A stretch of 64,000 bases of DNA, taken from the NCBI RefSeq assembly GCF_041821085.1, contig NZ_JBGUAZ010000005.1:1-64000 (forward strand), read 5' to 3'. Below the pieces are notes generated by a model that was given only the letters and a program-made list of their open reading frames with translations, did not search any database and was not told the origin of the DNA. Position 1 is the first letter of the stretch; each line of letters opens with the position of its first letter. This DNA comes from Natrinema sp. HArc-T2 (GTDB lineage Archaea; Halobacteriota; Halobacteria; Halobacteriales; Natrialbaceae). Both the position numbers and the translations under genes were made by a program. Below are positions 1-64,000 of this stretch, piece by piece.

Positions 1-173
1 TTACTTCCCGGACAGCAACTGCTACAGGTAGTCCCTATATCCTACAAGACTTAACGGATAGTAACAGGTCTTGGAACGGATCCAGATCAGACTATTCGAG
101 AAATAGTTTAAAATATTTTAGATGAAACAACCAGATAGCAATCCTTAATCATGGTCGGCAGAGATGGAGAGAT

Positions 174-248
174 AGCGGGATGGGATAGCCAGGAGATTCC
201 GGCGGGCTCATAACCCGCAGATCAGTAGTTCAAATCTACTTCCCGCTA
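174..248 (+). tRNA. Initiator tRNA-Met (CAT anticodon)
   Basis: The seven-base acceptor halves AGCGGGA (174-180) and TCCCGCT (241-247) pair, followed by discriminator A. The anticodon arm GCGGG-CTCATAA-CCCGC carries CAT and has three consecutive G:C pairs next to the loop. The first acceptor pair is A:T. Both are hallmarks of archaeal initiator tRNA, and there is no intron (haloarchaeal elongator tRNA-Met normally has one). CCA is not encoded. Confidence 0.95.
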
Positions 249-705
249 TTTCCTGACGTTGAGCAAACTTTTACTGCAACTTGGTCGTTGACGTCCTCCC
301 CACGCTGAAGCGCGAGGATTTCTCTCGCTGGAGTCTCAATCAGCCAGAGTCTTCACGGTGGCAACTTCATCCATATTATGAATTTTAGTTATTGCATATC
401 AAATGTAATGCGACTGCAGGCTTCGACGATCGAACGAATCGGCCTCACAGTCGATTCATACTTGTCGCCGTTTTGCGCGCCCAGTGTCGGTCGGTGAAAT
501 CACCGAGGATTCGACCGACGGTTATTGGGGACGCCCCTGTCGCTCATTCGGGTGTGCGACGGTCTGCCGGCCTGTCGGTGAGGATACGTAGAATGGCGAG
601 GATGGAGCGATTGCCCGAGAAAAGTCACGTCGTCGACTGCTGAGTCGATGTAGCCCCATTCGAAGCACCAACTGAATCCCCAGGGTATCTGCCTTTGTAC
701 CCGTG

Positions 706-796
706 TGATACGGACTCCAGTCTCTGTGGGTACCGGCAGGTCCGCGACCCGCCATGCGGGCGCCCGTTGGGACCCAGTGACAGCAGACTGTATGCA
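706..796. repeat. Dispersed palindromic repeat, family 2, copy D
   Basis: The ends are imperfect inverted repeats (TGATACGGACTCCAG at the left; the complement of the right end reads TGCATACAGTCTGCTG). The interior is a GC-rich stem region around 750-766. It has the same plan as the copies at 3175, 5094, 6920 and 40631. Confidence 0.6.
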
Positions 797-1062
797 TCCA
801 GCCAGTGACGGATCTGCGGAGGTTACGTGAATGGCATGGAGAACAGCCGCCCAATGGCAGCAAGTAATTGCAGTCACTCCAGCACCACCTCGACCTCGCA
901 GACAACCGTGGTCTTACCGGATACGCCTGCCCTAGTCGAAATCGAGCGCCTCGACGAACGAGACTTCCTCGAGCAGACCGCAAAAGCCGCCCGGATGGGC
1001 GTAGGATGGTGGCCGCCGGGCGAGCTGAGAAAACGTAGGTTCGAGGCTGATTGGATCGGTCT

Positions 1063-1092
1063 CTGTCGCGCGGGGTAACGCGACAGAAAAGA
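1063..1092 (+). terminator. Hairpin, terminator-like
   Basis: A perfect 8-bp stem CTGTCGCG (1063-1070) / CGCGACAG (1079-1086) with an 8-base loop, followed by AAAA. The TAA ending the weak open frame 827-1078 lies in the loop. On the minus strand the hairpin is preceded, not followed, by U-rich sequence, so a terminator role is only possible. Confidence 0.35.
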
Positions 1093-1192
1093 TGCTCGGG
1101 AGAATCAGTATCAATTTCGTCCCGATTCTCAGTTGTTCAGAATCGTCTCCGGGACACTCGTTGGAAGTAGATCGTGGTCGGGTAGAGCTGCG

Positions 1193-1316
1193 CTTAGTAA
1201 CAACTGAAACGATTCACACATCGATCGCACCGTCCGCAGCTCTCGCTCACGTCGTAGCTCCGACCCGCGCGCCCCTCGTGCGAACGGGTGTGCAGTGACG
1301 TCAGTGGGTGCTATAG
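1193..1316. repeat. Dispersed palindromic repeat, family 1, copy A (long form)
   Basis: The left end CTTAGTAACAACTGAAACG and the right end CAGTGGGTGCTATAG are imperfect inverted repeats. Read on the minus strand, the element matches the copies at 7169 and 37221 across both arms. It shares with copy B an internal GC-rich hairpin of about 40 bases that copy C lacks. Confidence 0.7.
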
Positions 1317-1436
1317 ACGCGTAGCGAGCACGGCTGGCGCGTTCGTGGGACTCGAGATGAGCCATGTGAAGCGCTGAACACCAGTCGATCGAGGCCACCT
1401 ATGATGCTATTATATGTGTATATATTACATTAATTC

Positions 1437-1447
1437 CTAATATTTAT
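1437..1447 (+). promoter_or_regulatory. TATA-like element for the zinc-ribbon/glutamate dehydrogenase unit
   Basis: The AT-rich run CTAATATTTAT is centred about 27 bases before 1470, which places transcription start within a few bases of the ATG at 1475. This is the short-leader arrangement usual in haloarchaea. Confidence 0.5.
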
Positions 1448-1474
1448 GCGGCTATCGAACGACCAGTAGTATGT

Positions 1475-1624
1475 ATGTACGACATCAGGGGTAATTCTGA
1501 TACCACATCAACATACGAGTGTCTGAGCTGTGGCGAGATTGTCACCACCGATACCCGGGACGGGAAATGTGCTCGTTGTGGGCGGACGAACACCTTCCAA
1601 AATCGAGCTCTCTCACTCGAATAA
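1475..1624 (+). CDS. Small rubrerythrin-like zinc-ribbon protein (49 aa)
   Basis: The 49-residue frame has a zinc ribbon made of two knuckles, CLSCG (residues 16-20) and CARCG (32-36), the rubredoxin-like fold also found at the end of rubrerythrins. The rest is short, with no room for a di-iron domain. The start at 1475 is preferred to the ATG at 1471, which stops after seven codons. It ends 23 bases before the glutamate dehydrogenase start, so the two are probably co-transcribed. Function is unknown; a metal-binding or redox-sensing accessory role is a guess. Confidence 0.75.
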
Positions 1625-1647
1625 CTAATCTCTCCTCTAAACAAGAG

Positions 1648-2949
1648 ATGTCCTCTCATACATCGTCAACAACGATCGAACGGACGGTTTCTCAGCCAGA
1701 CGACGCGGATGTCACGTCAGCAGTTGCAACGGCTCGACGCCAACTCGAGCACGCTGCAACGCACCTCGATATCGATCCGAACATCGTCGAACGGCTCAAA
1801 CATCCGGCAGCTGTCCACGAGGTAACAGTACCAGTCGAACGCGATGACGGTTCCATCGATGTGTTCACTGGCTATCGCGCACACCACGACAGCGTTCGCG
1901 GTCCGTTCAAAGGCGGCCTGCGATACCATCCGGGGGTCACTCGCGAGGAGTGTATCGGCCTCTCGATGTGGATGACCTGGAAGTGTGCCGTGATGGATCT
2001 GCCCTTCGGCGGCGCGAAAGGCGGGATCGTCGTCGATCCCAAAGAGCTCAGCGAGGCGGAAAAGGAACGCCTTACGAGGCGGTTCACGGACGAGATTCGG
2101 GACATCATCGGGCCGAACAAGGACATTCCTGCACCCGACATGGGGACCGATTCCCAGACGATGTCCTGGATCATGGACGCCTACAGCATGCAAGAGGCAG
2201 AGACGCTCCCCGGCGTCGTGACCGGCAAGCCACCCGTCATCGGCGGCAGTTACGGCCGCGAGGAGGCCCCGGGACGGAGCGTCGCCCTCATTGCTCGCGA
2301 AGCTTGCGAGTACTACGACTATCCGCTCGAGGAGACGACCGTCGCCGTTCAGGGGTTCGGGAGCGTCGGAGCGAACGCAGCCCGCCTGCTCGATGAGTGG
2401 GGCGCAACCGTCGTCGCGGTCAGCGACGTCAACGGAGCAGCTTACGATCCAGCGGGACTCGATCCCCATATGATCCCGTCACACGACGAAGAACCCGAGG
2501 CTGTTACCGACTACGCCGACGAGACGATCGAGAACGACGAACTGCTCACGTTGGATGTCGATCTTCTCATTCCGGCAGCCATCGGCGACGTGATTACCGA
2601 AGCTAACGCCGACAGTATTCAGGCGGACCTCATCGTCGAAGGTGCAAACGGCCCGACGACGTTCGCGGCGGATGCGATCCTGGCCGAACGCGACATTCCG
2701 GTCGTCCCGGACATTCTCGCCAACGCTGGCGGGGTCACCGTCTCCTACTTCGAGTGGCTCCAGGATATCAACCGCCGGTCGTGGTCGCTCGAGGAAGTAC
2801 AGGAACAACTCGACCAGGAAATGCTGTCCGCGTGGGACGAAGTCCGAGCCGAGGTCGAAACGAGAGATGTAACGTGGCGAGATGCGGCATACATCGTTGC
2901 TCTCTCGCGGTTGGTTGACGCCCACGCTAATCGCGGTCTTTGGCCGTAA
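1648..2949 (+). CDS. gdh: Glu/Leu/Phe/Val-family glutamate dehydrogenase
   Basis: Catalyses reversible NAD(P)-dependent conversion of glutamate to 2-oxoglutarate and ammonia in the cytoplasm. The 433-residue length is normal for the hexameric enzyme. Visible motifs are the substrate-pocket [11 protein letters not shown] (about residues 79-89), the catalytic-lysine segment PFGGAKGG (about 113-120), PAPDMGT with the catalytic aspartate (about 157-163), and the Rossmann turn GFGSVG (about 236-241). The frame extends upstream to 1519 by GTG, but ATG 1648 is chosen because family members start near there and the zinc-ribbon gene ends at 1624. Co-factor preference cannot be read reliably from sequence alone. 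Confidence 0.95.
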
Positions 2950-3823
2950 GTACAGCGGTTCAAGGCGACTGTCTGATCCGGGAGGACCAGGACGATTCCG
3001 GCACGCTGCTACGCAGTCGACAGTTAATCGCACGGGCGCCCGGTCGTAATCAGGAGAGAAGGGAGGTGACGAACGCAGCACAGTGAGGTTCCGTGGTCAG
3101 AGCTGGGTTCAATATTTTTATCGTTCGACTTGTTCCCGAAGCTGATCCTCCGGTCGTCACTTTTCAGAATCGGCCATACGGACTCCTGGCAGTCAGTTTC
3201 GGTGCAACCGCGACCCGAGCTGCGGTTGCACCGGTACATCGTGACAGCAGACCGCATCAGTGCTACAGAAAATACATGGTGTCATAATTGAACGACTGGC
3301 GTATACGCCCTCACGGACACGCCGCACGGTCCTCGCCGCCTGCGGACCCCCGTACTTTCCGGTTGCTCGGATGTCTTGAAGACTGGCTTGTCCAGATCGC
3401 TTTCGACTGCTCTCCGACAGTCCATCAATGGCCGATGTACGGCCACGATGTTGCTCGCACGAGCCGTGTGTCTTCTCGTGACCTGCCGTCGGTCGGCTAT
3501 TCTACCTGGGTTGGCATGTCTCGTCTGTTTTCGTCGCCAGTTGCGATCTCCACAGCGCTCTGGCCGTGGAATCTCGATTGTTGGGACAATATGGCCTCCT
3601 CTCACAGTCTTAGAAGTTCGGTACGGGAACACGCCGATTACAACGCGTCAAAGATCATCGGGTTGTAGTCTCTCCAGTCGATGACGAAAACGAATCATGT
3701 CAACAGTAGCGTGATATCGTGTGATAGTACTATACCGCGTGAATACGCCCGGTAACTCTCTTTTGAATAGCCAGTCGTCTCGAGTGGGAAGCCCGAATAG
3801 TCGTGAACAGCTCCGCCGGAGTT
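2950..3823. other. Intergenic region without a supportable gene
   Basis: About 870 bases between glutamate dehydrogenase and the Gln-rich gene. It contains one family-2 palindromic repeat (3175-3260). Open frames on both strands at about 3280-3680 are arginine-, serine- and cysteine-rich, lack the acidic signature of this genome and show no family motif. They may be decayed mobile DNA. Confidence 0.5.
3175..3260. repeat. Dispersed palindromic repeat, family 2, copy E
   Basis: This is the best-formed copy. An inner perfect 10-bp stem GGTGCAACCG (3201-3210) / CGGTTGCACC (3223-3232) is framed by outer arms CATACGGACTCCTGGCAGTCA and the complement CTGATGCGGTCTGCTGTCAC, which match at most positions. 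Confidence 0.75.
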
Positions 3824-3861
3824 CGAGTGGGAGAAACAGTAACCCGAGTGGGAGAAACAGT
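3824..3861 (+). repeat. Tandem 17-bp direct repeat upstream of the Gln-rich gene
   Basis: CGAGTGGGAGAAACAGT occurs at 3824-3840 and again, identical, at 3845-3861, a 21-bp period or two helical turns. A partial CGAGTGGGAA lies at 3781. The second copy ends 8 bases before the TATA-like element, a place where haloarchaeal activators or repressors bind. Confidence 0.7.
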
Positions 3862-3869
3862 GGCCTGAG

Positions 3870-3877
3870 TATTTATT
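3870..3877 (+). promoter_or_regulatory. TATA-like element for the Gln-rich gene
   Basis: TATTTATT is centred about 26 bases before ATG 3899, the spacing of a leaderless haloarchaeal transcript. This decides in favour of the 3899 start over the internal ATG at 3965. Confidence 0.6.
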
Positions 3878-3898
3878 GGGGCGGCTGGACTGGTCGCA

Positions 3899-4528
3899 AT
3901 GCCCTACGAGGCGACGCGTTGCCGGATCTCCGACCTCGTAGGATACGATACCGGCAAGAGAACCATGACATACCAACAGCCACCGCAACAGCAACTAGAA
4001 CAGCCAACTCAACAGCGAGCCGGACACCAGCGACCGCAGCACCAGACCGGACGACAGCAGCACCAACAGCAACCGCAGCACCAGACCGGACAGCAGTCCC
4101 AGCAACCGCAGTCGCGCGACCAGGCCGTCCCGCAGCAGGTCTCACAGGCCATCCACCAACTCGAGGAACTCGAATCGGACGCCGAGTGGGCGCACGGACA
4201 GGCGATGAAGGCTGGCGACCGGTTCACCTCCGGAATGCTGGCTGATCTCACCCAGATTATCCACCTCCAAAAGACGCTGCTCCTGCGGCAGTCCGACTTC
4301 GCACAGACGTTCGGTCAGTGCACCCAGCAAGCACTCCAACAGAGCACCCAGCAACTCCAGCAGTCCCAGGCTCCGGGTGTCCAGCAGGTGATCCAGCAGG
4401 CCCAGCAGATCACCCAGACGATCCAACAGGCGAGCCAGCAAGTCACACAGCAGGGCCAGTCACAGCAGATGGGCAGGCAAATGGGTGGCCAAACGCCGTC
4501 ACCACAGGGCGGTGGCCAACCCTTCTAA
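3899..4528 (+). CDS. Glutamine-rich protein of unknown function
   Basis: A 209-residue frame. From residue 23 on about one third of residues are Gln (63 of 187). Three parts can be seen: a disordered QQ/HQ-rich N-terminal part (about 23-80), a less biased helical middle (about 85-140, with LEELESDAEWAHGQAMKAG and LQKTLLLRQS) and a helical QQ-repeat tail (about 140-195) that could form a coiled coil. There is no signal peptide or membrane segment. An alternative start is ATG 3965; the TATA spacing favours 3899. The low acidity is unusual for this genome. A scaffold, granule-associated or condensate-forming protein is conceivable, but I do not recognise a family. Confidence 0.7.
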   Translation: MPYEATRCRISDLVGYDTGKRTMTYQQPPQQQLEQPTQQRAGHQRPQHQTGRQQHQQQPQHQTGQQSQQPQSRDQAVPQQVSQAIHQLEELESDAEWAHGQAMKAGDRFTSGMLADLTQIIHLQKTLLLRQSDFAQTFGQCTQQALQQSTQQLQQSQAPGVQQVIQQAQQITQTIQQASQQVTQQGQSQQMGRQMGGQTPSPQGGGQPF

Positions 4529-4548
4529 GAACAGGGTAGCCCGACACG

Positions 4549-4575
4549 CCCTCGCAATCCTTGCGAGGGAATTTA
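4549..4575 (+). terminator. Hairpin between convergent genes
   Basis: A perfect 9-bp stem CCCTCGCAA (4549-4557) / TTGCGAGGG (4561-4569) with a 3-base loop, then AATTTAAT. It lies 20 bases after the stop of the Gln-rich gene and before the convergent rhodanese gene, so it is a plausible shared terminator. Confidence 0.5.
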
Positions 4576-4688
4576 ATGTACGGTATGTAAAACCGATACC
4601 CTCCGCTTCAATCCATCTCTTGACAGTCGTCTCGATCTCCGTTGTGTCGAAAGCGCCACCGGATCCTCCAACCGGAGAGATGACGGGC

Positions 4689-5057
4689 CTACCGGAGTTT
4701 CCAGAGCAACGAGCGCAGCTTATACCCGAGTGAACCGTTCTGATAGCCAGTCCACCCGCTCATTCCACCCAACAGCGTCGCTGCATCGTACCCCTCGTCG
4801 ACGAGTAGACTCGTTGCTCGTTTGGCAACCATACCCATCTTACACACAACGACGACGTCTCGCTCGTGCGGGATTTCTCCGAGTCGGTCGCGAAGCGCGG
4901 ACTCGTCGCCTTGGCGCAACTCCTGATAGACCGGCACGTTATGGCTGCCCTCGATTGTGTTCGTCTGATAGTCCGACCGCGGGCGAATGTCGAGGACGAA
5001 CGGCTCGTCTCCAGACTCGAGGCGGGCTTCCAGTTCGGCTGGACGGATGCGACTCAT
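4689..5057 (-). CDS. Rhodanese-domain sulfurtransferase (single domain)
   Basis: A 122-residue cytoplasmic single-domain rhodanese. The N-terminal part has the family segment FVLDIRPRSDY, and the active-site loop is built on the cysteine of VVVCKMGMVAKRA (about residue 81), followed by the typical LLGGMSGW. Such proteins carry sulfane sulfur as a cysteine persulfide. The ATG at 5057 is chosen over the in-frame one at 5084 because the TATA-like TACTATATTG directly precedes it. It could equally belong to the GlpE/PspE-like group; the substrate is unknown. Confidence 0.9.
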   Translation of the reverse strand: MSRIRPAELEARLESGDEPFVLDIRPRSDYQTNTIEGSHNVPVYQELRQGDESALRDRLGEIPHERDVVVVCKMGMVAKRATSLLVDEGYDAATLLGGMSGWTGYQNGSLGYKLRSLLWKLR

Positions 5058-5093
5058 CACTACTATATTGTATCGAAAGCACAAAACCGTGGT

Positions 5094-5184
5094 GATTCAG
5101 ACGGGTTGTCGTCCTGCTGTTCCGGTGGGACCACGACCGTCCTGCGGGTGTACCGGTCACTCGTGACAGCGGCCCGTCTCAGTC
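5094..5184. repeat. Dispersed palindromic repeat, family 2, copy F
   Basis: The ends GATTCAGACGGG and the complement GACTGAGACGGG pair closely. The right end overlaps the stop codon of the transducer gene (5179-5181), so the TGA of that gene is part of the repeat. Confidence 0.65.
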
Positions 5185-6699
5185 GTTGGTCGGCGAGGTG
5201 CGGGTGGTGGCTGCGTCAGTTTCGAAGTAGCGGAGTGCCCGCGAGAGCCGTGACGCTTGGTTGCTGAGACGTTCAGCACTCGTCGACACTTCGGTCAGTG
5301 CTGTGGTCTGTTCTTCGGCCGCAGCGGCGACGCTTTCGGCACCTGCGGTCGTCTCCTTGGAGATCGACGCGACGTCGTCGACCATCGCGACGACTTCCTG
5401 AGTCGAGGCCGCCTGCGCTTCGCTGGCCGCCGAGATTTCCTGGACGCCGACGTTGGTCTCCTGTGCGAGGTCGGTGATCTGTACGAGCGCGTCGACGGCC
5501 TCCTGCACCTGCTCGCTGGCGTCTTGAATGCCGGCGTTCGTGCGCTCGACTTCGGCGGCGGATTCCTCGGTCCGGTCACGGATCGCCTCGAGGCGGGCTT
5601 CGGCCTCCTCGGCTGCCTCCGCGACGTCTTCGGAGAGGGCTTTGACTTCCGTTGCAACGGCGGAGAACCCGTCGCCGCCGCTGCCGGCGTCGGTCGACCG
5701 GGAAACCTCGATGTTGGCGTTCAGCGCCAGCATGTTGGTCTGGCGGGCGATTTCGGCGATCGTATTGAGTAGTTCGTCGATCTGCTGAACCTCCGCCTCG
5801 AGCCGGTGTATCTCGGTGACGGCAGCGCTGGCTTCGGTTTCGATCTCGTTCATCGCAGCGATGGCAGCTCGTGCGGACTCCTGTCCATCCTGTCCGGTGT
5901 CGACGGTTCGTTCGGCGATGTCGGCGACCTCAGACGAGGACACGGCGATCTCTTCGGTCGTCGTCGACAGCGAGTCGAGTTCCTGGGTGACCGAGCGGAG
6001 GTATTCGTGTTGTCGGTCGGCACCGTCGGCGATTTCCTGAATCGACGTGGAGACCTGCTCGGAAGCCGAGTGCACTTCCTCGGAACTGGCCGTCACCGAT
6101 TCGGATGCGGTGGCCACGTTCTGTGCGAACGATGTGAGATCCTCGGTGGTCGACTCGAGCTTGGCGAGCATGTCGTTGAACTCGCGTGCGATCTCGGCCA
6201 TCGCCTCGTTTTCGCTGTCAGGGTCCATGCGCTGGGTCAGGTCACCCGCTGCACACGCCTGCATGACAGTCGCGTACTCGTCGGCTTTCCGCTCGAGATG
6301 CTCGTTGAGTTGGGTCGTCTCTTCGCGGAGCGTGACTGCTTCCTGTCGCGCCTGCTCGACTTCGTCCATTTTCGTCTGGAGTGACTCGTTTTTATTTTGG
6401 AGGTCGTTGACCGTCAGTAGCCCCACGTTGACCACGAGTAAGACGAACACTGCGCCGAACAGGAAGACAAACCCTGTCAGCAGCTGAAAGAGGAGTTCGT
6501 GCCCGCTAACGGCGATCCAGAGAGCGGCGACGTAGCCGAGTAAGAACAACACCATCAGTGCAAGCAACCCCCGCCACCGTCGTCGGTAGCTGGCCTCGTT
6601 CAATTGTAAGAACAGCCGCCGCGTGTACAGAATCGAGCCGAACATGACGAGCGCCCCGGCAGCGATAAGTCCCAGTACAAGTATCGATACTGCGACCAT
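5179..6699 (-). CDS. Methyl-accepting chemotaxis-type signal transducer (Htr family)
   Basis: A 506-residue membrane transducer. Three hydrophobic helices fill residues 1-100 with almost no loop between them, so there is no large external ligand domain; input is likely through the membrane helices. A HAMP-like/coiled-coil region follows (about 100-200), then the long cytoplasmic signalling hairpin. Its tip reads IARQTNMLALNANIEVSRS, the canonical CheA/CheW-binding segment, with a short Gly-rich insertion (AGSGGDGFSAV) where most relatives have AGEAGEGFAVV. No receptor-type neighbour such as a rhodopsin is present. The stop codon lies in a dispersed repeat. Confidence 0.93.
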   Translation of the reverse strand: MVAVSILVLGLIAAGALVMFGSILYTRRLFLQLNEASYRRRWRGLLALMVLFLLGYVAALWIAVSGHELLFQLLTGFVFLFGAVFVLLVVNVGLLTVNDLQNKNESLQTKMDEVEQARQEAVTLREETTQLNEHLERKADEYATVMQACAAGDLTQRMDPDSENEAMAEIAREFNDMLAKLESTTEDLTSFAQNVATASESVTASSEEVHSASEQVSTSIQEIADGADRQHEYLRSVTQELDSLSTTTEEIAVSSSEVADIAERTVDTGQDGQESARAAIAAMNEIETEASAAVTEIHRLEAEVQQIDELLNTIAEIARQTNMLALNANIEVSRSTDAGSGGDGFSAVATEVKALSEDVAEAAEEAEARLEAIRDRTEESAAEVERTNAGIQDASEQVQEAVDALVQITDLAQETNVGVQEISAASEAQAASTQEVVAMVDDVASISKETTAGAESVAAAAEEQTTALTEVSTSAERLSNQASRLSRALRYFETDAATTRTSPTND

Positions 6700-6919
6700 T
6701 ACTGTTCACCGAGAGCGCTGATATCTGCGTAGTTGGACGAACGATTCCGAGTCGACGACTTCGACGTGCTGTGTGGGTTCTGTGTCATCGGTTTCTGAAG
6801 TGATCCGCTTCGAAAGAACGAACGTGCCTCATCGCTGGGTCAGGTCACCGTCCGCCGTCTTCGACGGGACCTAGGGTTCGCCGTTAGCGTGGGACCGTCG
6901 CGGCTGTCATCGGCCCGGC

Positions 6920-6990
6920 GTCTGAGACGGGCTGCTGTCACGGTGTCCCGGGCGCACCCGCCGGCACCCGCTGACAGGAGTCCGTCTGAC
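6920..6990. repeat. Dispersed palindromic repeat, family 2, copy G (short)
   Basis: The left arm GTCTGAGACGGGCTGCTGTC and the complement of the right arm, GTCAGACGGACTCCTGTCAG, match closely. At 71 bases it is shorter than copies D to F. Confidence 0.65.
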
Positions 6991-7168
6991 CGACCGCCAG
7001 CCGAACCTCGTCCCGCTTCGAAACTGGAACTGCGTGTCTGGCAGACCGTCCGTTTTAAAACCATCACTCTCTTTCGAATATAGTGAAGGTCACTGGATAC
7101 GATTATTTAATCTTACCGCCAGCTTCTCCCGCGTCCTTCTCGAGAATCCGACTGAACCGTGGCGTGAT

Positions 7169-7295
7169 CTGTCGTCGCCACTGACAGTCACTGCATACCC
7201 GATCGCACGACGGGCGTGCGGGTCGGAGCGAGTGTCGCGAGCGAGACCCGCGGACGATGCGATCGGTGTGTCACTCGGTTCAGTTGGTACTATCG
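7169..7295. repeat. Dispersed palindromic repeat, family 1, copy B (long form)
   Basis: It runs from CTGTCGTCGCCACTGACAG to CAGTTGGTACTATCG. It matches copy C (37221-37306) at both arms and copy A across its length, and carries an internal hairpin GCGGGTC...GACCCGC (about 7219-7252). Confidence 0.7.
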
Positions 7296-7302
7296 TACCG
7301 CG

Positions 7303-7548
7303 TTATCCGCCGTGTTTTCGATACCAGACTCGAGTCCCGACGGGCGACGCACCCGCCTCGAGATCCAGTCGCCGCACGACCAACTCCCGAATCGCAGTCG
7401 TGACGACGAGCTGGACCGTGTCGCCCGCAGCGGTTTGTACGTCGAAGACGCAGTGGCCGTCCCGTTCGCTGATGCGTTCGATCGTTCCGACGGACCACCG
7501 CTCGATGTCGTGGGTCGGTTTCCGGGCGTGGATTCGGTCGTGGGTCAC
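7303..7548 (-). CDS. Conserved small haloarchaeal protein (81 aa)
   Basis: An 81-residue basic/acidic mixed protein with a predicted small beta-barrel pattern (VGTIERI, GHCVFDV, VQLVVTTAI, GTRVWYRK). I recognise it as a type often conserved in haloarchaea as an uncharacterised DUF, but I cannot assign a function. It lies 96 bases downstream of the isocitrate-lyase-superfamily gene on the same strand, so it may be the last gene of the hydantoinase operon or independent. Confidence 0.7.
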   Translation of the reverse strand: MTHDRIHARKPTHDIERWSVGTIERISERDGHCVFDVQTAAGDTVQLVVTTAIRELVVRRLDLEAGASPVGTRVWYRKHGG

Positions 7549-7644
7549 AGGTAACGAGAAGCCAGAGAGGCAGTTGAAGCTAGCGCCCCCGCAGGTGTCG
7601 TTCGCTCCGCCGATCCGGAGACTCCGTTCGCCTCGAGAGCGAGG

Positions 7645-8592
7645 TTATTCGGAGTTGGGGTCGTCCCCGAGCGACCCCTCGTACTTGTCTTGCTCTTCGT
7701 CGGGGAGGTACTGCCGTTCCCACTCGACGACCTCGGGAAAGCCCGAGAACTCGTGGAGGCTCCCGACGGGCTGGGCGTTGAACGTATCGTCGATGTCTCG
7801 CATCGCCGCCACGGGGTCGTCCGCGAAGGCACTGAGATCCGCGTGGACGTTCGCGATCGTCGACAGTGTCGACGTAATAGGGAACAATACGATGTCGAAT
7901 CCCCACTCCTCGAGCGACGAGAGGTCGACGTACGGCGAGGAGCCGAGTTCGCCGACGAAGTTGTAGACGATCGGCCCGTCGACCTCCCGGCCGATACGCT
8001 CGAGTTCCGACTCGTCGGTTGGGCCCTCGACGAACGCGACGTCAGCGCCGGCCGCGAGGAAGTCGTTGGCGCGGCCGATCGCCTCGTCGAGCGAGCCGTC
8101 ACCCGTGCCGCGGGCGTCGGTGCGGGCGATAAGAACGAAGTCTTCGGCACGGTCGTCCCGAACGTCGGCTGCGGCTTCGATCTTGCCGACTGCCTCCTCG
8201 CGCGGGATGACCTGTCGTCCTTTCGTGTGGCCACAGCGTTTCGGGAACGTCTGGTCTTCGATGTGGATCGCGCCGACGCCGGCTTTGATGTACTCGCGAA
8301 CGGTCCGGATGACGTTGGTCGCGTTGCCGTAGCCGTTGTCAGAATCGGCGATCAGCGGCACGTCGATTCGCTCCTGAATGTTGCCGGCGTTTTCGATCAT
8401 CTCGGGCATCGTGATGAAGCCGGCGTCAGGGTAGCCGGTCTTCGACAGCGACGTCCCGTAGCCGGTCATGTAGATCGCGTCGAAGCCGATAGAATCGGCG
8501 ACTCTGGCGGTAAGTGGGTCGTGAACACCGGGGCAGACCAGGAGTTCGTCGCGCTCGAGGCACGTTCGGAGGGTGGCACCGGAGTCGGTCAT
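7645..8592 (-). CDS. Isocitrate lyase/PEP mutase superfamily carbon-carbon lyase
   Basis: A 315-residue TIM-barrel enzyme. The PEP-mutase/ICL signature is present: GYGTSLS near residue 45, the Mg-binding DSDNGYG (about 83-89), HIEDQ (about 114-118) and the catalytic-loop FPKRCGH (about 120-126) in place of the KKCGH of isocitrate lyases. Members include methylisocitrate lyase, 2,3-dimethylmalate lyase, oxaloacetate decarboxylase and carboxyphosphonate mutase. The context with hydantoinase subunits and a cysteine hydrolase suggests a catabolic lyase acting on a branched C4-C6 dicarboxylate. The exact substrate cannot be read from the sequence. Confidence 0.9.
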   Translation of the reverse strand: MTDSGATLRTCLERDELLVCPGVHDPLTARVADSIGFDAIYMTGYGTSLSKTGYPDAGFITMPEMIENAGNIQERIDVPLIADSDNGYGNATNVIRTVREYIKAGVGAIHIEDQTFPKRCGHTKGRQVIPREEAVGKIEAAADVRDDRAEDFVLIARTDARGTGDGSLDEAIGRANDFLAAGADVAFVEGPTDESELERIGREVDGPIVYNFVGELGSSPYVDLSSLEEWGFDIVLFPITSTLSTIANVHADLSAFADDPVAAMRDIDDTFNAQPVGSLHEFSGFPEVVEWERQYLPDEEQDKYEGSLGDDPNSE

Positions 8593-8655
8593 GGCAGATT
8601 ACACGGTGGTCGCGGCGAAGTCGGTGTCGATGCTGGTCGTCCGTCGGTTGGATCG

Positions 8656-9297
8656 TTAGTCATTGGCAGAGAGGTGATCGAGGACGCTGTCGGTCGTGAC
8701 GACATCGCCGTACTTCGCGTCGATGTCGAAGAGGTTCGCTCGGTGTGGCCCCTCCGCGCGGTCACCGACCGCGTCGGCGGGGACGATAGTTCGATAGCCG
8801 TGCTGGAGGCTATCGACGGTCGTCGCGCGGATACAGCCGCTCGTCGTGACGCCAGCGAGTACGAGCGTATCGACGCGGTGTGTCGTCAGCTCTGTCTGCA
8901 GGTCGGTCCCGAAGAAGGCGCTCGCGTACTTTTTCAGGATGACCCGCTCGCCGTCTTCGGGTTCGACCCGGTCGTCGATTTCGACTGCCTCGGTCCCGAG
9001 ACGCAATTCTCGCAACGCGGGGACCTTCTCGACGAACCGACCGGCGTCGCCGTACGATTCCTCGTAAGCGACGGTCGTGAAATATCGTGGCAGGTCGTGT
9101 TCGCGAAACGCGTCGAGCAGCCGCTCGGTCTGCTCGAGCACGCCGGTCACGTCCGACCCGAGACTGGTTTCGGGATCGGTGAAGGCGTTTATCAGGTCGA
9201 CGACCAGCAGCGCGGGCTGCTCGCCGAGGCCGACGCTCGTCCCGAAATCGGCCTCGTCGTATTCGGCGTCAATGTTGATGTCGTGTGGCCAGTCCAT
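8656..9297 (-). CDS. Isochorismatase-family cysteine hydrolase (N-carbamoylsarcosine amidase-like)
   Basis: A 213-residue alpha/beta hydrolase. The Asp of LLVVDLINAF (about residue 34), the Lys of VILKKYASAF (about 121) and the Cys of TTSGCIRATT (about 153) form the Asp-Lys-Cys triad of amidohydrolases such as N-carbamoylsarcosine amidase, nicotinamidase and ureidoacrylate hydrolase. It starts 27 bases after hyuB, in the same operon. Hydantoin cleavage yields N-carbamoyl acids, so decarbamoylation of that product is the natural inference. Confidence 0.88.
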   Translation of the reverse strand: MDWPHDINIDAEYDEADFGTSVGLGEQPALLVVDLINAFTDPETSLGSDVTGVLEQTERLLDAFREHDLPRYFTTVAYEESYGDAGRFVEKVPALRELRLGTEAVEIDDRVEPEDGERVILKKYASAFFGTDLQTELTTHRVDTLVLAGVTTSGCIRATTVDSLQHGYRTIVPADAVGDRAEGPHRANLFDIDAKYGDVVTTDSVLDHLSAND

Positions 9298-9324
9298 AAT
9301 GTGCTGGAGTAGTGAGGCTGCCGG

Positions 9325-11181
9325 TCAGTCGTGTCGGTCCGCGAACTCCCGGCGCTCGGCGGCGATACGTTCTTCCAGCGTCTCGTCGTCCGGTAGCGGC
9401 CCGTAATCGAACGGCTCGAGGTCGTCGCGCGTTTCCCGAAGCTCGTCGCGTCGCTCGGCGGTCGCCGCCTCGTCGACGGTGCCGTCGTCGGCGAGGACGA
9501 CGCCGTACTCCGTGCGCGCGGCCGACTCGGAGACGAGTCCGCGCTCGACTTCCGCGGCGACGGCGTCGGGATCGCGCTCGAGTGGGTCGCCGAGGCCGCC
9601 GCCACCAGCAGTGGAAAAGACGAGTTTGTCGCCGGCCTCCACGGCGACGTTTTCGACCTTCGAGGGGAGTTCCTCCTCGGTGCCATCGGTGCGGATCAGT
9701 TTCTTCTCGCTCGTCCGGGCGTGGGAGCCGCCGTCGACGCCCCACGGGTACGTGTGCGCGCGGTCGTCCTGGAACGTGATCGCACCCGGTTCCTCGAAAG
9801 TGTAGACTTTCGTGATGCCGTGACCGCCGCGGAACTCGCCGGCGCCGCCGGTGTCGGCGCGGGTGCTGTACTCGTCGATGGTCAATGGGTAGTAGGCCTC
9901 CTGGTACTCCGCGGGCACGGTGCGAAACAGCGGCCACCAGGAGTGGCCGTCGAGGCCGTCGCCGCCGGGTCGGGCCGGGATGCCGCCGTAGAGGATCTCG
10001 AGCATCTGGAAGTCGTTGCCCTCCGAGTCCGTGCCGGCGTAGACGAGGTTCGGCGACGTGCCGTAGCTGCCCGCGACCGAGAAGCCGTCGATGAGCTTCG
10101 AGAATGTCGCCTGCAGGACGTCGAACTGGCGGGCCATCATCGGCAGGCGATTGCCGAGCGCCGCCGGGAACTCCGGCTGGACCACGGTGCCTTCGGGCAG
10201 GGTCACCTCGAAGAGATCGTAGTAGCCGTCGTTGAACGTCAGCAGCGGGTCGAACGCCATGATGAGGAAGACCCCGGTGAACATTTTGAACATCTGCTCG
10301 TTCAACAGGAAGTTTACGGTCCCCGGCACCTGCTCGTCCGTGCCGGTCCAGTCGAGGTAGACCGTCTCTCCCTCCCGGTAGATCTCGAGGTGGAGTTTGA
10401 TGGGGCCGTTGCCCATGCCGTCGTCGTCGACGTAGTCTTCGAACGTGTAGCGTTCGCCCTCCGGGATGAACTCGTGGATCAGATCGATCATCCCATCGCG
10501 GGTGCGATCGAGGATGGCGTCGCAGGCCTCGACGTACGTCTCCTTGCCGAAGCGATCGCAGAGTTCGTGAACCCGCGTTTCGGCGGCTTTCGTCCCCGCC
10601 GCCAGCGCCTTGATGTCGGCCTCGGCGTGTTCCGGTAGGCGCGTGTTGTGGGCGAACGTCTCGAGCAGTTCGCTGTCGAACTCGCCTTCCTTGTAGAGTT
10701 TGACCGGCGGCAGACGCATTCCCTCCTCGAAGATCGTGCGGGCCTGGACGGGCATACTGCCGGGCGTCTTCCCGCCAACGTCCATCAGGTTCCCCCACTG
10801 GCTCGAGAAGCCCACGAGGTCGTCCTCGTAGAAGATCGGACGCAACAGGAGCATGTCCGGGGTGTGCGAGACGGCCCCGGCACACATGTAGGGGTCGTTG
10901 GTCGCGATCACGTCGCCGTCCGCCAAGTCTTCGCGGTCGAACGGCGAGTTCTCGAGGATTGTGTCGATCGCCGAGCCGAACTGTCCCATGACCATCCGTC
11001 CCTCGGCGTCGGCGATGAGCGGGAACTGGTCGGACTGCTCGCGGATGACGGGACTGATCGCCGTCGTTTCGACGACCCGGTCCATCTCGTGGCGGGTGTT
11101 CGAAAGCGTGCTCTCGATGATGTCGAGCGTGGTCTGGTCGATGTCGTGGTCGCCGACGAACTCCGGGGTCGTGTCACTCAT
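9325..11181 (-). CDS. hyuB: Hydantoinase B/oxoprolinase family subunit
   Basis: A 618-residue HyuB-type subunit, which with HyuA forms ATP-dependent N-methylhydantoinase, 5-oxoprolinase or related acetophenone/acetone-carboxylase-like enzymes. Typical segments are FSQWGNLMDVGGKTPGS near residues 127-143 and TVNFLLNEQMFKMFTGVF (about 285-302). The C-terminal part has TFQDDRAHTYPWGVDGG and the Gly-rich FSTAGGGGLGDPLERDP. The start overlaps the hyuA stop by ATGA (11178-11181), indicating translational coupling. Confidence 0.92.
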   Translation of the reverse strand: MSDTTPEFVGDHDIDQTTLDIIESTLSNTRHEMDRVVETTAISPVIREQSDQFPLIADAEGRMVMGQFGSAIDTILENSPFDREDLADGDVIATNDPYMCAGAVSHTPDMLLLRPIFYEDDLVGFSSQWGNLMDVGGKTPGSMPVQARTIFEEGMRLPPVKLYKEGEFDSELLETFAHNTRLPEHAEADIKALAAGTKAAETRVHELCDRFGKETYVEACDAILDRTRDGMIDLIHEFIPEGERYTFEDYVDDDGMGNGPIKLHLEIYREGETVYLDWTGTDEQVPGTVNFLLNEQMFKMFTGVFLIMAFDPLLTFNDGYYDLFEVTLPEGTVVQPEFPAALGNRLPMMARQFDVLQATFSKLIDGFSVAGSYGTSPNLVYAGTDSEGNDFQMLEILYGGIPARPGGDGLDGHSWWPLFRTVPAEYQEAYYPLTIDEYSTRADTGGAGEFRGGHGITKVYTFEEPGAITFQDDRAHTYPWGVDGGSHARTSEKKLIRTDGTEEELPSKVENVAVEAGDKLVFSTAGGGGLGDPLERDPDAVAAEVERGLVSESAARTEYGVVLADDGTVDEAATAERRDELRETRDDLEPFDYGPLPDDETLEERIAAERREFADRHD

Positions 11182-13238
11182 TGCGTCTCACCTCTGTTGA
11201 TTTCGATGTTCGCGTAGCGGTCGATCGTCGCGCTGTGATCCGGCTGGACGACGACCGTCGAGTCGTCGTCGGTGACGATAGCCGGCCCGGCGAGTTCGTT
11301 GCCCGGCCGTAGCCCGGCTCGGTCGTAGATCGGCGTCTCGTAGTACTCGCCCTCGAAATAGACGTCGCTGACGTCGACTTCGGCGTCACTCGGATCGGCA
11401 TCGGCCAGCTCCTGTTCTTCGATGGTTACACCCTGAAGCGTCCCTTTGCCGATGACGCGGAGGTTCGCGATCTCGAGCGGCGCATCGAGCGAGAAGCCGA
11501 ACTGACGGTCGTGGCGCGCCTCGAAGTCGTCTTTGATCTCCGCGAGTCCGGTTTCGCGGAGGTTTTCGATGTCGATCGGGATCGACATCTGGATGTCCTG
11601 GCGGAAGTAGCGACACTCGGCGAAGTACTCGAACGCGTGATCGGCCTCGTCGACGCCCTCGGAGATGAGCCACTCGCTCGCTTCGTCCTCGAGCGCGCGC
11701 AGTTCCTCGGCGACGTCTGCGCCGTCGACATCGGTTTCGGTCTCGAGGTAGGTCTCCGAGAACTCGTTTTGGATGTCCGAGGTAAGAAAGCCGAAGGCCG
11801 ACATCACACCCGGCCCCGGTGGGATGACAAGCGGATAGGCGTCCATCACATCAGCGAGCGCGTTCGCGTGCATCGGGCCGGCCCCGCCGAAGGCGACGAG
11901 GCCGAACTCCCGTGGATCGTAGCCGCGCTCGACGGAGACGACGCGAAGCGCGCCGTGCATGTTCTCGTTGACGATATCGAGGATGGCCTGTGCGGCTTCC
12001 TCGACCGTGCTGTCGCGCTCGTCGGCGATCGTCGCCACGGCGTCGCGGGCGGCCTCCCGATCGAGTTCCATCCGACCGCCGAGTTGGACTGTCGGCGGGA
12101 TCCGCCCGAGCACGACGTTGGCGTCCGTGACCGTCGGTGATTCGCCACCCTGTCCGTAACATGCTGGCCCAGGGTCTGCGCCGGCACTTTCGGGGCCAAC
12201 CTGCAACGAGCCGTTCAACTGCACGCGCGCGATCGAACCGCCCCCGGCCCCGACCGTGTTCACGTCGACCGAGCGGGATTTGAACTCCCGGTAGCCGACC
12301 TTCGTCTGGCGAGTCGTCTCGGGCGTCCCACCCTCGACGAGCGAGACGTCGGTCGAGGTCCCGCCCATGTCGAGTGTCAATACGTCCGGGACACCCTTCT
12401 TCGAGGCGATGGTCGCCGCACCGACGACGCCACCGCTCGGCCCGGAGAGCGCGAGTTCGACCGGTCGCTCCTTCGCAGCCGTCGAACTCATGAGTCCGCC
12501 ATCGGACCGAACGACGTTCATCGTCGCCGACGAACCGGCTGCCGCCAGTGACTCGTCTAAATCTTCGAGATATTCGATCACTGTCGGTCGCGCGTAGTCG
12601 TTGATGACCGTCGTCAGCGTCCGTTCGTACTCGCCGTACTCCGGAACGATGTCGGCGGATATCGACACCGGAAGGTCTGGCGCCTCTTCGGCGACGATTT
12701 CGCGGACGCGCTCCTCGTGGGCAGGGTTGAGATACGAGTTCAATAACGCAACAGTCAGTGACTCGACGCCGGCAGCCTCGAGGTCGCGGACGGCGTCTCT
12801 GACCGCCGCCTCGTCGAGCGGCTCGATCTCCTCGCCCGCCGGCGAGCTGATCGTCCCGTCGACGCCACGTGTGTCGACTAGATCGGCCAGCGGGTCTGGC
12901 TTTTCCATGTCCATCCACCCGTAGAGCGGGCCGGGCGTCCACGCCCGTGCCAGATGGAGGATGTCCTCGTGACCTGCAGTCGTGATGAGCCCGACGCGAG
13001 CTCCCGTCTCCTCTAAGAGCATGTTCGTCACGACCGTCGTGCCGTGAAACAGCAGATCGAGGTCGGATACGACGGTTCCCGCCTTTGCGGTTGCCTCCTC
13101 GACACCGTAGATCACTCCTTCTGATGGGTTCGCAGGCGTCGAGAGCACCTTGTCTATCGTGAGTTCGTGCGTCGATTCGTCAAAGACGATGACGTCCGTG
13201 AACGTCCCACCGACGTCGACGCCGAGATTATGTGTCAT
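11178..13238 (-). CDS. hyuA: Hydantoinase/oxoprolinase family subunit A
   Basis: A 686-residue ATP-binding subunit of the ASKHA (actin-like ATPase) fold. N-terminal phosphate loop NLGVDVGGTFTDVIVF (residues 4-19), second ATP motif DVLTLDMGGTSTDVSLV (about 285-301), and GAGGGSIA (about 335). The frame remains open upstream to 13409, but ATG 13238 is chosen because the P-loop must lie at the N terminus. First gene of the operon hyuA-hyuB-cysteine hydrolase-lyase. A palindrome in its core promoter suggests substrate-controlled repression. Whether it acts on hydantoins, 5-oxoproline or a ketone cannot be decided here. Confidence 0.92.
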   Translation of the reverse strand: MTHNLGVDVGGTFTDVIVFDESTHELTIDKVLSTPANPSEGVIYGVEEATAKAGTVVSDLDLLFHGTTVVTNMLLEETGARVGLITTAGHEDILHLARAWTPGPLYGWMDMEKPDPLADLVDTRGVDGTISSPAGEEIEPLDEAAVRDAVRDLEAAGVESLTVALLNSYLNPAHEERVREIVAEEAPDLPVSISADIVPEYGEYERTLTTVINDYARPTVIEYLEDLDESLAAAGSSATMNVVRSDGGLMSSTAAKERPVELALSGPSGGVVGAATIASKKGVPDVLTLDMGGTSTDVSLVEGGTPETTRQTKVGYREFKSRSVDVNTVGAGGGSIARVQLNGSLQVGPESAGADPGPACYGQGGESPTVTDANVVLGRIPPTVQLGGRMELDREAARDAVATIADERDSTVEEAAQAILDIVNENMHGALRVVSVERGYDPREFGLVAFGGAGPMHANALADVMDAYPLVIPPGPGVMSAFGFLTSDIQNEFSETYLETETDVDGADVAEELRALEDEASEWLISEGVDEADHAFEYFAECRYFRQDIQMSIPIDIENLRETGLAEIKDDFEARHDRQFGFSLDAPLEIANLRVIGKGTLQGVTIEEQELADADPSDAEVDVSDVYFEGEYYETPIYDRAGLRPGNELAGPAIVTDDDSTVVVQPDHSATIDRYANIEINRGETQ

Positions 13239-13288
13239 GTGGTACCGTGTACTGTGGTACATCCGCCGTTGGGAGAGTAAGGGTTCCC

Positions 13289-13314
13289 CCAACAGCTGTT
13301 GGCGGTTTATATAG
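13289..13314 (-). promoter_or_regulatory. TATA-like element and operator-like palindrome of the hyu operon
   Basis: On the minus strand the TATA-like CTATATAAA (about 13307-13315) is followed after about 5 bases by the perfect 14-bp palindrome CCAACAGCTGTTGG (13289-13302). The expected transcription start is near 13285, so the palindrome lies between TATA box and start point, a classic repressor position. The leader would be about 45 bases. Confidence 0.55.
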
Positions 13315-13418
13315 TATGGGCTGGCAGCTGCGCGCCCGGACGCCGTAACAGCAGCCCCACGAATGCTCGAGTGAGCGTCACCACACCACATAAACCGGTT
13401 CGGACCCAATCACTGTCC

Positions 13419-16112
13419 ATGCGTGACGTGGCCGGCATCTCGAATGAGCTCTTTCGAACCGAGGAGGGCGAGACTGACTCGCTTCGACGGTGTCTCACGC
13501 TCGTCAACGCCATCGATGACGGGATCTACCAACTCGACACCGACGGCCGGTTCGTCGCCATCAACGACGCCCTCGTATCGATAACGGGCTATTCGCGATC
13601 GGCCCTCCTCGGCGAGCACGTGTCGACCGTCATCGAAACGCCGGACGCAAAACGGCTCGAGGAAGCGATCCACACGCGCCTCGAGCACGACGCTGATCCC
13701 GACACGACGTTCAACCTCGTACTCGAGACCGCGGCTGGCGACAGCGTTCCCTGTGAACTCCGAATGAGCCTGCTCGTAGATGATGGCGAACTCGAGGGGT
13801 CGGTCGGTGTCGTTCGAGCCGTTGAAGCTCACGATCGAACGAACGAGCAACTGCCGTCGACCTGGAAGACGTACGATTCGATCGCGTCAGTTATCGACGA
13901 AGCCGATGTTGGTGTGTTCGTCCTCGACGACGAGTTCGATGTCGTGTGGGTCGATGAAACGATCGAGGAGTATTTTGGTCTCGCGCGAGCCGAAGTTATC
14001 GGTCAGGACAAGGCGACGCTGATTCAGGAGACGATCCGTGATCGACTCGCAGATCCTGAGTCGTTCGCGGAGACAGTGTTGGCCACCTACGAGGATAACA
14101 CCTACGTCGAACAGTTCGAGTGTCGGGTGACGGACGATGCAGCTCAGAACGAGCGCTGGCTCGAACACCGCAGTAAACCGATCGAGTCGGGTCCATACGC
14201 CGGTGGCCGCATCGAACTGTACTACGACATCACCGACCGGAAAGCAGCACAGCGAGCCAGGCAGGCGAGCGAACAGCGATTTCAGTCGCTCGTCGACGCG
14301 GTCGACGAGTACGCGATCTTCATGCTCGATCCCGACGGATACGTCGTTAGCTGGAACGAAGGTGCCGAGCGGATCAAAGGCTACCGTTCGGCGGAGATCA
14401 TCGGCGAGCATTTTTCGACGTTTTACACCGCCGAGGATCGAGCGGACGGCGTCCCTGAATATAATCTTAGGCAAGCACGGGAGACAGGGACGGTCGAAGA
14501 CGAGGGCTGGCGCGTCCGATCGGACGGCTCGCGGTTCTGGGCGAACGTGACGATTTCGGTCATCTACGACGCGGGCGAGTTGCAGGGCTACGCGAAGATC
14601 ACTCGTGACATGACCGAACGCCGAGAACAGGAACAACGGCTGCGCCGCGAGTACGAACTCAGCGAGCAGATCCTCGAGACGAGCCCCGTTGGCATCGCAG
14701 TCGTAAACCGAGACGGATCGACGAGCCGGGCGAACGAACGGATGGCAGACCTGCTCGATCTCTCGACCGACGACGAGTCCATCTATACCACCGCCCAACG
14801 AGACATGTACGACGCGAACGGCGAGTTCATCCCGATAGAGGAACGACCCGTGTCCCGCGTTTTCGAAACGGGTGACCCCGTAACCGACCGAGAGGTCCGT
14901 CTGGATCGATCGGACAGACAGCAGTGGCTCTCGATAAACGCCAGACCGATTACTGACGAGCAGGGCAACCCCGTGCAAGTCGTCGAGACGGCGACCGATA
15001 TCACCGATCTCAAAGAGCTGGCCCAACGGCGCAAACGCGAACTCGAGGAACGGGAGAAAGAACTCGCCGCCGTCCGACTCGCCACCAGCCTGCTCGAGAC
15101 CGGCGAGCAACCGGCTGCTGCCTCGCTCCAGGAGTTCGTGACCGACCTTCCGCAGTTCTTTCGGTATCCGGACCGAACCGCCGCGCGCGTCTCGGTCGGC
15201 GACGACGAGGTGGCCACGGACGACTACGACTCGCTCGAGCCGCGGCTCTCCGCGTCCAGTCGCACGGTCAACGGCACACCGATTACGATAACTATCGTTC
15301 TCTACGACGAAGCCGATCTCCCGGCGACCGACACGGCGGCGTTTGTTGCTGAAGAACAGGAACTGCTCGACACGCTCGCAACGCTTCTCACGTTCCACTT
15401 CGATCGCCGAGCGTACATCGACGAGTTACAGGCATCGAACGAGCGACTCGAGCAGTTCGCCTACGCTGCCTCACACGACCTGCAAGAACCACTCCGGATG
15501 ATAACCAGTTACCTGCAACTCATCGAGCGCCGCTACGCCGACGTTCTCGATGACGACGGCGAAGAATTCCTGGCATACGCCGTCGACGGGGCCGAGCGCA
15601 TGCGCGAGATGATCGATGGCCTGCTCGAGTACTCGCGTATCGAAACTCGCGGTGATCCGTTCGAACAGGTCGATCTCAACGCGGTCGTGTCGGACGTGCT
15701 CTCGGATCTCCAGTTCTCGATCGAGGACCACGGCGCCGAGATCACCACCGAGTCGTTGCCGACCGTGATGGGTGACGTCAGCCAGCTCCGGCAGGTGTTT
15801 CAAAACCTGCTCGAGAACGCCCTCGAGTACAGCGGTGACGAGCCACCGCGGGTCCATATCACCGCCGAGCGCACGGGTGACGAGTGGACGATCTCGGTCC
15901 ACGATGACGGGATCGGCATCGAGCCCGACGACAGCGACCGCGTCTTCGAGGTGTTCCAGCGATTACACACGCGCGAGGAACACGCCGGCACCGGGATCGG
16001 ACTCGCGCTCTGTCGGCGGATCGTCGAGCGCCACGACGGCGAAATCTGGATCGATTCCGAGTCCGGTGAGGGGACGACGGTGTCGTTTACGCTGTCAGCC
16101 GCGGATTCGTGA
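13419..16112 (+). CDS. Multi-PAS sensor histidine kinase
   Basis: An 897-residue soluble kinase without membrane segments. There are four PAS domains (about residues 20-130, 150-270, 285-405 and 415-535), a GAF-like/bacterio-opsin-activator-type region (about 555-665), a HisKA domain with phospho-acceptor His686 in ASHDLQEPLRM, and an HATPase domain with N-box LLENALEYS, DDGIGIEPDD and GTGIGLALC. ATG 13419 is chosen over the upstream frame start at 13299, since TAAACCGG about 28 bases upstream fits a leaderless promoter and the extra residues are not conserved-looking. No response regulator is adjacent; the convergent Bat-type gene ends 5 bases away. Confidence 0.93.
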   Translation: MRDVAGISNELFRTEEGETDSLRRCLTLVNAIDDGIYQLDTDGRFVAINDALVSITGYSRSALLGEHVSTVIETPDAKRLEEAIHTRLEHDADPDTTFNLVLETAAGDSVPCELRMSLLVDDGELEGSVGVVRAVEAHDRTNEQLPSTWKTYDSIASVIDEADVGVFVLDDEFDVVWVDETIEEYFGLARAEVIGQDKATLIQETIRDRLADPESFAETVLATYEDNTYVEQFECRVTDDAAQNERWLEHRSKPIESGPYAGGRIELYYDITDRKAAQRARQASEQRFQSLVDAVDEYAIFMLDPDGYVVSWNEGAERIKGYRSAEIIGEHFSTFYTAEDRADGVPEYNLRQARETGTVEDEGWRVRSDGSRFWANVTISVIYDAGELQGYAKITRDMTERREQEQRLRREYELSEQILETSPVGIAVVNRDGSTSRANERMADLLDLSTDDESIYTTAQRDMYDANGEFIPIEERPVSRVFETGDPVTDREVRLDRSDRQQWLSINARPITDEQGNPVQVVETATDITDLKELAQRRKRELEEREKELAAVRLATSLLETGEQPAAASLQEFVTDLPQFFRYPDRTAARVSVGDDEVATDDYDSLEPRLSASSRTVNGTPITITIVLYDEADLPATDTAAFVAEEQELLDTLATLLTFHFDRRAYIDELQASNERLEQFAYAASHDLQEPLRMITSYLQLIERRYADVLDDDGEEFLAYAVDGAERMREMIDGLLEYSRIETRGDPFEQVDLNAVVSDVLSDLQFSIEDHGAEITTESLPTVMGDVSQLRQVFQNLLENALEYSGDEPPRVHITAERTGDEWTISVHDDGIGIEPDDSDRVFEVFQRLHTREEHAGTGIGLALCRRIVERHDGEIWIDSESGEGTTVSFTLSAADS

Positions 16113-16117
16113 CCACC

Positions 16118-16780
16118 TTACTCGTGGTCGATCCCGATCCGTTCGAACTGCCGTCGGCCCGTCCGTCTGTGGCTGTCGGCCATCGCTGACGACAACACTG
16201 CCCGCTCGGCCTTTCGGAGGTGTTCGTGAAGCGTCGCGCGACTGATCTCGAGTTCCGTCGCCAACTCCTCGTTCGTAATTCCTCTCGGCCAGTCGTAGTA
16301 TCCACGCGCCAGCGCCTCGGCGACCACTTCGCGCTGGCGCTCGGTCAGCGCCGAGTCGGTGCTCGCCCGAAACTCCTCGAGTTTGCCGAGCGTGACCGTT
16401 CCAAAGCCCTCGAGATCGTCGATGATGTGTTTGAGATCCTCGCGCTGGAACACGAGAATGTTGTACTCTCGCTGGCGGCCCGAAACCGTATTCGACCGCC
16501 GGAGCGTACCGTGATTCTGGTAGATCGCCGAATACGCGCCACACGAGGGTTTGGTGACGAGCAGGTTCCCGTCGTCGAGGCGCTTGACGTGCTCGACGTG
16601 ATCGGCGGCCTCGAGTTCTGACTGGAACGTATCCGTATGCGGGCCTGCCCGGAGGATGAAGGTCACGAACCCGTTTTGAATCTCCTCGATCTCGACCGGA
16701 ATCGGCTCGGAGACGTCCGCTGTGAGTCGCCGAAGGATACATTCCCGGTGCTGGGTGAAGTGAACCGTCGCGGTGAACAT
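16118..16780 (-). CDS. Bat-type helix-turn-helix transcription regulator
   Basis: A 220-residue regulator of the haloarchaeal Bat/HTH_10 type. The N-terminal sensory region (about 1-150) is followed by the conserved segment LTERQREVVAEALARGYYDW (about 148-167) and the HTH ITNEELATELEISRATLHEHLRKAE. These proteins act as one-component regulators in many haloarchaeal redox and light responses. The ligand is unknown. It is convergent with the PAS kinase gene and divergent from secE. Confidence 0.9.
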   Translation of the reverse strand: MFTATVHFTQHRECILRRLTADVSEPIPVEIEEIQNGFVTFILRAGPHTDTFQSELEAADHVEHVKRLDDGNLLVTKPSCGAYSAIYQNHGTLRRSNTVSGRQREYNILVFQREDLKHIIDDLEGFGTVTLGKLEEFRASTDSALTERQREVVAEALARGYYDWPRGITNEELATELEISRATLHEHLRKAERAVLSSAMADSHRRTGRRQFERIGIDHE

Positions 16781-16901
16781 CGCTGTCTCCTGTGTGAAAA
16801 GAACCCACAGTCAAAAAGCTACGCGCGGTGGCGACTGCCGACAGCACTGATCAGTAGACACGAAAGACAGATAAAAGACCCCACGCTGTAAATAGACAAA
16901 T

Positions 16902-17081
16902 ATGGACGTTCCGTACGACCTCACCTCGTACGTTCGGGTGTTGAAAATGGCGACGACACCCACTAGCGAGGAGTTCCTTCAGGTATCGAAAATCGCCGGT
17001 GCAGGGATCTTGCTGGTCGGTCTCGTCGGATTCCTCATCGGTGCAGTCATGGTGCTGCTGACCAGCGGTGGTGGCATCTAA
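16902..17081 (+). CDS. secE: Preprotein translocase subunit SecE (Sec61 gamma)
   Basis: A 59-residue single-span membrane protein. The amphipathic N-terminal helix ([20 protein letters not shown]) precedes one transmembrane helix (about residues 31-53, [18 protein letters not shown]), the archaeal SecE plan. It is part of the SecYEG channel. The stop overlaps the spt5 start (TAATG at 17079-17083), the usual secE-spt5 pairing in archaea. GATAAAAG about 32 bases upstream is a likely TATA element. Confidence 0.93.
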
Positions 17082-17518
17082 TGGGCATCTTCGCTGTCAA
17101 AACGACGGCGAGCCAAGAGCGCACCGTCGCGGACATGATCATCAACCGCGAGGAACCAGAGATTCACGCCGCGCTCGCGCCTGACTCACTGACTTCCTAC
17201 GTGATGGTCGAAGCCGACGGCGACGCCGTTCTCAATCGCGTCCTCGAGGACATCCCCCACGCCCGGAGTATCGTTCCCGGCGAGTCGGACATCTCCGAGG
17301 TCGAACACTTCCTCTCGCCCAAGCCGGACGTCGAGGGGATCGCCGAGGGCGACATCGTCGAGCTCATCGCCGGACCGTTCAAAGGCGAGAAGGCACAGGT
17401 CCAGCGCATCGACGAGGGCAAAGATCAGGTGACGGTCGAACTGTACGAGGCGACGGTTCCGATTCCGGTGACGGTTCGGGGCGACCAGATTCGCGTCCTC
17501 GATTCCGACGAGCGATAG
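17081..17518 (+). CDS. spt5: Transcription elongation factor Spt5 (NusG homologue)
   Basis: A 145-residue factor with an NGN domain (about 1-85, beginning [19 protein letters not shown]) and one KOW domain (about 88-140, [19 protein letters not shown]). It binds the RNA polymerase clamp with Spt4 and increases processivity. It overlaps secE by one base. Confidence 0.95.
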
Positions 17519-17605
17519 CGAGTCGGGTGTTTTATACTAACTTTTGCAAGGAGTGGTGAGCGAGCGGCGTGAGCGAACCCGACGCAGTAACATTCAGTCC
17601 GCGGC

Positions 17606-17893
17606 CTACCGTTTCAGTTCTCTCGCGATCGCTTGCATATCCGCGACGGATTCGATCTCCTCGAGCAACTCTTCGCGTTCCCGGACGGCTTCGGAACTGG
17701 CGCCGTAGGCGCGGACGTATTCGGCGCGGCTGTGTTCGGTAAACGCGTGGCGGATCGCGAGGTAGCCGTCCGGGACGATAGTGCCACAGACCTTGCACTC
17801 GCGGCGCTGGTGGGTGGTTGCCTGATGGACGACGGCAGACTCGACGTCGTCGAACACTGCGCCACAGCCGTCGATTCCGCATTCCCAGGCCAT
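17606..17893 (-). CDS. C2H2-like zinc-finger protein, haloarchaeal
   Basis: A 95-residue protein with two zinc-finger-like units: CGIDGCGAVFDDVESAVVHQ (first, residues 5-24, ending in HQATTH) and CKVCGTIVPDGYLAIRHAF (second, ending in H-x5-H). The C-terminal 30 residues are an acidic helix. It resembles an uncharacterised family that is common in haloarchaea. A nucleic-acid or protein-binding role is likely, but no target is suggested by the neighbours. Confidence 0.8.
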   Translation of the reverse strand: MAWECGIDGCGAVFDDVESAVVHQATTHQRRECKVCGTIVPDGYLAIRHAFTEHSRAEYVRAYGASSEAVREREELLEEIESVADMQAIARELKR

Positions 17894-18062
17894 TCGATAC
17901 TCTCACTCGCACGGCCGCCCTAATGATCTTTTCGCAGCGAAAGTAATCGGCCAGAAGGAACGTATCCAGAGCGGCGCTGTCGATGGCCGATGCGCTGCAG
18001 GCGTCGACGTGGGCCCGGTCTGCCATCGTCAAATCAGAATTCATAACTCGATTGTACCAGAA

Positions 18063-18836
18063 GTGACCGTCGTGACCGACGGAGTGACGTTCCGAGTAGA
18101 CTGTCACGTGAAGGTGCTCAACGATCGCGTGGTCGAGCGAGCCAAACAGGCTGGCCTCGACGCACTCGTCTATGCACCCCACTTCACCCGCCTTCCGGAG
18201 ATTCGCGAGCGCGCCGCGACTTACTCCGACGATGAGCTGCTGGTCGTCCCCGCCCGCGAGGTGTTTACCGGTACCTGGCGAAACCGCAAGCACGTCCTCG
18301 CAGTCGGTCTCGAGGAGCCCGTCCCCGATTTCATCCCTCTCGAGACGGCGATGGCCGAATTCGAGCGCCAGAACGCGACGGTGCTCGTCCCGCATCCGAC
18401 CTTTGCAAACGTCAGCCTCGAGCAGTCCGATTTCGAAGCGTATGCGGAGACGGTCGACGCCCTCGAGATCTTCAACCCGAAACACTTCCCGATGCACAAC
18501 CGCCGCGCACGCACTCTCGGGGAGGCGTTTTCGCTCCCGCCGATCACCGCTTCGTATGCACACCTCCCGCGAACGGTCGGCGTCGCCCACACCGCCTTCG
18601 AGACGGCGATCGAGAGCGAAGCCGACCTCGTGACAGCGCTACAGGACGGCGTCGCGCGTCGCGTCGTCTACGAAAACGGCCTCAACCGGTGGGCGACGAC
18701 GGCGATGGAACTCGGCCACCTCGTCTACGAGAACACCTGGGAGAAGATCGATCGGCTGTTTCTGTCGGGCACCGAACCGACCCATCCCGAGCACATCGCC
18801 TACGGCGGGCGGTTCGACGACGTAGTCGTCTACTGA
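18063..18836 (+). CDS. PHP-domain protein (metal-dependent phosphoesterase-like)
   Basis: About 257 residues. The N-terminal VDCHVKVLN and LVYAPHFTRLPEI, then VLVPHPTFANVSLE and LEIFNPKHFPMHNRRA, follow the PHP pattern with His/Asp metal ligands, as in RNase P p30 and PolX-type phosphoesterases. The first motif is DCHVK rather than DxHxH, so one ligand of the usual trinuclear site is changed. The GTG at 18063 is chosen; GTG 18072 (TATA-like CATAAC 28 bases before) and ATG 18009 are alternatives. It is convergent with the Mut7-C gene, overlapping by 7 bases. Confidence 0.82.
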   Translation: MTVVTDGVTFRVDCHVKVLNDRVVERAKQAGLDALVYAPHFTRLPEIRERAATYSDDELLVVPAREVFTGTWRNRKHVLAVGLEEPVPDFIPLETAMAEFERQNATVLVPHPTFANVSLEQSDFEAYAETVDALEIFNPKHFPMHNRRARTLGEAFSLPPITASYAHLPRTVGVAHTAFETAIESEADLVTALQDGVARRVVYENGLNRWATTAMELGHLVYENTWEKIDRLFLSGTEPTHPEHIAYGGRFDDVVVY

Positions 18837-19276
18837 ATCCTCGCGAGCGTCTCTGCGACGCGGTCCCAGTGACTCCCGCGCCAGAAGTACTGGCCACAGT
18901 CGCGACAGACCCAGATTTCGCTCTCGACCGAATCGGGGACGTACTCGGGCATCGACGCCGTCGCGTCGACCCGCTCGAGCGGGCCGTTACACCGGCCACA
19001 GAACGCGGGCTCGTCGGCCAGTGAGAGATCGACACCCGCCGCAGCTAGTTCCGCCAGTTGGTCCTCCACGTCACGAGACTCGAGGCAGATCGAGTCGTCG
19101 GCCCGGTTCGCGAGCGTCACGTCCCGTGTGACGAGTGTTCGGTCTTCGTCTCGGGCGACGACGAGGAGGTCGTCGTCGGCCTCGAGCCCTCGATCGCCGG
19201 CGTAGACGGTGTCGTGGTTGCACATCCGAAGGTAGGAGACGATCCCACCGCACATGACGTCGACGAGCGAGCGCAT
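18830..19276 (-). CDS. Mut7-C family PIN-like RNase domain protein
   Basis: A 148-residue protein. The N-terminal Mut7-C/PIN-like half has acidic residues (DVMCGGIVSYLRMCNHD, LVTRDVTLANRA) and the C-terminal half has a zinc ribbon CGRCNGPLE...CRDCGQYFWRGSHW. It is a predicted RNase by family. It starts 4 bases after the PolX stop, so it belongs to the DUF5788-polX-Mut7-C operon. Confidence 0.88.
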   Translation of the reverse strand: MRSLVDVMCGGIVSYLRMCNHDTVYAGDRGLEADDDLLVVARDEDRTLVTRDVTLANRADDSICLESRDVEDQLAELAAAGVDLSLADEPAFCGRCNGPLERVDATASMPEYVPDSVESEIWVCRDCGQYFWRGSHWDRVAETLARIQ

Positions 19277-19280
19277 AGCG

Positions 19281-21032
19281 TCAGTGGAGAAACTCGCGCA
19301 ATGCTGCGAGTTCCCAGGTGTTGATCACGTCGGCCGGTTCGGCCCAGCCGCGGCGCGCGGTGTGGACACCCCAGCGCATATACTCGAGGGTCGCGGGCTG
19401 GTGGGAGTCGGTGTCGATCGCAATCGTCGCCCCTTCTTCGAGGGCGGCCTGAACGGCACTGCCCCAGAGATCCAGCCGGCGTGGGTCGCTGTTGACTTCG
19501 AGAGCGGTGCCGTGCTCTGCGGCGGCCCGTCCGACCGCCCTGACGTCGAACTCGAGCCCCGAGCGTTGATTAAGCAGGCGACCGCTGGGATGGCCCAAAA
19601 TATCGATCGCCGGATTCTCGACGGCGTGGACGAGCCGCTCCGTGGCGGTCTCTGCGTCTTGATCGAGCGCGCTGTGTGTCGAGGCTACGATCACGTCCAG
19701 CGCGTCGATCACCTCGTCGGAGAGGCCGATTTCGCCGTTGGCGTCGACGTTCGCTTCGATCCCTGCGAAGACCTCGATCTCGGCGTCGTCGCCGACTGCG
19801 CGGATTGCCTCGACTTGCTCGAGAATGTCGGCGTCGGAGAGGCCCATCCCGCCGACGATGCCGGGGCCCTCGGCGTGGTCGGCGATCCCGAAGTAATCGT
19901 AGTCCCGTTTGGCGGCGGCTTCGACCATCGCCTCGATCGTCGTGTTGCCGTCGGACCACTCGGTGTGGGTGTGGAAGTCGCCGCGAATGTCCTCACGGGT
20001 GACGAGTTCCGGTAGCTCGCCATTTTCGGCGGCAGTGATCTCGCCGCGGTTCTCACGAAGCTCCGGCGGCATCCAGGGTAATCCGAGCGCGTCGTACATG
20101 CTTTCTTCAGTCTCGCCCGCGACGCGTTCGCCGGCGCGCTGTCCGCTGTCGGGATCATCTATCTCGCTCACGTCGAACGCGCCGTACTCGTTCAGCTTCA
20201 TCCCGCGGTCGATCGCGTAGTTGCGCAGGCTGACGTTGTGGTCCTTGCTGCCCGTGAAATACTGCAGTGCAGAGCCGAATTCCTCGGGGACGACGACGCG
20301 AAGATCGACCCGAATCTCGCCGACGCGGACGCTTGCCTTCTCGGGACCGGACTCGATCTCGTCGTCGACCGACTCCCACGCGACGAACTGCTCGACCACG
20401 TCCTCGCCGTCTTCCGTCGCCACGAGAGCGTCGACGTCCCCGATCGTTGGACGCCATCGGCGGATCGAGCCGGCTACCTCACACCGCTCGACTTCGTCGA
20501 TCGACTCAAGAAAGGCGAGCACGTCGTCGGCGAGCGGTCGCGCCTCGCCGAGCAACTGGCGCTGGCCGACGGTGCGGGCGAACTCGAGGTTGTCGAGGAT
20601 GTTCTGTTCGGTTTTCGGGCCGAAGCCCTTGACCTCCTGAACCTCGCCGGCCTCGGCGGCTGTCTCGAGGTCGTCTAGTGTCTCGACACCGAGTTCACGG
20701 TAGAGCTTGCCGGTCGTCTTGGGGCCGACGCCCTCGATACGGGTGATGTCGGCCATGTCGACCGGCAACTCGGTGCGGAGTTCCTCGAGTTCCTCGATCG
20801 AGCCGGTCTCGACGTACTCGATAATCTTCGAGGAGATGGCGTCACCGACGCCCTCGATGTTTTCGACTGCCTCGTGGTCGCCAGCGTCGACGCGGTCGGC
20901 GATCGGCGATGGATGGGCACGGACGTTTTCCGCCGCCCGGCGGTACGCGCGGGGTTTGTATTCGACGCCGTCGGCCTCGAGCAAGTCGGCGAACTCCTCG
21001 AAGCGGGCGGCGAGTTCGGCGTTGGTCGTCAT
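19281..21032 (-). CDS. polX: DNA polymerase/3'-5' exonuclease PolX
   Basis: A 583-residue family-X polymerase for gap filling in base-excision repair. Helix-hairpin-helix segments (NIEGVGDAISSKI near residue 58, IEGVGPKTTGKLY near 98, VKGFGPKTEQN near 134) precede the nucleotidyltransferase core with GSIRRWRPTIGDVDALV (about 194-210). A C-terminal PHP domain (from about 345, DFHTHTEWSDG) provides Mn-dependent exonuclease activity. Full length. Its start overlaps the end of the DUF5788 gene by ATGA (21029-21032). Confidence 0.94.
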   Translation of the reverse strand: MTTNAELAARFEEFADLLEADGVEYKPRAYRRAAENVRAHPSPIADRVDAGDHEAVENIEGVGDAISSKIIEYVETGSIEELEELRTELPVDMADITRIEGVGPKTTGKLYRELGVETLDDLETAAEAGEVQEVKGFGPKTEQNILDNLEFARTVGQRQLLGEARPLADDVLAFLESIDEVERCEVAGSIRRWRPTIGDVDALVATEDGEDVVEQFVAWESVDDEIESGPEKASVRVGEIRVDLRVVVPEEFGSALQYFTGSKDHNVSLRNYAIDRGMKLNEYGAFDVSEIDDPDSGQRAGERVAGETEESMYDALGLPWMPPELRENRGEITAAENGELPELVTREDIRGDFHTHTEWSDGNTTIEAMVEAAAKRDYDYFGIADHAEGPGIVGGMGLSDADILEQVEAIRAVGDDAEIEVFAGIEANVDANGEIGLSDEVIDALDVIVASTHSALDQDAETATERLVHAVENPAIDILGHPSGRLLNQRSGLEFDVRAVGRAAAEHGTALEVNSDPRRLDLWGSAVQAALEEGATIAIDTDSHQPATLEYMRWGVHTARRGWAEPADVINTWELAALREFLH

Positions 21033-21469
21033 CGACCCCTCCGTGCGCTGGCGTCGTCGTCCTGGCCGAGTGCCTTCTTCAAGAACGACATCCAGCGCTT
21101 GCGGTCCTGGGCTTGCTGGACTTTCTGTTCGCGCTCGAGATCCGTCGGCCCCAGACTCTCGAGGGCGTTGAGCGCCCGATCGATGCCGATAATGCTCTGA
21201 GCGAGTTCCTCGCCCTCCTCGCGGCTGATCGCGCCCTCCTCGATCTGCTCTAAGCGCTCGAGGCGCTCGCGGCGCAGGTTCTTTTTGGCCTGCTCGACGC
21301 GCTCGCGCTCACCCGAGGGAACCGTCTCGCGGCGCTTGATCTCGAAGACGAACGTCCGGAGGTCGATTTCTTCCCCCTGGACCGTGATCGTCTCCGGGAT
21401 GTCCGCGCCGACGGTCGCACCCTCGCGCTCGACGCGCTCGAGCAGTTGCTTGCGCTCGTACTCTTGCAC
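21029..21469 (-). CDS. DUF5788-like coiled-coil protein
   Basis: About 146 residues, highly charged and helical, with heptad-like Leu/Glu/Arg runs (RRERLERLEQIEEG). The GTG at 21469 gives a start of QEYERKQLLERVERE, the usual N terminus of this haloarchaeal family; the longer frame to 21523 adds unlike residues. Translationally coupled to polX. Its role is unknown; the linkage to PolX suggests DNA repair. Confidence 0.82.
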   Translation of the reverse strand: MQEYERKQLLERVEREGATVGADIPETITVQGEEIDLRTFVFEIKRRETVPSGERERVEQAKKNLRRERLERLEQIEEGAISREEGEELAQSIIGIDRALNALESLGPTDLEREQKVQQAQDRKRWMSFLKKALGQDDDASARRGR

Positions 21470-21638
21470 GCCCGGATATGGGGGATGGAACAGCAAAAAT
21501 GTCCGCCGTTTGGACCACCACACCTGACGGCGGCAGAATCGAACCGCTCTCCCACCTCACCTAATTTCTCCATATTGGCGCAGAAAAATACATCCGGAAC
21601 CCCAAATCCCTTAGCTACGCCGCACATACCACCGACCA

Positions 21639-22562
21639 ATGGCCAAGTGCGACGTGTGTGGGAAAGACGAAAACATGCCGTACAACTGTCGGCACTGTGG
21701 TGGCACCTACTGTGCCGACCATCGGCTCCCCGAGAACCACAACTGTACGGGGCTCGAAAACTGGAACGACCCACAGGGGGTCTTCGACAGCGGTTTCGAC
21801 GACAGTGCCAGTGGGAGTGGGAGCACGTCACGCGCCTCGAGTATCACCGACAAGATTCCACTCAATACCGGCACGGGTGGACCGCTAGCGTACTTCCGCG
21901 GGAACGCGACCTACACGTTCCTCGCGTTGATGTGGATCACGTTCCTCGCACAGTTGGTCGTGGGTGCGTTTGGAAATTCAGAGCTCTACCGGTCACTGTT
22001 CCTGCTCACGTCGTGGAACGTCGAGTACGTCTGGACGTGGGTGACATCGATCTTCGCCCACAGCACGAGTAACTTCATGCACATCGTCGGGAACAGCATC
22101 GTGCTGTTCTTCTTCGGGCCGCTCGTCGAACGCTACATCGGCTCGCGGGACTTCGCGATCCTGTTCATCGTCAGCGGCGTTCTCGCCGGACTCGGACAGG
22201 TCGTTATTTCGCTCGCCCAGGGGTACCCAACTGCCGTTCTGGGAGCAAGCGGCGCGGCACTCGCCATCATGGGCGTGCTGACGGTCTTAAACCCCGGACT
22301 CAAGGTGTACCTCTACTTCATCATCCCAGTCCCGATCTGGCTGCTTACGGCGGGCTATGCGCTCCTCAGCATCACCTTCCTCTCTGGCGTGGCAGGCGGT
22401 GGCGGTGGGATCGCACACGGAGCCCACCTCATCGGCCTCATCATTGGCCTCGCTTACGGGCAGTACGTCAAGCGAAATCGCAACCTCCGCGCGCCGAGTC
22501 GCCTCGAGTTCGGCGGTGGCGGCCCCGGCGGTCCAGGTGGCCCCGGACGCGGGCGGTTCTGA
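21639..22562 (+). CDS. Rhomboid-family intramembrane serine protease with AN1-type zinc finger
   Basis: A 307-residue membrane protein. The N-terminal AN1-like zinc finger (CDVCGKDENMPYNCRHC, then C-x4-C and H-x-H positions, residues 4-41) is followed by a Gly/Ser linker and six or so transmembrane helices. The catalytic Ser sits in VLGASGAALAIMG (about 208) and the His in GIAHGAHLIGLIIG (about 268). H-x5-N is supplied by HIVGNSIVLFF. The tail is Gly/Pro-rich. The start has a TATA-like CTTAGC about 27 bases upstream. Confidence 0.93.
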   Translation: MAKCDVCGKDENMPYNCRHCGGTYCADHRLPENHNCTGLENWNDPQGVFDSGFDDSASGSGSTSRASSITDKIPLNTGTGGPLAYFRGNATYTFLALMWITFLAQLVVGAFGNSELYRSLFLLTSWNVEYVWTWVTSIFAHSTSNFMHIVGNSIVLFFFGPLVERYIGSRDFAILFIVSGVLAGLGQVVISLAQGYPTAVLGASGAALAIMGVLTVLNPGLKVYLYFIIPVPIWLLTAGYALLSITFLSGVAGGGGGIAHGAHLIGLIIGLAYGQYVKRNRNLRAPSRLEFGGGGPGGPGGPGRGRF

Positions 22563-22636
22563 CCGTTCTCGAGTTCCGCGCTCGCACCACGACAGCCCGC
22601 AACTGATTTTCGTACGGCCACTCTCACCGCAAACGA

Positions 22637-23434
22637 ATGAGTCAGCCCCGGCCAGATCTCACACCGGATCCGGCGCTCTCGCGCGCTGAGATGGAGGATC
22701 TCCAGCGTGAAATCGCTTCGGTCGCCGTCTTCGAGGACGACTTCGCGTTCGACCCCAGCGCGCTCTCGAATCCCCTCGCCGCGACCGCCAGCGGGAGCGA
22801 GCCACCGATCGTCGTCGGCGTCGACCAGTCGTTTCTCACGAACGCAGCCGGCGAACAGGATCGTGCCTTGAGCGCCGTCGTCGCCACCCGCGGCGGTGAG
22901 GTCATCGAGCGCGTCCACGCCGTTACCAGCCTCGAGATACCCTACATTCCCGGCCTCCTTTCCTTTCGCGAAGGCGGGCCGATCCTCGCGGCGCTCGAGG
23001 AACTCGCCGTCGACCCCGATCTCCTCCTCTTCGACGGCAGCGGTCGCATCCACTTCCGGCAGGCCGGCATCGCGACCCACATGGGCGTGGTCCGAGACGT
23101 ACCAAGCATTGGGGTCGCGAAGAGTCTCCTCTGTGGCCGCCCACGCGAGGACACCGACGGCCTCCCGGCAGGCTCGCGGGTCGCCATCGAATCGAACGAC
23201 CGCGTCGACGCCCCCGATGGCACCCTCATCGGCTACGCCGTCCAGACCCGTCAGTACGACACCCCGAACCGCCACATCAACCCGCTCTATGTCAGCTCCG
23301 GCCACCGCGTCGGCCCCGAAACGGCGGCCGACATCGTTCTCGAGCTAGCCACGTCGTACAAACTCCCCGAGCCGATTCGACTCGCGGACAAATACGCCGA
23401 CGAAGCCAAGCAGAACTTCAATGAGTCGGCCTGA
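22637..23434 (+). CDS. nfi: Endonuclease V
   Basis: A 265-residue repair nuclease that cleaves near deoxyinosine. Catalytic Asp in IVVGVDQSFL (about 60), the Tyr-wedge segment EIPYIPGLLSFREGGP (about 101-116), LLLFDGSGRIHFRQAGIATH (about 133-152) and the glycine-rich loop before IGVAKSLLCG (about 160-169) are all present. An N-terminal extension of about 40 residues exceeds the bacterial enzyme. A terminator-like hairpin follows. Confidence 0.95.
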   Translation: MSQPRPDLTPDPALSRAEMEDLQREIASVAVFEDDFAFDPSALSNPLAATASGSEPPIVVGVDQSFLTNAAGEQDRALSAVVATRGGEVIERVHAVTSLEIPYIPGLLSFREGGPILAALEELAVDPDLLLFDGSGRIHFRQAGIATHMGVVRDVPSIGVAKSLLCGRPREDTDGLPAGSRVAIESNDRVDAPDGTLIGYAVQTRQYDTPNRHINPLYVSSGHRVGPETAADIVLELATSYKLPEPIRLADKYADEAKQNFNESA

Positions 23435-23456
23435 AGACCAGCCGCTGGCGACAGCT

Positions 23457-23476
23457 CCCCGACCCGATCGGGGGCT
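23457..23476 (+). terminator. Hairpin after endonuclease V
   Basis: The stem CCCCGA (23457-23462) / TCGGGG (23468-23473) with a 5-base loop, then GCTTTCGG, begins 22 bases after the stop codon. Confidence 0.4.
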
Positions 23477-23598
23477 TTCGGTGTGTTTACGGCCCTCTAC
23501 TGCTCGTTCGATTCGTCTCGACTCCAATCCTCTCTTGAAATTACGAACAGCGCGACAAACCGTCGATACTTAGGTATCGTCTCCCGAACCGGTCACGT

Positions 23599-24531
23599 AT
23601 GGCTACCGCTGAGGACGTCGAGGGGACAGCCGATGACGAGCCGGATGGCACCGTCGTCGAGGACGACCGCGAGCACGCGACGGGCGAGACCGACCGCTAC
23701 ACGCGCAAGAAATCGGTGCTAATCACTGGCTGCTCGTCCGGCATCGGCCGCGCGACCGCTCGAGCCTTCCTCGCCAAAGACTGGCAGGTCTTCGCGACGG
23801 CACGGGACGTCGACGACATCGAGGAACTCGCGGAGGCAGGCTGTGAGACCCTCGCACTGGACGTCACCGACCCCGAGCAGGTCGCGACGGTCGTCGAGGA
23901 GACCGTCGACATCGCCGGATCGATCGACTGTGTCGTCAACAATGCCGGCTACGCCCAGATGGGGCCACTCGAGGACGTCGCCACGGTCGACCTCCACCGG
24001 CAGTTCGACGTCAACGTCTACGGCCCCCACCGGCTCACGCGGGCCGCCCTGCCACACATGCGCGCGCAGGGCGAGGGCCGGATCATCAACGTCTCGAGTG
24101 TCATCGGTCGGATCTCGCTGCCCGGTGCGGGTGCCTACGCCGGCTCGAAACACGCCCTCGAGGCGATGAGCGACGCCTTACGCGGTGAAGCCGAGGAGTT
24201 CGGGATCGACGTCGTCGTGGTCGAACCCGGTCCGGTCGAGACGAACTTCTCGGACCGTGTCGACGACGAACTGCCGGAAGACAAGCGAACGCCGGCCTAC
24301 GAATCGTTGTACGACCTCTACGACGAGGCACAACTGATCGGTGGCGGCAGCGGCGGCCCCTTCGCCGCCGATCCCGATGACATCGCCGAGGCGATCCTCG
24401 AGGCCGCGACCAGCCCCGATCCGCCGGCCCGGTACCCGGTCGGTCCGCTCGCCCAGTACGGCAGCTACGCACGCTATCTCCCGGATCGGCTGCGAGATGC
24501 GGTCTACGGTCTCCTGCGAAAACTCGCGTAG
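23599..24531 (+). CDS. Short-chain dehydrogenase/reductase (SDR)
   Basis: A 310-residue classical SDR. An acidic N-terminal extension of about 35 residues precedes the NAD(P) motif TGCSSGIGRA (about 43-52), NNAGYAQMG (about 113-121), catalytic Ser in IINVSSVIGR and YAGSK (about 176-180), then EPGPVETNF. The substrate is unknown. A TATA-like CTTAGG lies about 28 bases upstream, in keeping with a leaderless transcript. Confidence 0.92.
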   Translation: MATAEDVEGTADDEPDGTVVEDDREHATGETDRYTRKKSVLITGCSSGIGRATARAFLAKDWQVFATARDVDDIEELAEAGCETLALDVTDPEQVATVVEETVDIAGSIDCVVNNAGYAQMGPLEDVATVDLHRQFDVNVYGPHRLTRAALPHMRAQGEGRIINVSSVIGRISLPGAGAYAGSKHALEAMSDALRGEAEEFGIDVVVVEPGPVETNFSDRVDDELPEDKRTPAYESLYDLYDEAQLIGGGSGGPFAADPDDIAEAILEAATSPDPPARYPVGPLAQYGSYARYLPDRLRDAVYGLLRKLA

Positions 24532-24558
24532 CTCGTTCTCGCTCGAGGCGGCGACGTC

Positions 24559-25086
24559 CTACTCGTCTCGATCGTATCGCGCCGCCGCCGACTCGAAGTC
24601 CAGTTCCGACTGCTCGCGGCTGCGTCGCTCCTCGAGGGCTGCGATCGCCTCGGGATCCAGTGCAGCGTCGTCTGTGATCCGCGCCCACGAATCGTGAACT
24701 TTGGCGTGACACCACCGGCAGAGGTAGACCGTGATCTCGTGTGAAAGTGTCTCGCCGTCGCGCGAATAGGAGAGGTGATGTTCCTCGAGCAACGGGCGCT
24801 CGTCGTCGTGGGCCAGCCGCTTTTCCTCGAGTCCACAACGGACGCACTCGCGGTCGCGATTGCGCGAGCGGAAGTGTGGACAGTCGGCCCACGACCAGTC
24901 GGATTCGGGGTCGACGACGGGACATGCGTACTCCGCTTCCGCGCGCTCGCGGGCGAACGCGGGGTCGTGCTCGTAGTGGTCGAAGGCGTATCGACACGTC
25001 CCATCGCCGGTGAGATGGTCGCAGACGCCTGCGAACTCGTAGGGATCGTCGACGCCGACCGAGGTTCCCTGCGGCGTTTTCTCCAT
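24559..25086 (-). CDS. HNH-like zinc-binding protein (haloarchaeal)
   Basis: A 175-residue protein rich in Cys and His. CPVVDPESDWSWADCPHF is followed by CVRCGLEEKRLAH, LLEEHHLSYSR and VYLCRWCHAKVHDSWA. The order CxxC...HH...CxxCHxxxH fits an HNH nuclease-like treble-clef fold, and the HH pair could be catalytic. Whether it cleaves DNA is not shown. The ATG at 25086 is preferred over an upstream in-frame start at 25200, whose extra residues are not acidic. It ends 27 bases from the convergent SDR gene. Confidence 0.75.
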   Translation of the reverse strand: MEKTPQGTSVGVDDPYEFAGVCDHLTGDGTCRYAFDHYEHDPAFARERAEAEYACPVVDPESDWSWADCPHFRSRNRDRECVRCGLEEKRLAHDDERPLLEEHHLSYSRDGETLSHEITVYLCRWCHAKVHDSWARITDDAALDPEAIAALEERRSREQSELDFESAAARYDRDE

Positions 25087-25205
25087 CGTCGGTGGCGCTA
25101 TGGCTCGAGGGATGTTGAATCGCCCGGCACACCCGCTCGCGGCGTCGTCCCGCACGGTGGGCGTTGTCGATGGGATTTTGCCGACTGACTGCGTCGGCAT
25201 CGATC

Positions 25206-25556
25206 ATGCTACCGATCGACGACACCGAGACGCTCCTCTCGGCCGGCGACGTGATCGATGTCATCGACGCGATCGGGGATCGCGATCGACTCGAGGTCGC
25301 GTATACGGTGTACGACTATCCCGCTGAGGGCGTCACCGTTCCCGAACTCGCAGCCGAACTCAGTGTGACGGAGTCCGAAATCGACGCCCAAATCGACGCA
25401 CTCGCCGACGGCGGCGTCGTCGCCGAACGGATGGCGTGTCTGGTGGATTGCTCGATCGACGGTCCCCAGTACGAACTGACGCAGTTCGGTCGCCTGCTCT
25501 TCGAAGACGGCGTGCTGTCGCTGTTCGATGCCGCGTCGGCGGTCAGCGAGTTGTAG
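25206..25556 (+). CDS. Winged-helix domain protein
   Basis: A 116-residue acidic protein. LEVAYTVYDYPAEGVTVPEL and AELSVTESEIDAQIDALADGG form an HTH, and QYELTQFGRLLFEDG forms the wing-like end. The plan is that of small haloarchaeal wHTH regulators. ATG 25206 is chosen over an upstream in-frame start at 25164 with a non-acidic extension. A T-run (TTTTTT at about 25590) follows the stop within 40 bases and may terminate the transcript. Confidence 0.75.
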   Translation: MLPIDDTETLLSAGDVIDVIDAIGDRDRLEVAYTVYDYPAEGVTVPELAAELSVTESEIDAQIDALADGGVVAERMACLVDCSIDGPQYELTQFGRLLFEDGVLSLFDAASAVSEL

Positions 25557-25621
25557 GCAAGTCACTGCCGGCCTCGCAGGCGGTCGGGACTTTTTTCTCG
25601 TCGCCATGCGGACTCGAGGCC

Positions 25622-25999
25622 GTGCGTCTCGTCCACGAATCGAGCGACAACGGCCAGTCTCTCCATGGTCCCGACCGCACCGTTTTGGCGACGACGGTCG
25701 AGTTGGCGGACTCACTCGTCAGCCAGACTCGCGGGTTGATGTTTCGCCGCTCGGTCTCCGACGACTACGCGCTCGTCTTCCGGTTTAACTCGGTCAGAAC
25801 CCGCGACCTCCACATGCTGTTCGTTTTCGTCCCGATCGACGCCGTCTGGGTCGTCGACGGCGTCGTCCAGCGTGTCGAGCGACTGCGACCGTGGCTCGGG
25901 TTCGCCCGCGATCGGGCCGACCTGATCGTCGAACTGCCGGCTGGTGCCGCAGCCGATGTCGAACCCGGCGATCGGCTGGTCCTCGAGGACGAGCGCTAA
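25622..25999 (+). CDS. DUF192 family protein
   Basis: A 125-residue DUF192 domain: VELADSLVSQTRGLMFR near residues 23-39, then LHMLFVFVPIDAVWVV and LPAGAAADVEPGDRLVLE. No signal peptide is visible, unlike many bacterial members. A GTG at 25622 is the likely start; the frame extends upstream into the previous gene. Function is unknown; the fold is a beta-barrel. Confidence 0.85.
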   Translation: MRLVHESSDNGQSLHGPDRTVLATTVELADSLVSQTRGLMFRRSVSDDYALVFRFNSVRTRDLHMLFVFVPIDAVWVVDGVVQRVERLRPWLGFARDRADLIVELPAGAAADVEPGDRLVLEDER

Positions 26000-26031
26000 C
26001 CGCTCGCCCCGACGAACGCGTGACCGGCGGA

Positions 26032-26038
26032 TTTAAGT
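26032..26038 (+). promoter_or_regulatory. TATA-like element upstream of LeuA/CimA
   Basis: TTTAAGT is centred about 30 bases before an ATG at 26066, not before the LeuA/CimA start. The transcript should therefore begin near 26062 and carry a leader of 60 bases or more before the enzyme. Confidence 0.5.
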
Positions 26039-26065
26039 CGACAAGATCCGTTAGCTTGCAGTACA

Positions 26066-26146
26066 ATGGCACGCCATTCGCCATCTGACGAGGATAGAGG
26101 AAGTCGGGGCAACCCGGCTGGGCGTGAAATTCTCCGACGAACGTAA
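26066..26146 (+). CDS. Possible upstream ORF / leader peptide (26 aa)
   Basis: This frame starts 4 bases after the expected transcription start and encodes 26 residues, MARHSPSDEDRGS at the start and REILRRT at the end. It terminates at 26144-26146, 20 bases inside the earliest LeuA/CimA start (26124), in another frame. It has only one Ile and one Leu codon, so ribosome stalling on the pathway product is not obvious. It may be an artefact, or an alternative N terminus if a frameshift exists. Confidence 0.35.
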   Translation: MARHSPSDEDRGSRGNPAGREILRRT

Positions 26147-27704
26147 TCGCAGTCCTTCAAACTCACCACTCTTGCCTGTAAGTCATTCACCCGAACAGAC
26201 GATCGCATCGGACCGCACAGTGCGCCTTCTCGACACGACGCTTCGCGACGGCGAGCAAGCGCCGGGCGTCTCGCTGTCGCCGGACGAAAAAGTCGAAATC
26301 GCTCGAGCCCTCGAGCGAGCCGGCGTCTCGACCATCGAGGCCGGCAGCGCCTGTACCGGTGCGGGTGAACGACAGGCCATCTCGCGGGTGACCGACCTCG
26401 ATCTCGACGCCCGGATCACCAGCTTCTGTCGCGGGCTCAAAGGCGATATCGACCTCGCGCTCGAGTGTGACGTCGACGGCGTTCACATCGTTGTTCCCGC
26501 AAGCGACCGCCACGTCGAGGACAAGGTCGGCACCTCCCACGAGGACAACCTCGAGAAAACCGCCGAACTCGTCGCCTACGCGAAAGACAACGATCTCTGG
26601 GTCGAAGTCATCGGCGAGGACGGCTCGCGGGCTGACCTCGACTACCTCGAGGACCTCGCAGAAGCGTCCCTCGAGGCGGGCGCGGATCGCTTCTGCTTTG
26701 CCGACACCGTCGGCCACACCGGACCGGAACACACCTATGAAGCCGTTGCTCGGCTTGCCGAACTGGGGCCGGTCAGTGCCCACACCCACGACGACCTCGG
26801 ACTGGGCGTCGCCAACGCGCTTGCGGCCATCTCGGCGGGTGCCGATCTCGTCCACTGTACGGTCAACGGCCTCGGCGAACGCGCCGGCAACGTCGCCCTC
26901 GAGGAGGTCGCGATCGCCTTAGCGCACGTCTACGACGTCGAGACCGCCGACCTCGAGGAGCTGTACGACCTCGCACAGGTCGTCTCGCGGGCGACCGGCG
27001 TCCAGCTGCCGCCGAACAAGGCCGTCATCGGCGAGAACGCCTTCACCCACGAGAGCGGCATCCACACCGACGGCACGCTCAAAGACGACAAGATGTACGA
27101 GCCCTACCCGCCCGAGACCGTCGGGCGCGAACGCCGGCTTGCACTGGGCAAACACACTGGTCGTGCGGGCGTCAAAGCCACGCTCGAGGAACACGATGTC
27201 GACGCCGACGACGACGAGATCGCCGAAATCGCCACGCGCGTCACCGAACTCGGCGACCGCGGTCGCCGCGTGACCGACGCCGATCTGCTGGCGATCGCAG
27301 AAGACGTCACCGGCGAGGATCGCGATCGCGTCGTCGACCTCCTCGATCTCACCGCCACCAGCGGCGGGGCCGTCCCGACAGCCAGCATCCGACTCGACGT
27401 CGACGGCGAGGAACGCGTCGCCAGCGGGACCGGTTCCGGGCCCGTCGATGCTGCCGTCTCGGCGGTCCGCGAGGCGCTTGGCTCGATGGCCGACGCCGAA
27501 CTCGAGTCCTATCACGTCGACGCGGTCACCGGCGGTACCGACGCCGTCGTCACCGTCGAAGTGACGATGGTCCGCAACGACCGCTCGGTGACCGTCGCCC
27601 GCAGCGAGGCTGACATCACCCGCGCCAGCGTCACGGCGATGGTCGACGCGCTCGATCGACTGCTGGCGGCCGACCAGCAGCCACTCGCGCCTGCTGACGA
27701 CTAA
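26124..27704 (+). CDS. 2-isopropylmalate synthase/(R)-citramalate synthase family enzyme
   Basis: A 526-residue LeuA/CimA enzyme joining acetyl-CoA to 2-oxoisovalerate or pyruvate. RLLDTTLRDGEQAPGVSLSP (about 33-52) holds the catalytic Arg/Asp pair, SAHTHDDLGLGVAN supplies metal-binding His residues, and GLGERAGNVALEE (about 251-263) is the family signature. A C-terminal LeuA dimer/allosteric domain (about 400-515) is present. The N terminus is uncertain: ATG 26124 is the frame start, while family members begin nearer 26200-26220. Substrate choice between leucine and isoleucine pathways cannot be decided. Confidence 0.9.
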   Translation: MKFSDERNRSPSNSPLLPVSHSPEQTIASDRTVRLLDTTLRDGEQAPGVSLSPDEKVEIARALERAGVSTIEAGSACTGAGERQAISRVTDLDLDARITSFCRGLKGDIDLALECDVDGVHIVVPASDRHVEDKVGTSHEDNLEKTAELVAYAKDNDLWVEVIGEDGSRADLDYLEDLAEASLEAGADRFCFADTVGHTGPEHTYEAVARLAELGPVSAHTHDDLGLGVANALAAISAGADLVHCTVNGLGERAGNVALEEVAIALAHVYDVETADLEELYDLAQVVSRATGVQLPPNKAVIGENAFTHESGIHTDGTLKDDKMYEPYPPETVGRERRLALGKHTGRAGVKATLEEHDVDADDDEIAEIATRVTELGDRGRRVTDADLLAIAEDVTGEDRDRVVDLLDLTATSGGAVPTASIRLDVDGEERVASGTGSGPVDAAVSAVREALGSMADAELESYHVDAVTGGTDAVVTVEVTMVRNDRSVTVARSEADITRASVTAMVDALDRLLAADQQPLAPADD

Positions 27705-27791
27705 CACCGCTGGTCGCCGGTTAGAGAACGAGAGAAATCGATTTCTGCGATTCGGGGCGACGGCGCGGCTGGCGTCCGAACGCCTCCGAGA

Positions 27792-27992
27792 TCAGTCCTG
27801 TCGGAAGGGATCACTGACGAGGTTCCACGGATCGAGCAGGTACACGCTCGCGAGAAACAGTGCGAGTACGACGACGAACAGGCGAGCAGCCCCGTTCACC
27901 GACGACGGAACTCCGAGGTCGAGGGTCGTCGCCATCACGACCGCGACCGCGATCCAGAGGCCCCCGACGATCAGTCGCTTTCGACGGTTCAT
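27792..27992 (-). CDS. Small membrane protein (two predicted helices)
   Basis: A 66-residue protein with two hydrophobic helices (about 8-28 and 36-56), a basic N terminus (MNRRKR) and an acidic C-terminal end. No family motif is recognised; composition and position between two full genes support a real gene. It could be a membrane accessory protein of an unknown complex. Confidence 0.6.
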   Translation of the reverse strand: MNRRKRLIVGGLWIAVAVVMATTLDLGVPSSVNGAARLFVVVLALFLASVYLLDPWNLVSDPFRQD

Positions 27993-28275
27993 AGTCGTCC
28001 GTTCGACTCGAGTCGCTTGAATACGTGTGGTTTCGAACAGATCGGATCTGGTATGTCGTCTCGAGGAGGCGGAAGGAGTGGATCACGATTCGAGACGGAT
28101 CTAGTCGGCGGTTTCTCCGCGAGGGGACGGGATTGTTCCCTCGAGAAATAACAGTTCCTGCTAACCGTCTCCGCGACAGTTGCAGGCAGACAACGGCTTG
28201 TCGACTGTTTACAGCGCTGAAATTGTCAGTAGATCACTGATAACAAATCATCGAATTCGTGACTGTCCGCTCGAG

Positions 28276-29937
28276 ATGGAAGGCAACCATCAAGATCCAT
28301 CGGCAAGTGAGGCAGGGAAGACGACGCGTCGTTCGTACATCAAACGACTCGGTGCGCTGGGTTTCGGTGGCGCACTCGCCAGTGGGGCCGCGTCGAGCTT
28401 ACAGGGCGTTGGCGTCGCTGCGGCGCAATCCGAAGGCGCGGCGGGTGGGATAGCCGTCAGTGACTCGGGAACGACGATCGACGACGACGTGTTACACCTC
28501 GATTTCGGAACGTCGCTTTCCGCGACGCAATCCGATGCGGATACCGTTCGCGTGCAGAGCGATACGAACCCGAACACTGTCGACGTGCGCGACGACCTCG
28601 GCGTCGAACCCGAGGACGACGACCTGTGGGCCGCGATCGAAGCCCATTACGGCTCTTTCGAACCGACGAATCGGAATCACTGCTACAAGATCCCTGCCGG
28701 AACGTGGTCCGTTGCGACCGACAACGTCCACTTCGACGCCCACGAGTTCCTCGGTATCGTCGGTGACCCGTTCGCCGTCCTCGAGGTCACCGATCAGGAC
28801 GTCGATCGCCTGATGACCGTCGGTTCGCTGGACGCGTCGCTTCCACACGCCCAGCGGACTGTCATGCGAAACCTGCAGATCGATATCCGCGGCGACTACG
28901 ACACCGGTATCGCCCGCTGGTACACCTACCGGTACGGACACATCGAAAACGTCTCGATGCGCGGGAGACGGGACAGGCTCAACGACCGGTACGGCGGGGA
29001 TCGGCATACGATCCTCGTCGACGGGGTCCGGCCCTCGACGACGAACGTCATCAGTTGCTGTCATCTGAACAACGGCGATACCAAATACGACCGATCGACC
29101 CACGTCGGCCACGCGATCCCGTTCAGTTCGGACGTCTACAACCACGGGACGAACTACTGGGAGGGGTGTCAGGTGTCCGACTACATCGATAACGGGATCT
29201 ACGTCTCGGGAGACGACGGCCGAAACATCGTCACCGGCTGCCACGTCCGCAACTGCGCCGGAGCGGGCATCCGAATCGGCCCCAACGACTACGTGCAGGA
29301 CTGTCAGATCACGATGACCGAACATCCCGGCTATCCGTGGTCCGGCCTCTGGCTCGAGAACGGCGGTGGGCAGCTGGTCTCACAGCTACTGGTGAACAAC
29401 CGAATGGAAAAAAATACCGAAATCATCCGTCTGACCCAGGACGGGCCGGCCCGACTGACCGACGTCCACATCACCGACGAAGGAACTGACGGCCGGGCGA
29501 TCCGGGTCGACGACAACGACGACGCGCCGACGGTATTCGAAGGGTGTACGATCACCGATCGCTCGAGTCCGTCGACGTCCGATTACGCCGTCTACGTCAG
29601 GTCGTCGAACGTCACGTTCAACGATTGCGAGTTCGATATCGAGACACAGTCCGCCATGGACCGACACGGCGTCTTCGTCACGAACGGCGGCGATGAAATC
29701 GACCGGCTCACGCTCGATACGTGTACGATCGATCCTGACGGTGCGAGCCTCCGGTTCGCCGAGAGCGGGGCGGACCATACCGTCGAGAGCTCGTTCTTCG
29801 AGGGGCTCGTCATGAGCGACCCCGAAACGACACTTTCGACGGTGCTCTGGGTCGGCAATCGCCATCGCGGTGAGACGATTTTCCGCGGCGAGCGGTCGCA
29901 GTGGCAGGGAGATTTCAACTTCGGATTCGAGATCTAA
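28276..29937 (+). CDS. Tat-exported right-handed beta-helix protein
   Basis: A 553-residue secreted protein. The twin-arginine signal TTRRSYIKRLGALGFGGALA (about residues 17-36) is followed by AAAQ, a possible cleavage site. From about 170 the sequence has short repeating beta-strand turns (NVISCCHLNNG, YWEGCQVSDYIDNGIYVSGD, VTGCHVRNCAGAGIRIGP) typical of parallel beta-helix/pectate-lyase-like folds. No lyase active site is evident. The ATG at 28276 is chosen because it places the Tat motif near the N terminus. Its target is likely an extracellular polysaccharide or surface structure. Confidence 0.88.
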   Translation: MEGNHQDPSASEAGKTTRRSYIKRLGALGFGGALASGAASSLQGVGVAAAQSEGAAGGIAVSDSGTTIDDDVLHLDFGTSLSATQSDADTVRVQSDTNPNTVDVRDDLGVEPEDDDLWAAIEAHYGSFEPTNRNHCYKIPAGTWSVATDNVHFDAHEFLGIVGDPFAVLEVTDQDVDRLMTVGSLDASLPHAQRTVMRNLQIDIRGDYDTGIARWYTYRYGHIENVSMRGRRDRLNDRYGGDRHTILVDGVRPSTTNVISCCHLNNGDTKYDRSTHVGHAIPFSSDVYNHGTNYWEGCQVSDYIDNGIYVSGDDGRNIVTGCHVRNCAGAGIRIGPNDYVQDCQITMTEHPGYPWSGLWLENGGGQLVSQLLVNNRMEKNTEIIRLTQDGPARLTDVHITDEGTDGRAIRVDDNDDAPTVFEGCTITDRSSPSTSDYAVYVRSSNVTFNDCEFDIETQSAMDRHGVFVTNGGDEIDRLTLDTCTIDPDGASLRFAESGADHTVESSFFEGLVMSDPETTLSTVLWVGNRHRGETIFRGERSQWQGDFNFGFEI

Positions 29938-29973
29938 TCCAGTGTCAGTGGTGGTAACGAGTTGCCGAGACGG

Positions 29974-31641
29974 TTACGACGAGTCGATCACGCCGAGCCC
30001 GACAGTTTCCTCTTCGAGGGCGTCCTGGCGTCTATCGAGCATGCCGACGTCTTCGTAGGAGGTCGGCCCGGGGACCTGGTGGGCGTTCGGTCCCGGTTCC
30101 TGGCCGAGATAGGTGACGTTCGGGTTCGTTCCGATATCTGCGAGGAGTTCGAACTCGTTGCCCGAGGGCGGGATGAACGCTTCGAGTCGCTGCTGGGCGA
30201 CGTCTTCCCGATCGTTCACCACGATGTCTGGGCTATCCTCGCCCGACCCCGCAGGCGGTCCCTGGAACTGGTCGACCGTGAGGCCGAGTTCGCTGAGTAC
30301 GTCTTCGCTCTGGAGGGCAAGTCCGTGGTCCTCGAGGATCGAGACGACCTCGAGGATCGTCGCTTCCTGATTGACGAGCGTATCGCCCGGCGGTGCCTCC
30401 TGTTCGTACTCGACGTTGGTGATCTGGACCGCCGCCGCGAGGGCGATCGATTGCTCGTCGAGGCCATCGACGGCATCAGTGATCGACGCCAGATCGGTGC
30501 CGACGCCCTCGAGCATCGACGGGAGGTCGTTGGGCGAGGGCAACATTGTACTCAGCCGAATGAGGGTTCGCGCTCTGGCCGGGTTCTCCTGATATCGCGA
30601 CGGGTCGCTGTTGGGGTTGTTCTTGTCGCCGAACTGGATGACGTTCGGTGGGCAGGCCGCTTCGCAGGCCGTGGTACCGACCAGATCTTCGCCGAAGTTG
30701 CCGTCCTGACGAGGCGGGTCGAAAACGCACTTCGACATGACGCCGCGGGGGGCCCGACTGCTGACGCGTCGCTCGCGCTGGTCGTAGACCATGTCTGGAC
30801 CGAGTTCCTCTTCATCGACGTTCGGTTCCTCCCACTGGAAGTAGTTGACGCCGTACGGACAGGCAACCTGACAGTACCGACAGCCGATACAGACGTCGTA
30901 ATCGGTCAGCACCAGCCCGCCCTCGTCGCGAGTATGTCGTGCTGTCGTCGGACACACCTTCTCGCAGGGGGCGTCGGTACAGTGTTGACACGGGCGGACG
31001 AGGAAGTTGAACTGGCGGTGGCTCTCGAAGTTGTCGGGGTCGGGTGACTCGACGTCGCCGTCCTCGAACGCGAGGACGTACATCCAGTTGGCCCCCAGAT
31101 CCCAGTTGTGCTCTGCGTTGCAGGCAGTCACACAGGAGAGACAGCCGTCGCAGTACTCGAGGTCGATCGTCATTCCCCACTGCGTCGCGTCCTCGTCGGG
31201 GTGGACCTCACCGGGGTCTTCGACGGCCTCCTGTTCGGGCTCTTGCTGGTCGACCGCCCCCCAGCCGAGACTGGCGAAGCCGACGCCGGCACCCGCCTTC
31301 TTGAGCATCTCCCGGCGGGACTCCTCGCCGGTGGCGAACTTCGAGAGCATCGCGCCGATCCCACCCTCGTCGTCCCCGTCGTCCGGGCTGGCGATCGGCC
31401 GCTCGTCCTCGCCGAATTCCTCCATCACGTCGTCGTGATACCGCTCGTGGAACTCCTCTTCCGAGAGCTCCCCCTTCGTGACCCGCATCGCGTCTTTCCC
31501 CATCTCCATCCCGAGTTCGGTGTCGTACTCGGTCTCGTCGAGCAGGTCCTCGAGTTCGTCCTGCCACGACTCGCCGAGCGGATGAAACGGTTCGTCTGTT
31601 CCGTCGGGCCCCTCCCCAGGTGCCGGGTCGTCAGAACTCAT
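29974..31641 (-). CDS. Four-cluster ferredoxin-type Fe-S protein with internal Tat-like motif
   Basis: A 555-residue protein related to electron-transfer subunits of molybdopterin oxidoreductases (PsrB/ActB-like). An N-terminal 107-residue acidic domain precedes SRREMLKKAGAGVGFASLGW (about 108-127), which looks like a twin-arginine signal but is internal. Then come the ferredoxin clusters: CDGCLSCVTAC; CQHCTDAPCEKVC; CIGCRYCQVAC. The fourth set reads KCVFDPP...TACEAACPP, so the expected second Cys is Asp. A C-terminal 200-residue region has no Cys. No catalytic or NrfD membrane subunit is adjacent; it stands alone, convergent with the beta-helix gene. Confidence 0.88.
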   Translation of the reverse strand: MSSDDPAPGEGPDGTDEPFHPLGESWQDELEDLLDETEYDTELGMEMGKDAMRVTKGELSEEEFHERYHDDVMEEFGEDERPIASPDDGDDEGGIGAMLSKFATGEESRREMLKKAGAGVGFASLGWGAVDQQEPEQEAVEDPGEVHPDEDATQWGMTIDLEYCDGCLSCVTACNAEHNWDLGANWMYVLAFEDGDVESPDPDNFESHRQFNFLVRPCQHCTDAPCEKVCPTTARHTRDEGGLVLTDYDVCIGCRYCQVACPYGVNYFQWEEPNVDEEELGPDMVYDQRERRVSSRAPRGVMSKCVFDPPRQDGNFGEDLVGTTACEAACPPNVIQFGDKNNPNSDPSRYQENPARARTLIRLSTMLPSPNDLPSMLEGVGTDLASITDAVDGLDEQSIALAAAVQITNVEYEQEAPPGDTLVNQEATILEVVSILEDHGLALQSEDVLSELGLTVDQFQGPPAGSGEDSPDIVVNDREDVAQQRLEAFIPPSGNEFELLADIGTNPNVTYLGQEPGPNAHQVPGPTSYEDVGMLDRRQDALEEETVGLGVIDSS

Positions 31642-32079
31642 CGTTTCCTCCCTGTCGGAGCTCGCAGCTCACGTGGCGTCCCCGCCGGTCGCTGTCGGTT
31701 CCACCCTGCAGGAACTGATCGGGAAGATACTGGCGTCGGATACATAGGTACCTCGTGACAATGAAACTACGTCAAGGATTAGCATAGTGGCCGGCCTTGC
31801 GAGTGACGGGGCACCGGCAGGTGACCGGCAATTCGACGCCCACTACAGACAGCAACTGCGAACCGTTCTACCGAGACTGCAATCACGACGCGTCGCTTAC
31901 GGCGTCACCGTTCGCTTTTCGTGGTGCAAGAGTGATCGGGGTTTGGTTTGAATACTCGTTTCGGAAGCGTTCGCTCGAGTCGCCGGATTCGAAGAGCGTA
32001 CCGGTGTAGCCAAGATTCAGAAGTGACGCAGACCACTCACGCACCACGCATCGCTCGTCGGTTGTGGTCGATGGAAAAG
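31642..32079. other. Intergenic region, no gene seen
   Basis: About 440 bases between the Fe-S gene start and tRNA-Ser. It presumably contains the Fe-S gene promoter near its left end; no repeat, hairpin or coding sequence could be supported. Confidence 0.5.
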
Positions 32080-32164
32080 CGCCGAGAGGGAGATTTGAAC
32101 TCCCGAGTCCGTGAGGACAGCAGATTTCGAATCTGCCGCCTTGGCCGGGCTAGGCTATCTCGGC
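32080..32164 (-). tRNA. tRNA-Ser (CGA anticodon)
   Basis: On the minus strand the acceptor halves GCCGAGA and TCTCGGC pair, with discriminator G at 32080. The anticodon arm GCAGA-TTCGAAA-TCTGC has CGA in the loop. A long variable arm (TGTCCTCACGGACTC) confirms a class II serine tRNA. CCA is not encoded and no intron is seen. Confidence 0.95.
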
Positions 32165-32308
32165 TCACTCACTTCTACTCGAGAGACGTTTTTACCCGTT
32201 TCGATTTTCTCGCTCTCTGTGAGAGAGTGCCGTCCAACAGCCGATGTCGGTCCCGGTCGACCTGCCATCCAGCAACGCAGGCCGCGTATCGACCGGGAGA
32301 CAGCCCGA

Positions 32309-34999
32309 TTATCCCGTGTTCTTCATACCAGCCGCAATACCCTTGACCGTCAGTCTGAGCGATCGTTCTTCGATGTCGGTCCGATCAGTCTGGGCAAGCA
32401 GGTAGACCTGCAGCATGTTCAGCGGATCGACGTATGGGTTTCGCCGCTCTAAGTTCTCGCCGAGCCAGTCGCGGGTATGGAGCTGGTCACGCTGGCCGAT
32501 CTCGGTAATCAGGTCGGTTGCCCGCTCGTACTCGCCGCTCACGCGTGGGAAGAACCGCTCGCGCAGGTCCGGCTCGGCCAGGTCGGCGTACCGGTCGGCA
32601 ATCTCGAGTTCGGTCCGCGACAGCGAGAGCGCGGCGTTGTCGAGCGTCGTCCGGAAGAACGGCCATTCCTCGTACATCGTCTGTAAGGTCTCTATCGACC
32701 CACCATCCTCGAGATACGCCTCAACGCCAGTCGCGAGGGCGTACCACCCCGGCAGGATACACCGTGACTGGGTCCACGAGAACACCCACGGGATCGCCCG
32801 CAGGTCTTCGACGGTGCGCTCGCCAGATCGGGAGGCCGGTCGCGACCCCAGATCGAGGTCTTCGATGACGGTGATCGGCGTCGCCTGCTCGAAGTACTGG
32901 ACGAAGCCGTCGCTCTCCAAGAGGTCGCGGTACTCCGTGCGGGCGGCGTCAGCCATCGTCTCCATAGCCTCGAACCACTCCTCGCGGACCTCCTCTTCGG
33001 GCTGGTCCAGCGCCTGCTTGCGCGCCCGGAGCTGGGCGTTGAGCATCTGTTCGATGTTGCGCTCGGCGATCCGCGGATTGGCGTACTTTTCGGCGATGGC
33101 TTCGCCCTGTTCGGTGAACTTGACCTGCCCCGTGACCGTCGAGTTCGGCAGCGCCAGCAGCGCCTCGTTCATCGGCCCGCCGCCCCGCGAAATCGAGCCG
33201 CCACGACCGTGGAACAGCCGCATCGTCACGTCGTGGTCGTCGCAGATCTCCCCCAGCCGGCGCTGGTTCTTGTACAGCGACCAGTTCGCCGCCAGGAAGC
33301 CGTTTTCCTTGTTCGAGTCGGAGTAGCCCAGCATGATCTCCTGGGTGCGCCCGCGGGCCTCGAGCGCCTGCGCGTAGGCCTCGTTTTCGAACAGCGTGCC
33401 CATGATCCGCCGGGCCCCCGAGAGGGCGTACTCGGTCTCGAGCAGCGGAACGATGTCGACGCCCGAATGTTCGGGCAGGGAAATAACGCCGGCCTGATCG
33501 GCCAAGAACAACACCTCGAGGACGTGACTCGGTTCCTCGGTCATCGAGATGCAGTAGGTGTCGATGGCGTGGACACCGTACTCGGCCTGCCAGTCGGCGA
33601 GGCTGTCGAACAACTCGAGGACGCGCGCCGAGTCGTCCGAGAGATCGGCGGTCTCGCCGAGGTCGATCACTGGCTCGTCCTGCAAGACGGCGTCGGTCAG
33701 CAACTCGACACGTTCATCCTCCGAGAGGGCGCGGTAGTCGATCCCCTCGTGCTCGAGTGCGTCAGCGATGGCGTCGGTGTGCTTCTGTTGGTGGTCGCGC
33801 AGGTCGAGACTCGCCAGCGAGAAGCCGAAGGTGGCGACCTGCCGGCGGATCGGATCGACGTGGGCGTCGGCGACGCTGTCTGCGTTGTTGTTGCGCAGGC
33901 TCTCGGCGATAACTTTGAGATCGCCACGGAGTTCGTCGACGTCGTCGTAGCCACCCGGTCGCACGTCGCCGACGCGGCGGAGTCGCTCGCGCATGAGTTT
34001 GAGTTTCTGCCGGTAGGGCTCGTCGGGGTAGCGCTGCTCGGCTGTACGTGCGCTGCCGGGCAGGCGCTCGCGGTCGCGCTCGAGGGAGGCCTGAAACGCG
34101 GAGCCGGCGTCGATCCGGCTGCCGTCCTGGCTCAGGACACCGGAGAGGCGTTTGAGCTGGTCGCGGTAGCGATCGAGGATGACCGAGCGCTGGCGCTCGA
34201 GCGTGTTCGCCGTGACTTCGGGGGTGACGTAGGGGTTGCCGTCGCGGTCGCTGCCAGCCCACGAGCGGAACTCGAAGAGTTTCGGAATATCGAGGGTGCC
34301 GGGAACTTCCGCGTCGATCGCGTCGTGGAGTTCGTCGTAGACGTCGCCGACGACGTCGAACAGCGTGTTCTCCAAGTACCACTGGACGTTCCGCGCTTCG
34401 TCTTCGGGTTCCGGCTGGCGGTTGCGAACCTGTGGCGTCTGCCAGAGGCTCGTCACTTCGGCGTCGATATCCTGCCAGAGTTGGCGTTCCTCCTTGTCGG
34501 TCAGGAGTCGCTCGTCCAAGGTCTCGAGCGACGTGGAAATCTCCCGCAGTTTGGACTTAACCGTCTTGCGGCGGGCCTCGGTCGGATGTGCAGTGAAGGT
34601 CGGTTCGATCAGGACATCGTCGAGAATCTGCCGAACGGTCTCGACGTCGCCTTCGCCGAGTTCTTCGGCCGCAGCCTCGAGACTGTCCTCGAGGGTGCCC
34701 GCCTGAGAGTCCGTGCGGATGGTTCGGACCCGCTCGCGCTCTTCGGCGAGGTTGATCAACTCGAAGTAGGTCGTAAACGCACGCGCAACGGTCCGCTGTC
34801 GGTGTGGCGACAGTCCCTCGAGTTCCGTCACGAGCGGCTCGCGTGACTCGAGGTCGCCGGCGCGGTAGTCGATCGCCGCCCGCCGACACGACTCGACCGT
34901 CTCGAACGCCCCACGAGAGGTCTGACCCTCGAGGACGTCGCCGAGTAACGCACCGAGTTCGCGGACGTCCTGTCTGACGCCTCTGTTATGGAGTTGCAT
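32309..34999 (-). CDS. ppc: Phosphoenolpyruvate carboxylase
   Basis: An 896-residue bacterial-type PEP carboxylase fixing bicarbonate onto PEP to give oxaloacetate. The catalytic His lies in FTAHPTEARRKTVKSK (about residues 134-149), and the second site is FHGRGGSISRGGGPMNEALL (about 596-615) with MLGYSDSNKENGF before it. The C-terminal end keeps the usual MKNTG. Length is typical. It supplies anaplerotic carbon; no operon partner is visible. Confidence 0.96.
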   Translation of the reverse strand: MQLHNRGVRQDVRELGALLGDVLEGQTSRGAFETVESCRRAAIDYRAGDLESREPLVTELEGLSPHRQRTVARAFTTYFELINLAEERERVRTIRTDSQAGTLEDSLEAAAEELGEGDVETVRQILDDVLIEPTFTAHPTEARRKTVKSKLREISTSLETLDERLLTDKEERQLWQDIDAEVTSLWQTPQVRNRQPEPEDEARNVQWYLENTLFDVVGDVYDELHDAIDAEVPGTLDIPKLFEFRSWAGSDRDGNPYVTPEVTANTLERQRSVILDRYRDQLKRLSGVLSQDGSRIDAGSAFQASLERDRERLPGSARTAEQRYPDEPYRQKLKLMRERLRRVGDVRPGGYDDVDELRGDLKVIAESLRNNNADSVADAHVDPIRRQVATFGFSLASLDLRDHQQKHTDAIADALEHEGIDYRALSEDERVELLTDAVLQDEPVIDLGETADLSDDSARVLELFDSLADWQAEYGVHAIDTYCISMTEEPSHVLEVLFLADQAGVISLPEHSGVDIVPLLETEYALSGARRIMGTLFENEAYAQALEARGRTQEIMLGYSDSNKENGFLAANWSLYKNQRRLGEICDDHDVTMRLFHGRGGSISRGGGPMNEALLALPNSTVTGQVKFTEQGEAIAEKYANPRIAERNIEQMLNAQLRARKQALDQPEEEVREEWFEAMETMADAARTEYRDLLESDGFVQYFEQATPITVIEDLDLGSRPASRSGERTVEDLRAIPWVFSWTQSRCILPGWYALATGVEAYLEDGGSIETLQTMYEEWPFFRTTLDNAALSLSRTELEIADRYADLAEPDLRERFFPRVSGEYERATDLITEIGQRDQLHTRDWLGENLERRNPYVDPLNMLQVYLLAQTDRTDIEERSLRLTVKGIAAGMKNTG

Positions 35000-35313
35000 A
35001 CCGTGTGGATGTGCGTGCCGTGTTAAAAAGCCCTCGCCGGAAGACCCCGATTACGTCCATCGTTTTTCCTGATAGTTACTGGTGGTGAAACGCGTCGATC
35101 GGACGCGGTGACGACGTGCCCGGACATCGACCTGTTCGGTCTCGGAACGGCAACCAGTACAGAATTATTCACTACATATGTTAATAGTATACTCGACTGT
35201 GTGCAGTTCACACACCTTCGGCATTCACTTTCGATCGGCGAACAACAGACGATTTCGATTATCTCACCTGCAATTCGATCGCACGGAAGTCGGCGGCAGT
35301 GCGGAGCGCAGTA
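35000..35313. other. Intergenic region upstream of PEP carboxylase
   Basis: No gene seen. It is moderately AT-rich around 35161-35200, where the PEP carboxylase promoter or an unassigned divergent promoter could lie. Confidence 0.4.
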
Positions 35314-35402
35314 CTACTCGTCCGTATATCACGTACAGACTCGCCGAATCCACTCCTCGAAGTCGATCCGTGGCTCCCCCGCGGATCTTCGAGGCACTCT
35401 GT
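35314..35402 (-). pseudogene. Decayed fragment of the NAD-dependent epimerase C terminus
   Basis: On the minus strand this reads ASKIR, then after a deletion and frame change IDFEEWIRRVCT-stop-YTDE-stop. The intact gene at 37472-38401 ends ASKIREETGWVPQIDFEEG and IRRVCAQYTDD. DNA identity is evident over about 90 bases (for example CCTCGAAGTC and GGATCTTCGAGGC in both). An internal stop and a short deletion make it non-coding. Only the last 30 or so codons are represented. Confidence 0.75.
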
Positions 35403-35442
35403 AAGGCCGACTACGGCGCATCGTATCCACGAACCATGTCGG

Positions 35443-35583
35443 TCAGGCCGGCTGCGTGTCCAGGATAGTCACCCAGTGAGTCGGATTGTCTTCCTCATGA
35501 TTGCTAGCTGCCCAGTTCGCATCGGCCCACTCCGTGAACGTTTGACCGAAGTCGCACTTATCACACCGTAACTCGTATGTCAT
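35443..35583 (-). CDS. Mini C2H2-like zinc-finger protein (46 aa)
   Basis: A 46-residue protein starting MTYELRCDKCDFGQTFTEW and carrying a CxxC knuckle followed 20 residues later by His residues in NHEEDNPTHW, a possible Cys2His2 site. Acidic and Trp-containing, as typical haloarchaeal small zinc-finger proteins are. ATG 35583 is preferred to the frame start at 35649. No function known. Confidence 0.65.
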   Translation of the reverse strand: MTYELRCDKCDFGQTFTEWADANWAASNHEEDNPTHWVTILDTQPA

Positions 35584-35835
35584 ATGTGCACATACGCTGC
35601 TCGACTGCTTAATAGTACCCCGACACCGCCGCAGGCTGGTCTCGGCCACCCTCTCATCTGATCCGTAACGGGGTTAAACCCGTACTGGGCCGTGAGGAAC
35701 TCCCACGTCGACTCCGTCACTGTCGTGTTCGAAGTGGGCAGGATCGGATTTCGATGCTACGTTTATCTCTCCGGATAGTGAAGCGCTGGGTAGTGCCGGT
35801 GGGCGCTCACCGGCACAGTAGAGAGGTGACCACCT

Positions 35836-36270
35836 GTGCCAGAAATCAAGACAATCGTCCGCGAAGAGGTCGTAAGCGCGTCCCCAACGACCGCCCTCAC
35901 GGAGCTGGCAGAGTTGATGGACGACGAGAACGTCGGCAGCATCGTGATCGTTGAAGACGGCCACCCGCGCGGGATCGTGACGGACCGCGATCTTGCGCTC
36001 CAGGCAGTCGCCCATGGGGCGGATCCCACGACGGCGACCGCTGCCGACGTGATGAGCGACGACCCCGTCACGGTGGAACTGGACAGCGGTATCCTCGACG
36101 TGATCCGTGTGATGACGGACTCGAACGTCCGCCGGATCCCAGCCACTGATGAAGATGGACAGCTCGCCGGAATCGTCACGTTCGACGACTTCGTCGTGCT
36201 CCTCAGTCGAGAACTCAAATTGCTCGGCGAGCTCGTCGAAGCTGAAGTCCCGCCATACGAGCACACCTAA
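35836..36270 (+). CDS. Paired CBS-domain protein
   Basis: A 144-residue protein of two CBS repeats: IVREEVVSASPTTALTELAE with GSIVIVEDGHPRGIVTDRD (about 1-60) and VMSDDPVTVELDSGILDVIR with PATDEDGQLAGIVTFDD (about 70-128). Such modules bind adenine nucleotides. No fused enzyme or HTH. The start codon is GTG. Confidence 0.92.
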   Translation: MPEIKTIVREEVVSASPTTALTELAELMDDENVGSIVIVEDGHPRGIVTDRDLALQAVAHGADPTTATAADVMSDDPVTVELDSGILDVIRVMTDSNVRRIPATDEDGQLAGIVTFDDFVVLLSRELKLLGELVEAEVPPYEHT

Positions 36271-36449
36271 CTCCGCGACCGGAAACGAGCGAGGGCGGTA
36301 ACGCTGGCTGTCGGGCCGTCGCCCTGGCAACCACGTTTTGCCGGCGGCTCTGAGCGCTATTCTTCGGTGCTGATCACCGGTGGCTTCCTCGACGCACATC
36401 GCGTACGATTCGAGAATGCGTCGTTCGCGCTTGCTCGAGGGAGACCCGA

Positions 36450-36593
36450 TTAGACCACAGCGGTGACCCAGTCTGCGGTGACGAATTTGTAGCGACAGCC
36501 CTCACAGAGCGGAAGTTCAACGACCTCGTCCGTCGTCAAATAGACGTGGTACTGCCGAACCGGGACCGCCTCGCCACAGTTGGCACACGTCAT
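36450..36593 (-). CDS. Mini zinc-finger protein (47 aa)
   Basis: A 47-residue frame, MTCANCGEAVPVRQYHVYLT at the start, with two CxxC knuckles (residues 3-6 and 30-33, CEGC) 24 residues apart, so one zinc site is likely. The beta-hairpin between them (VRQYHVYLTTDEVVELPL) and the acidic/aromatic composition agree with a zinc-ribbon fold. It is too short for automatic calling but well formed. No function known. Confidence 0.7.
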   Translation of the reverse strand: MTCANCGEAVPVRQYHVYLTTDEVVELPLCEGCRYKFVTADWVTAVV

Positions 36594-36703
36594 GGCGGTC
36601 CCTCGTCCTCACCGCCCGGGATGGCGTCTCGAGGGTTGCGTGTTCTCGTCGGTCTAACCGGGCCACTGCCAGTGGCGCGGTGGCGCTGTCGCTGGCTCAT
36701 CGG

Positions 36704-36904
36704 TTATTTCTCGCTGACCGCGAGGTCCTTGCCGGCGGCGACGGTCTGGTCCATATCGCGGATGGCGAAGCTCCTGAGTTCGGGGATCTCGCCCGAGGGT
36801 TGGATGCTAAGCGGTTTCTGCGGACGGACGGTGACCACAGCAGCGTCACTCGCCTCGATATAGTCGAGGTTCTCTTCGGCGACCTCGCCGCTCGAGGGAC
36901 CCAT
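36704..36904 (-). CDS. Small acidic hypothetical protein
   Basis: A 66-residue frame with the acidic bias of real haloarchaeal genes ([19 protein letters not shown]). No motif, membrane segment or promoter is recognised, and a plus-strand frame overlaps it. It may continue upstream without a good start codon. Doubtful but better than its overlapping competitors. Confidence 0.35.
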
Positions 36905-36974
36905 CTTCTTGTCGGGGGCGTGGTCGCCATCGATTGGCTCCTCTCACGCGTAGCAGTACCGTCGGGTGTGAGGG

Positions 36975-37178
36975 TCACTTCAGGGTGAAGACGTGCTCGC
37001 GGCTGGCCCCGCAGCTGGGACAGACGTGACGGTAAACGATCCGGCGCCCGTCCGTCCGGCTCTCCCAGTTTCCCTCCTCGTCGACGTACCCGCAGTCCGG
37101 ACACTTCTTGTCCGTGTGTTCATAACGCTGGCGAGCCCACTCGAGCGGCGTGCTGGCATCTGCGTTAAATGGCACCAT
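36975..37178 (-). CDS. HVO_0649-type small zinc-finger protein
   Basis: A 67-residue protein. CPDCGYVDEEGNWESRTDG and CPSCGASREHVF give two CPxCG knuckles 25 or so residues apart, the layout of the haloarchaeal HVO_0649-like family. The N-terminal helix ALEWARQRY-like segment (PLEWARQRYEHTDK) also fits. ATG 37178 is chosen; upstream residues to 37220 are hydrophobic and probably untranslated. No biochemical role is known to me. Confidence 0.8.
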   Translation of the reverse strand: MVPFNADASTPLEWARQRYEHTDKKCPDCGYVDEEGNWESRTDGRRIVYRHVCPSCGASREHVFTLK

Positions 37179-37220
37179 ACTACATACTAATATCACCACC
37201 GGTAAAACGTCTATTGTCAC

Positions 37221-37306
37221 CTATAGTAGCCACTGACAGTCAGTGCACACTGGATCACACGATGACTGTGCGATCGGTGTGTAACTCGTTTCAGTTGTTG
37301 CTATAG
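37221..37306. repeat. Dispersed palindromic repeat, family 1, copy C (short form)
   Basis: The best-preserved ends: CTATAGTAGCCACTGA at 37221-37236 and the complement of the right end CTATAGCAACAACTGA (37291-37306) match at 13 of 16 positions. The whole is 86 bases and lacks the extra internal hairpin of copies A and B. It begins and ends exactly with CTATAG. Confidence 0.8.
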
Positions 37307-37471
37307 CTGTGGCGGCAGTAGTCACCGGTGACGTTCCCTGATGGACGTCCCGACGTTCCCCCCTTCCCCCCGGACCACTCCCAATGAGAATCGCACAGAC
37401 CGGAATGTCCGCTATGAGGTGAAGGAACGTGCCCCGAGGCTTCAGCACCGAGCTGAACCCGACAGGTGCGG

Positions 37472-38401
37472 TCAATCGTCGGTATACTGCGCACAGACCC
37501 GCCGAATGCCTTCCTCGAAGTCAATCTGTGGCACCCAGCCGGTTTCCTCACGGATCTTCGAGGCGTCGGCGCAGGTATCGTGGACGTACACCGACTCGGG
37601 AATGGGGTTCTCGACGTACTCCGGTTCGATGGCGGTGTCGAGTTCGTCGTTGATCATCTCGACGACGGTGTTGAAATCGTAGGCCTCGCCGGTTCCCAGG
37701 TTGTAGATGCCATCGAGCTCGTTCGTTGCAGCCTGCTCGAGCCCGCGGACGATGTCGGAGACGTGCGTGAAATCGCGCGTCTGGGTGCCGTCGCCGTACA
37801 GCACCGGTGCCTCGCCGTTGGCGATGTCGTCGGCGAACTGCGCGATCACGTTGGCGTACTCGCCTTTGTGTTCTTCGGCCCCACCGTAGCCCTGATACAC
37901 CGAAAAAAAGCGCATCCCGGCCATCGACATGTCGTAGTGATTTGAAAAGTACTCGCCGTAGCGCTCGCGTGCAAGTTTCGAGGCCTCGTAGCCGGTGTTG
38001 ACACTGACGTCCATGTCTTCCGGCGATGGCTCCGTTCGGCTACCGTAGATCGACGACGTCGAGGCGTAGACGACCGTCTCGCAGCCGTCCTGGCGGGCCT
38101 GTTCGACCACGTTGACGAAGCCTTCGACGTTGACTCTGGCACCCGTCGTCGGGTCGTCCTCGTGCATCGCGTACGACGACAACGCCGCAAGGTGGAACAC
38201 GACGTCGACATCCGTTGGCAGGTCATCGTCCAAGACGCTCGCGTCGACGAACTCGACGTCGTCTGTGAGGTTTTCCGGCGTGCCCAGATAACAGTCGTCG
38301 GCGACAGTGACGTCGTTGTCCTCGGCGAGGTGGTTCGCCAGGTTCGATCCGATAAAGCCCGCCCCACCGGTAACGAGGACGGCGTGTCCCTCGAGTGTCA
38401 T
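37472..38401 (-). CDS. NAD-dependent sugar-nucleotide epimerase/dehydratase
   Basis: A 309-residue extended SDR. NAD motif VLVTGGAGFIGSNL (residues 8-21), catalytic YEASK (about 144-148) with Ser in VVYASTSSIYG, and HVSDIVRGLEQA toward the end. It is of the GalE/RmlB/UGE type and converts UDP- or dTDP-sugars for surface glycan or lipid synthesis; substrate not fixed. ATG 38401 is preferred to the frame start at 38503, since the Rossmann motif must be N-terminal. A decayed copy of its 3' end lies at 35314-35402. Confidence 0.92.
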   Translation of the reverse strand: MTLEGHAVLVTGGAGFIGSNLANHLAEDNDVTVADDCYLGTPENLTDDVEFVDASVLDDDLPTDVDVVFHLAALSSYAMHEDDPTTGARVNVEGFVNVVEQARQDGCETVVYASTSSIYGSRTEPSPEDMDVSVNTGYEASKLARERYGEYFSNHYDMSMAGMRFFSVYQGYGGAEEHKGEYANVIAQFADDIANGEAPVLYGDGTQTRDFTHVSDIVRGLEQAATNELDGIYNLGTGEAYDFNTVVEMINDELDTAIEPEYVENPIPESVYVHDTCADASKIREETGWVPQIDFEEGIRRVCAQYTDD

Positions 38402-38504
38402 ACCGAAACGACCACGCCGGCATCGCATAGATGTTTGGAAGTCCCAGCAGCGCCTCCTGCCTCGGTCCACAGGCTCTTGCCGATACGACCCAGATGGCAT
38501 CATA

Positions 38505-38969
38505 ATGCGCTACTACGAGGACATCGAAATCGGCGACACCGACGAATTCGGCGAGTACCACCTGACGAAAGACGAACTCCTCGAGTTCGCCGAGCAGTAC
38601 GACCCCCAACCGTTTCACACCGACGAGGCAACCGCCGAGGACTCGGCGTTCGGCCAACTGATCGCATCAGGCTGGCACACCGCATCGATCTGCATGCGGC
38701 TGCTCGTCGACGGTCCACTGCAGGATCGAGCCGGGATGGGGGCTCGCGGCGTCGACGAACTCCGGTGGCACCAGCCCGTGACACCGGGCGATACGCTCTC
38801 GATTCGGACCGAAGTCCTCGAGAAACGCGTCTCCGAGAGCGACCCCACCCGTGGCTACGTCGATACCAAACTCGAGGGGATCAACCAAAACGACGAGGTC
38901 GTCATCTCCTGGATCGGCCTGGAGATGGTCGCGCGCAGGGATTCGGGAGACGACGAGAGCAGTCAGTGA
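38505..38969 (+). CDS. MaoC-family hot-dog dehydratase
   Basis: A 154-residue single hot-dog domain. The (R)-hydratase signature is in FAEQYDPQPFHTDEATAEDS (about 28-47), with catalytic Asp and His, followed by IASGWHTASICMRL. It hydrates enoyl-CoA thioesters in fatty-acid or PHA metabolism. Divergent from the epimerase, 104 bases apart. Confidence 0.9.
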   Translation: MRYYEDIEIGDTDEFGEYHLTKDELLEFAEQYDPQPFHTDEATAEDSAFGQLIASGWHTASICMRLLVDGPLQDRAGMGARGVDELRWHQPVTPGDTLSIRTEVLEKRVSESDPTRGYVDTKLEGINQNDEVVISWIGLEMVARRDSGDDESSQ

Positions 38970-39025
38970 ATAGTGTGGTGGGTAAACGTCAGCGTGCCTC
39001 TGATTGCGAGCGCGATCGTCGGCGC

Positions 39026-40066
39026 TTACTGTTCCGGCGCCATCGCCGGCGCGGTCTCTTCGTGCTCGAGCGTCTCGAGGTAGTCCTCGGCGTCGAGAGC
39101 CGCCATGCTGCCGGTGCCGGCGGCGGTGATCGCCTGCCGGTAGCGCGAGTCGGCCACGTCACCGGCGGCGAAGACGCCGTCGACGGCTGTGTGGGTCGTT
39201 GCCCGACCTTCGTCGTCCGATTCGGTCTGGATATACCCACTGTCGTCGCGTTCGACGTCGGTTCCCTCGAGGAACTCGGTGTTGGGCGTGTGGCCGATCC
39301 CGTAGAAGACGCCGCCGATGTCGACGGTCTCCCGGTCGACGTCGATCCCGTTGTCGGCCTTCTCCGTGGGGTGGCCGTCAGGGTGGGAAATCAGCGTCGC
39401 GCCGGTGACGCCTTCTTCTTGCGAGCCGTGGAGGGCCTCGAGTTCCGTGTTCCAGCGGAATTCGATGTCCTCGTGTTCGCGGGCACGGTCGGCCATGATC
39501 TCGGAGGCGCGGAGTTCGTCGCGGCGGTGGACGATGGTGACGCTCTCGGCGAACTTCGCGAGGAAGAGCGCCTCTTCCATCGCGCTGTCGCCGCCGCCGA
39601 TCACGAGGACGTCGTCGCCGCGGTGGAACGCGCCGTCACAGGTGGCACACGTCGAGAGGCCATAGCCCATGAGGTCGTCCTCGTTTTCCGCGCCGACCCA
39701 GCGGGCGCTCGCGCCACTGGCGACGATCAGCGCGCGCGTCCGGAGGACGTCGCCGTTCGAGAGTTCGAGTTCGAACGGGCGCTCCTCGAGCGTCGCGCGC
39801 TCGACGGTGCCGTGGGTGAACTCAGCACCGAAGCGTTTGGCCTGCTCTTTGCCGTTCTGGATCAGTTCCATGCCGCCGATTCCTTCGGGAAAGCCCAGGT
39901 AGTTCTCGACGTCGGTCGTCAGCGTCAGCTGGCCGCCCGGCTCGGGGCCTTCGAGGACCAGCGGCTCGAGGTCGGCTCGTGCGGCGTAGACGGCCGCCGA
40001 GAGGCCGGAAACGCCGGAGCCGACAACGATTACGTCGTGGACGGTGTCAGTCATGGCCTCGCTCAT
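39026..40066 (-). CDS. trxB: Thioredoxin reductase
   Basis: A 346-residue flavoprotein. FAD motif VIVVGSGVSGLSAAVYAA (about 13-30), redox-active CATCDG (about 140-145), and the NAD(P) motif VLVIGGGDSAMEEALFL. Full length. Its start overlaps the trxA stop by ATGA (40063-40066). Together they form a thioredoxin system. Confidence 0.94.
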   Translation of the reverse strand: MSEAMTDTVHDVIVVGSGVSGLSAAVYAARADLEPLVLEGPEPGGQLTLTTDVENYLGFPEGIGGMELIQNGKEQAKRFGAEFTHGTVERATLEERPFELELSNGDVLRTRALIVASGASARWVGAENEDDLMGYGLSTCATCDGAFHRGDDVLVIGGGDSAMEEALFLAKFAESVTIVHRRDELRASEIMADRAREHEDIEFRWNTELEALHGSQEEGVTGATLISHPDGHPTEKADNGIDVDRETVDIGGVFYGIGHTPNTEFLEGTDVERDDSGYIQTESDDEGRATTHTAVDGVFAAGDVADSRYRQAITAAGTGSMAALDAEDYLETLEHEETAPAMAPEQ

Positions 40067-40419
40067 TCAGTATAGCCTTCGATCATGCTGCGGAGTCGCT
40101 CAGCCGGCAAGACGCCGGTTTGCTGTTCGACCTGTTCGCCGTCCGAGAAGAACACGAGCGTCGGGACACCGCGGACGCCGAACGAGCCGGCGAGTTGCTG
40201 GTGCTGATCGACGTCGACCTTCGCGATTACGGCGTCGGTCTCGCTGGCCAGTCCTTCGAGGACCGGCTCGAGCATCTTACAGGGCCCACACCAGTCGGCG
40301 TAAAAGTCGACGAGCACGACGTCGTAGGCGCTGGTGACCTCTTCGAAGTGGTCTTCGCTTTCGACGTGGAGTGGTTCGTCGAGGGACTGTCCGGAGCCGC
40401 TAGGTGCATCAGTTGCCAT
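40063..40419 (-). CDS. trxA: Thioredoxin
   Basis: A 118-residue thioredoxin. Active site DFYADWCGPCKMLEPVLEGL (about 40-59) and cis-Pro segment VRGVPTLVFF. An acidic N-terminal extension of about 20 residues is usual in haloarchaea. TATA-like GTTTAAA (40444-40450) lies about 28 bases before the ATG at 40419, supporting that start over GTG 40422. First gene of the trxA-trxB unit. Confidence 0.94.
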   Translation of the reverse strand: MATDAPSGSGQSLDEPLHVESEDHFEEVTSAYDVVLVDFYADWCGPCKMLEPVLEGLASETDAVIAKVDVDQHQQLAGSFGVRGVPTLVFFSDGEQVEQQTGVLPAERLRSMIEGYTE

Positions 40420-40630
40420 CACGACTTCGTACGCACTGGCTATGTTTAAAGGTTTTGCATATCTTGTGCAATACAGGAATTGTGGCTGTTGTTCCGGTAG
40501 AGCGAATATAGAGCTTCAAGGAGTATAGAGTGGTTTTAGCGCCGTTTAAGTCACACAATCCGAAGAGGACCTTGTTCGATTGTGCACGAATTGCCAACGA
40601 CCGAGCGCGCCGATCACGGGATCGAGGCGC

Positions 40631-40720
40631 AGTCAGACGGACTTCTGTCGGTGCGTGCCGGCAAACTCGCGATCGCCCGGCAGTCCTACCGGGACAGCGT
40701 GATAGCGAGCCGTCTCAGTC
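40631..40720. repeat. Dispersed palindromic repeat, family 2, copy H
   Basis: Ends AGTCAGACGGACTT and the complement GACTGAGACGGCT pair. The stop codon of the methyltransferase (40715-40717, TCA on the plus strand) lies inside its right end. Confidence 0.6.
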
Positions 40721-41383
40721 GGCAGTTGTCGACGGCGGGACGGACGCCCGTGCGAAGTAGCTGCCACACATCCCGACATCGTCTTCGAATCGGAATCCTG
40801 CTCGCTCGAGACGCGCCCGAAGCGTCTCGCGCGTGACGAAATGCGGATCCGGAAGCGACTCGCCGACGACGAGCCGACCGCCGGGTTTCAGCACCCGCTC
40901 GAGTTCGGCGAGCGTCCGCTCCTGATCAGGGATTTCGCCGAGTACGAGGACCAGATAGGCGGCATCGAAGCTGTCATCCGGGTACGGAAGCGCCTGACCG
41001 TCGCCACGAACCGGCGCGACGGCGTCGTGACCGCGCTCGCGCAGGCGCGATCGGAGATCCGTAACCATTGGCCGCTGGACGTCGACGGCATGGACCGCTC
41101 CGCTCGGCGCGACCGCCCCCGCGACTGCGCCCGTGTAGTAGCCGGTTCCCGGCCCGAGTTCGAGGATCCGTTCCCCGGGCTGTGGCTCGAGGACCTCGCA
41201 CAACCTCGAGCGAGAGATGACTGGTCGGGGAAGATCGATCCAGACGCGCTGGGAGTACGGACACGGCGACGGGTTTCGCCGCCAGCGGAGCGCGTACGCG
41301 ACGCCGGCGAGAGCGGCGAGGACACCCGCGAGGGCGAGCGATCGGACCGTTCGACGCGTGACCATCGCGCTGCCGTTTGTCAC
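40715..41383 (-). CDS. Class I SAM-dependent methyltransferase with N-terminal membrane anchor
   Basis: A 222-residue protein. A single hydrophobic N-terminal segment (LALAGVLAALAGVAYAL, about 15-31) is followed by a Rossmann methyltransferase: ILELGPGTGYYTGAVAGAVA (about 73-92), HAVDVQRPM, FDAAYLVLVLGEIPD and LERVLKPGGRLVVGE. A UbiE-like small-molecule or lipid substrate is likely. An alternative start is ATG 41365. Its stop is supplied by a dispersed repeat. Confidence 0.88.
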   Translation of the reverse strand: MTNGSAMVTRRTVRSLALAGVLAALAGVAYALRWRRNPSPCPYSQRVWIDLPRPVISRSRLCEVLEPQPGERILELGPGTGYYTGAVAGAVAPSGAVHAVDVQRPMVTDLRSRLRERGHDAVAPVRGDGQALPYPDDSFDAAYLVLVLGEIPDQERTLAELERVLKPGGRLVVGESLPDPHFVTRETLRARLERAGFRFEDDVGMCGSYFARASVPPSTTAD

Positions 41384-41525
41384 GCCCGGACAAAGGCTTG
41401 GTGTCTGGCAGTTCGTCCCTCGCAGAGGCAGTATTGAACAAAACCTGAAATATAACGAGTTCGTTCGGACCCGACATCGTGAGTGCGACGTTCGTGCTCT
41501 CGAGCGCGCGTGTCAGTATAGGCGG

Positions 41526-42794
41526 CTACGCCGCATCGCGTGTTGCGCCGCGCCGTTTCGCGCCCTCGCTCGTCGGTGATGCGATCGACCGCCAGAGTGA
41601 GACCATGAACAGCGCCCACGCGACGGCGATCAGCGCGAACCCCGCGAGCGTCGTGCTCGCTGTGAGTCCGCCGAGGAAGGGAACCGGCGTCAGCCAGAGT
41701 GCGAGCATGCCGAGGTTCACGCTTCCCACCTGAATCCAGGACGGCTGCGGGTGCTCGGCAGCGACTGCCGTCACCGCTTCGACGACGCCGCGGTCCGCAA
41801 CGGGTCGCGCGAACGCTGCCGCCACAACGGGGAGAAACGCCATCGCGAGCTGAAGCATCCAGCCGAAGATCAGGCCGTTGATGGCTGCAATCTCGATCGC
41901 GCCGGCAGGGACGGCATCCGGAAACAGCAAGACGAACGGTGCCCAGGGCACGGGGAAGGCGAGCCACAGGTACGCTCCGAGAACGAGCGCGATGCGCCGG
42001 GTGTGGCTGCGATCACTGCTGCGGTACGTGCCGACGACGTTCGCCAGCAGTGCGCCTGTCCCGACAACGTAGCTACCGAGTCCGAGAATCGTCAACTCGT
42101 GGCGTCCGAGCCACGGGCCCGCGACGAGGCCGACGACGCCGATCGTCAGCCCCCAGAACGTGACCGAGACAAGTCGGGGATACCGAAGCTCCTCCTCGAG
42201 CAGTGCTGGCAGGAGCGTAAACAAGGCCCCGGCGACGATCAGCGCCAGAAAGCCCCAGACGTTCGCATGAACGTGGGCCTCGAGCGAGCCGAAGTAGCCG
42301 CCGGGCCCGTGGATTCCGAGTAACATCCCGAACGCCGCGAGAATCCCGACGACGAGAAACCACGGTGCGAGTCGGTAGTATCGACTGATTCTGCGATCAG
42401 TAGTCCGTCCAGTCGTCTGAAAGACGGTCGAGAGCAGGAGTCCGAGCGCACCGAGGACGATCGTCCCACCGGTGACTGCGACGACCGTCGCGCCGGTCGC
42501 CATCCCGAAGAGGAGCAACGGATAGCCGGCGTTCAACGCGAGCCACTGCAGCCACCGGCGGCTGCCGGCCGGTCGTCGCGCCGACGCGTCGGTCGCGGTC
42601 ACCAGCGACGGCAACACGCCGAAAACGGCCTGGGTCAGCCCGCCGATCGTCACGAGGTGGATCAGCACCCACCGAAGGCGGGGCAGCGATTCGATGAGGC
42701 CGGACTCGACGGCGAGGGTCCCCACGACAGCGGCCAAGCCGACCGTCAGGTACAGTCCGGCCATGACGATGAACGGATTCGTGCGCGTTTGCAT
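41526..42794 (-). CDS. Polytopic heme-copper-oxidase-like membrane protein
   Basis: A 422-residue protein of about twelve transmembrane helices. Conserved His sites LIHLVTIGGLTQAVFG (about 44-59) and EAHVHANVWGFLALIVAG (about 178-195) resemble heme-ligand positions of the oxidase/NO-reductase subunit I fold, though the copper-site HPEVY motif is not seen. In haloarchaea such genes often sit with nitrite-reductase/multicopper-oxidase genes. A role in respiration or NO handling is inference. ATG 42794 is chosen over 42857. Divergent from the Bat regulator across three iterons. Confidence 0.75.
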   Translation of the reverse strand: MQTRTNPFIVMAGLYLTVGLAAVVGTLAVESGLIESLPRLRWVLIHLVTIGGLTQAVFGVLPSLVTATDASARRPAGSRRWLQWLALNAGYPLLLFGMATGATVVAVTGGTIVLGALGLLLSTVFQTTGRTTDRRISRYYRLAPWFLVVGILAAFGMLLGIHGPGGYFGSLEAHVHANVWGFLALIVAGALFTLLPALLEEELRYPRLVSVTFWGLTIGVVGLVAGPWLGRHELTILGLGSYVVGTGALLANVVGTYRSSDRSHTRRIALVLGAYLWLAFPVPWAPFVLLFPDAVPAGAIEIAAINGLIFGWMLQLAMAFLPVVAAAFARPVADRGVVEAVTAVAAEHPQPSWIQVGSVNLGMLALWLTPVPFLGGLTASTTLAGFALIAVAWALFMVSLWRSIASPTSEGAKRRGATRDAA

Positions 42795-42849
42795 CGATGA
42801 CACTGTGTCTCTCCGTGATCGTAGCCACGCAATGCAGGTATCGGTTGAG

Positions 42850-42906
42850 CCGAACACACGAGGAGTACCCGAACAAATCAGGCGTAACCGAACATATTAG
42901 GGGTCA
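42850..42906. promoter_or_regulatory. Three 19-bp direct-repeat iterons
   Basis: CCGAACA-n-A-nn-AGG-n-GT occurs at 42850, 42869 and 42888, an exact 19-bp period. Between copies only a few positions vary. It lies between the divergent oxidase-like gene (start 42794) and the Bat-type regulator (start 42939). CGAAC-containing elements have been described upstream of haloarchaeal denitrification genes under Bat-like NarO/DmsR control (recalled, not checked). A weak fourth copy may precede at about 42832. Confidence 0.7.
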
Positions 42907-42938
42907 AAGGAACGGTACTGTCCCACAGAGTCAGTCAC

Positions 42939-43616
42939 GTGCCTCGAGCGAAGCTCGCGATCTCGATCCCCGAAACGATGTGGATCAACGACGTGTCCCA
43001 GTCCCATCCCCAGACGACGTTCAAGGTCGTCTCGGCACTGGCCGGCGAACGGACGGGAATCGCGCTCATCGAGTTACAGATGGCGGATCCGCTCCCGGTG
43101 ATCACCGACATGGCCGATCGAGCGGACGTCGTCGACTTCGATCTCCTCTGGAAAGGGGAGTCGAGTGCGTTGCTCCACGTCGAAACGACCAGTCCCTCGA
43201 TCCTCCAGCCGGTCTTACAGTCCGGCATCCCCATCGAGATGCCGTTTACCGTCAGAAACGGCGAGGCGACGTGGACGGTAACCGCAGCATCGTCCCGGTT
43301 TTCCGAGTTCGGTCGATTGCTCGACGAGCTCGGCATCGAGTACACCCTCGAGTACGTTCACGAGATCGGCCACACCCGTGCCGACGACATCTTGACCGAG
43401 CGACAACGGGAAGTACTGCTGGCGGCGCTCGAGCGCGGCTACTACGCGACGCCGCGTGAAGCGACGCTCACCGACGTCGCGAGCGACCTCGACATCTCGA
43501 AAGCGACGTGTAGCGAAACCCTTCACCGTGCGGAGGGGAGCGTTATCAGGTGGTTCGCCGACGAACACACCGGCGACGCTCGAGCGCAGCTGGCGACAGA
43601 CACTGACACGAGGTGA
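42939..43616 (+). CDS. Bat-type helix-turn-helix regulator
   Basis: A 225-residue HTH_10 protein. The first 150 residues form a sensory domain; LTERQREVLLAALERGYYAT (about 151-170) and VASDLDISKATCSETLHRAE form the DNA-binding region. A GTG start at 42939 is used. It is divergent from the oxidase-like membrane gene with the iterons between, so it probably controls both itself and that gene. Candidates for the ligand include oxygen, nitrite or NO, by analogy with Bat-like regulators of anaerobic respiration. Confidence 0.88.
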   Translation: MPRAKLAISIPETMWINDVSQSHPQTTFKVVSALAGERTGIALIELQMADPLPVITDMADRADVVDFDLLWKGESSALLHVETTSPSILQPVLQSGIPIEMPFTVRNGEATWTVTAASSRFSEFGRLLDELGIEYTLEYVHEIGHTRADDILTERQREVLLAALERGYYATPREATLTDVASDLDISKATCSETLHRAEGSVIRWFADEHTGDARAQLATDTDTR

Positions 43617-43935
43617 GCGTGGGACCCGAGGCCAGAGCGACCGATGCACTCGCAGACACGTCGTCGACGCCGTCCCCATCGGAGTGATTTCGGCTACCGG
43701 TATCGATTTCGACCCGGTTCAGGGAAGGCCGTTCTGGACGGAATCAGCCGAGTCTCACAGTTCCCCTCGCCGTCGTGTATTCCGTGTCGATGTGCATGTG
43801 GGTCGCGTGCCGGTACGAGACTGTGAGGGGAGTGCTCATCCCTGCATCATTCGTACGGCAGATAACTGGATTTGGAGACTCAACGACCCTGATGCCTTTC
43901 ACCTCTCTTTTTTGTTCGTGGCCGTGGGAGAGGCC
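43617..43935. other. Intergenic region upstream of the multicopper oxidase
   Basis: About 320 bases. The multicopper oxidase frame stays open through here, but no signal peptide would be N-terminal if it were translated. No operator or repeat could be fixed; AT-rich bases near 43898-43918 may contain the promoter. Confidence 0.4.
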
Positions 43936-45621
43936 ATGATGGTCAGTCCCAAACGAAATGTCGGACGACGCGATATGTTACGCGTCGGCGGTGCCACGAT
44001 GCTGCTGGCACTCACAGGGAGTCGGAGCGGAACCGCGATCGAAGAGTCGATCGCGCAGGCCCGACAGGACGGCGATGCAGGCATCCGGGACGTTACCCTC
44101 GTCGCCGCGGAGGGGCAGCTCGAGGGAGCGCTGGACGAGGGCGGCGAGGCCTGGCTGTACGACGACCAGTTTCCCGGCCCGGAACTCCGCGTAAGCGAAG
44201 GGGAGACGCTGCGCGTTTCGGTCGAGAACCAGTTGCCCGAGGGGACGACCGTGCACTGGCACGGCGTTCCCGTCCCGAACCCGATGGACGGCGTCCCGAA
44301 CGTCACGCAGGATCCTATCCCGTCGGGCGAGACGTTTACCTACGAGTTCGAGGCATCGCCGGCAGGCACGTACGTCTATCACAGTCACGTCGGGTTGCAA
44401 CTCGACAGGGCACTCAACGGGCCACTGATCGTCGAGGAGGAGTCTCCCCACGTCGAGTACGACCGGGAGTACACGCTGCTGATCGACGACTACCTCTCGG
44501 GGAGTCCCACGCTCGATTCGATCGAAGCACCGCCCGGAGGAGGGACTGACGACGGTGGTGGCCCCGGCGACGGAGGTCTCGGTGATGGTCCTGGCGGCGA
44601 TAGTGAGCCCAGCGGTCCTAACGACGGAGGTGTCCCGGGTGGCGGTGGACCCGGCGATGGCGGCCCTGGTAGTGGAGGAGGTGGATCAGGTGGCGGTCCC
44701 GGCGGCGGACCAGGTGATGGTCCTGGAGGCAGTCCCGGTGGTGGACCGGGTGGCGGGCCCAGCAGTGGACCGGGTGGCGGTCCCAGCAGACGGAACGAAA
44801 TCAGAAGGCTGGGCGGTCGCAGCCCACTGCAAGGGCAACAAGTGCAACGTCCCCCGTACGAGGGACTCGTCATCAACGGACGCCTTCCCTCTGATCCACC
44901 AGTGTTCGACGTCGAAGCTGGCGAGCGCGTCCGATTGCGGCTTATCAACCCCAGCGGCGCCACGACGTACCGCGTCGCCGTTGGCGGGCACTCGCTGACC
45001 GTCACGCACGCCGACGGACGACCGGTCGAACCGGTCACAGTCGATTCCCTCGACATCAGTATGGGCGAACGCTACGACGTACTCGTCGAGGCAGACTCAC
45101 CTGGCGAGTGGGCCATCGTCGCGACCCCCGTCGTCGGGGACGAGCAACCCGCGGAAGCGATACTGCGGTCCGATGGCGCGACTGACACCGATTCGATCGA
45201 CCGCCCGCAATTCGACGGGCAGCGACTGGGGTACAGCGATCTCGAGGCGCTCGAGCCACTCGACCTCGGCGGCACGCCGGATCGAACGATCGACGTCACT
45301 CTTTCGGGTGGGATGATGCAAGCGCCCGGCGCGTGGACCATCGATGGGCAGGCGTATCCGGACGCTGATCCGATCGCGATCAGTGAGGGGGAGCACGTCC
45401 GGGTACGGATGCTGAACCGCAGCCCAGCGATCCACCCGATGCACCTTCACGGCCACTTCTTTCAGGTCGGCGACGCCGTCAAGGACACCGTCCTCGTGCC
45501 GCCCCACGGTGGAGCGGTTACGTTCGAGTTCCTGGCTGACAACCCTGGCGACTGGCTGTTTCACTGCCACAACGTCTATCACTTGGAGCGTGGAATGGCA
45601 CGCGTTTTCGAATACGAGTGA
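43936..45621 (+). CDS. Tat-exported multicopper oxidase (laccase-like)
   Basis: A 561-residue cupredoxin oxidase. The Tat motif GRRDMLRVGGATMLL (about 9-23) is followed by copper-site motifs HWHGVPVPNPMDG (about 107-119), YVYHSHVG (about 147-154), HPMHLHGHFF (about 498-507) and HCHNVYHLERGM (about 541-552), which give types 1, 2 and 3 copper. It oxidises phenols, metals or nitrite outside the cell; closeness to LccA-type haloarchaeal laccases is inference. Residues about 198-285 are a Gly/Pro/Ser-rich insert between domains. ATG 43936 (or 43939) sets the Tat motif correctly. Confidence 0.93.
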   Translation: MMVSPKRNVGRRDMLRVGGATMLLALTGSRSGTAIEESIAQARQDGDAGIRDVTLVAAEGQLEGALDEGGEAWLYDDQFPGPELRVSEGETLRVSVENQLPEGTTVHWHGVPVPNPMDGVPNVTQDPIPSGETFTYEFEASPAGTYVYHSHVGLQLDRALNGPLIVEEESPHVEYDREYTLLIDDYLSGSPTLDSIEAPPGGGTDDGGGPGDGGLGDGPGGDSEPSGPNDGGVPGGGGPGDGGPGSGGGGSGGGPGGGPGDGPGGSPGGGPGGGPSSGPGGGPSRRNEIRRLGGRSPLQGQQVQRPPYEGLVINGRLPSDPPVFDVEAGERVRLRLINPSGATTYRVAVGGHSLTVTHADGRPVEPVTVDSLDISMGERYDVLVEADSPGEWAIVATPVVGDEQPAEAILRSDGATDTDSIDRPQFDGQRLGYSDLEALEPLDLGGTPDRTIDVTLSGGMMQAPGAWTIDGQAYPDADPIAISEGEHVRVRMLNRSPAIHPMHLHGHFFQVGDAVKDTVLVPPHGGAVTFEFLADNPGDWLFHCHNVYHLERGMARVFEYE

Positions 45622-45734
45622 GATACATCCACCCCTTGACGTTCCCACCTCGACCGTTCCGCTCACTGCGAGTGGGCGACTGTCCTCGGGGATGCCCTGC
45701 TCGAGTGGAAAAACGCGGTCCGCTCGACGACACG

Positions 45735-45769
45735 GCTCAGACGGACCCACTGACAGGGGTCCGTATCAC
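45735..45769. repeat. Short hairpin related to family 2 (copy I), between convergent genes
   Basis: A perfect 8-bp stem ACGGACCC (45741-45748) / GGGTCCGT (45757-45764) with flanks CTCAG and ATCAC like the ends of family 2. It contains the DsbA-like gene stop (45766-45768) and lies 114 bases after the multicopper oxidase stop. It could act as a two-way terminator. Confidence 0.5.
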
Positions 45770-46491
45770 TCGTTTTGAACCCGCTCGATCGCCTCGTCGA
45801 ACCGCGTTTTCGGCTGGGCACCGACGAGCGTTTCGGTCGCGCCAGCCTCGCGATTGACGATAGCGAACGTCGGCGTTCCCGAAACTCCGAGTGATCGCGC
45901 TTTCTCGGCATCCGCGTTGACCTGGGTTTCGAGCGTCGATCGACGCTCGTCGAGACAGGTCTCGAGCGCATCGGCATCGACGCCGTCGACCGAACGGGTG
46001 TACTCGAGGAGGTTCTCGCTCGAGGCCCATCCCGAATTCTTCTCGCCTTGTTCCTCGAAGATCGCCGTGTGCCAGTTCCAGTACGCCGACGGCTCGGCGT
46101 CGCGGACCTGGTCCCACACGCACTTGCTGGCGACCGCGGCGGTCATCGAGTCCTCGCCGAAGTACGGCAGCGAAATGAACACGATGCGAACGTCGCCGGA
46201 CTCGACGTATTCGGGCACGAGCTCGGGAAGCGTCTCCCGTTCGAACTGCTCACAGAACGGACACTGGAAGTCCGTCCAGTAGTAGATCTGGATCGGGGCG
46301 TCGGGCGAGCCCATGATCGGCTTCCCGGTGAGGTCGATGCCGAACGCCGACGTCTCGTCGCTCGAGTGAAACGACGAGACCTGTTCCTGCGTCGCGGTGT
46401 CACCGGAGCGGGTGAGAAAATAGGCACCCCCGCCGAGAGCGCCCACGAGACCGGTCACGAGAGCGCGACGGGACGGCTGATCGAGCGACAT
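45766..46491 (-). CDS. DsbA-like thiol-disulfide oxidoreductase, membrane-anchored or Tat-exported
   Basis: A 241-residue thioredoxin-fold protein. An N-terminal PSRRALVTGLVGALGGGAYF (about 6-25) is a Tat-like signal or anchor. The redox motif is DFQCPFCEQFE (Cys pair CPFC, about residues 77-80) and the cis-Pro is in GVSGTPTF. The size and helical insert fit DsbA/DsbG-type enzymes working outside the cytoplasmic membrane. A palindromic GATTTGCTG box lies about 50 bases upstream, shared with the neighbouring regulon. The stop is inside a repeat hairpin. Confidence 0.9.
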   Translation of the reverse strand: MSLDQPSRRALVTGLVGALGGGAYFLTRSGDTATQEQVSSFHSSDETSAFGIDLTGKPIMGSPDAPIQIYYWTDFQCPFCEQFERETLPELVPEYVESGDVRIVFISLPYFGEDSMTAAVASKCVWDQVRDAEPSAYWNWHTAIFEEQGEKNSGWASSENLLEYTRSVDGVDADALETCLDERRSTLETQVNADAEKARSLGVSGTPTFAIVNREAGATETLVGAQPKTRFDEAIERVQNE

Positions 46492-46538
46492 GGATTGTAC
46501 TCGCGTCCGTTCTCACCGTCGAACCCTAATGGAATCGG

Positions 46539-46561
46539 CGATTTGCTGAGCCAGCAAATCG
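46539..46561. promoter_or_regulatory. Palindromic box 1, GATTTGCTG-AGC-CAGCAAATC
   Basis: A perfect 10-bp inverted repeat (9-bp core 46540-46548 and 46552-46560, plus a C/G pair) with a 3-base spacer. It lies about 48 bases before the DsbA-like start (46491), and about 8 bases from the TATA-like CATTAGG (46526-46532). Identical half-sites occur at 48591 and 53955. Confidence 0.85.
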
Positions 46562-46641
46562 GGCGTCGTCCGCGGTCGCGATCAGAGCCACGGCGACGGC
46601 GGACGGGCGATGGTGGTGGCCCTCGAGTCGGCGCTAACGGG

Positions 46642-48534
46642 TTACGAGTCGACGATCTCGAGCGTCCAATCGCCGTCTGCCTCGACGTTGAGCCAGACGG
46701 GGCCGCCGGCCTTGTACGACCGCGAGTTCGAGAACTCACCGGTACGATGGACGAGGACCTCACGACTGCCGTCTGCACCGTAGCCGTCGACGATGAACGT
46801 CCCGTCGCCGTCGTGTGTCGCGACGACTCTGACGTCACGATCCGTCCACAGCGGGCCGACGAACGCCGCGCCCGTGCCGGACGCCTCGACGGGGAGGTCC
46901 TCGAGGTCGTCCGCATCGACCGCGGGCTGAGAGAGGTCGATCGACCACGCGCCGTCGGCGTCGACCTCGAGCCTGTAGGTGTCGTCGTCGACGGCCATGA
47001 TCGATTCGCCGGTCGCGTTCCCGGACGTGGTCAGCAGATTCTCGTTCCGTCCGAGACTGCCGGGTTTCGTCACGTCGACAGCGATCTCTCCACCGTCGTG
47101 GGAGACGGTCGCGACGACGACGCCGTCGTCGAGCTCGAACGTCGGCGACTCGCCCGAGCCGGTTCCCTCGAACGTGTGAGACTGACCCGCCTTGAGAACG
47201 GTCCCGCTCGGTCGCGTTCCGACTGGCGGTTCGTCGCTGTCGAGGTCCAGCGTCCCGTCGACGAGATCGGAGGGTGTGACGACGTCGAGGCCGCGGTGTT
47301 CGATGTGATCGAGCAACAGGCCGAAGTCGTCGAGCGACATCCTGTTCTCGTTGACGCCTACGTCTTCCGCGTCGACGAGTCGCGGAATCCGCAACACGGT
47401 GAGCAGATCGTACTGGTCGGAGATGTTGAGGTGGCGGCGAACGCCGGTGTGAAGCGCGGGCCCCCAGATGAACGGAATCATGTGCATCTCGGTCGGTGGC
47501 ACGCTGGTCGTCCCGGCGCTGTAGAGGAACGTCGACTCGTGGACGTCCCTGGCGACGTCGTAGGTCGTCGAATCCATTCGCCCGTCGGGAACGAACAGGT
47601 GGCGCGCCCCGTCCTCGAAGCCGTCGCTCGCGAGCGCGTCGCGAGCGGTCTCGAGGACCGATCGCTGCCGGTCTGCGGGCTGGTCCGGAAGGGGCGTCGA
47701 CACTGACGGGAGCGAACAGATGTCCCACCCGCGCTCGCTGAGGTCGCGGAGTTCATCGAGACCCATGCGACCGCTGTCACCGATCTGGTCGGGGGTGACC
47801 GGAACCGCCGCGTTCCAGTCGCGCTCCGCGAGCATCTCGGCGGCGATCTCGTAGTGCGAGTCGTGGCCGCCGTGGAACGCGAGGACCACCGCGCCGTTGC
47901 TTGCCGATTCGGTTCGCCGAAGGTCGTCGACCAGCAGTTTGCTCGGCCCACCCTCGGGCCCGTCCGCGATGATGTTGATACCGGTGACGTTCGAGAGATC
48001 CGGATCGTCACCGGGTTTTTGCTGATAGCCACAGTCCATTCGGAACCAGCCGTCGTACCCATCCGGCACCACGCGAATGCTCGAGAGGCGCTCGCGCCGC
48101 GTCGGTGCGAGGAACTCGACGATGATACGATTGGCGGACTCCGGCTTGACCGCCACCGAGACGTCCCAGCCTTCGAGATCGAGTCCGTCCGGGAAGCGGA
48201 GCTCCATGCCGGCCGTTCCCTCGTCGCTCTCGACGACCGCCGCCTGTGATCCGAGCCGCGCCTCGTCGGGGTCGGCCGAGAGTTCGCCGGTTCGGGCGGT
48301 CCACTCCTCGAGCGTCTCGAAGTCGGAGAGGACCTCGCCGGTCTCGATGGCAGGCCAGTTCGTGGGACCGGTGGCCATGTCGCCCTTGACGGAACTAGTT
48401 TCGTCCCCGCCGGCGACGCCGTCTGGAAGTACATCCGCACAGCCCGCGAGCGTCGTCGAGACAGCGCCAGCACCGAGTGAGGCCAGTAGTCGTCGGCGAG
48501 ACGAGCCGTCGTCCGAATCGCGTTCGGATACCAT
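46642..48534 (-). CDS. NodB-like polysaccharide-deacetylase-fold lipoprotein
   Basis: A 630-residue exported lipoprotein. Tat motif SRRRLLASLGAGAVSTTL with lipobox LAGC (about residues 12-32), so it is likely lipid-anchored outside. A jelly-roll/carbohydrate-binding-like domain (about 60-210) is followed by a NodB fold (about 210-410) in which the first catalytic motif, normally TFDDG, reads LAFHGGHDSHYE. The C-terminal part (about 430-630) contains repeats of beta-sandwich type. Its deacetylase activity is doubtful because the Asp pair is missing. A palindromic box lies just upstream of its start. Confidence 0.8.
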   Translation of the reverse strand: MVSERDSDDGSSRRRLLASLGAGAVSTTLAGCADVLPDGVAGGDETSSVKGDMATGPTNWPAIETGEVLSDFETLEEWTARTGELSADPDEARLGSQAAVVESDEGTAGMELRFPDGLDLEGWDVSVAVKPESANRIIVEFLAPTRRERLSSIRVVPDGYDGWFRMDCGYQQKPGDDPDLSNVTGINIIADGPEGGPSKLLVDDLRRTESASNGAVVLAFHGGHDSHYEIAAEMLAERDWNAAVPVTPDQIGDSGRMGLDELRDLSERGWDICSLPSVSTPLPDQPADRQRSVLETARDALASDGFEDGARHLFVPDGRMDSTTYDVARDVHESTFLYSAGTTSVPPTEMHMIPFIWGPALHTGVRRHLNISDQYDLLTVLRIPRLVDAEDVGVNENRMSLDDFGLLLDHIEHRGLDVVTPSDLVDGTLDLDSDEPPVGTRPSGTVLKAGQSHTFEGTGSGESPTFELDDGVVVATVSHDGGEIAVDVTKPGSLGRNENLLTTSGNATGESIMAVDDDTYRLEVDADGAWSIDLSQPAVDADDLEDLPVEASGTGAAFVGPLWTDRDVRVVATHDGDGTFIVDGYGADGSREVLVHRTGEFSNSRSYKAGGPVWLNVEADGDWTLEIVDS

Positions 48535-48590
48535 TACCCAGGCGGTGCCGCGTCGGGACCGTCATTATTGTGTGGATAAACGGGGACAGA

Positions 48591-48611
48591 GATTTGCTGA
48601 CTCAGCAAATC
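48591..48611. promoter_or_regulatory. Palindromic box 2, GATTTGCTG-ACT-CAGCAAATC
   Basis: A perfect 9-bp inverted repeat, same half-sites as boxes 1 and 3. It lies between the divergent NodB-like gene (start 48534) and the Cys-motif membrane gene (start 48653). On the minus strand TTTATCC (48574-48580) is 10 bases beyond it; on the plus strand CATTTCAA (48621-48628) is 9 bases beyond it and 28 bases before ATG 48653. Confidence 0.85.
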
Positions 48612-48652
48612 GGAGTCGGACATTTCAACCATCACTGCATCGGTTCATCTAA

Positions 48653-49201
48653 ATGTTACCGCGCGATTCGATCAGGGGATACCTGACGAACCTCTCCGAA
48701 GCGGTCTCGTACCCCTTCGAGACGTGGCGGGGAACGATCGGGCTGGTACTCGTGACGGTCGCGACGTACGTGTTGTTGATCCTGAGCACGATGCCCGAAT
48801 TCTCGCTTCAGATGCTCGGCGACGGCCTCCACTGGTTCGAGTACGTCGTCGTCTCGCTTACGGAGACGGTCTACCGGACCGACGGCTGGACCGGGCTCGG
48901 GGTTATCGTCCTCTATGCCCTGCTCTCGGGCGTCGCAGTCGTCAACGCCGTCGCGCAACTGCGGCTCGTCGGCCTCTCGAGTCTCACCGATCTCTCCGCC
49001 GTGGTGCCGGGACTCCTCGCGTCGGGCTGTGCGAGTTGCGGCGCTGGGCTTCTCGGCTTTCTCGGATTTGCCGGCGGGTTGGCAGCGCTCCCGTACGACG
49101 GCGCACTGCTTCGCGTCGGCGGCCTCGCGCTGTTGCTGTTCTTCCTGGGACGGGCAGGCCATCCCGAACGATGTACGTTCACCACGGAGGCGACGCAATG
49201 A
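48653..49201 (+). CDS. Membrane protein with a GCASCG motif
   Basis: A 182-residue protein with about five transmembrane helices. A Cys pair in PGLLASGCASCGAGLLGFLG (about 123-142) lies at the start of a helix. There is also a C-terminal Cys (RCTF). I recognise no named family, but the GCxxC-in-membrane pattern is like that of VKOR/CcdA-type thiol carriers, which is analogy only. It is followed by a second Cys-motif membrane gene whose start overlaps its stop (ATGA, 49198-49201). Driven from box 2. Confidence 0.8.
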   Translation: MLPRDSIRGYLTNLSEAVSYPFETWRGTIGLVLVTVATYVLLILSTMPEFSLQMLGDGLHWFEYVVVSLTETVYRTDGWTGLGVIVLYALLSGVAVVNAVAQLRLVGLSSLTDLSAVVPGLLASGCASCGAGLLGFLGFAGGLAALPYDGALLRVGGLALLLFFLGRAGHPERCTFTTEATQ

Positions 49202-49680
49202 CGGGACGCCGGTTCGTCCGATCGATCCGCTCGGATCGGCGAGCGATCGCCTGGGGGATCGCAGCCGGGATCGGCGTCTTCGCGCTGTTCGGACTCGTCA
49301 CCGGCCACATCCCGAACCCGCTGTACGTCCGGATGGTCCCGCGGACGCCAATCGATTACCTGTTTCTGACGCTGACCGCGCTACTGGCGGGCGTCTACAC
49401 CGCACAGCGGGTGGCGACCGACGTTCCCCAGTCTGGACTCGAGGGCGAAGACGGGGACACGAGCAGCGAGGATCGGTGGGCGATGGGTGGGCTGGTCGGT
49501 GGCTTTCTGGCCGTCGGCTGTCCGATCTGTAACGTCTTCCTGCTCGCGCTGTTCAGTTCGTCCGCGCTCATGACCTACTTCGATCCGCTTCGGCCGCTGC
49601 TCGGCGCCGTCTCCGTGGCGCTGCTGGCGGGGCTGATCTACACCCGACACAAACGCACGTGTCCGACCTGCGCCACGTGA
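49198..49680 (+). CDS. Membrane protein with GCPIC and CPTC motifs
   Basis: A 160-residue protein with four predicted helices. The Cys pair lies in GGFLAVGCPICNVFLLALF (about 100-118); the C terminus ends TCPTCAT with another CxxC. An acidic loop (about 78-93, EGEDGDTSSED) separates helices two and three. Its start overlaps the previous stop by 4 bases, so the two form a coupled pair. Together they could carry disulfides or metal across the membrane; the function is not established. Confidence 0.8.
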   Translation: MTGRRFVRSIRSDRRAIAWGIAAGIGVFALFGLVTGHIPNPLYVRMVPRTPIDYLFLTLTALLAGVYTAQRVATDVPQSGLEGEDGDTSSEDRWAMGGLVGGFLAVGCPICNVFLLALFSSSALMTYFDPLRPLLGAVSVALLAGLIYTRHKRTCPTCAT

Positions 49681-49690
49681 TCGCCGGCGC

Positions 49691-50392
49691 TCACTCGGAC
49701 TCCTTCCAGTCGCCGGCTTCGGTCTCGCGAAACTCCTCTTTCGCCTCGCGCTCGCGTGGCCAGAACGCGAGCACGAGAACGCCGGCGTAAAACGTTCCGA
49801 CGAGCCCTACGACGACGGCGCCAGGGACGGACGCGATGGCCGCGGCATCGGGAAGGCTCTCGCCCGGCGCGAAGGCGGTGACGCGAAAGAGCCACGCGAG
49901 ACAGAGCACGGTCAACAGTGCGAAGTAGATGCGCCGCAGCCGGTTCGCGATCGCCTCGAGTAGCGTGATCTTCAGCGTCGGTCGCCGGTAGTCGTCGCCG
50001 AGTTCGGTTCGCCAGTCGCCGTGTTCGCCGCGTTGGGACGGGTCCAGCGTCGTCGCGAGGAAGTTCTGCTGGAGGAGTCGCACGCGAGCCCGGTAGACGT
50101 CGTAGTCACGATACCGCCGCGCCTCGATCAGGAGGAACATACCGATGGCAAGTACGCCAATGAGGACGATGTAGTGAGGGTTGTCGGGACTCGAGAACGC
50201 CCACGTAAGAATCGCGGCCATCACCGTGACGCTCCACGTCGTCGTCTGGTCGAGCCGCGAACGCCAGGTCGTCTCCCGGGAGATTTCACCGCGATAGGCG
50301 TGGCCGAGAACCGTGTTCAACTCCGAGAGATCCTGACCGGCCTCTCGTCCCGGTTCGGCCTGCGTGGACTCGTCGTCGGTGGTATCGGTCAT
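49691..50392 (-). CDS. DUF2270 membrane protein
   Basis: A 233-residue protein with four helices (about 52-70, 72-90, 165-185 and 195-215). The cytoplasmic sequence LNTVLGHAYRGEISRETTWR and RRYRDYDVYRARVRLLQQNF match the DUF2270 family. No function known. Convergent with the Cys-motif pair, 10 bases apart, so it is probably not in the same unit. Confidence 0.88.
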   Translation of the reverse strand: MTDTTDDESTQAEPGREAGQDLSELNTVLGHAYRGEISRETTWRSRLDQTTTWSVTVMAAILTWAFSSPDNPHYIVLIGVLAIGMFLLIEARRYRDYDVYRARVRLLQQNFLATTLDPSQRGEHGDWRTELGDDYRRPTLKITLLEAIANRLRRIYFALLTVLCLAWLFRVTAFAPGESLPDAAAIASVPGAVVVGLVGTFYAGVLVLAFWPREREAKEEFRETEAGDWKESE

Positions 50393-50504
50393 CAGTCTCT
50401 CACTCGTTCAACGGCCGACGAGAAATAACGCCGGTCGGACGCGGCCACACACAGATATCGAGCGAACCTAGCACGGACAACCCGAACGATGACCACGGTT
50501 TGGC

Positions 50505-50526
50505 CACTCCAATATTGTATGGAGTG
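50505..50526. promoter_or_regulatory. Inverted repeat across a TATA-like sequence
   Basis: CACTCCA (50505-50511) and TGGAGTG (50520-50526) form a perfect 7-bp inverted repeat around ATATTGTA. It lies 40-60 bases before the thioredoxin-like start (50566) and 113 bases before the DUF2270 start (50392). It could be an operator covering the promoter of either gene. Confidence 0.45.
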
Positions 50527-50565
50527 TACAAAACACTCAAGTGCTGGTGACCCGTTGTTTCGGTA

Positions 50566-50937
50566 ATGACTGAAACAGCGCCTTCGGATCCGATCGGCGA
50601 TGGAAGCGGCCCCCAGAAACCCGTCCAGCTGGACAGTGCTGCCGACTACGACGAGTTGCTCGCGGCACACGACCTCGTGTTGCTCGAGTTCGTCACGTCC
50701 GGCTGTGGGATCTGTGCGTCGATGGAACCGGTGCTCGGCGCGGTCGCTCGCAGCGCGCCGGGTGCCGTCGCGACGGTAAACGCCGGCCTCGTTCCGGAGG
50801 TCGCCGACGAATACAGTATTCGGAGCGTGCCGACGCTCGTCGTCCTGCGAGACGGCGAGGAGGTCGCGCGTCTCGACGATGGGTTCCAGAGCGCGGAGAC
50901 GGTCGTCGAGCTGCTCGAGACGCACGCGGCGGAGTAA
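50566..50937 (+). CDS. Thioredoxin-fold protein (CGIC active site)
   Basis: A 123-residue cytoplasmic thioredoxin. The active site LLEFVTSGCGICASMEPVLG (about 39-58) has CGIC in place of CGPC, and the cis-Pro is in IRSVPTLVVL. Acidic N-terminal extension of about 25 residues. It lies among envelope redox genes, so it may be the cytoplasmic partner of the Cys-motif membrane pair; this is inference. Confidence 0.9.
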   Translation: MTETAPSDPIGDGSGPQKPVQLDSAADYDELLAAHDLVLLEFVTSGCGICASMEPVLGAVARSAPGAVATVNAGLVPEVADEYSIRSVPTLVVLRDGEEVARLDDGFQSAETVVELLETHAAE

Positions 50938-51145
50938 ACGGAGTTATGTTGGCTTTCGTTGTTCTCATCTAGCACAATACTGGGGGCGTCATAGAATGGC
51001 TCGCACACCCACCCTGTGACTACCCATCAACGGTAAGTACAGGCGGAGTAGATAACGGAGCGACGAGCGATCTATCGGAGAGATTGCAGAAACTGCGTGC
51101 TGAATATAGAGAATCCACGAAAAACCCCTCACCTACATCAAATGT
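50938..51145. other. AT-richer intergenic region
   Basis: No gene seen. The base composition falls here and stays low through the next gene. The text CTGAATATAGAG (about 51100) is of a type seen near haloarchaeal IS elements, but no element could be defined. Confidence 0.35.
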
Positions 51146-51859
51146 CTAGTCTCCGAATCTCGATTTCACATAAGTGAAAACGAGATAGATTGTGGCGAGT
51201 ATCACGCCAGGTGCCCCTAGAAGAAATGGAGCAAACTCAAAATTCAGTAGCATCGAGATGTACGGCCACATGAGAAGGACTGATCCTAGTGCTGTGAAAG
51301 CAAATACTGCTCGGGGATGAGACTCTCTTCGAGTGAACGTTATCCACAGGAGAAGGAGACTATATATGATAAAGGATAATATTGTCAGCCCAGCTGCGAA
51401 AGCTAGTCCCATTGCACTTCCATAGAATGTTGTCTGCTGTGCAGCGTAATACTCTCCGTTGTATTCTAGGGTACTGGTTCTGACTGTTTCGTGTGGGTGC
51501 CGATCTGGTGTCCCTGGAAACTCGGGTTCCTCTCTATATGTATCGCAAACCAGCATATAATCCGCACAGATTCTGATATCCTGCGACTGCCAGCCATTCG
51601 GGTCCCACTCGGATGTCCTTCGTGGCTGCTTGAGTAAGTCCTGAAACACTTGTTGTGCTTCAGGAGACAACTCATCCACAGAAGTAGCGTTATCGGGGTT
51701 AGTTGGCATCTCCGCGTATGCGTCTGTAGATTCGTGTGCGATTCTATATTCTCTGTCCTCTGGCTCGTAGGGTTGATGTGTTGCACTAGAGCCTAACAGA
51801 CTTACAGGCAGAAGGAACGCGACAATAATACCGACAATTACGATGGTACGATACTTCAC
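51146..51859 (-). CDS. AT-rich hypothetical membrane protein
   Basis: A 237-residue protein. Signal/anchor helix at 5-24 (IVIVGIIVAFLLPVSLLG), an outside domain of about 125 residues with one Cys pair (RICADYMLVC), and three C-terminal transmembrane helices (about 148-172, 183-203, 208-230). The start is GTG at 51859 with TATA-like TTATAAAA about 24 bases upstream. Codon use is far more AT-rich than all neighbours, so recent gain is likely. No recognised family. Confidence 0.75.
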   Translation of the reverse strand: MKYRTIVIVGIIVAFLLPVSLLGSSATHQPYEPEDREYRIAHESTDAYAEMPTNPDNATSVDELSPEAQQVFQDLLKQPRRTSEWDPNGWQSQDIRICADYMLVCDTYREEPEFPGTPDRHPHETVRTSTLEYNGEYYAAQQTTFYGSAMGLAFAAGLTILSFIIYSLLLLWITFTRRESHPRAVFAFTALGSVLLMWPYISMLLNFEFAPFLLGAPGVILATIYLVFTYVKSRFGD

Positions 51860-52133
51860 CCCAGTGTAGTGACACGTGTTTTATAAGTGCTTTCTGGTAT
51901 TGTAGTTTCCTGTATCCGACACCGCTCTGCTAACATCACCGATAGCTGATGGAAGTACCAGCGTTGGATTCGCAGATGTAGTGAACGGATAGTTCAACCC
52001 GATTGGGACGAAAGAAATGACATGCTAATCGTTCGACGACACCCACCAACACTGGCTGTAGCGTCGACTCGAGTCAGGGCCGACGCGATCAGCGCAGTTT
52101 AATCCGTCCGGTCAGCGACACACTCGCTCGAGA

Positions 52134-53894
52134 TTACCTCGTGACCGCGAGCCGTTCGTCAGGTCGCTTTTCGGACGAAACACCTTTTTCGACGACGAGG
52201 TCCTCGAGGACGAGGACGTCCAGCCCCATCCCGTAGAAGTCCTTGATCGCCTGCGTTGGCGTCCGGACGATCGGCTCGGCATGGTCGTTGAACGAGGTGT
52301 TGAGGACCACCGGCACGCCAGTGATGTCGGCGAACTCCGAGATGAGTCGGTGATAGCGCGGGTGCTGGTCCTCGCGGACGGTCTGAGGCCGCGTCGAGTC
52401 GTCGGCCGGGTGCAGGACGGCCTCGAGCTCGTCGGTCTTTGCTGGGCGGATGTCGTCGGCATCGATCATGAACGGTGCCGGCCTGCCGTCAACGAGATAC
52501 TCCTCGGCGACCGACTCGAGCATCGACGGCGCGAACGGGCGCCACTCTTCGCGGTGTTTGACGAAGCGGTTAACCCGATCGCGGGACGCGGCAGTCCGTG
52601 GATCGGCGAGGATACTTCTGGCGCCGAGCGCCCGGGGTCCCATCTCCATCCGGCCCTGGAACCAGCCGACGAGGTCGCCGTCCGCGAGCCGTTCGGCGAC
52701 GTACCGCTCGAGGTCATCCGGTTCCGCGTACTCGATTTTGTTTGTCTCGAGGGTCGCCCGGATCTCGTTGGTCTCGTACTCGGGGCCGAGGTAGACGTCG
52801 GTCTGGCGGTCGATGTCCGCCGGCCGCTGTCGCGACCAGCCCGCTCCGAGGGCGAGGCCGGCGTCGTGAGCGACGGGTTGAACGAAGACGTCGTCGACGA
52901 CCGGCGATTCTCGGACGCGTTGGTTCAGTTTGCAGTTGAGCGCGACCCCGCCTGCGAGCGCGACGTTGGCGGTGCCGAAGCGCTCGACCGCCGACTCCGC
53001 GATGTCGACGACCGTCTCCTCGAGCAGTTTCTGAGCCGTGTACGCGAGGTCTTTCTCCCACTGGTCGAACGACTCGGGTGACTCCTTTCGGGATCGACCG
53101 AAGGCGTTCTCGAGCGTCTCGACGCCGTGGCCGGTCCCCCATCGTTTCGTCAGGTCGGTGACGTCGTAGTCGACGCCCGTGTCGATCAGACTCCGGAGGG
53201 CGGATTCGATCTCGGGGTTGTCGTTTCCGTACGGTGCGAGTCCCATCACCTTCCCTTCGCCGTTGAACATGCGATAGCCGAGGTACTCCGTCACGGCTGC
53301 GAAGAAGAGACCGAGGCTGTTCGGGTGTTCGTACGTGCGCACGCGCTGTAACCCGGTGCTGTCGGCGTACCAGACGACCGTCGCGTCGTACTCGCCCTTT
53401 GCGTCGACGGTAAGGACGATCCCCTCGTCGAAGCCCGAGGGGTGGAACGCACTCGCGGCGTGACAGCGGTGATGGGGGATCGTTTCGATCGGTGGCAGCG
53501 GCGTTCCGAACGACTCGAGACGGGATTCGATCTGTCGCGTCGGCATGAATCGGCTCCGAATCTGGGTGACGAGCGTTTGTTCCAGTGCGGAGAGTTTCCG
53601 TCCGAGCCCGGGCACTCGAATCGCGTCGGTCAGGTAGTGGGAGGCGATCTCACTGCGGAGTGGCGGATCGTAGGGGAGCAGGATGCGATCGAGATCCGTT
53701 ATCACCAGCTCGCGATGGTCGAGGCAGGCTTGAATCGCACGGTCGGGGAACGTCTCAGTGGCGTGTTTGTCCCGCGTGTATCGTTCCTCTTCGACGCCGA
53801 ACACGGGCGTCCCGTCTTCGAAGAGGACGGCGCTCGGATCGTGTTGGCCGTACAGTCCGATCGCGGGTTTAAATGCAAGGAGGTAATCCGTCAT
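52134..53894 (-). CDS. NodU/CmcH-type carbamoyltransferase
   Basis: A 586-residue enzyme that transfers carbamoyl from carbamoyl phosphate, via carbamoyl-AMP, to sugar or antibiotic hydroxyls. The N-terminal ASKHA-like domain has GLYGQHDPSAVLFEDG (about 13-28), HHRCHAASAF (about 141-150) and LTVDAKGEYDATVV. The C-terminal Sua5/YrdC-like domain has QGRMEMGPRALGARSILADP (about 415-434) and REEWRPFAPSMLE. Full length. A palindromic box lies about 60 bases upstream. With the NodB-like lipoprotein it suggests surface-glycan modification. Confidence 0.93.
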   Translation of the reverse strand: MTDYLLAFKPAIGLYGQHDPSAVLFEDGTPVFGVEEERYTRDKHATETFPDRAIQACLDHRELVITDLDRILLPYDPPLRSEIASHYLTDAIRVPGLGRKLSALEQTLVTQIRSRFMPTRQIESRLESFGTPLPPIETIPHHRCHAASAFHPSGFDEGIVLTVDAKGEYDATVVWYADSTGLQRVRTYEHPNSLGLFFAAVTEYLGYRMFNGEGKVMGLAPYGNDNPEIESALRSLIDTGVDYDVTDLTKRWGTGHGVETLENAFGRSRKESPESFDQWEKDLAYTAQKLLEETVVDIAESAVERFGTANVALAGGVALNCKLNQRVRESPVVDDVFVQPVAHDAGLALGAGWSRQRPADIDRQTDVYLGPEYETNEIRATLETNKIEYAEPDDLERYVAERLADGDLVGWFQGRMEMGPRALGARSILADPRTAASRDRVNRFVKHREEWRPFAPSMLESVAEEYLVDGRPAPFMIDADDIRPAKTDELEAVLHPADDSTRPQTVREDQHPRYHRLISEFADITGVPVVLNTSFNDHAEPIVRTPTQAIKDFYGMGLDVLVLEDLVVEKGVSSEKRPDERLAVTR

Positions 53895-53953
53895 GGTTCC
53901 GTGATTGTGACGCTATCCTACATCGACACCGAGTGGCTTCAAGACAGCCGCGG

Positions 53954-53976
53954 CGATTTGCTGAACCAGCAAATCG
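53954..53976. promoter_or_regulatory. Palindromic box 3, GATTTGCTG-AAC-CAGCAAATC
   Basis: A perfect 10-bp inverted repeat including flanking C/G (core 53955-53963 and 53967-53975). It lies between the carbamoyltransferase (start 53894) and the winged-helix gene (start 54003 or 54012). On the plus strand it ends 4 bases before the TATA-like CTATTTGG (53980-53987). Confidence 0.85.
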
Positions 53977-54002
53977 TGGCCTATTTGGCATAGAACGTCG
54001 GG

Positions 54003-54371
54003 GTGTGTCCTGTGCAGCACGGTGGCTCCCCGAACTCGTCGGAGATATTCCAGATCCTCGCGGACGAATACGCGCGGAAGATACTCGTCGCGGCCGATCA
54101 AGGTCCGATGACCGCGAAGGCCCTAAGCGAGGAGTGTGATGCCTCTCTCACGACGGTCTATCGACGCGTCTCGACGCTTCAGGACCTCGAGCTCATCGAA
54201 GAACGAAACACAGTCGACTCGAACGGAGCCCACCGAAGCGAGTTCGAAACGGCGCTCGAGGGGCTCCGCGTCGATCTCACCGATGGCGAACTGTCGCTGA
54301 CGCTCGAGACGCGCGATGAGCTCGCTGACAATTTTACGTCGCTCTGGGACGATCTCCGGGGTGACGATTGA
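54003..54371 (+). CDS. Small winged-helix regulator, candidate regulator of the GATTTGCTG box
   Basis: A 122-residue ArsR-like winged-helix protein. EIFQILADEYARKILVAADQ, then ALSEECDASLTTVYRRVSTL (recognition helix about 40-58) and LIEERNTVDSNGAHRSEFET as wing. No sensory domain or Cys pair is present, so the ligand is unclear; the last 30 residues are a helix. Start GTG 54003 is given; GTG 54012 is 28 bases after the TATA-like element and equally likely. Box 3 lies upstream, so autoregulation is plausible. It overlaps the next gene by one base. Confidence 0.85.
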   Translation: MCPVQHGGSPNSSEIFQILADEYARKILVAADQGPMTAKALSEECDASLTTVYRRVSTLQDLELIEERNTVDSNGAHRSEFETALEGLRVDLTDGELSLTLETRDELADNFTSLWDDLRGDD

Positions 54372-54634
54372 TGGAGGCCTCGTTCGTCATCGCCAAACTG
54401 ATTACGCTCGTGTTGAGCCTCGTCGTCGCGTATCTGGCGTATCACGGCTACCGGCGAAACGGCCAAACGCCGATGCTATACGTCGCCGCAGGCTTCGTGT
54501 TTATCGGTGCGGGGGCGATCTGTGAGGGCCTGATCTACCTCGTGTTTCGGACGACGATCGCCTCCGCCGCCCTCGTACAGGCGGCCATCGTCTCGAGCGG
54601 GATGCTGCTCATCCTCGCGTCGCTGACGAAGTAG
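54371..54634 (+). CDS. Small membrane protein (DUF7521-like)
   Basis: An 87-residue protein with three helices (about 5-25, 35-55 and 65-83). The start ATG overlaps the regulator stop (TGATG, 54369-54373). Small membrane proteins coupled to a winged-helix gene are frequent in haloarchaea; the pair may be a membrane-sensing regulatory unit in which this protein is the sensor. That is inference; no motif proves it. Confidence 0.78.
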   Translation: MEASFVIAKLITLVLSLVVAYLAYHGYRRNGQTPMLYVAAGFVFIGAGAICEGLIYLVFRTTIASAALVQAAIVSSGMLLILASLTK

Positions 54635-54640
54635 GGGCCG

Positions 54641-55564
54641 CTAGAAGAACAGCGCCGGCACGGAGTTCCGGAAGATGTTGAGCGCGATGACGAACAGGAG
54701 TCCGACGACGAACCAGTTGAACCGCTGTTCGTCGATCTCGAGGCGCCGGAGGTAGGTTCCGACCAGCAGGCCGACGATGGTGACGACCGCGATCACCGAG
54801 CCGAGCCAGAGCCGGTAGGTCGTCATGAGATCGGTAAACAAGGACATCTGGATGATGCGGACGGTGAAGATCGTTCCCAGCACCATCGAGAGACCGCCGA
54901 TGTAGCGTTCAGTGTCACGCTCGAAGGTATGGAAGTACGCCGGCAGCAGCGGGCCGAGGTTCGCGATCGCGAGCAGAAAGCCCTCGAGGAAGCCGGCGGA
55001 GCCGAGCGCGATCGGGTGGTGGGCCTCCTCGACCGTGACGAAGTTCTGGACGACCTGAAAGGCGACGTAGCCGAGGATGACGAGGCCGATGACGAAAGGC
55101 ACGATCGGCCCGGCACTGAACGTTGCCAGCGCCGCGACGCCGATGATGCTCCCGACGACGGCAAGCGAAAGCAGCGGCCACTCCTCGCGAACGAATTCTC
55201 GTCCGGTATCCGTTTCACCGATCTGGAACATGTTGAGCATCCAGGGCGGGATCGCGAGGACGACGACGGCGAACGTCGGGTCGATAACCGACGCGAAGAC
55301 CGGCGTCGTGATCAGCGAGTAGCCAAAGCCGATCATCCCTTTGACGACACCGGCGACGATCGCGACTGCGACGAACAGGGCAAGTAATTCGACCGAGAGG
55401 TCGGACTGAACGCCTTTGTCGATGTGCTCGAGGCCCGGGAAGAAGACGATCGACGCGACGATGACAGCGAGCGTCGCGGCGACCATCATCACCTCCCGAT
55501 ACCGAAACGCGGAGACGTTCGTGAGAAACTGTTCGACGTCGCTGGTAGGTTCTGGTGTGCTCAT
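54641..55564 (-). CDS. TauE/SafE family membrane exporter
   Basis: A 307-residue protein with eight or so helices. The family pattern is seen in VVKGMIGFGYSLITTPVFA (about 79-97) and ALGSAGFLEGFLLAIANLGP (about 184-203). Members export sulfite, sulfoacetate or other organosulfur anions. The ATG at 55564 is chosen over 55612. It is convergent with the membrane gene above, 6 bases apart. The substrate is unknown. Confidence 0.88.
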   Translation of the reverse strand: MSTPEPTSDVEQFLTNVSAFRYREVMMVAATLAVIVASIVFFPGLEHIDKGVQSDLSVELLALFVAVAIVAGVVKGMIGFGYSLITTPVFASVIDPTFAVVVLAIPPWMLNMFQIGETDTGREFVREEWPLLSLAVVGSIIGVAALATFSAGPIVPFVIGLVILGYVAFQVVQNFVTVEEAHHPIALGSAGFLEGFLLAIANLGPLLPAYFHTFERDTERYIGGLSMVLGTIFTVRIIQMSLFTDLMTTYRLWLGSVIAVVTIVGLLVGTYLRRLEIDEQRFNWFVVGLLFVIALNIFRNSVPALFF

Positions 55565-55929
55565 AGCGAGAGGCTGGCGAAGACGATGCAGTCGCCTTAC
55601 GACCCGATACACACGGGAACAGTATCCCCCTGTGCGATTCGGCGAGATCTACGGAGTTCCGAGTCGACGAAAGCACACCGAAATGGCGGCTCACAGCCGC
55701 TTAAACACAGTTACACGCGATTGAGCGGAAACGGACCGTCATAGCTCGAGGAGAGATTTTCCGCTAGCGGTCGAAACGGGGGAGAAGAGACGAGATAGCG
55801 GCTCGAGAAAGATCAGCGAGTGGCCCCAAGCCAGCACCGCAGTGTCGAATCCGAATACGAGCCTCGGTACGACGCGTCATCGCCGCCCGATGTGGTACTC
55901 GATCGGACCCGCGGAACCACGCCGCGGGA
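55565..55929. other. Intergenic region, no gene seen
   Basis: About 365 bases upstream of the TauE/SafE gene and downstream of the TrmB-like gene. No coding sequence, repeat or clear hairpin could be supported. Confidence 0.5.
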
Positions 55930-56340
55930 CTAGCTTTCGATCTGGGTCTGGGCCACGTCGGCCTGTGCCTGCTCGTATTTGTTCTCGAACTCCTGGATGA
56001 GCTGGCCCATCTTCGCGTACCAGTCGTTCAACATCCGCTGCATGCTGTCAGCGATCTTCGACGGGTCGGTCGGGAAGTACACGTGGTAGTACCCGCCCTG
56101 ATCGTAGTTGACCTGGTCTTTCTGGATGAATCCCGTCTGCAGCAGCCGCTGGACGGCCCGGTAGGCGGTCGAACGCTCGCGGTCGACGGCGTCGGCGATT
56201 TCGTCGACGGTCATCGGCTCATCGGCAGCGACGAGCGCCCGGAAGCACTCCTTATCGAGTTGCTTGAGGCCGTGGAAGCACTCGAGGAGTCCTTCACACT
56301 GCATATCTTGCTGGAGTTGTTCGGACATCGAATCCGGCAT
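55930..56340 (-). CDS. TrmB-like winged-helix regulator
   Basis: A 136-residue regulator. LKQLDKECFRALVAADEPMT and VDEIADAVDRERSTAYRAVQ form the winged-helix DNA-binding domain, followed by an acidic coiled-coil tail (WYAKMGQLIQEFENKYEQAQ). Related proteins regulate sulfur or metabolic genes in haloarchaea. The ATG at 56340 is preferred to 56349. TATA-like GTTAAAAG (about 56369-56376) lies upstream. It ends a block with the second TauE/SafE gene, suggesting local control. Confidence 0.85.
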   Translation of the reverse strand: MPDSMSEQLQQDMQCEGLLECFHGLKQLDKECFRALVAADEPMTVDEIADAVDRERSTAYRAVQRLLQTGFIQKDQVNYDQGGYYHVYFPTDPSKIADSMQRMLNDWYAKMGQLIQEFENKYEQAQADVAQTQIES

Positions 56341-56410
56341 TGGAATCACACCTAGATAGACGCCGCGCCGTTAAAAGACTTGTGTAGAGATCGTACAATG
56401 CTGCGTCAAC

Positions 56411-57442
56411 CTAGTCAGCGGTCGACGGCGGCGCGCTCGCGTCCTCGCGGAGCACGGTGACGCCGCTGTAGACGACGGCCCCGCTGACGAGCAGCGCGGC
56501 CCCGAGGATGATCGCCAGGCTCACCACGTCGAGGACGGGCATCTCGAGGAGCCCGCCGATCTCTCGCACCGCGACGGCGATCGCGCCGAGCAACAGCATA
56601 ACCCCGAAGTAGACCTTGATGTCCTCTTCGTTGACGAGGTTGGTCGCGGCTGCGCCGACGCGGGCACCGAGTGCGCTGCCAGCCAGCAGCGGGACGACGA
56701 TGCCGAGGTTGACCGCTCCGGACTGGGCGTAGAGGAAGCTCCCGATCCCGCCCGAGAAGACGATCTCGAACAGGTCGGTCCCGACTGCGACCGGGACGGG
56801 CACGCCGATCAGGTAGAACAGCGCGGGCATGCGGATGAAGCCGCCACCGACGCCGAGGAAGCCCGATAGCACCCCCGTCGCGAACGCCACAGCCAGCACC
56901 ATCCACAGCGAGACTTTGAAGCCACCGCGGATCGAGATCATCGGCGGCACGTTGTACGACTGGATTTTCTGGGCGATCTCGGGGATCTCCTCGTCCTCGA
57001 GATCGGCGTCCTCGTCGACGTCGTGGTCGATGCCGCCACCGCCGCCTTTCATCGCTTCGTAGGTGACGAAAACACCGATCCCACCCAGCAGCAGGACGTA
57101 TGCGACACTGACCACCGAACCGGCCAGCCCAATGTGCTGGAGGTACTCGAGGCCGATCTTCCCAACCTCGATGCCGGCAGTGGTGCCGGCGATCATCAAC
57201 ACGCCGAGTTTGTAGTCGACCTGCCCGAGGTCACGGTGTTTGAGCGTCGCGATCACGGAGGTCCCGAAGACAAAGGCCAGACCGGACCCGACCGCGACGT
57301 TCGCGTCGTAGCCCATCACTAGCAGTGCGGGCGTCACGAGGAACGACCCGCCCATCCCGAAGAATCCGAACAGGATCCCGATGAGCAGACCGAACCCGAC
57401 GAACATCACGATCAGCGCCAGGCTCATTCCAAGTATTTCCAT
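56411..57442 (-). CDS. TauE/SafE family membrane exporter
   Basis: A 343-residue protein with eight to nine helices and an acidic loop (about 136-165, VDEDADLEDEEIPEIAQKIQ). Signature GFFGMGGSFLVTPALLVMG (about 26-44) and GFLGVGGGFIRMPALFYL (about 195-212) show the two halves. Exports sulfite or related anions in other organisms. Its start follows the small DUF7512-like gene by 2 bases. With TrmB, YeeE/YedE and TusA genes it forms a sulfur-handling cluster. Confidence 0.9.
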   Translation of the reverse strand: MEILGMSLALIVMFVGFGLLIGILFGFFGMGGSFLVTPALLVMGYDANVAVGSGLAFVFGTSVIATLKHRDLGQVDYKLGVLMIAGTTAGIEVGKIGLEYLQHIGLAGSVVSVAYVLLLGGIGVFVTYEAMKGGGGGIDHDVDEDADLEDEEIPEIAQKIQSYNVPPMISIRGGFKVSLWMVLAVAFATGVLSGFLGVGGGFIRMPALFYLIGVPVPVAVGTDLFEIVFSGGIGSFLYAQSGAVNLGIVVPLLAGSALGARVGAAATNLVNEEDIKVYFGVMLLLGAIAVAVREIGGLLEMPVLDVVSLAIILGAALLVSGAVVYSGVTVLREDASAPPSTAD

Positions 57443-57444
57443 TG

Positions 57445-57594
57445 TTAGTTGTTCTTAATGCGGTTAACCACTGGTTCTCCGAGTAGCTGTTCCGCTGCGC
57501 CGTAGCCGATATACAGGACGATGGCCTCGAGGAGCACAGCCCCAATGAGCATGCCAGCGTCGACCGATGCGGTCAGACTCCCCCCACCGATCAT
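57445..57594 (-). CDS. DUF7512-like mini membrane protein (49 aa)
   Basis: A 49-residue frame MIGGGSLTASVDAGMLIGAV, then LLEAIVLYIGYGAAEQLLG. One transmembrane helix at about 14-34 and a basic C-terminal end. It resembles a family of mini proteins paired with TauE/SafE transporters in haloarchaea. Its stop is 2 bases before the transporter start, so they are co-transcribed and it is probably a subunit or chaperone of that transporter. Confidence 0.75.
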   Translation of the reverse strand: MIGGGSLTASVDAGMLIGAVLLEAIVLYIGYGAAEQLLGEPVVNRIKNN

Positions 57595-57963
57595 TGCGCC
57601 TCACCAGCTATCGTGTGCAGTTGTGTGTGCATCATGGCTTTCTCTTCAACAGTCTCTAATCGGATGCCAGTATTAACAGTTTTGGATGTGCTGTACAATA
57701 TTACTGCAGCTGATCACACGGCTATCCAACCGAAATATATGCATAAGTTATTCGGATATAGCAGTCCAGATCATCTCCCTGAGCGACCGTGATTGAACGC
57801 CTCAATCGGTCACGCGCGAAATATTATTACTCGAGACTGTCAGCCATCACTGATTGCTGATGGCTACCAACTCGCACTCGCAGATCGGATGCCATGCGCT
57901 CCAACGTTCACCGGTTTTGAAGAATACGAACAATATTATACGACGATCGCATCCGTTCGAGAC
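57595..57963. promoter_or_regulatory. Divergent promoter region of the TauE unit and the stress protein
   Basis: About 370 bases, AT-rich (around 57670-57760 and 57925-57945). TATA-like TATTATA at 57934-57940 is 27 bases before ATG 57964 and fixes the start of the universal stress protein. No other gene is present; an open frame from 57793 that would extend the stress protein is rejected. Confidence 0.55.
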
Positions 57964-58815
57964 ATGCGAGCACTCTACGCGACCGATCTCTCGGCGGCCA
58001 GTAAAGCGGCGATCGAGAACGAGACCTGTCTCGAGTGTCTCGAGCGAATCGGCATCGACACGATCCATCTCGTCACCGTCGTCCCCTCGAACGTCCACGC
58101 GGGGATGCCAGGCATGGACCTCGAAGGCCGTCGCCAGCGTGCGCTCGATCGGTATCAGTCGGTAATGGAGGACGCGGGCTTCGAGGTTGACACGCACGTC
58201 GTCCGTGGGACGCCCCATCGTCGCATCAACGGGATCGCCGGCACTGTCGGAGCCGAGCTGACGATCGCCGGCTCACGTGGCAAAAGCCCGCTCGAGAACC
58301 GCGTCATCGGATCGACGACGCGGAATCTCGCGCGGACGACCGTGGTGCCACTGCTCATTACACGCATCGAACGCGAGACCGACGAGCCCGAAGTTCGTCG
58401 CGAACACCTTTTTCGGCGCATGCTGTATGCAACCGACTTCTCCGACAACGCCGAGCGCGCGTTCGAGGCGTTCTCGACGCTTCGCCACGCGACCCAGTCG
58501 GCGCGGCTCGTCCACGTCCAGTCGCCGAAAGACGCCGGCACGACGGGGGACGACGGCGACGATCCGAGCACACGGCTAGACGAGCTCGCAGCCCAGCTCG
58601 AGGAGTGGGACATCGAGACAGAGATCGACGTTCGGCAGGGCGATCCAACCGACGAGATCCTCGCAGCCGAAACCGAGTTCGACGCGACGACGATCTTGCT
58701 GGGCTCGCGTGGCCGGAGCCGACTTCGGCGGTTGTTGCTCGGGAGCGTCTCCGAGTCAGTCATCGCGCGCGCGGCGGGGAACGTCTATCTCGTGCCGCCG
58801 CCGCGGTCGGCGTAA
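57964..58815 (+). CDS. Tandem universal stress protein (two UspA domains)
   Basis: A 283-residue protein of two Usp domains. Domain 1 begins RALYATDLSAASKAAIENE (about 2-20) and ends TIAGSRGKSPLENRVIGSTT with the G-2x-G-9x-G(S/T) ATP-binding pattern (about 100-125). Domain 2 begins RRMLYATDFSDNAERAFEAF (about 150) and ends LLGSRGRSRLRRLLLGSVSE (about 250). Both ATP motifs are intact. Stress-responsive nucleotide-binding protein; partner unknown. The ATG is supported by a TATA-like element. Confidence 0.92.
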   Translation: MRALYATDLSAASKAAIENETCLECLERIGIDTIHLVTVVPSNVHAGMPGMDLEGRRQRALDRYQSVMEDAGFEVDTHVVRGTPHRRINGIAGTVGAELTIAGSRGKSPLENRVIGSTTRNLARTTVVPLLITRIERETDEPEVRREHLFRRMLYATDFSDNAERAFEAFSTLRHATQSARLVHVQSPKDAGTTGDDGDDPSTRLDELAAQLEEWDIETEIDVRQGDPTDEILAAETEFDATTILLGSRGRSRLRRLLLGSVSESVIARAAGNVYLVPPPRSA

Positions 58816-58989
58816 TCGTAGCTGGTTGCGCATTTTCTTTGCGCAGAATTGGGTGCAAAATGCATCATGGGTACAGAGCAAGCAGATAACGGAGTCACAA
58901 TTGAATTCAGAGGTAGCTGTTAAGGGTATAGTCTGAATACAGAGGGGGAGTTGAACGGTGTGGTGTCTTGGCTCTCGCCGAGAGGTTGC

Positions 58990-59781
58990 TCAGTCGGCGG
59001 ACACGGCGTCTAGGCCGGTGCCGGCTTCCAGGTGTGCGCCAAGGCGCTGGACGAACCGCGTGGCTGGGGCTCCGTCCACGACGTCATGGTCAAAGGTGAC
59101 GGTGAGGCTCAGATACTCCCGGGACTGGAGTTCACCATCGATCAGGCGTGGTTTGGTTCCGATGCCGCCGACAGTGAGCTGGAGGGTGTAGTTCGTGGGA
59201 CTGATGGCCCAGCCGTTTCCGGTGCCGAACATACCGACGGAGGTGACAGCGACGGTGCCGGCGAGCTGTTTCCACCGTGATGGGAACCACTGCGGGAGGC
59301 GCCAGATTTGTCTGCGGATGAATCCGGGAAAGCGGCGGGCGAGCTTGGCGATGCCAGCCTCGGGACGGTTCGAAGTGTCCGCCTGGGCGCGTCGAATTTC
59401 ATCGTGAATTGACCGGACTGTCCGCTGATTCGCCGCCCGGATGACGTGTGGAACACCGATTCGCTCGCCGTCAACCTCCTGTTCGACAAGAACGTTTACA
59501 TCCACGTCCTCGAACTCGTAGATCCGTCCCCGCCAATCATGATATCGGTGGACTTGTGGCTGTTCCTCCACGGTGGCTGCCAAACAGGAGATGATGAAGG
59601 CTGTGAACGAAAGGTCTATTTCGGTCTCTTCTTTGATCGTCTGGATCTGCTCCCTGGCGTCGGTGACGTCGATTTCGACGAGCCCGTGGACGTTATTCCG
59701 ATGTCCTGCCATCTGCATATAATCCACTGTCAACTGCTTTTGGGGAGACACGCGATCGATTTCGGGGCCTCGGTTGCTCAT
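58990..59781 (-). CDS. Orphan 2-oxoacid dehydrogenase E2-like acyltransferase
   Basis: A 263-residue protein that equals only the catalytic domain of E2 (chloramphenicol acetyltransferase-like fold). The active site is FDHDVVDGAPA (about 234-244) and VTSVGMFGTGNGWAISPTNY matches the buried core. It lacks lipoyl and E1/E3-binding domains, and no E1/E3 gene is near, so it may act on another acyl-CoA. ATG 59781 is chosen; TATA-like TTTAGTT about 27 bases upstream supports it over the frame start 59955. Confidence 0.88.
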   Translation of the reverse strand: MSNRGPEIDRVSPQKQLTVDYMQMAGHRNNVHGLVEIDVTDAREQIQTIKEETEIDLSFTAFIISCLAATVEEQPQVHRYHDWRGRIYEFEDVDVNVLVEQEVDGERIGVPHVIRAANQRTVRSIHDEIRRAQADTSNRPEAGIAKLARRFPGFIRRQIWRLPQWFPSRWKQLAGTVAVTSVGMFGTGNGWAISPTNYTLQLTVGGIGTKPRLIDGELQSREYLSLTVTFDHDVVDGAPATRFVQRLGAHLEAGTGLDAVSAD

Positions 59782-59885
59782 AGACTCACATGCACAGCGT
59801 GAACTAAATTCGTACGTACCGACCAAGGGTATCGTCCGCGGCGATAATCTATTGAACCAACGAGTACACAAAGAGCAGTGCCTGG

Positions 59886-61067
59886 CTACGCCATCGGGAA
59901 CACGACGACCACGCCGTAACCGAGCACGAACGCAAGCGCGAACGACGCGATCCACGCACCGATCGTCATCGAGATCTTCCGCGGACTGATCGCATCCCTG
60001 CCACCGACCGCCGCGCCGCTACCGATGATCGCGCTGACGACGATCTCGTTGAACGAGACGGGGACGCCAAGCAAGATCGCGACCTGCGCGATGAGAAACG
60101 ACGGGACGAGCGCGGCGATCGAGCGACGTGGTCCCAGCGACGAGTAGTCCTGTGCGAGCGACTTGATCATGCGTGGCGCACCGGTCCACGAGCCGACGAG
60201 GATCCCGACACCACCACCGACAAGGATCGCCATCGTCGAGATCCCCTCGAGGTCGTCGAGCAACGGCAGTAACGGTCCGACTGCGAGCCCGACCTGGCTG
60301 CCGCCAGCCGAGAACGCGACGAGCGAGCCGAGCGTTAGCAACACCCGCCTGAGCCCGCCGGTCATGTCCTGCCGGATGTCCCAGTAGACGAGCGCTGCAA
60401 CCGCGAGTGCCACTGCAAGCGAGACGCCGACCGCGGCAGTAGCGGTCGCGAGTCCGGCGAGCTCCTGGAGGGTCCCAGAAACGGTGCCGGTCGAGCCGGC
60501 AGGGCCGAGAAAGGAGAACTCGACGTTCGCGAGGACGCCACCGACGAGGCCCGCGAGCACTGCGACGCTGAATCGCTCCGGCACGTCGGCCCGTGGGAGA
60601 ATACTCGCGATCCCGTACGCAATGAAGCCGCCGACGAACGGCGTCAGCACCCAGACGGCCCCGATCTGCTGGTACTTCGCCCAGACCGGCGTCCCGCCGA
60701 GTGCGAGCCCGACGCCGATCACGGACCCGGTCACGGTAAACGCGGTCGCGATCGGATAACCGGTTCGAATGCCGACAGCCATCAGGCCGGCCCCGATCAG
60801 TAAGACGGCGATAACCCCCGTAGCTGGGAGGCTCACACCGCCGATCAGTCCGCGACCGATCGCCTCAGAGACGTTCGCGCCCTGCGTGACGGCTCCGGCG
60901 AAGCCGAAGATTCCGACGACGAACGCGGCCCGCATCGTCGGGATGGCGTTGGCACCGACGGCGGGCGCAAAGGGTGTCGCGCCGCTCGAGCCAGCGCCGA
61001 TGACCCACGCCATAAACAGGCTCGCGAACCCGGCGGTGACGAACAGCAAAACGAGAGTGAGGTCCAT
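59886..61067 (-). CDS. PiT-family inorganic anion permease
   Basis: A 393-residue transporter with ten to twelve helices. The two PiT signatures are seen: AFAPAVGANAIPTMRAAFV-like segment (APAVGANAIPTMRAAFVVG, about 34-52) and GSWTGAPRMIKSLAQDYSSL with AIIGSGAAVGG. Family members carry phosphate; some, such as CysP, carry sulfate. Position in the sulfur operon, 21 bases after the YeeE/YedE stop, favours sulfate or thiosulfate here, but the annotation as phosphate permease cannot be ruled out. Confidence 0.88.
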   Translation of the reverse strand: MDLTLVLLFVTAGFASLFMAWVIGAGSSGATPFAPAVGANAIPTMRAAFVVGIFGFAGAVTQGANVSEAIGRGLIGGVSLPATGVIAVLLIGAGLMAVGIRTGYPIATAFTVTGSVIGVGLALGGTPVWAKYQQIGAVWVLTPFVGGFIAYGIASILPRADVPERFSVAVLAGLVGGVLANVEFSFLGPAGSTGTVSGTLQELAGLATATAAVGVSLAVALAVAALVYWDIRQDMTGGLRRVLLTLGSLVAFSAGGSQVGLAVGPLLPLLDDLEGISTMAILVGGGVGILVGSWTGAPRMIKSLAQDYSSLGPRRSIAALVPSFLIAQVAILLGVPVSFNEIVVSAIIGSGAAVGGRDAISPRKISMTIGAWIASFALAFVLGYGVVVVFPMA

Positions 61068-61088
61068 TAGCGGATCGAAAAGAGCGGC

Positions 61089-61547
61089 TTAGTCCGCACC
61101 TGCAGTCACGGAGTCAGCACTGGCGGTACGGCTACGCCACCGACCCTGCAGGTACGCGCCGAGGAACATCCCGGCGAGCGCCCAGAGGATGGTGACGTTG
61201 CCGATACCGAGGCTGGCGTAGGCGGCACCCGGACAGATGCCCGAGAGCCCCCAACCGACGCCGAAGATCGCACCGCCGATCAGGACGTTCCGATCGAACG
61301 ACTTCAGCCGGCGTTCGAACGGGTCGCCGGTCAGCGGTGCCCGACCGAGCAGCCGCGGGGCGAGGAAGAACACCACGCCAGTGACGATCGCAGCGCCGAA
61401 CATCACGAACACCAGTCCGAGGTCGTCGAACTGGAGGAAGTTCAGCACCACTTCCGGGCGGGCCATGTGACTGAAGCCGAGTCCGAAGCCGAAGATCAGG
61501 CCGCCGACCAGTATCAGCGGCATGAAGAGGGGATGTCGGTCCGCCAT
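61089..61547 (-). CDS. YeeE/YedE family membrane protein (second half)
   Basis: A 152-residue protein with four helices. Conserved segments are GGLIFGFGLGFSHMARPEVV (about 15-34) and GWGLSGICPGAAYASLG (about 101-117), the latter holding the YeeE/YedE Cys. ATG 61547 is chosen; it overlaps the stop of the first half by one base. In TsuA-like transporters one chain carries both halves; here the fold is split into two coupled genes. Confidence 0.88.
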   Translation of the reverse strand: MADRHPLFMPLILVGGLIFGFGLGFSHMARPEVVLNFLQFDDLGLVFVMFGAAIVTGVVFFLAPRLLGRAPLTGDPFERRLKSFDRNVLIGGAIFGVGWGLSGICPGAAYASLGIGNVTILWALAGMFLGAYLQGRWRSRTASADSVTAGAD

Positions 61548-62038
61548 TACGGACTCACCCCCAGTGCGGCGACGATCTGTGCAGTCAGGATTGCGACGAT
61601 CATGAACGTGATTACACCTGTGATCGAGGTCTTCGATGCAGAGCCGACGCCACAGACGCCGTGGCCGGACGTACAGCCCTTGCCGATACGCGTCCCGATG
61701 CCGACGAAGACGCCGCCGATGAGCAGCCGCCACCACTGTACGTCAGTGGTCCACGCACCGCCCTGGAAGGCGACCGCATACACCGCGGCACCTAGAATGA
61801 TACCGAGCGTGAACACGAGCCGCCAGTCACGGGACGAGACGTACCGCTGGAAGCGGGACTGTCCAGAGACGTACGACAGCGTCGACTCGAGGAACGTACT
61901 CGCACCGGCGGGGATGCCGGTCCCGAGATAGATGACGACTGTGCCGAGACCGACGAAGAGCCCGCCGATGGCGTACCGACTGATCCCGTTCGGGAACAGT
62001 TCGGCGGCCAACTGGAGAGGGACTGGATCAGCTACCAT
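61547..62038 (-). CDS. YeeE/YedE family membrane protein (first half)
   Basis: A 163-residue protein with four helices. GVFVGIGTRIGKGCTSGHGV and CGVGSASKTSIT (about 110-140) carry the conserved Cys-Gly motif of thiosulfate/sulfur transporters. Its gene lies between the persulfide dioxygenase fusion (9 bases before) and the second half. Together they likely import thiosulfate or another sulfane-sulfur compound. Confidence 0.9.
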   Translation of the reverse strand: MVADPVPLQLAAELFPNGISRYAIGGLFVGLGTVVIYLGTGIPAGASTFLESTLSYVSGQSRFQRYVSSRDWRLVFTLGIILGAAVYAVAFQGGAWTTDVQWWRLLIGGVFVGIGTRIGKGCTSGHGVCGVGSASKTSITGVITFMIVAILTAQIVAALGVSP

Positions 62039-62046
62039 ATAAATTA

Positions 62047-63240
62047 TTAGTCACCCGCGAGCGATTCCTGGCTGGCAGCACAGTTGTTCGGGCCGAGCTC
62101 GAGTTCGAAGGCTTCGTCGTCGTCAGCCTCTTGCTGGCCGAGGTTCGTCGGGATGATATCCTCGTAGTTGGCCGGTCGCGGTGGCATATCCGAGAGGATG
62201 AGTTCGACGAAGTCGTCTTCGTCCATCGTGAGCGCGTCCATCTCGTCGACGAGTTGGCCGATCGGTGCCGTGTAGGTGCCGTCGGCGGCGGGTTCGGCGG
62301 CGTCGCTGAAGTGTGCGCCACCGATCAGCGTCTCGTCGGGCAGCGAGAGGACACGCTCCTGGAGGCTCTCGTAGAGCTGGGCCGCGGCTTCGGGTGCACC
62401 GTCGTCACCTTCCTCGAGGTCGGGCCGAGCGACACTCTCGATGAACAGGCCGTCGCCGGTCGCCAGCAGCGAGTCGTCGACCAGATACGAGGTCATGCCG
62501 GAGGTGTGTCCGGGCGTGGAGACCGTCTCGATGGTTGCGTCGCCGACCTCGAACTCGTCGCCGTCGGCGGCCAGCGTCACGTCGTCGGCGTAGGTAACGC
62601 CGCGGTCGACCGAGGCTTCGGGGATGACGCCCTCGACACCGACTGCGTCGAGTGCACGCACGCCGGAGATGTGGTCGGCGTGGATGTGCGTATCGATCGC
62701 GTATTTCAGGTCGACGCCGAGTTCGTTGGCGTCGGTGAGGTAGCGGTCCGTAAAGGCACGTAGCGGGTCGACGACCGCGGCCTCGTCGCCGTCGACGGCG
62801 AGATAGCCAAGACAGCCCGAGGAGGGACGCTGGTACTGATAGAGCGTGCCCGCGCCGTCGTACTCGGACACTTCGACGCGCTCGTAGATCCGCGCCCAGC
62901 CGTTCATCCCGTCTTCGAGGTGGTCGACATCATATCCTTGTTCCGCGAGCGTACCCGCGACGAACTCGCTGGCTCCGCCTTTCGCACAGAGGACCGTTAC
63001 GTCTTGGTCGTCGGGAATCTGTGCAAGCACGTCCTCGTCGAGCTCGTCCTCGAGGAACTCGAAGTAGGGGACGTTGATCGACTCGACGTTCTCGCCGTCG
63101 ATGTGCCACTCCTCGTAATCAGACTGCATGCGCGCGTCGAGGAGCGTCACAGCCTCGCCTGCGTCGATGCGACGTTTCAACGTTTCCGGAGTCACCGTCT
63201 CGACATCGGCGTCCGGCGTAGGGAAGTCGTCGGCGTTCAT
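62047..63240 (-). CDS. Rhodanese-metallo-beta-lactamase fusion (persulfide dioxygenase-like)
   Basis: A 397-residue two-domain protein. The N-terminal rhodanese (about 14-125) has catalytic Cys in VTVLCAKGGASEFVAGTLAE (about 84). The C-terminal MBL-fold domain (about 130-345) has THIHADHISGVRA (about 184-196), VSTPGHTSGMTSYL and a later His in GGAHFSD. Non-heme Fe(II) persulfide dioxygenases oxidise glutathione persulfide to sulfite; the substrate here, where glutathione is rare, may be another thiol persulfide. The order rhodanese-MBL is reversed from the common PDO-rhodanese fusion. First gene of the minus-strand sulfur operon. Confidence 0.92.
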   Translation of the reverse strand: MNADDFPTPDADVETVTPETLKRRIDAGEAVTLLDARMQSDYEEWHIDGENVESINVPYFEFLEDELDEDVLAQIPDDQDVTVLCAKGGASEFVAGTLAEQGYDVDHLEDGMNGWARIYERVEVSEYDGAGTLYQYQRPSSGCLGYLAVDGDEAAVVDPLRAFTDRYLTDANELGVDLKYAIDTHIHADHISGVRALDAVGVEGVIPEASVDRGVTYADDVTLAADGDEFEVGDATIETVSTPGHTSGMTSYLVDDSLLATGDGLFIESVARPDLEEGDDGAPEAAAQLYESLQERVLSLPDETLIGGAHFSDAAEPAADGTYTAPIGQLVDEMDALTMDEDDFVELILSDMPPRPANYEDIIPTNLGQQEADDDEAFELELGPNNCAASQESLAGD

Positions 63241-63486
63241 ATCGTGTACTCACAGGTATCGGCCGGTGCCACATAAGAGTTTGCATAATAATTCCCAATT
63301 TGCACAATAGCGACCCATCTACAACTGAAAACTAGCGTCTAAAGCAATCGGAAAGGGCGTTTCAGGTAGTATTTGTGCCGTTCTGCGGAGCGCAGTTGTT
63401 TGTGTTGGGTGCAAGAATCGACATTCTTTTAACCCCAGAAACAATATTGTGGAGTAACTCCAATACAGATCACGGAGTAATCCACC
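63241..63486. promoter_or_regulatory. Divergent promoter of the sulfur operon and tusA
   Basis: No gene seen. TTTGCA occurs twice 16 bases apart at about 63281-63302, on the operon side, within an AT-rich stretch. ATTCTTTTAA (63424-63432) is a TATA-like element for tusA, about 55 bases before its start, giving a leader. GGAGTAA occurs at 63451-63457 and again at 63474-63480; the second copy ends in the ribosome-binding position before ATG 63487. Confidence 0.5.
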
Positions 63487-63732
63487 ATGAGTGAAGCATT
63501 CGATATCGCGGAGACGCTCGACGTGAAAGGTGCATCGTGTCCCATGCCGGTTGTCAAAACGAAGTCCGCCATCGACGACCTCGCTGAGGGCGAGATCCTC
63601 GAGGTAGTCGCGACGGACTCGGGCAGCATGAGTGACCTCGACGGCTGGGCGACCGGTACAGACGGCGTCGAACTCTTAGAGCAGGTCGAGGACGGCGACG
63701 TCTACAAACACTACGTCCAGAAGACGGCATAA
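63487..63732 (+). CDS. tusA: TusA-family sulfur carrier
   Basis: An 81-residue protein with the signature LDVKGASCPMPVVKTKSAID (about 11-30), whose Cys18 carries persulfide sulfur. The fold and length are typical. GGAG 9 bases before the ATG looks like a Shine-Dalgarno site, unusual among the leaderless genes around. It is followed after 1 base by the DsrE-like gene, a common pair in sulfur trafficking. Confidence 0.93.
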   Translation: MSEAFDIAETLDVKGASCPMPVVKTKSAIDDLAEGEILEVVATDSGSMSDLDGWATGTDGVELLEQVEDGDVYKHYVQKTA

Positions 63733-63733
63733 G

Positions 63734-64000
63734 ATGAGCACGGACACACCCTCGGCGGGAGCTGACGGCGAGCCGATGAGCGAGGACGCCCTCCAGGAGC
63801 GGATCGAAGAACTCGAGGAGAAAGTCGCCAGCCTCGAGACCGAGGTCGGCGACGGCCAGAAGAAGATGACGATCGTCGCGACCCAGGGGACGTTCGACAT
63901 GGCGTACCCGCCGTTGATCCTCGCGAGCACCGCGGCCGCATTCGGCTGGGATGTGGTCGTCTTCCACACGTTCTGGGGACTCGACATCCTCCACGAGGAG
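63734..64000 (+). CDS. DsrE/DsrF/DrsH-like sulfurtransferase (cut by window end)
   Basis: The first 89 residues are present. An acidic coiled-coil N-terminal extension (about 1-43, ending EEKVASLETEVGDGQKKM) precedes the domain start TIVATQGTFDMAYPPLILAS and GWDVVVFHTFWGLDIL. The active-site Cys would lie beyond the window. Operon with tusA. Confidence 0.9.
   Translation, partial: MSTDTPSAGADGEPMSEDALQERIEELEEKVASLETEVGDGQKKMTIVATQGTFDMAYPPLILASTAAAFGWDVVVFHTFWGLDILHEE

Follow-up and report, generated by a model that had tools for sequence, protein, structure and literature searches.

A thrice-repeated palindrome as the probable operator of a winged-helix regulator and its small local regulon in Natrinema sp. 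HArc-T2

RESULTS

Three copies of one palindrome lie between the genes of a compact locus

The window, i.e. the whole stretch of 64,000 nucleotides that was analysed, contains a group of genes for envelope-associated proteins, a carbamoyltransferase and a putative transcription factor, and a 21-bp palindrome occurs three times between them:

45766-46491, minus strand: DsbA-like exported thioredoxin-fold protein (Thioredoxin_4, by Pfam)
46526-46531, minus strand: TATA-like CATTAG of the dsbA-like gene
46540-46560, no strand: predicted operator box 1, GATTTGCTG-AGC-CAGCAAATC, 48 bp from box edge to the dsbA-like ATG at 46491
46642-48534, minus strand: NodB-like lipoprotein resembling polysaccharide deacetylases; its Pfam match falls short of the cut-off
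48576-48580, minus strand: TATA-like TTTAT of the NodB-like gene
48591-48611, no strand: predicted operator box 2, GATTTGCTG-ACT-CAGCAAATC, in the gap shared by two divergent genes, 56 bp from the start of the NodB-like gene and 41 bp from that of MemA
48622-48627, plus strand: TATA-like ATTTCA of MemA
48653-49201, plus strand: MemA, membrane protein in which a CASCG motif is invariant; matches neither Pfam nor NCBIfam, nor any PDB fold
49171-49680, plus strand: MemB, membrane protein downstream of MemA, with an invariant CPxCN and a C-terminal CxxC
52134-53894, minus strand: NodU/CmcH-type carbamoyltransferase
53939-53945, minus strand: weak TATA-like TCTTGAA region of the carbamoyltransferase gene
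53955-53975, no strand: predicted operator box 3, GATTTGCTG-AAC-CAGCAAATC, in the gap shared by two divergent genes, 60 bp from the start of the carbamoyltransferase gene and 36 bp from that of the winged-helix gene
53982-53987, plus strand: TATA-like TATTTG of the putative regulator gene
54012-54371, plus strand: putative winged-helix regulator (HTH_20), 119 aa, recognition helix at residues 46-58
54371-54634, plus strand: DUF7521 small membrane protein, its start overlapping the regulator stop codon

MemA and MemB (48653-49680) are strongly conserved and neither matches Pfam or NCBIfam; a fold search with the MemA model (pLDDT 71) found no PDB match, the best E-value being 2.4. Shared ancestry of the two proteins is not claimed (hhalign probability 9.7 in a profile comparison). 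Elsewhere in the window, Rfam places a leuA-Halobacteria RNA at 26083-26135 (73 bits).

A preliminary description of this DNA had reported three intergenic copies of GATTTGCTG-N3-CAGCAAATC with identical 9-bp half-sites, different spacers and TATA-like elements alongside, and had judged their recurrence to be far beyond chance. All of this was confirmed: given the base composition, 2e-5 exact matches would be expected in a genome, and shuffles of the window yielded a mean of 0.01 palindromes and never three, so that these copy counts lead us to reject a chance origin of the boxes. The genome scan proposed in that description returned exactly three exact copies in the 3.73-Mb genome, all within 7.5 kb and without scatter into coding regions. 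Neither the window nor the genome holds a further copy at up to three mismatches, a loose setting at which a reversed control pattern had two genome matches. The companion scan of related genomes was equally favourable: a box with at most one mismatch is found in 54 of the 392 genomes of the order and the reversed control in none, with about 0.4 sites expected across the whole set. Box-bearing genomes often carry two or three copies inside ~10 kb, and 108 of 112 boxes (up to two mismatches) are intergenic, compared with an intergenic share of 28% of the DNA. One genome (G075) has a single isolated one-mismatch box, approximately as expected by chance.

While the spacers do differ, they are not the free N3 of the preliminary pattern, since AGC, ACT and AAC, like the spacers of nearly all boxes elsewhere, obey a purine-N-pyrimidine (R-N-Y) rule. 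The outer flanks favour a C...G pair, which extends the site to cGATTTGCTG-RNY-CAGCAAATCg. Because the boxes were gathered by similarity, conservation inside the 18 half-site bases is in part built in, which does not apply to the preferences seen in spacer and flanks. The flanks are otherwise poorly conserved between sites. A literature search for GATTTGCTG together with haloarchaea found no paper.

The box keeps a near-constant distance to TATA-like elements

The distance from box edge to gene start is characteristic of each target class: 41 bp for MemA (25 of 36), mostly 36 bp for the putative regulator, 57-60 bp for the carbamoyltransferase (16 of 17), ~43-50 bp for those dsbA-like genes whose start call falls on the upstream ATG, and, in a second group of loci (see below), 84-88 bp for a cupredoxin gene. 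Leader lengths thus differ between classes, yet in all of them a TATA-like element begins ~7-12 bp away from the box edge; overall, the box is placed ~10-14 bp upstream of such an element. On the sides that face a gene, AT content peaks at 11-14 bp from the box. On sequence grounds, this near-constant distance means that the box is anchored to the TATA-like element, immediately upstream of the predicted BRE. The box overlaps neither TATA nor start site in any target class, and most of the TATA-like elements of the targets are weak (TATTTG, ATTTCA, GTTACG).

The same genes carry the box across genomes

The comparative set consisted of 60 stretches, nearly all of 20 kb, in which genes were called by codon usage and proteins clustered. 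Boxes recur there before the dsbA-like, MemA(-MemB), carbamoyltransferase, NodB-like and winged-helix/DUF7521 genes, in support of the regulon postulated earlier. The genes listed as fronted by the boxes were correct, save that box 1 fronts the dsbA-like gene only, since on the opposite side it faces the NodB-like gene's 3' end.

Since some loci had been chosen by their box, we ran a gene-anchored test on loci holding the winged-helix gene. A box with up to three mismatches was found upstream of 24 of 29 dsbA-like, 22 of 30 MemA, 14 of 17 carbamoyltransferase and 27 of 37 winged-helix genes. These four main target classes carry the box in 73-83% of cases, versus 2 of 562 other genes; some of the loci were also first met through the box, so selection bias is reduced in these figures, not removed. 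No box precedes any of the 33 thioredoxin or 24 MemB genes, and the NodB-like class scores 3 of 10, which in part reflects start calls a long way from the box. The thioredoxin gene of the window (50566-50937) belongs to a class that is conserved in the neighbourhood and never has a box.

The same box also occurs with a second regulator clade, whose members come mostly from other families; there it separates a cupredoxin gene from a winged-helix/DUF7521 pair, and in some of these loci (L171/L177, L169/L178) two tandem DUF7521 genes follow the regulator. Taken over all loci, the targets are DsbA-like proteins, Cys-motif membrane proteins, cupredoxin and sometimes SCO1, and the neighbours include multicopper oxidases, CcdA-like and TlpA-like proteins, DUF326 Cys-rich proteins and rhodanese/metallo-beta-lactamase enzymes. 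This gene content suggests envelope thiol/disulfide or copper stress as the signal. In many genomes the regulon is accompanied by conserved TauE-like permeases and a TrmB-like regulator, which in the window lie at 54641-57427 (the TrmB-like gene at 55930-56304).

The winged-helix gene co-occurs with the box and carries its own

The preliminary description had named the winged-helix protein beside box 3 as the regulator and placed its start at 54003. The assignment gains support from co-occurrence and from the gene's own box; the start moves to GTG 54012, because most orthologues align from about residue 4 and because the box-to-start distance then equals the conserved 36 bp, at which an exact or degenerate box is found in 24 of 27 named-genome loci. 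From this GTG the mRNA is probably leaderless. By regulator sequence the nearest named relatives are Natrinema species. The protein exceeds curated cut-offs for HTH_20 and HTH_IclR only (HTH_20, PF12840, 31.1 bits with a gathering cut-off of 27), and its model (mean pLDDT 82) shows a winged helix with the recognition helix at 46-58 and a C-terminal helix.

Across 84 genomes of the family, 30 hold both the box and an orthologue (E below 1e-34), six the orthologue only, one the box only and 47 neither (Fisher 1e-15, relatedness not corrected). The predicted operator at the regulator's own gene, a feature of autoregulated operator-regulator pairs, is conserved in 27 of 37 orthologues. Seven orthologues (L070, L087, L088, L094, L106, L120, L123) lack a box of their own in a 110-bp range, and in most of these loci a box precedes MemA or dsbA; the regulator may then be reached by read-through. 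Conversely, in three genomes boxes are present and a close orthologue was not found. The contig of one (G255, the box-only genome) ends soon after the box; another (G203) has a distant orthologue only and a decayed MemA without the Cys motif; the third (G381) retains fused remnants of the carbamoyltransferase and NodB-like genes. An intact box also stands over a decayed MemA (L107:10131-10529), in which CASC has become RASR, where the genome lacks a close orthologue of the regulator. Judged from sequence comparison, the adjacent winged-helix protein is likely the regulator of the boxes.

Paralogous winged-helix/DUF7521 pairs have palindromes of their own

The protein encoded behind the regulator matches DUF7521 (PF24365) with 66.3 bits, the gathering cut-off being 27; a literature search for DUF7521 or haloarchaea found no paper naming the domain. 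In the same and in related genomes, paralogous winged-helix/DUF7521 pairs have different inverted repeats at the same position: TTTTCTS-N3-CAGAAAA, ACTGCAG-N3-CTGCAGT and CACRGTTTC-N7-GAAACTGTG. In three upstream regions (L125, L126, L127) the pair's own palindrome lies just upstream of TATA. No clear palindrome was seen at more distant DUF7521 neighbours, and the pattern therefore covers only part of the DUF7521 set.

Residue 47 of the recognition helix tracks the type of site. Where it is T, S or A, 42 of 51 loci have a GCTG box (the GATTTGCTG group); where it is P, none of 28 does. The tree requires at least three changes at this residue, and two box-bearing clades each have a relative (L109 and L139) that carries P together with a CAGAAAA-type site. 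Two exceptions, a T with TATTTTCTGATTTAGAATATC (L209) and an A without a box (L179), weaken a strict one-residue specificity code and make residue 47 a tendency. We tentatively propose that these pairs may form a haloarchaeal family of two-gene modules, each joining a one-domain winged-helix factor to an envelope-sensing DUF7521 protein that controls it, and each autoregulated through its own palindrome at a constant position by the BRE, with a specificity set largely at the N-terminal end of the recognition helix, by residue 47 (T/S/A versus P).

DISCUSSION

Very probably, the palindrome serves as operator for the winged-helix protein whose gene lies at 54012-54371. We infer that this protein would bind as a homodimer, one subunit on each 9-bp half-site, with the box centre ~47-50 bp upstream of the predicted transcription start and immediately upstream of the BRE. 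The regulon is small and local: from three operators it would govern five promoters, namely those of the regulator-DUF7521 operon, the carbamoyltransferase, MemA-MemB, the NodB-like and the dsbA-like genes. The regulator would probably act by aiding TFB/TBP at weak promoters, and DUF7521 probably modulates it in response to the state of the envelope; to go by the target genes, the signal is possibly thiol/disulfide or copper stress outside the membrane.

The favoured sign, an activator rather than a repressor, is argued by analogy from a box that lies upstream of BRE/TATA and from the weakness of most target TATA-like elements. Autoregulation, however, is typical of ArsR-like repressors, and a winged-helix repressor could sit beside the BRE and block TFB until envelope stress, perhaps through DUF7521, releases it. 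We regard this as possible, if somewhat doubtful: a protein footprint of more than 21 bp could cover the BRE, and the nearest structural relative is the heat-shock regulator Phr, but the boxes stay clear of TATA and start site, and TATA-like elements this weak fit repression poorly. In one published account (PMC4158304), sites upstream of BRE/TATA mark promoters activated by TrmB-type regulators. The position of the box is nevertheless not decisive, because deletion of CsmR of Haloferax raises target expression even though its motif is upstream of BRE/TATA (PMC13286277).

A different transcription factor might instead bind the box and the winged-helix gene be merely one of its targets, as the three genomes with boxes and no close orthologue might indicate; the TrmB-like gene (55930-56304) and a Bat-like gene (42978-43616) are nearby in some genomes. 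We consider this unlikely, as the winged-helix gene is the only box-adjacent regulator in nearly all loci, including those of the second clade, whose neighbours otherwise differ, and the paralogues bear their own palindromes at the same place. Least probable by far, to the point that we give it hardly any weight, is a palindrome that is no operator at all. As RNA, its perfect 9-bp stem and 3-nt loop could form a hairpin, yet the box lies upstream of TATA on both sides of divergent promoters and so is probably outside the target mRNAs; this position, the variable flanks and the lack of other copies in the genome lead us to reject an RNA hairpin or a mobile repeat, and they speak against a recombination site as well.

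An autoregulated archaeal winged-helix regulon is of a known kind; what is partly new is the unstudied membrane partner together with the family-wide operator layout. The closest solved fold to the regulator model is Phr of Pyrococcus furiosus (PDB 2p4w; TM-score 0.70 over 97 columns), likewise an archaeal winged-helix regulator. Phr is, however, longer (198 residues) and only ~22% identical, and the NCBIfam Phr model gives 16.1 bits against a cut-off of 320. Moreover, Phr acts at the start site according to PMC4158304, whereas the box described here is upstream of TATA. The ArsR/SmtB metalloregulators (CzrA, SmtB) share the small winged-helix fold, and HTH_metalloreg is the best NCBIfam model, albeit sub-threshold (24.6 versus 55 bits), but in 35 sequences the only invariant cysteine is C42, and the Cys pair of their recognition region is absent. 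TrmB-family proteins, among them OxsR and Halobacterium TrmB, have palindromic sites, and whether these activate or repress depends on where they stand with respect to BRE/TATA (PMC4158304); OxsR is described as a single winged-helix redox regulator (PMC9426492). Their motif differs, the regulator here lacks an effector domain, and it scores 18.1 bits with TrmB (PF01978; gathering cut-off 25.6). CsmR of Haloferax volcanii resembles the present case in its semi-palindromic motif next to BRE/TATA (PMC13286277), but it belongs to the Lrp/AsnC family, has motility targets and recognises TATCA-N4-TGATA.

Haloarchaeal regulators with a known operator and target set are few; for the present one, operator and targets can be predicted at base-pair resolution. 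The regulon ties an exported DsbA-like protein and two uncharacterised Cys-motif membrane families into one regulated unit. Should the family-wide pattern hold, a winged-helix/DUF7521 pair with its own palindrome at a constant promoter position, the regulons of many haloarchaeal regulators that are still uncharacterised would become readable, and the paralogues would form a natural series in which to follow shifts in operator specificity.
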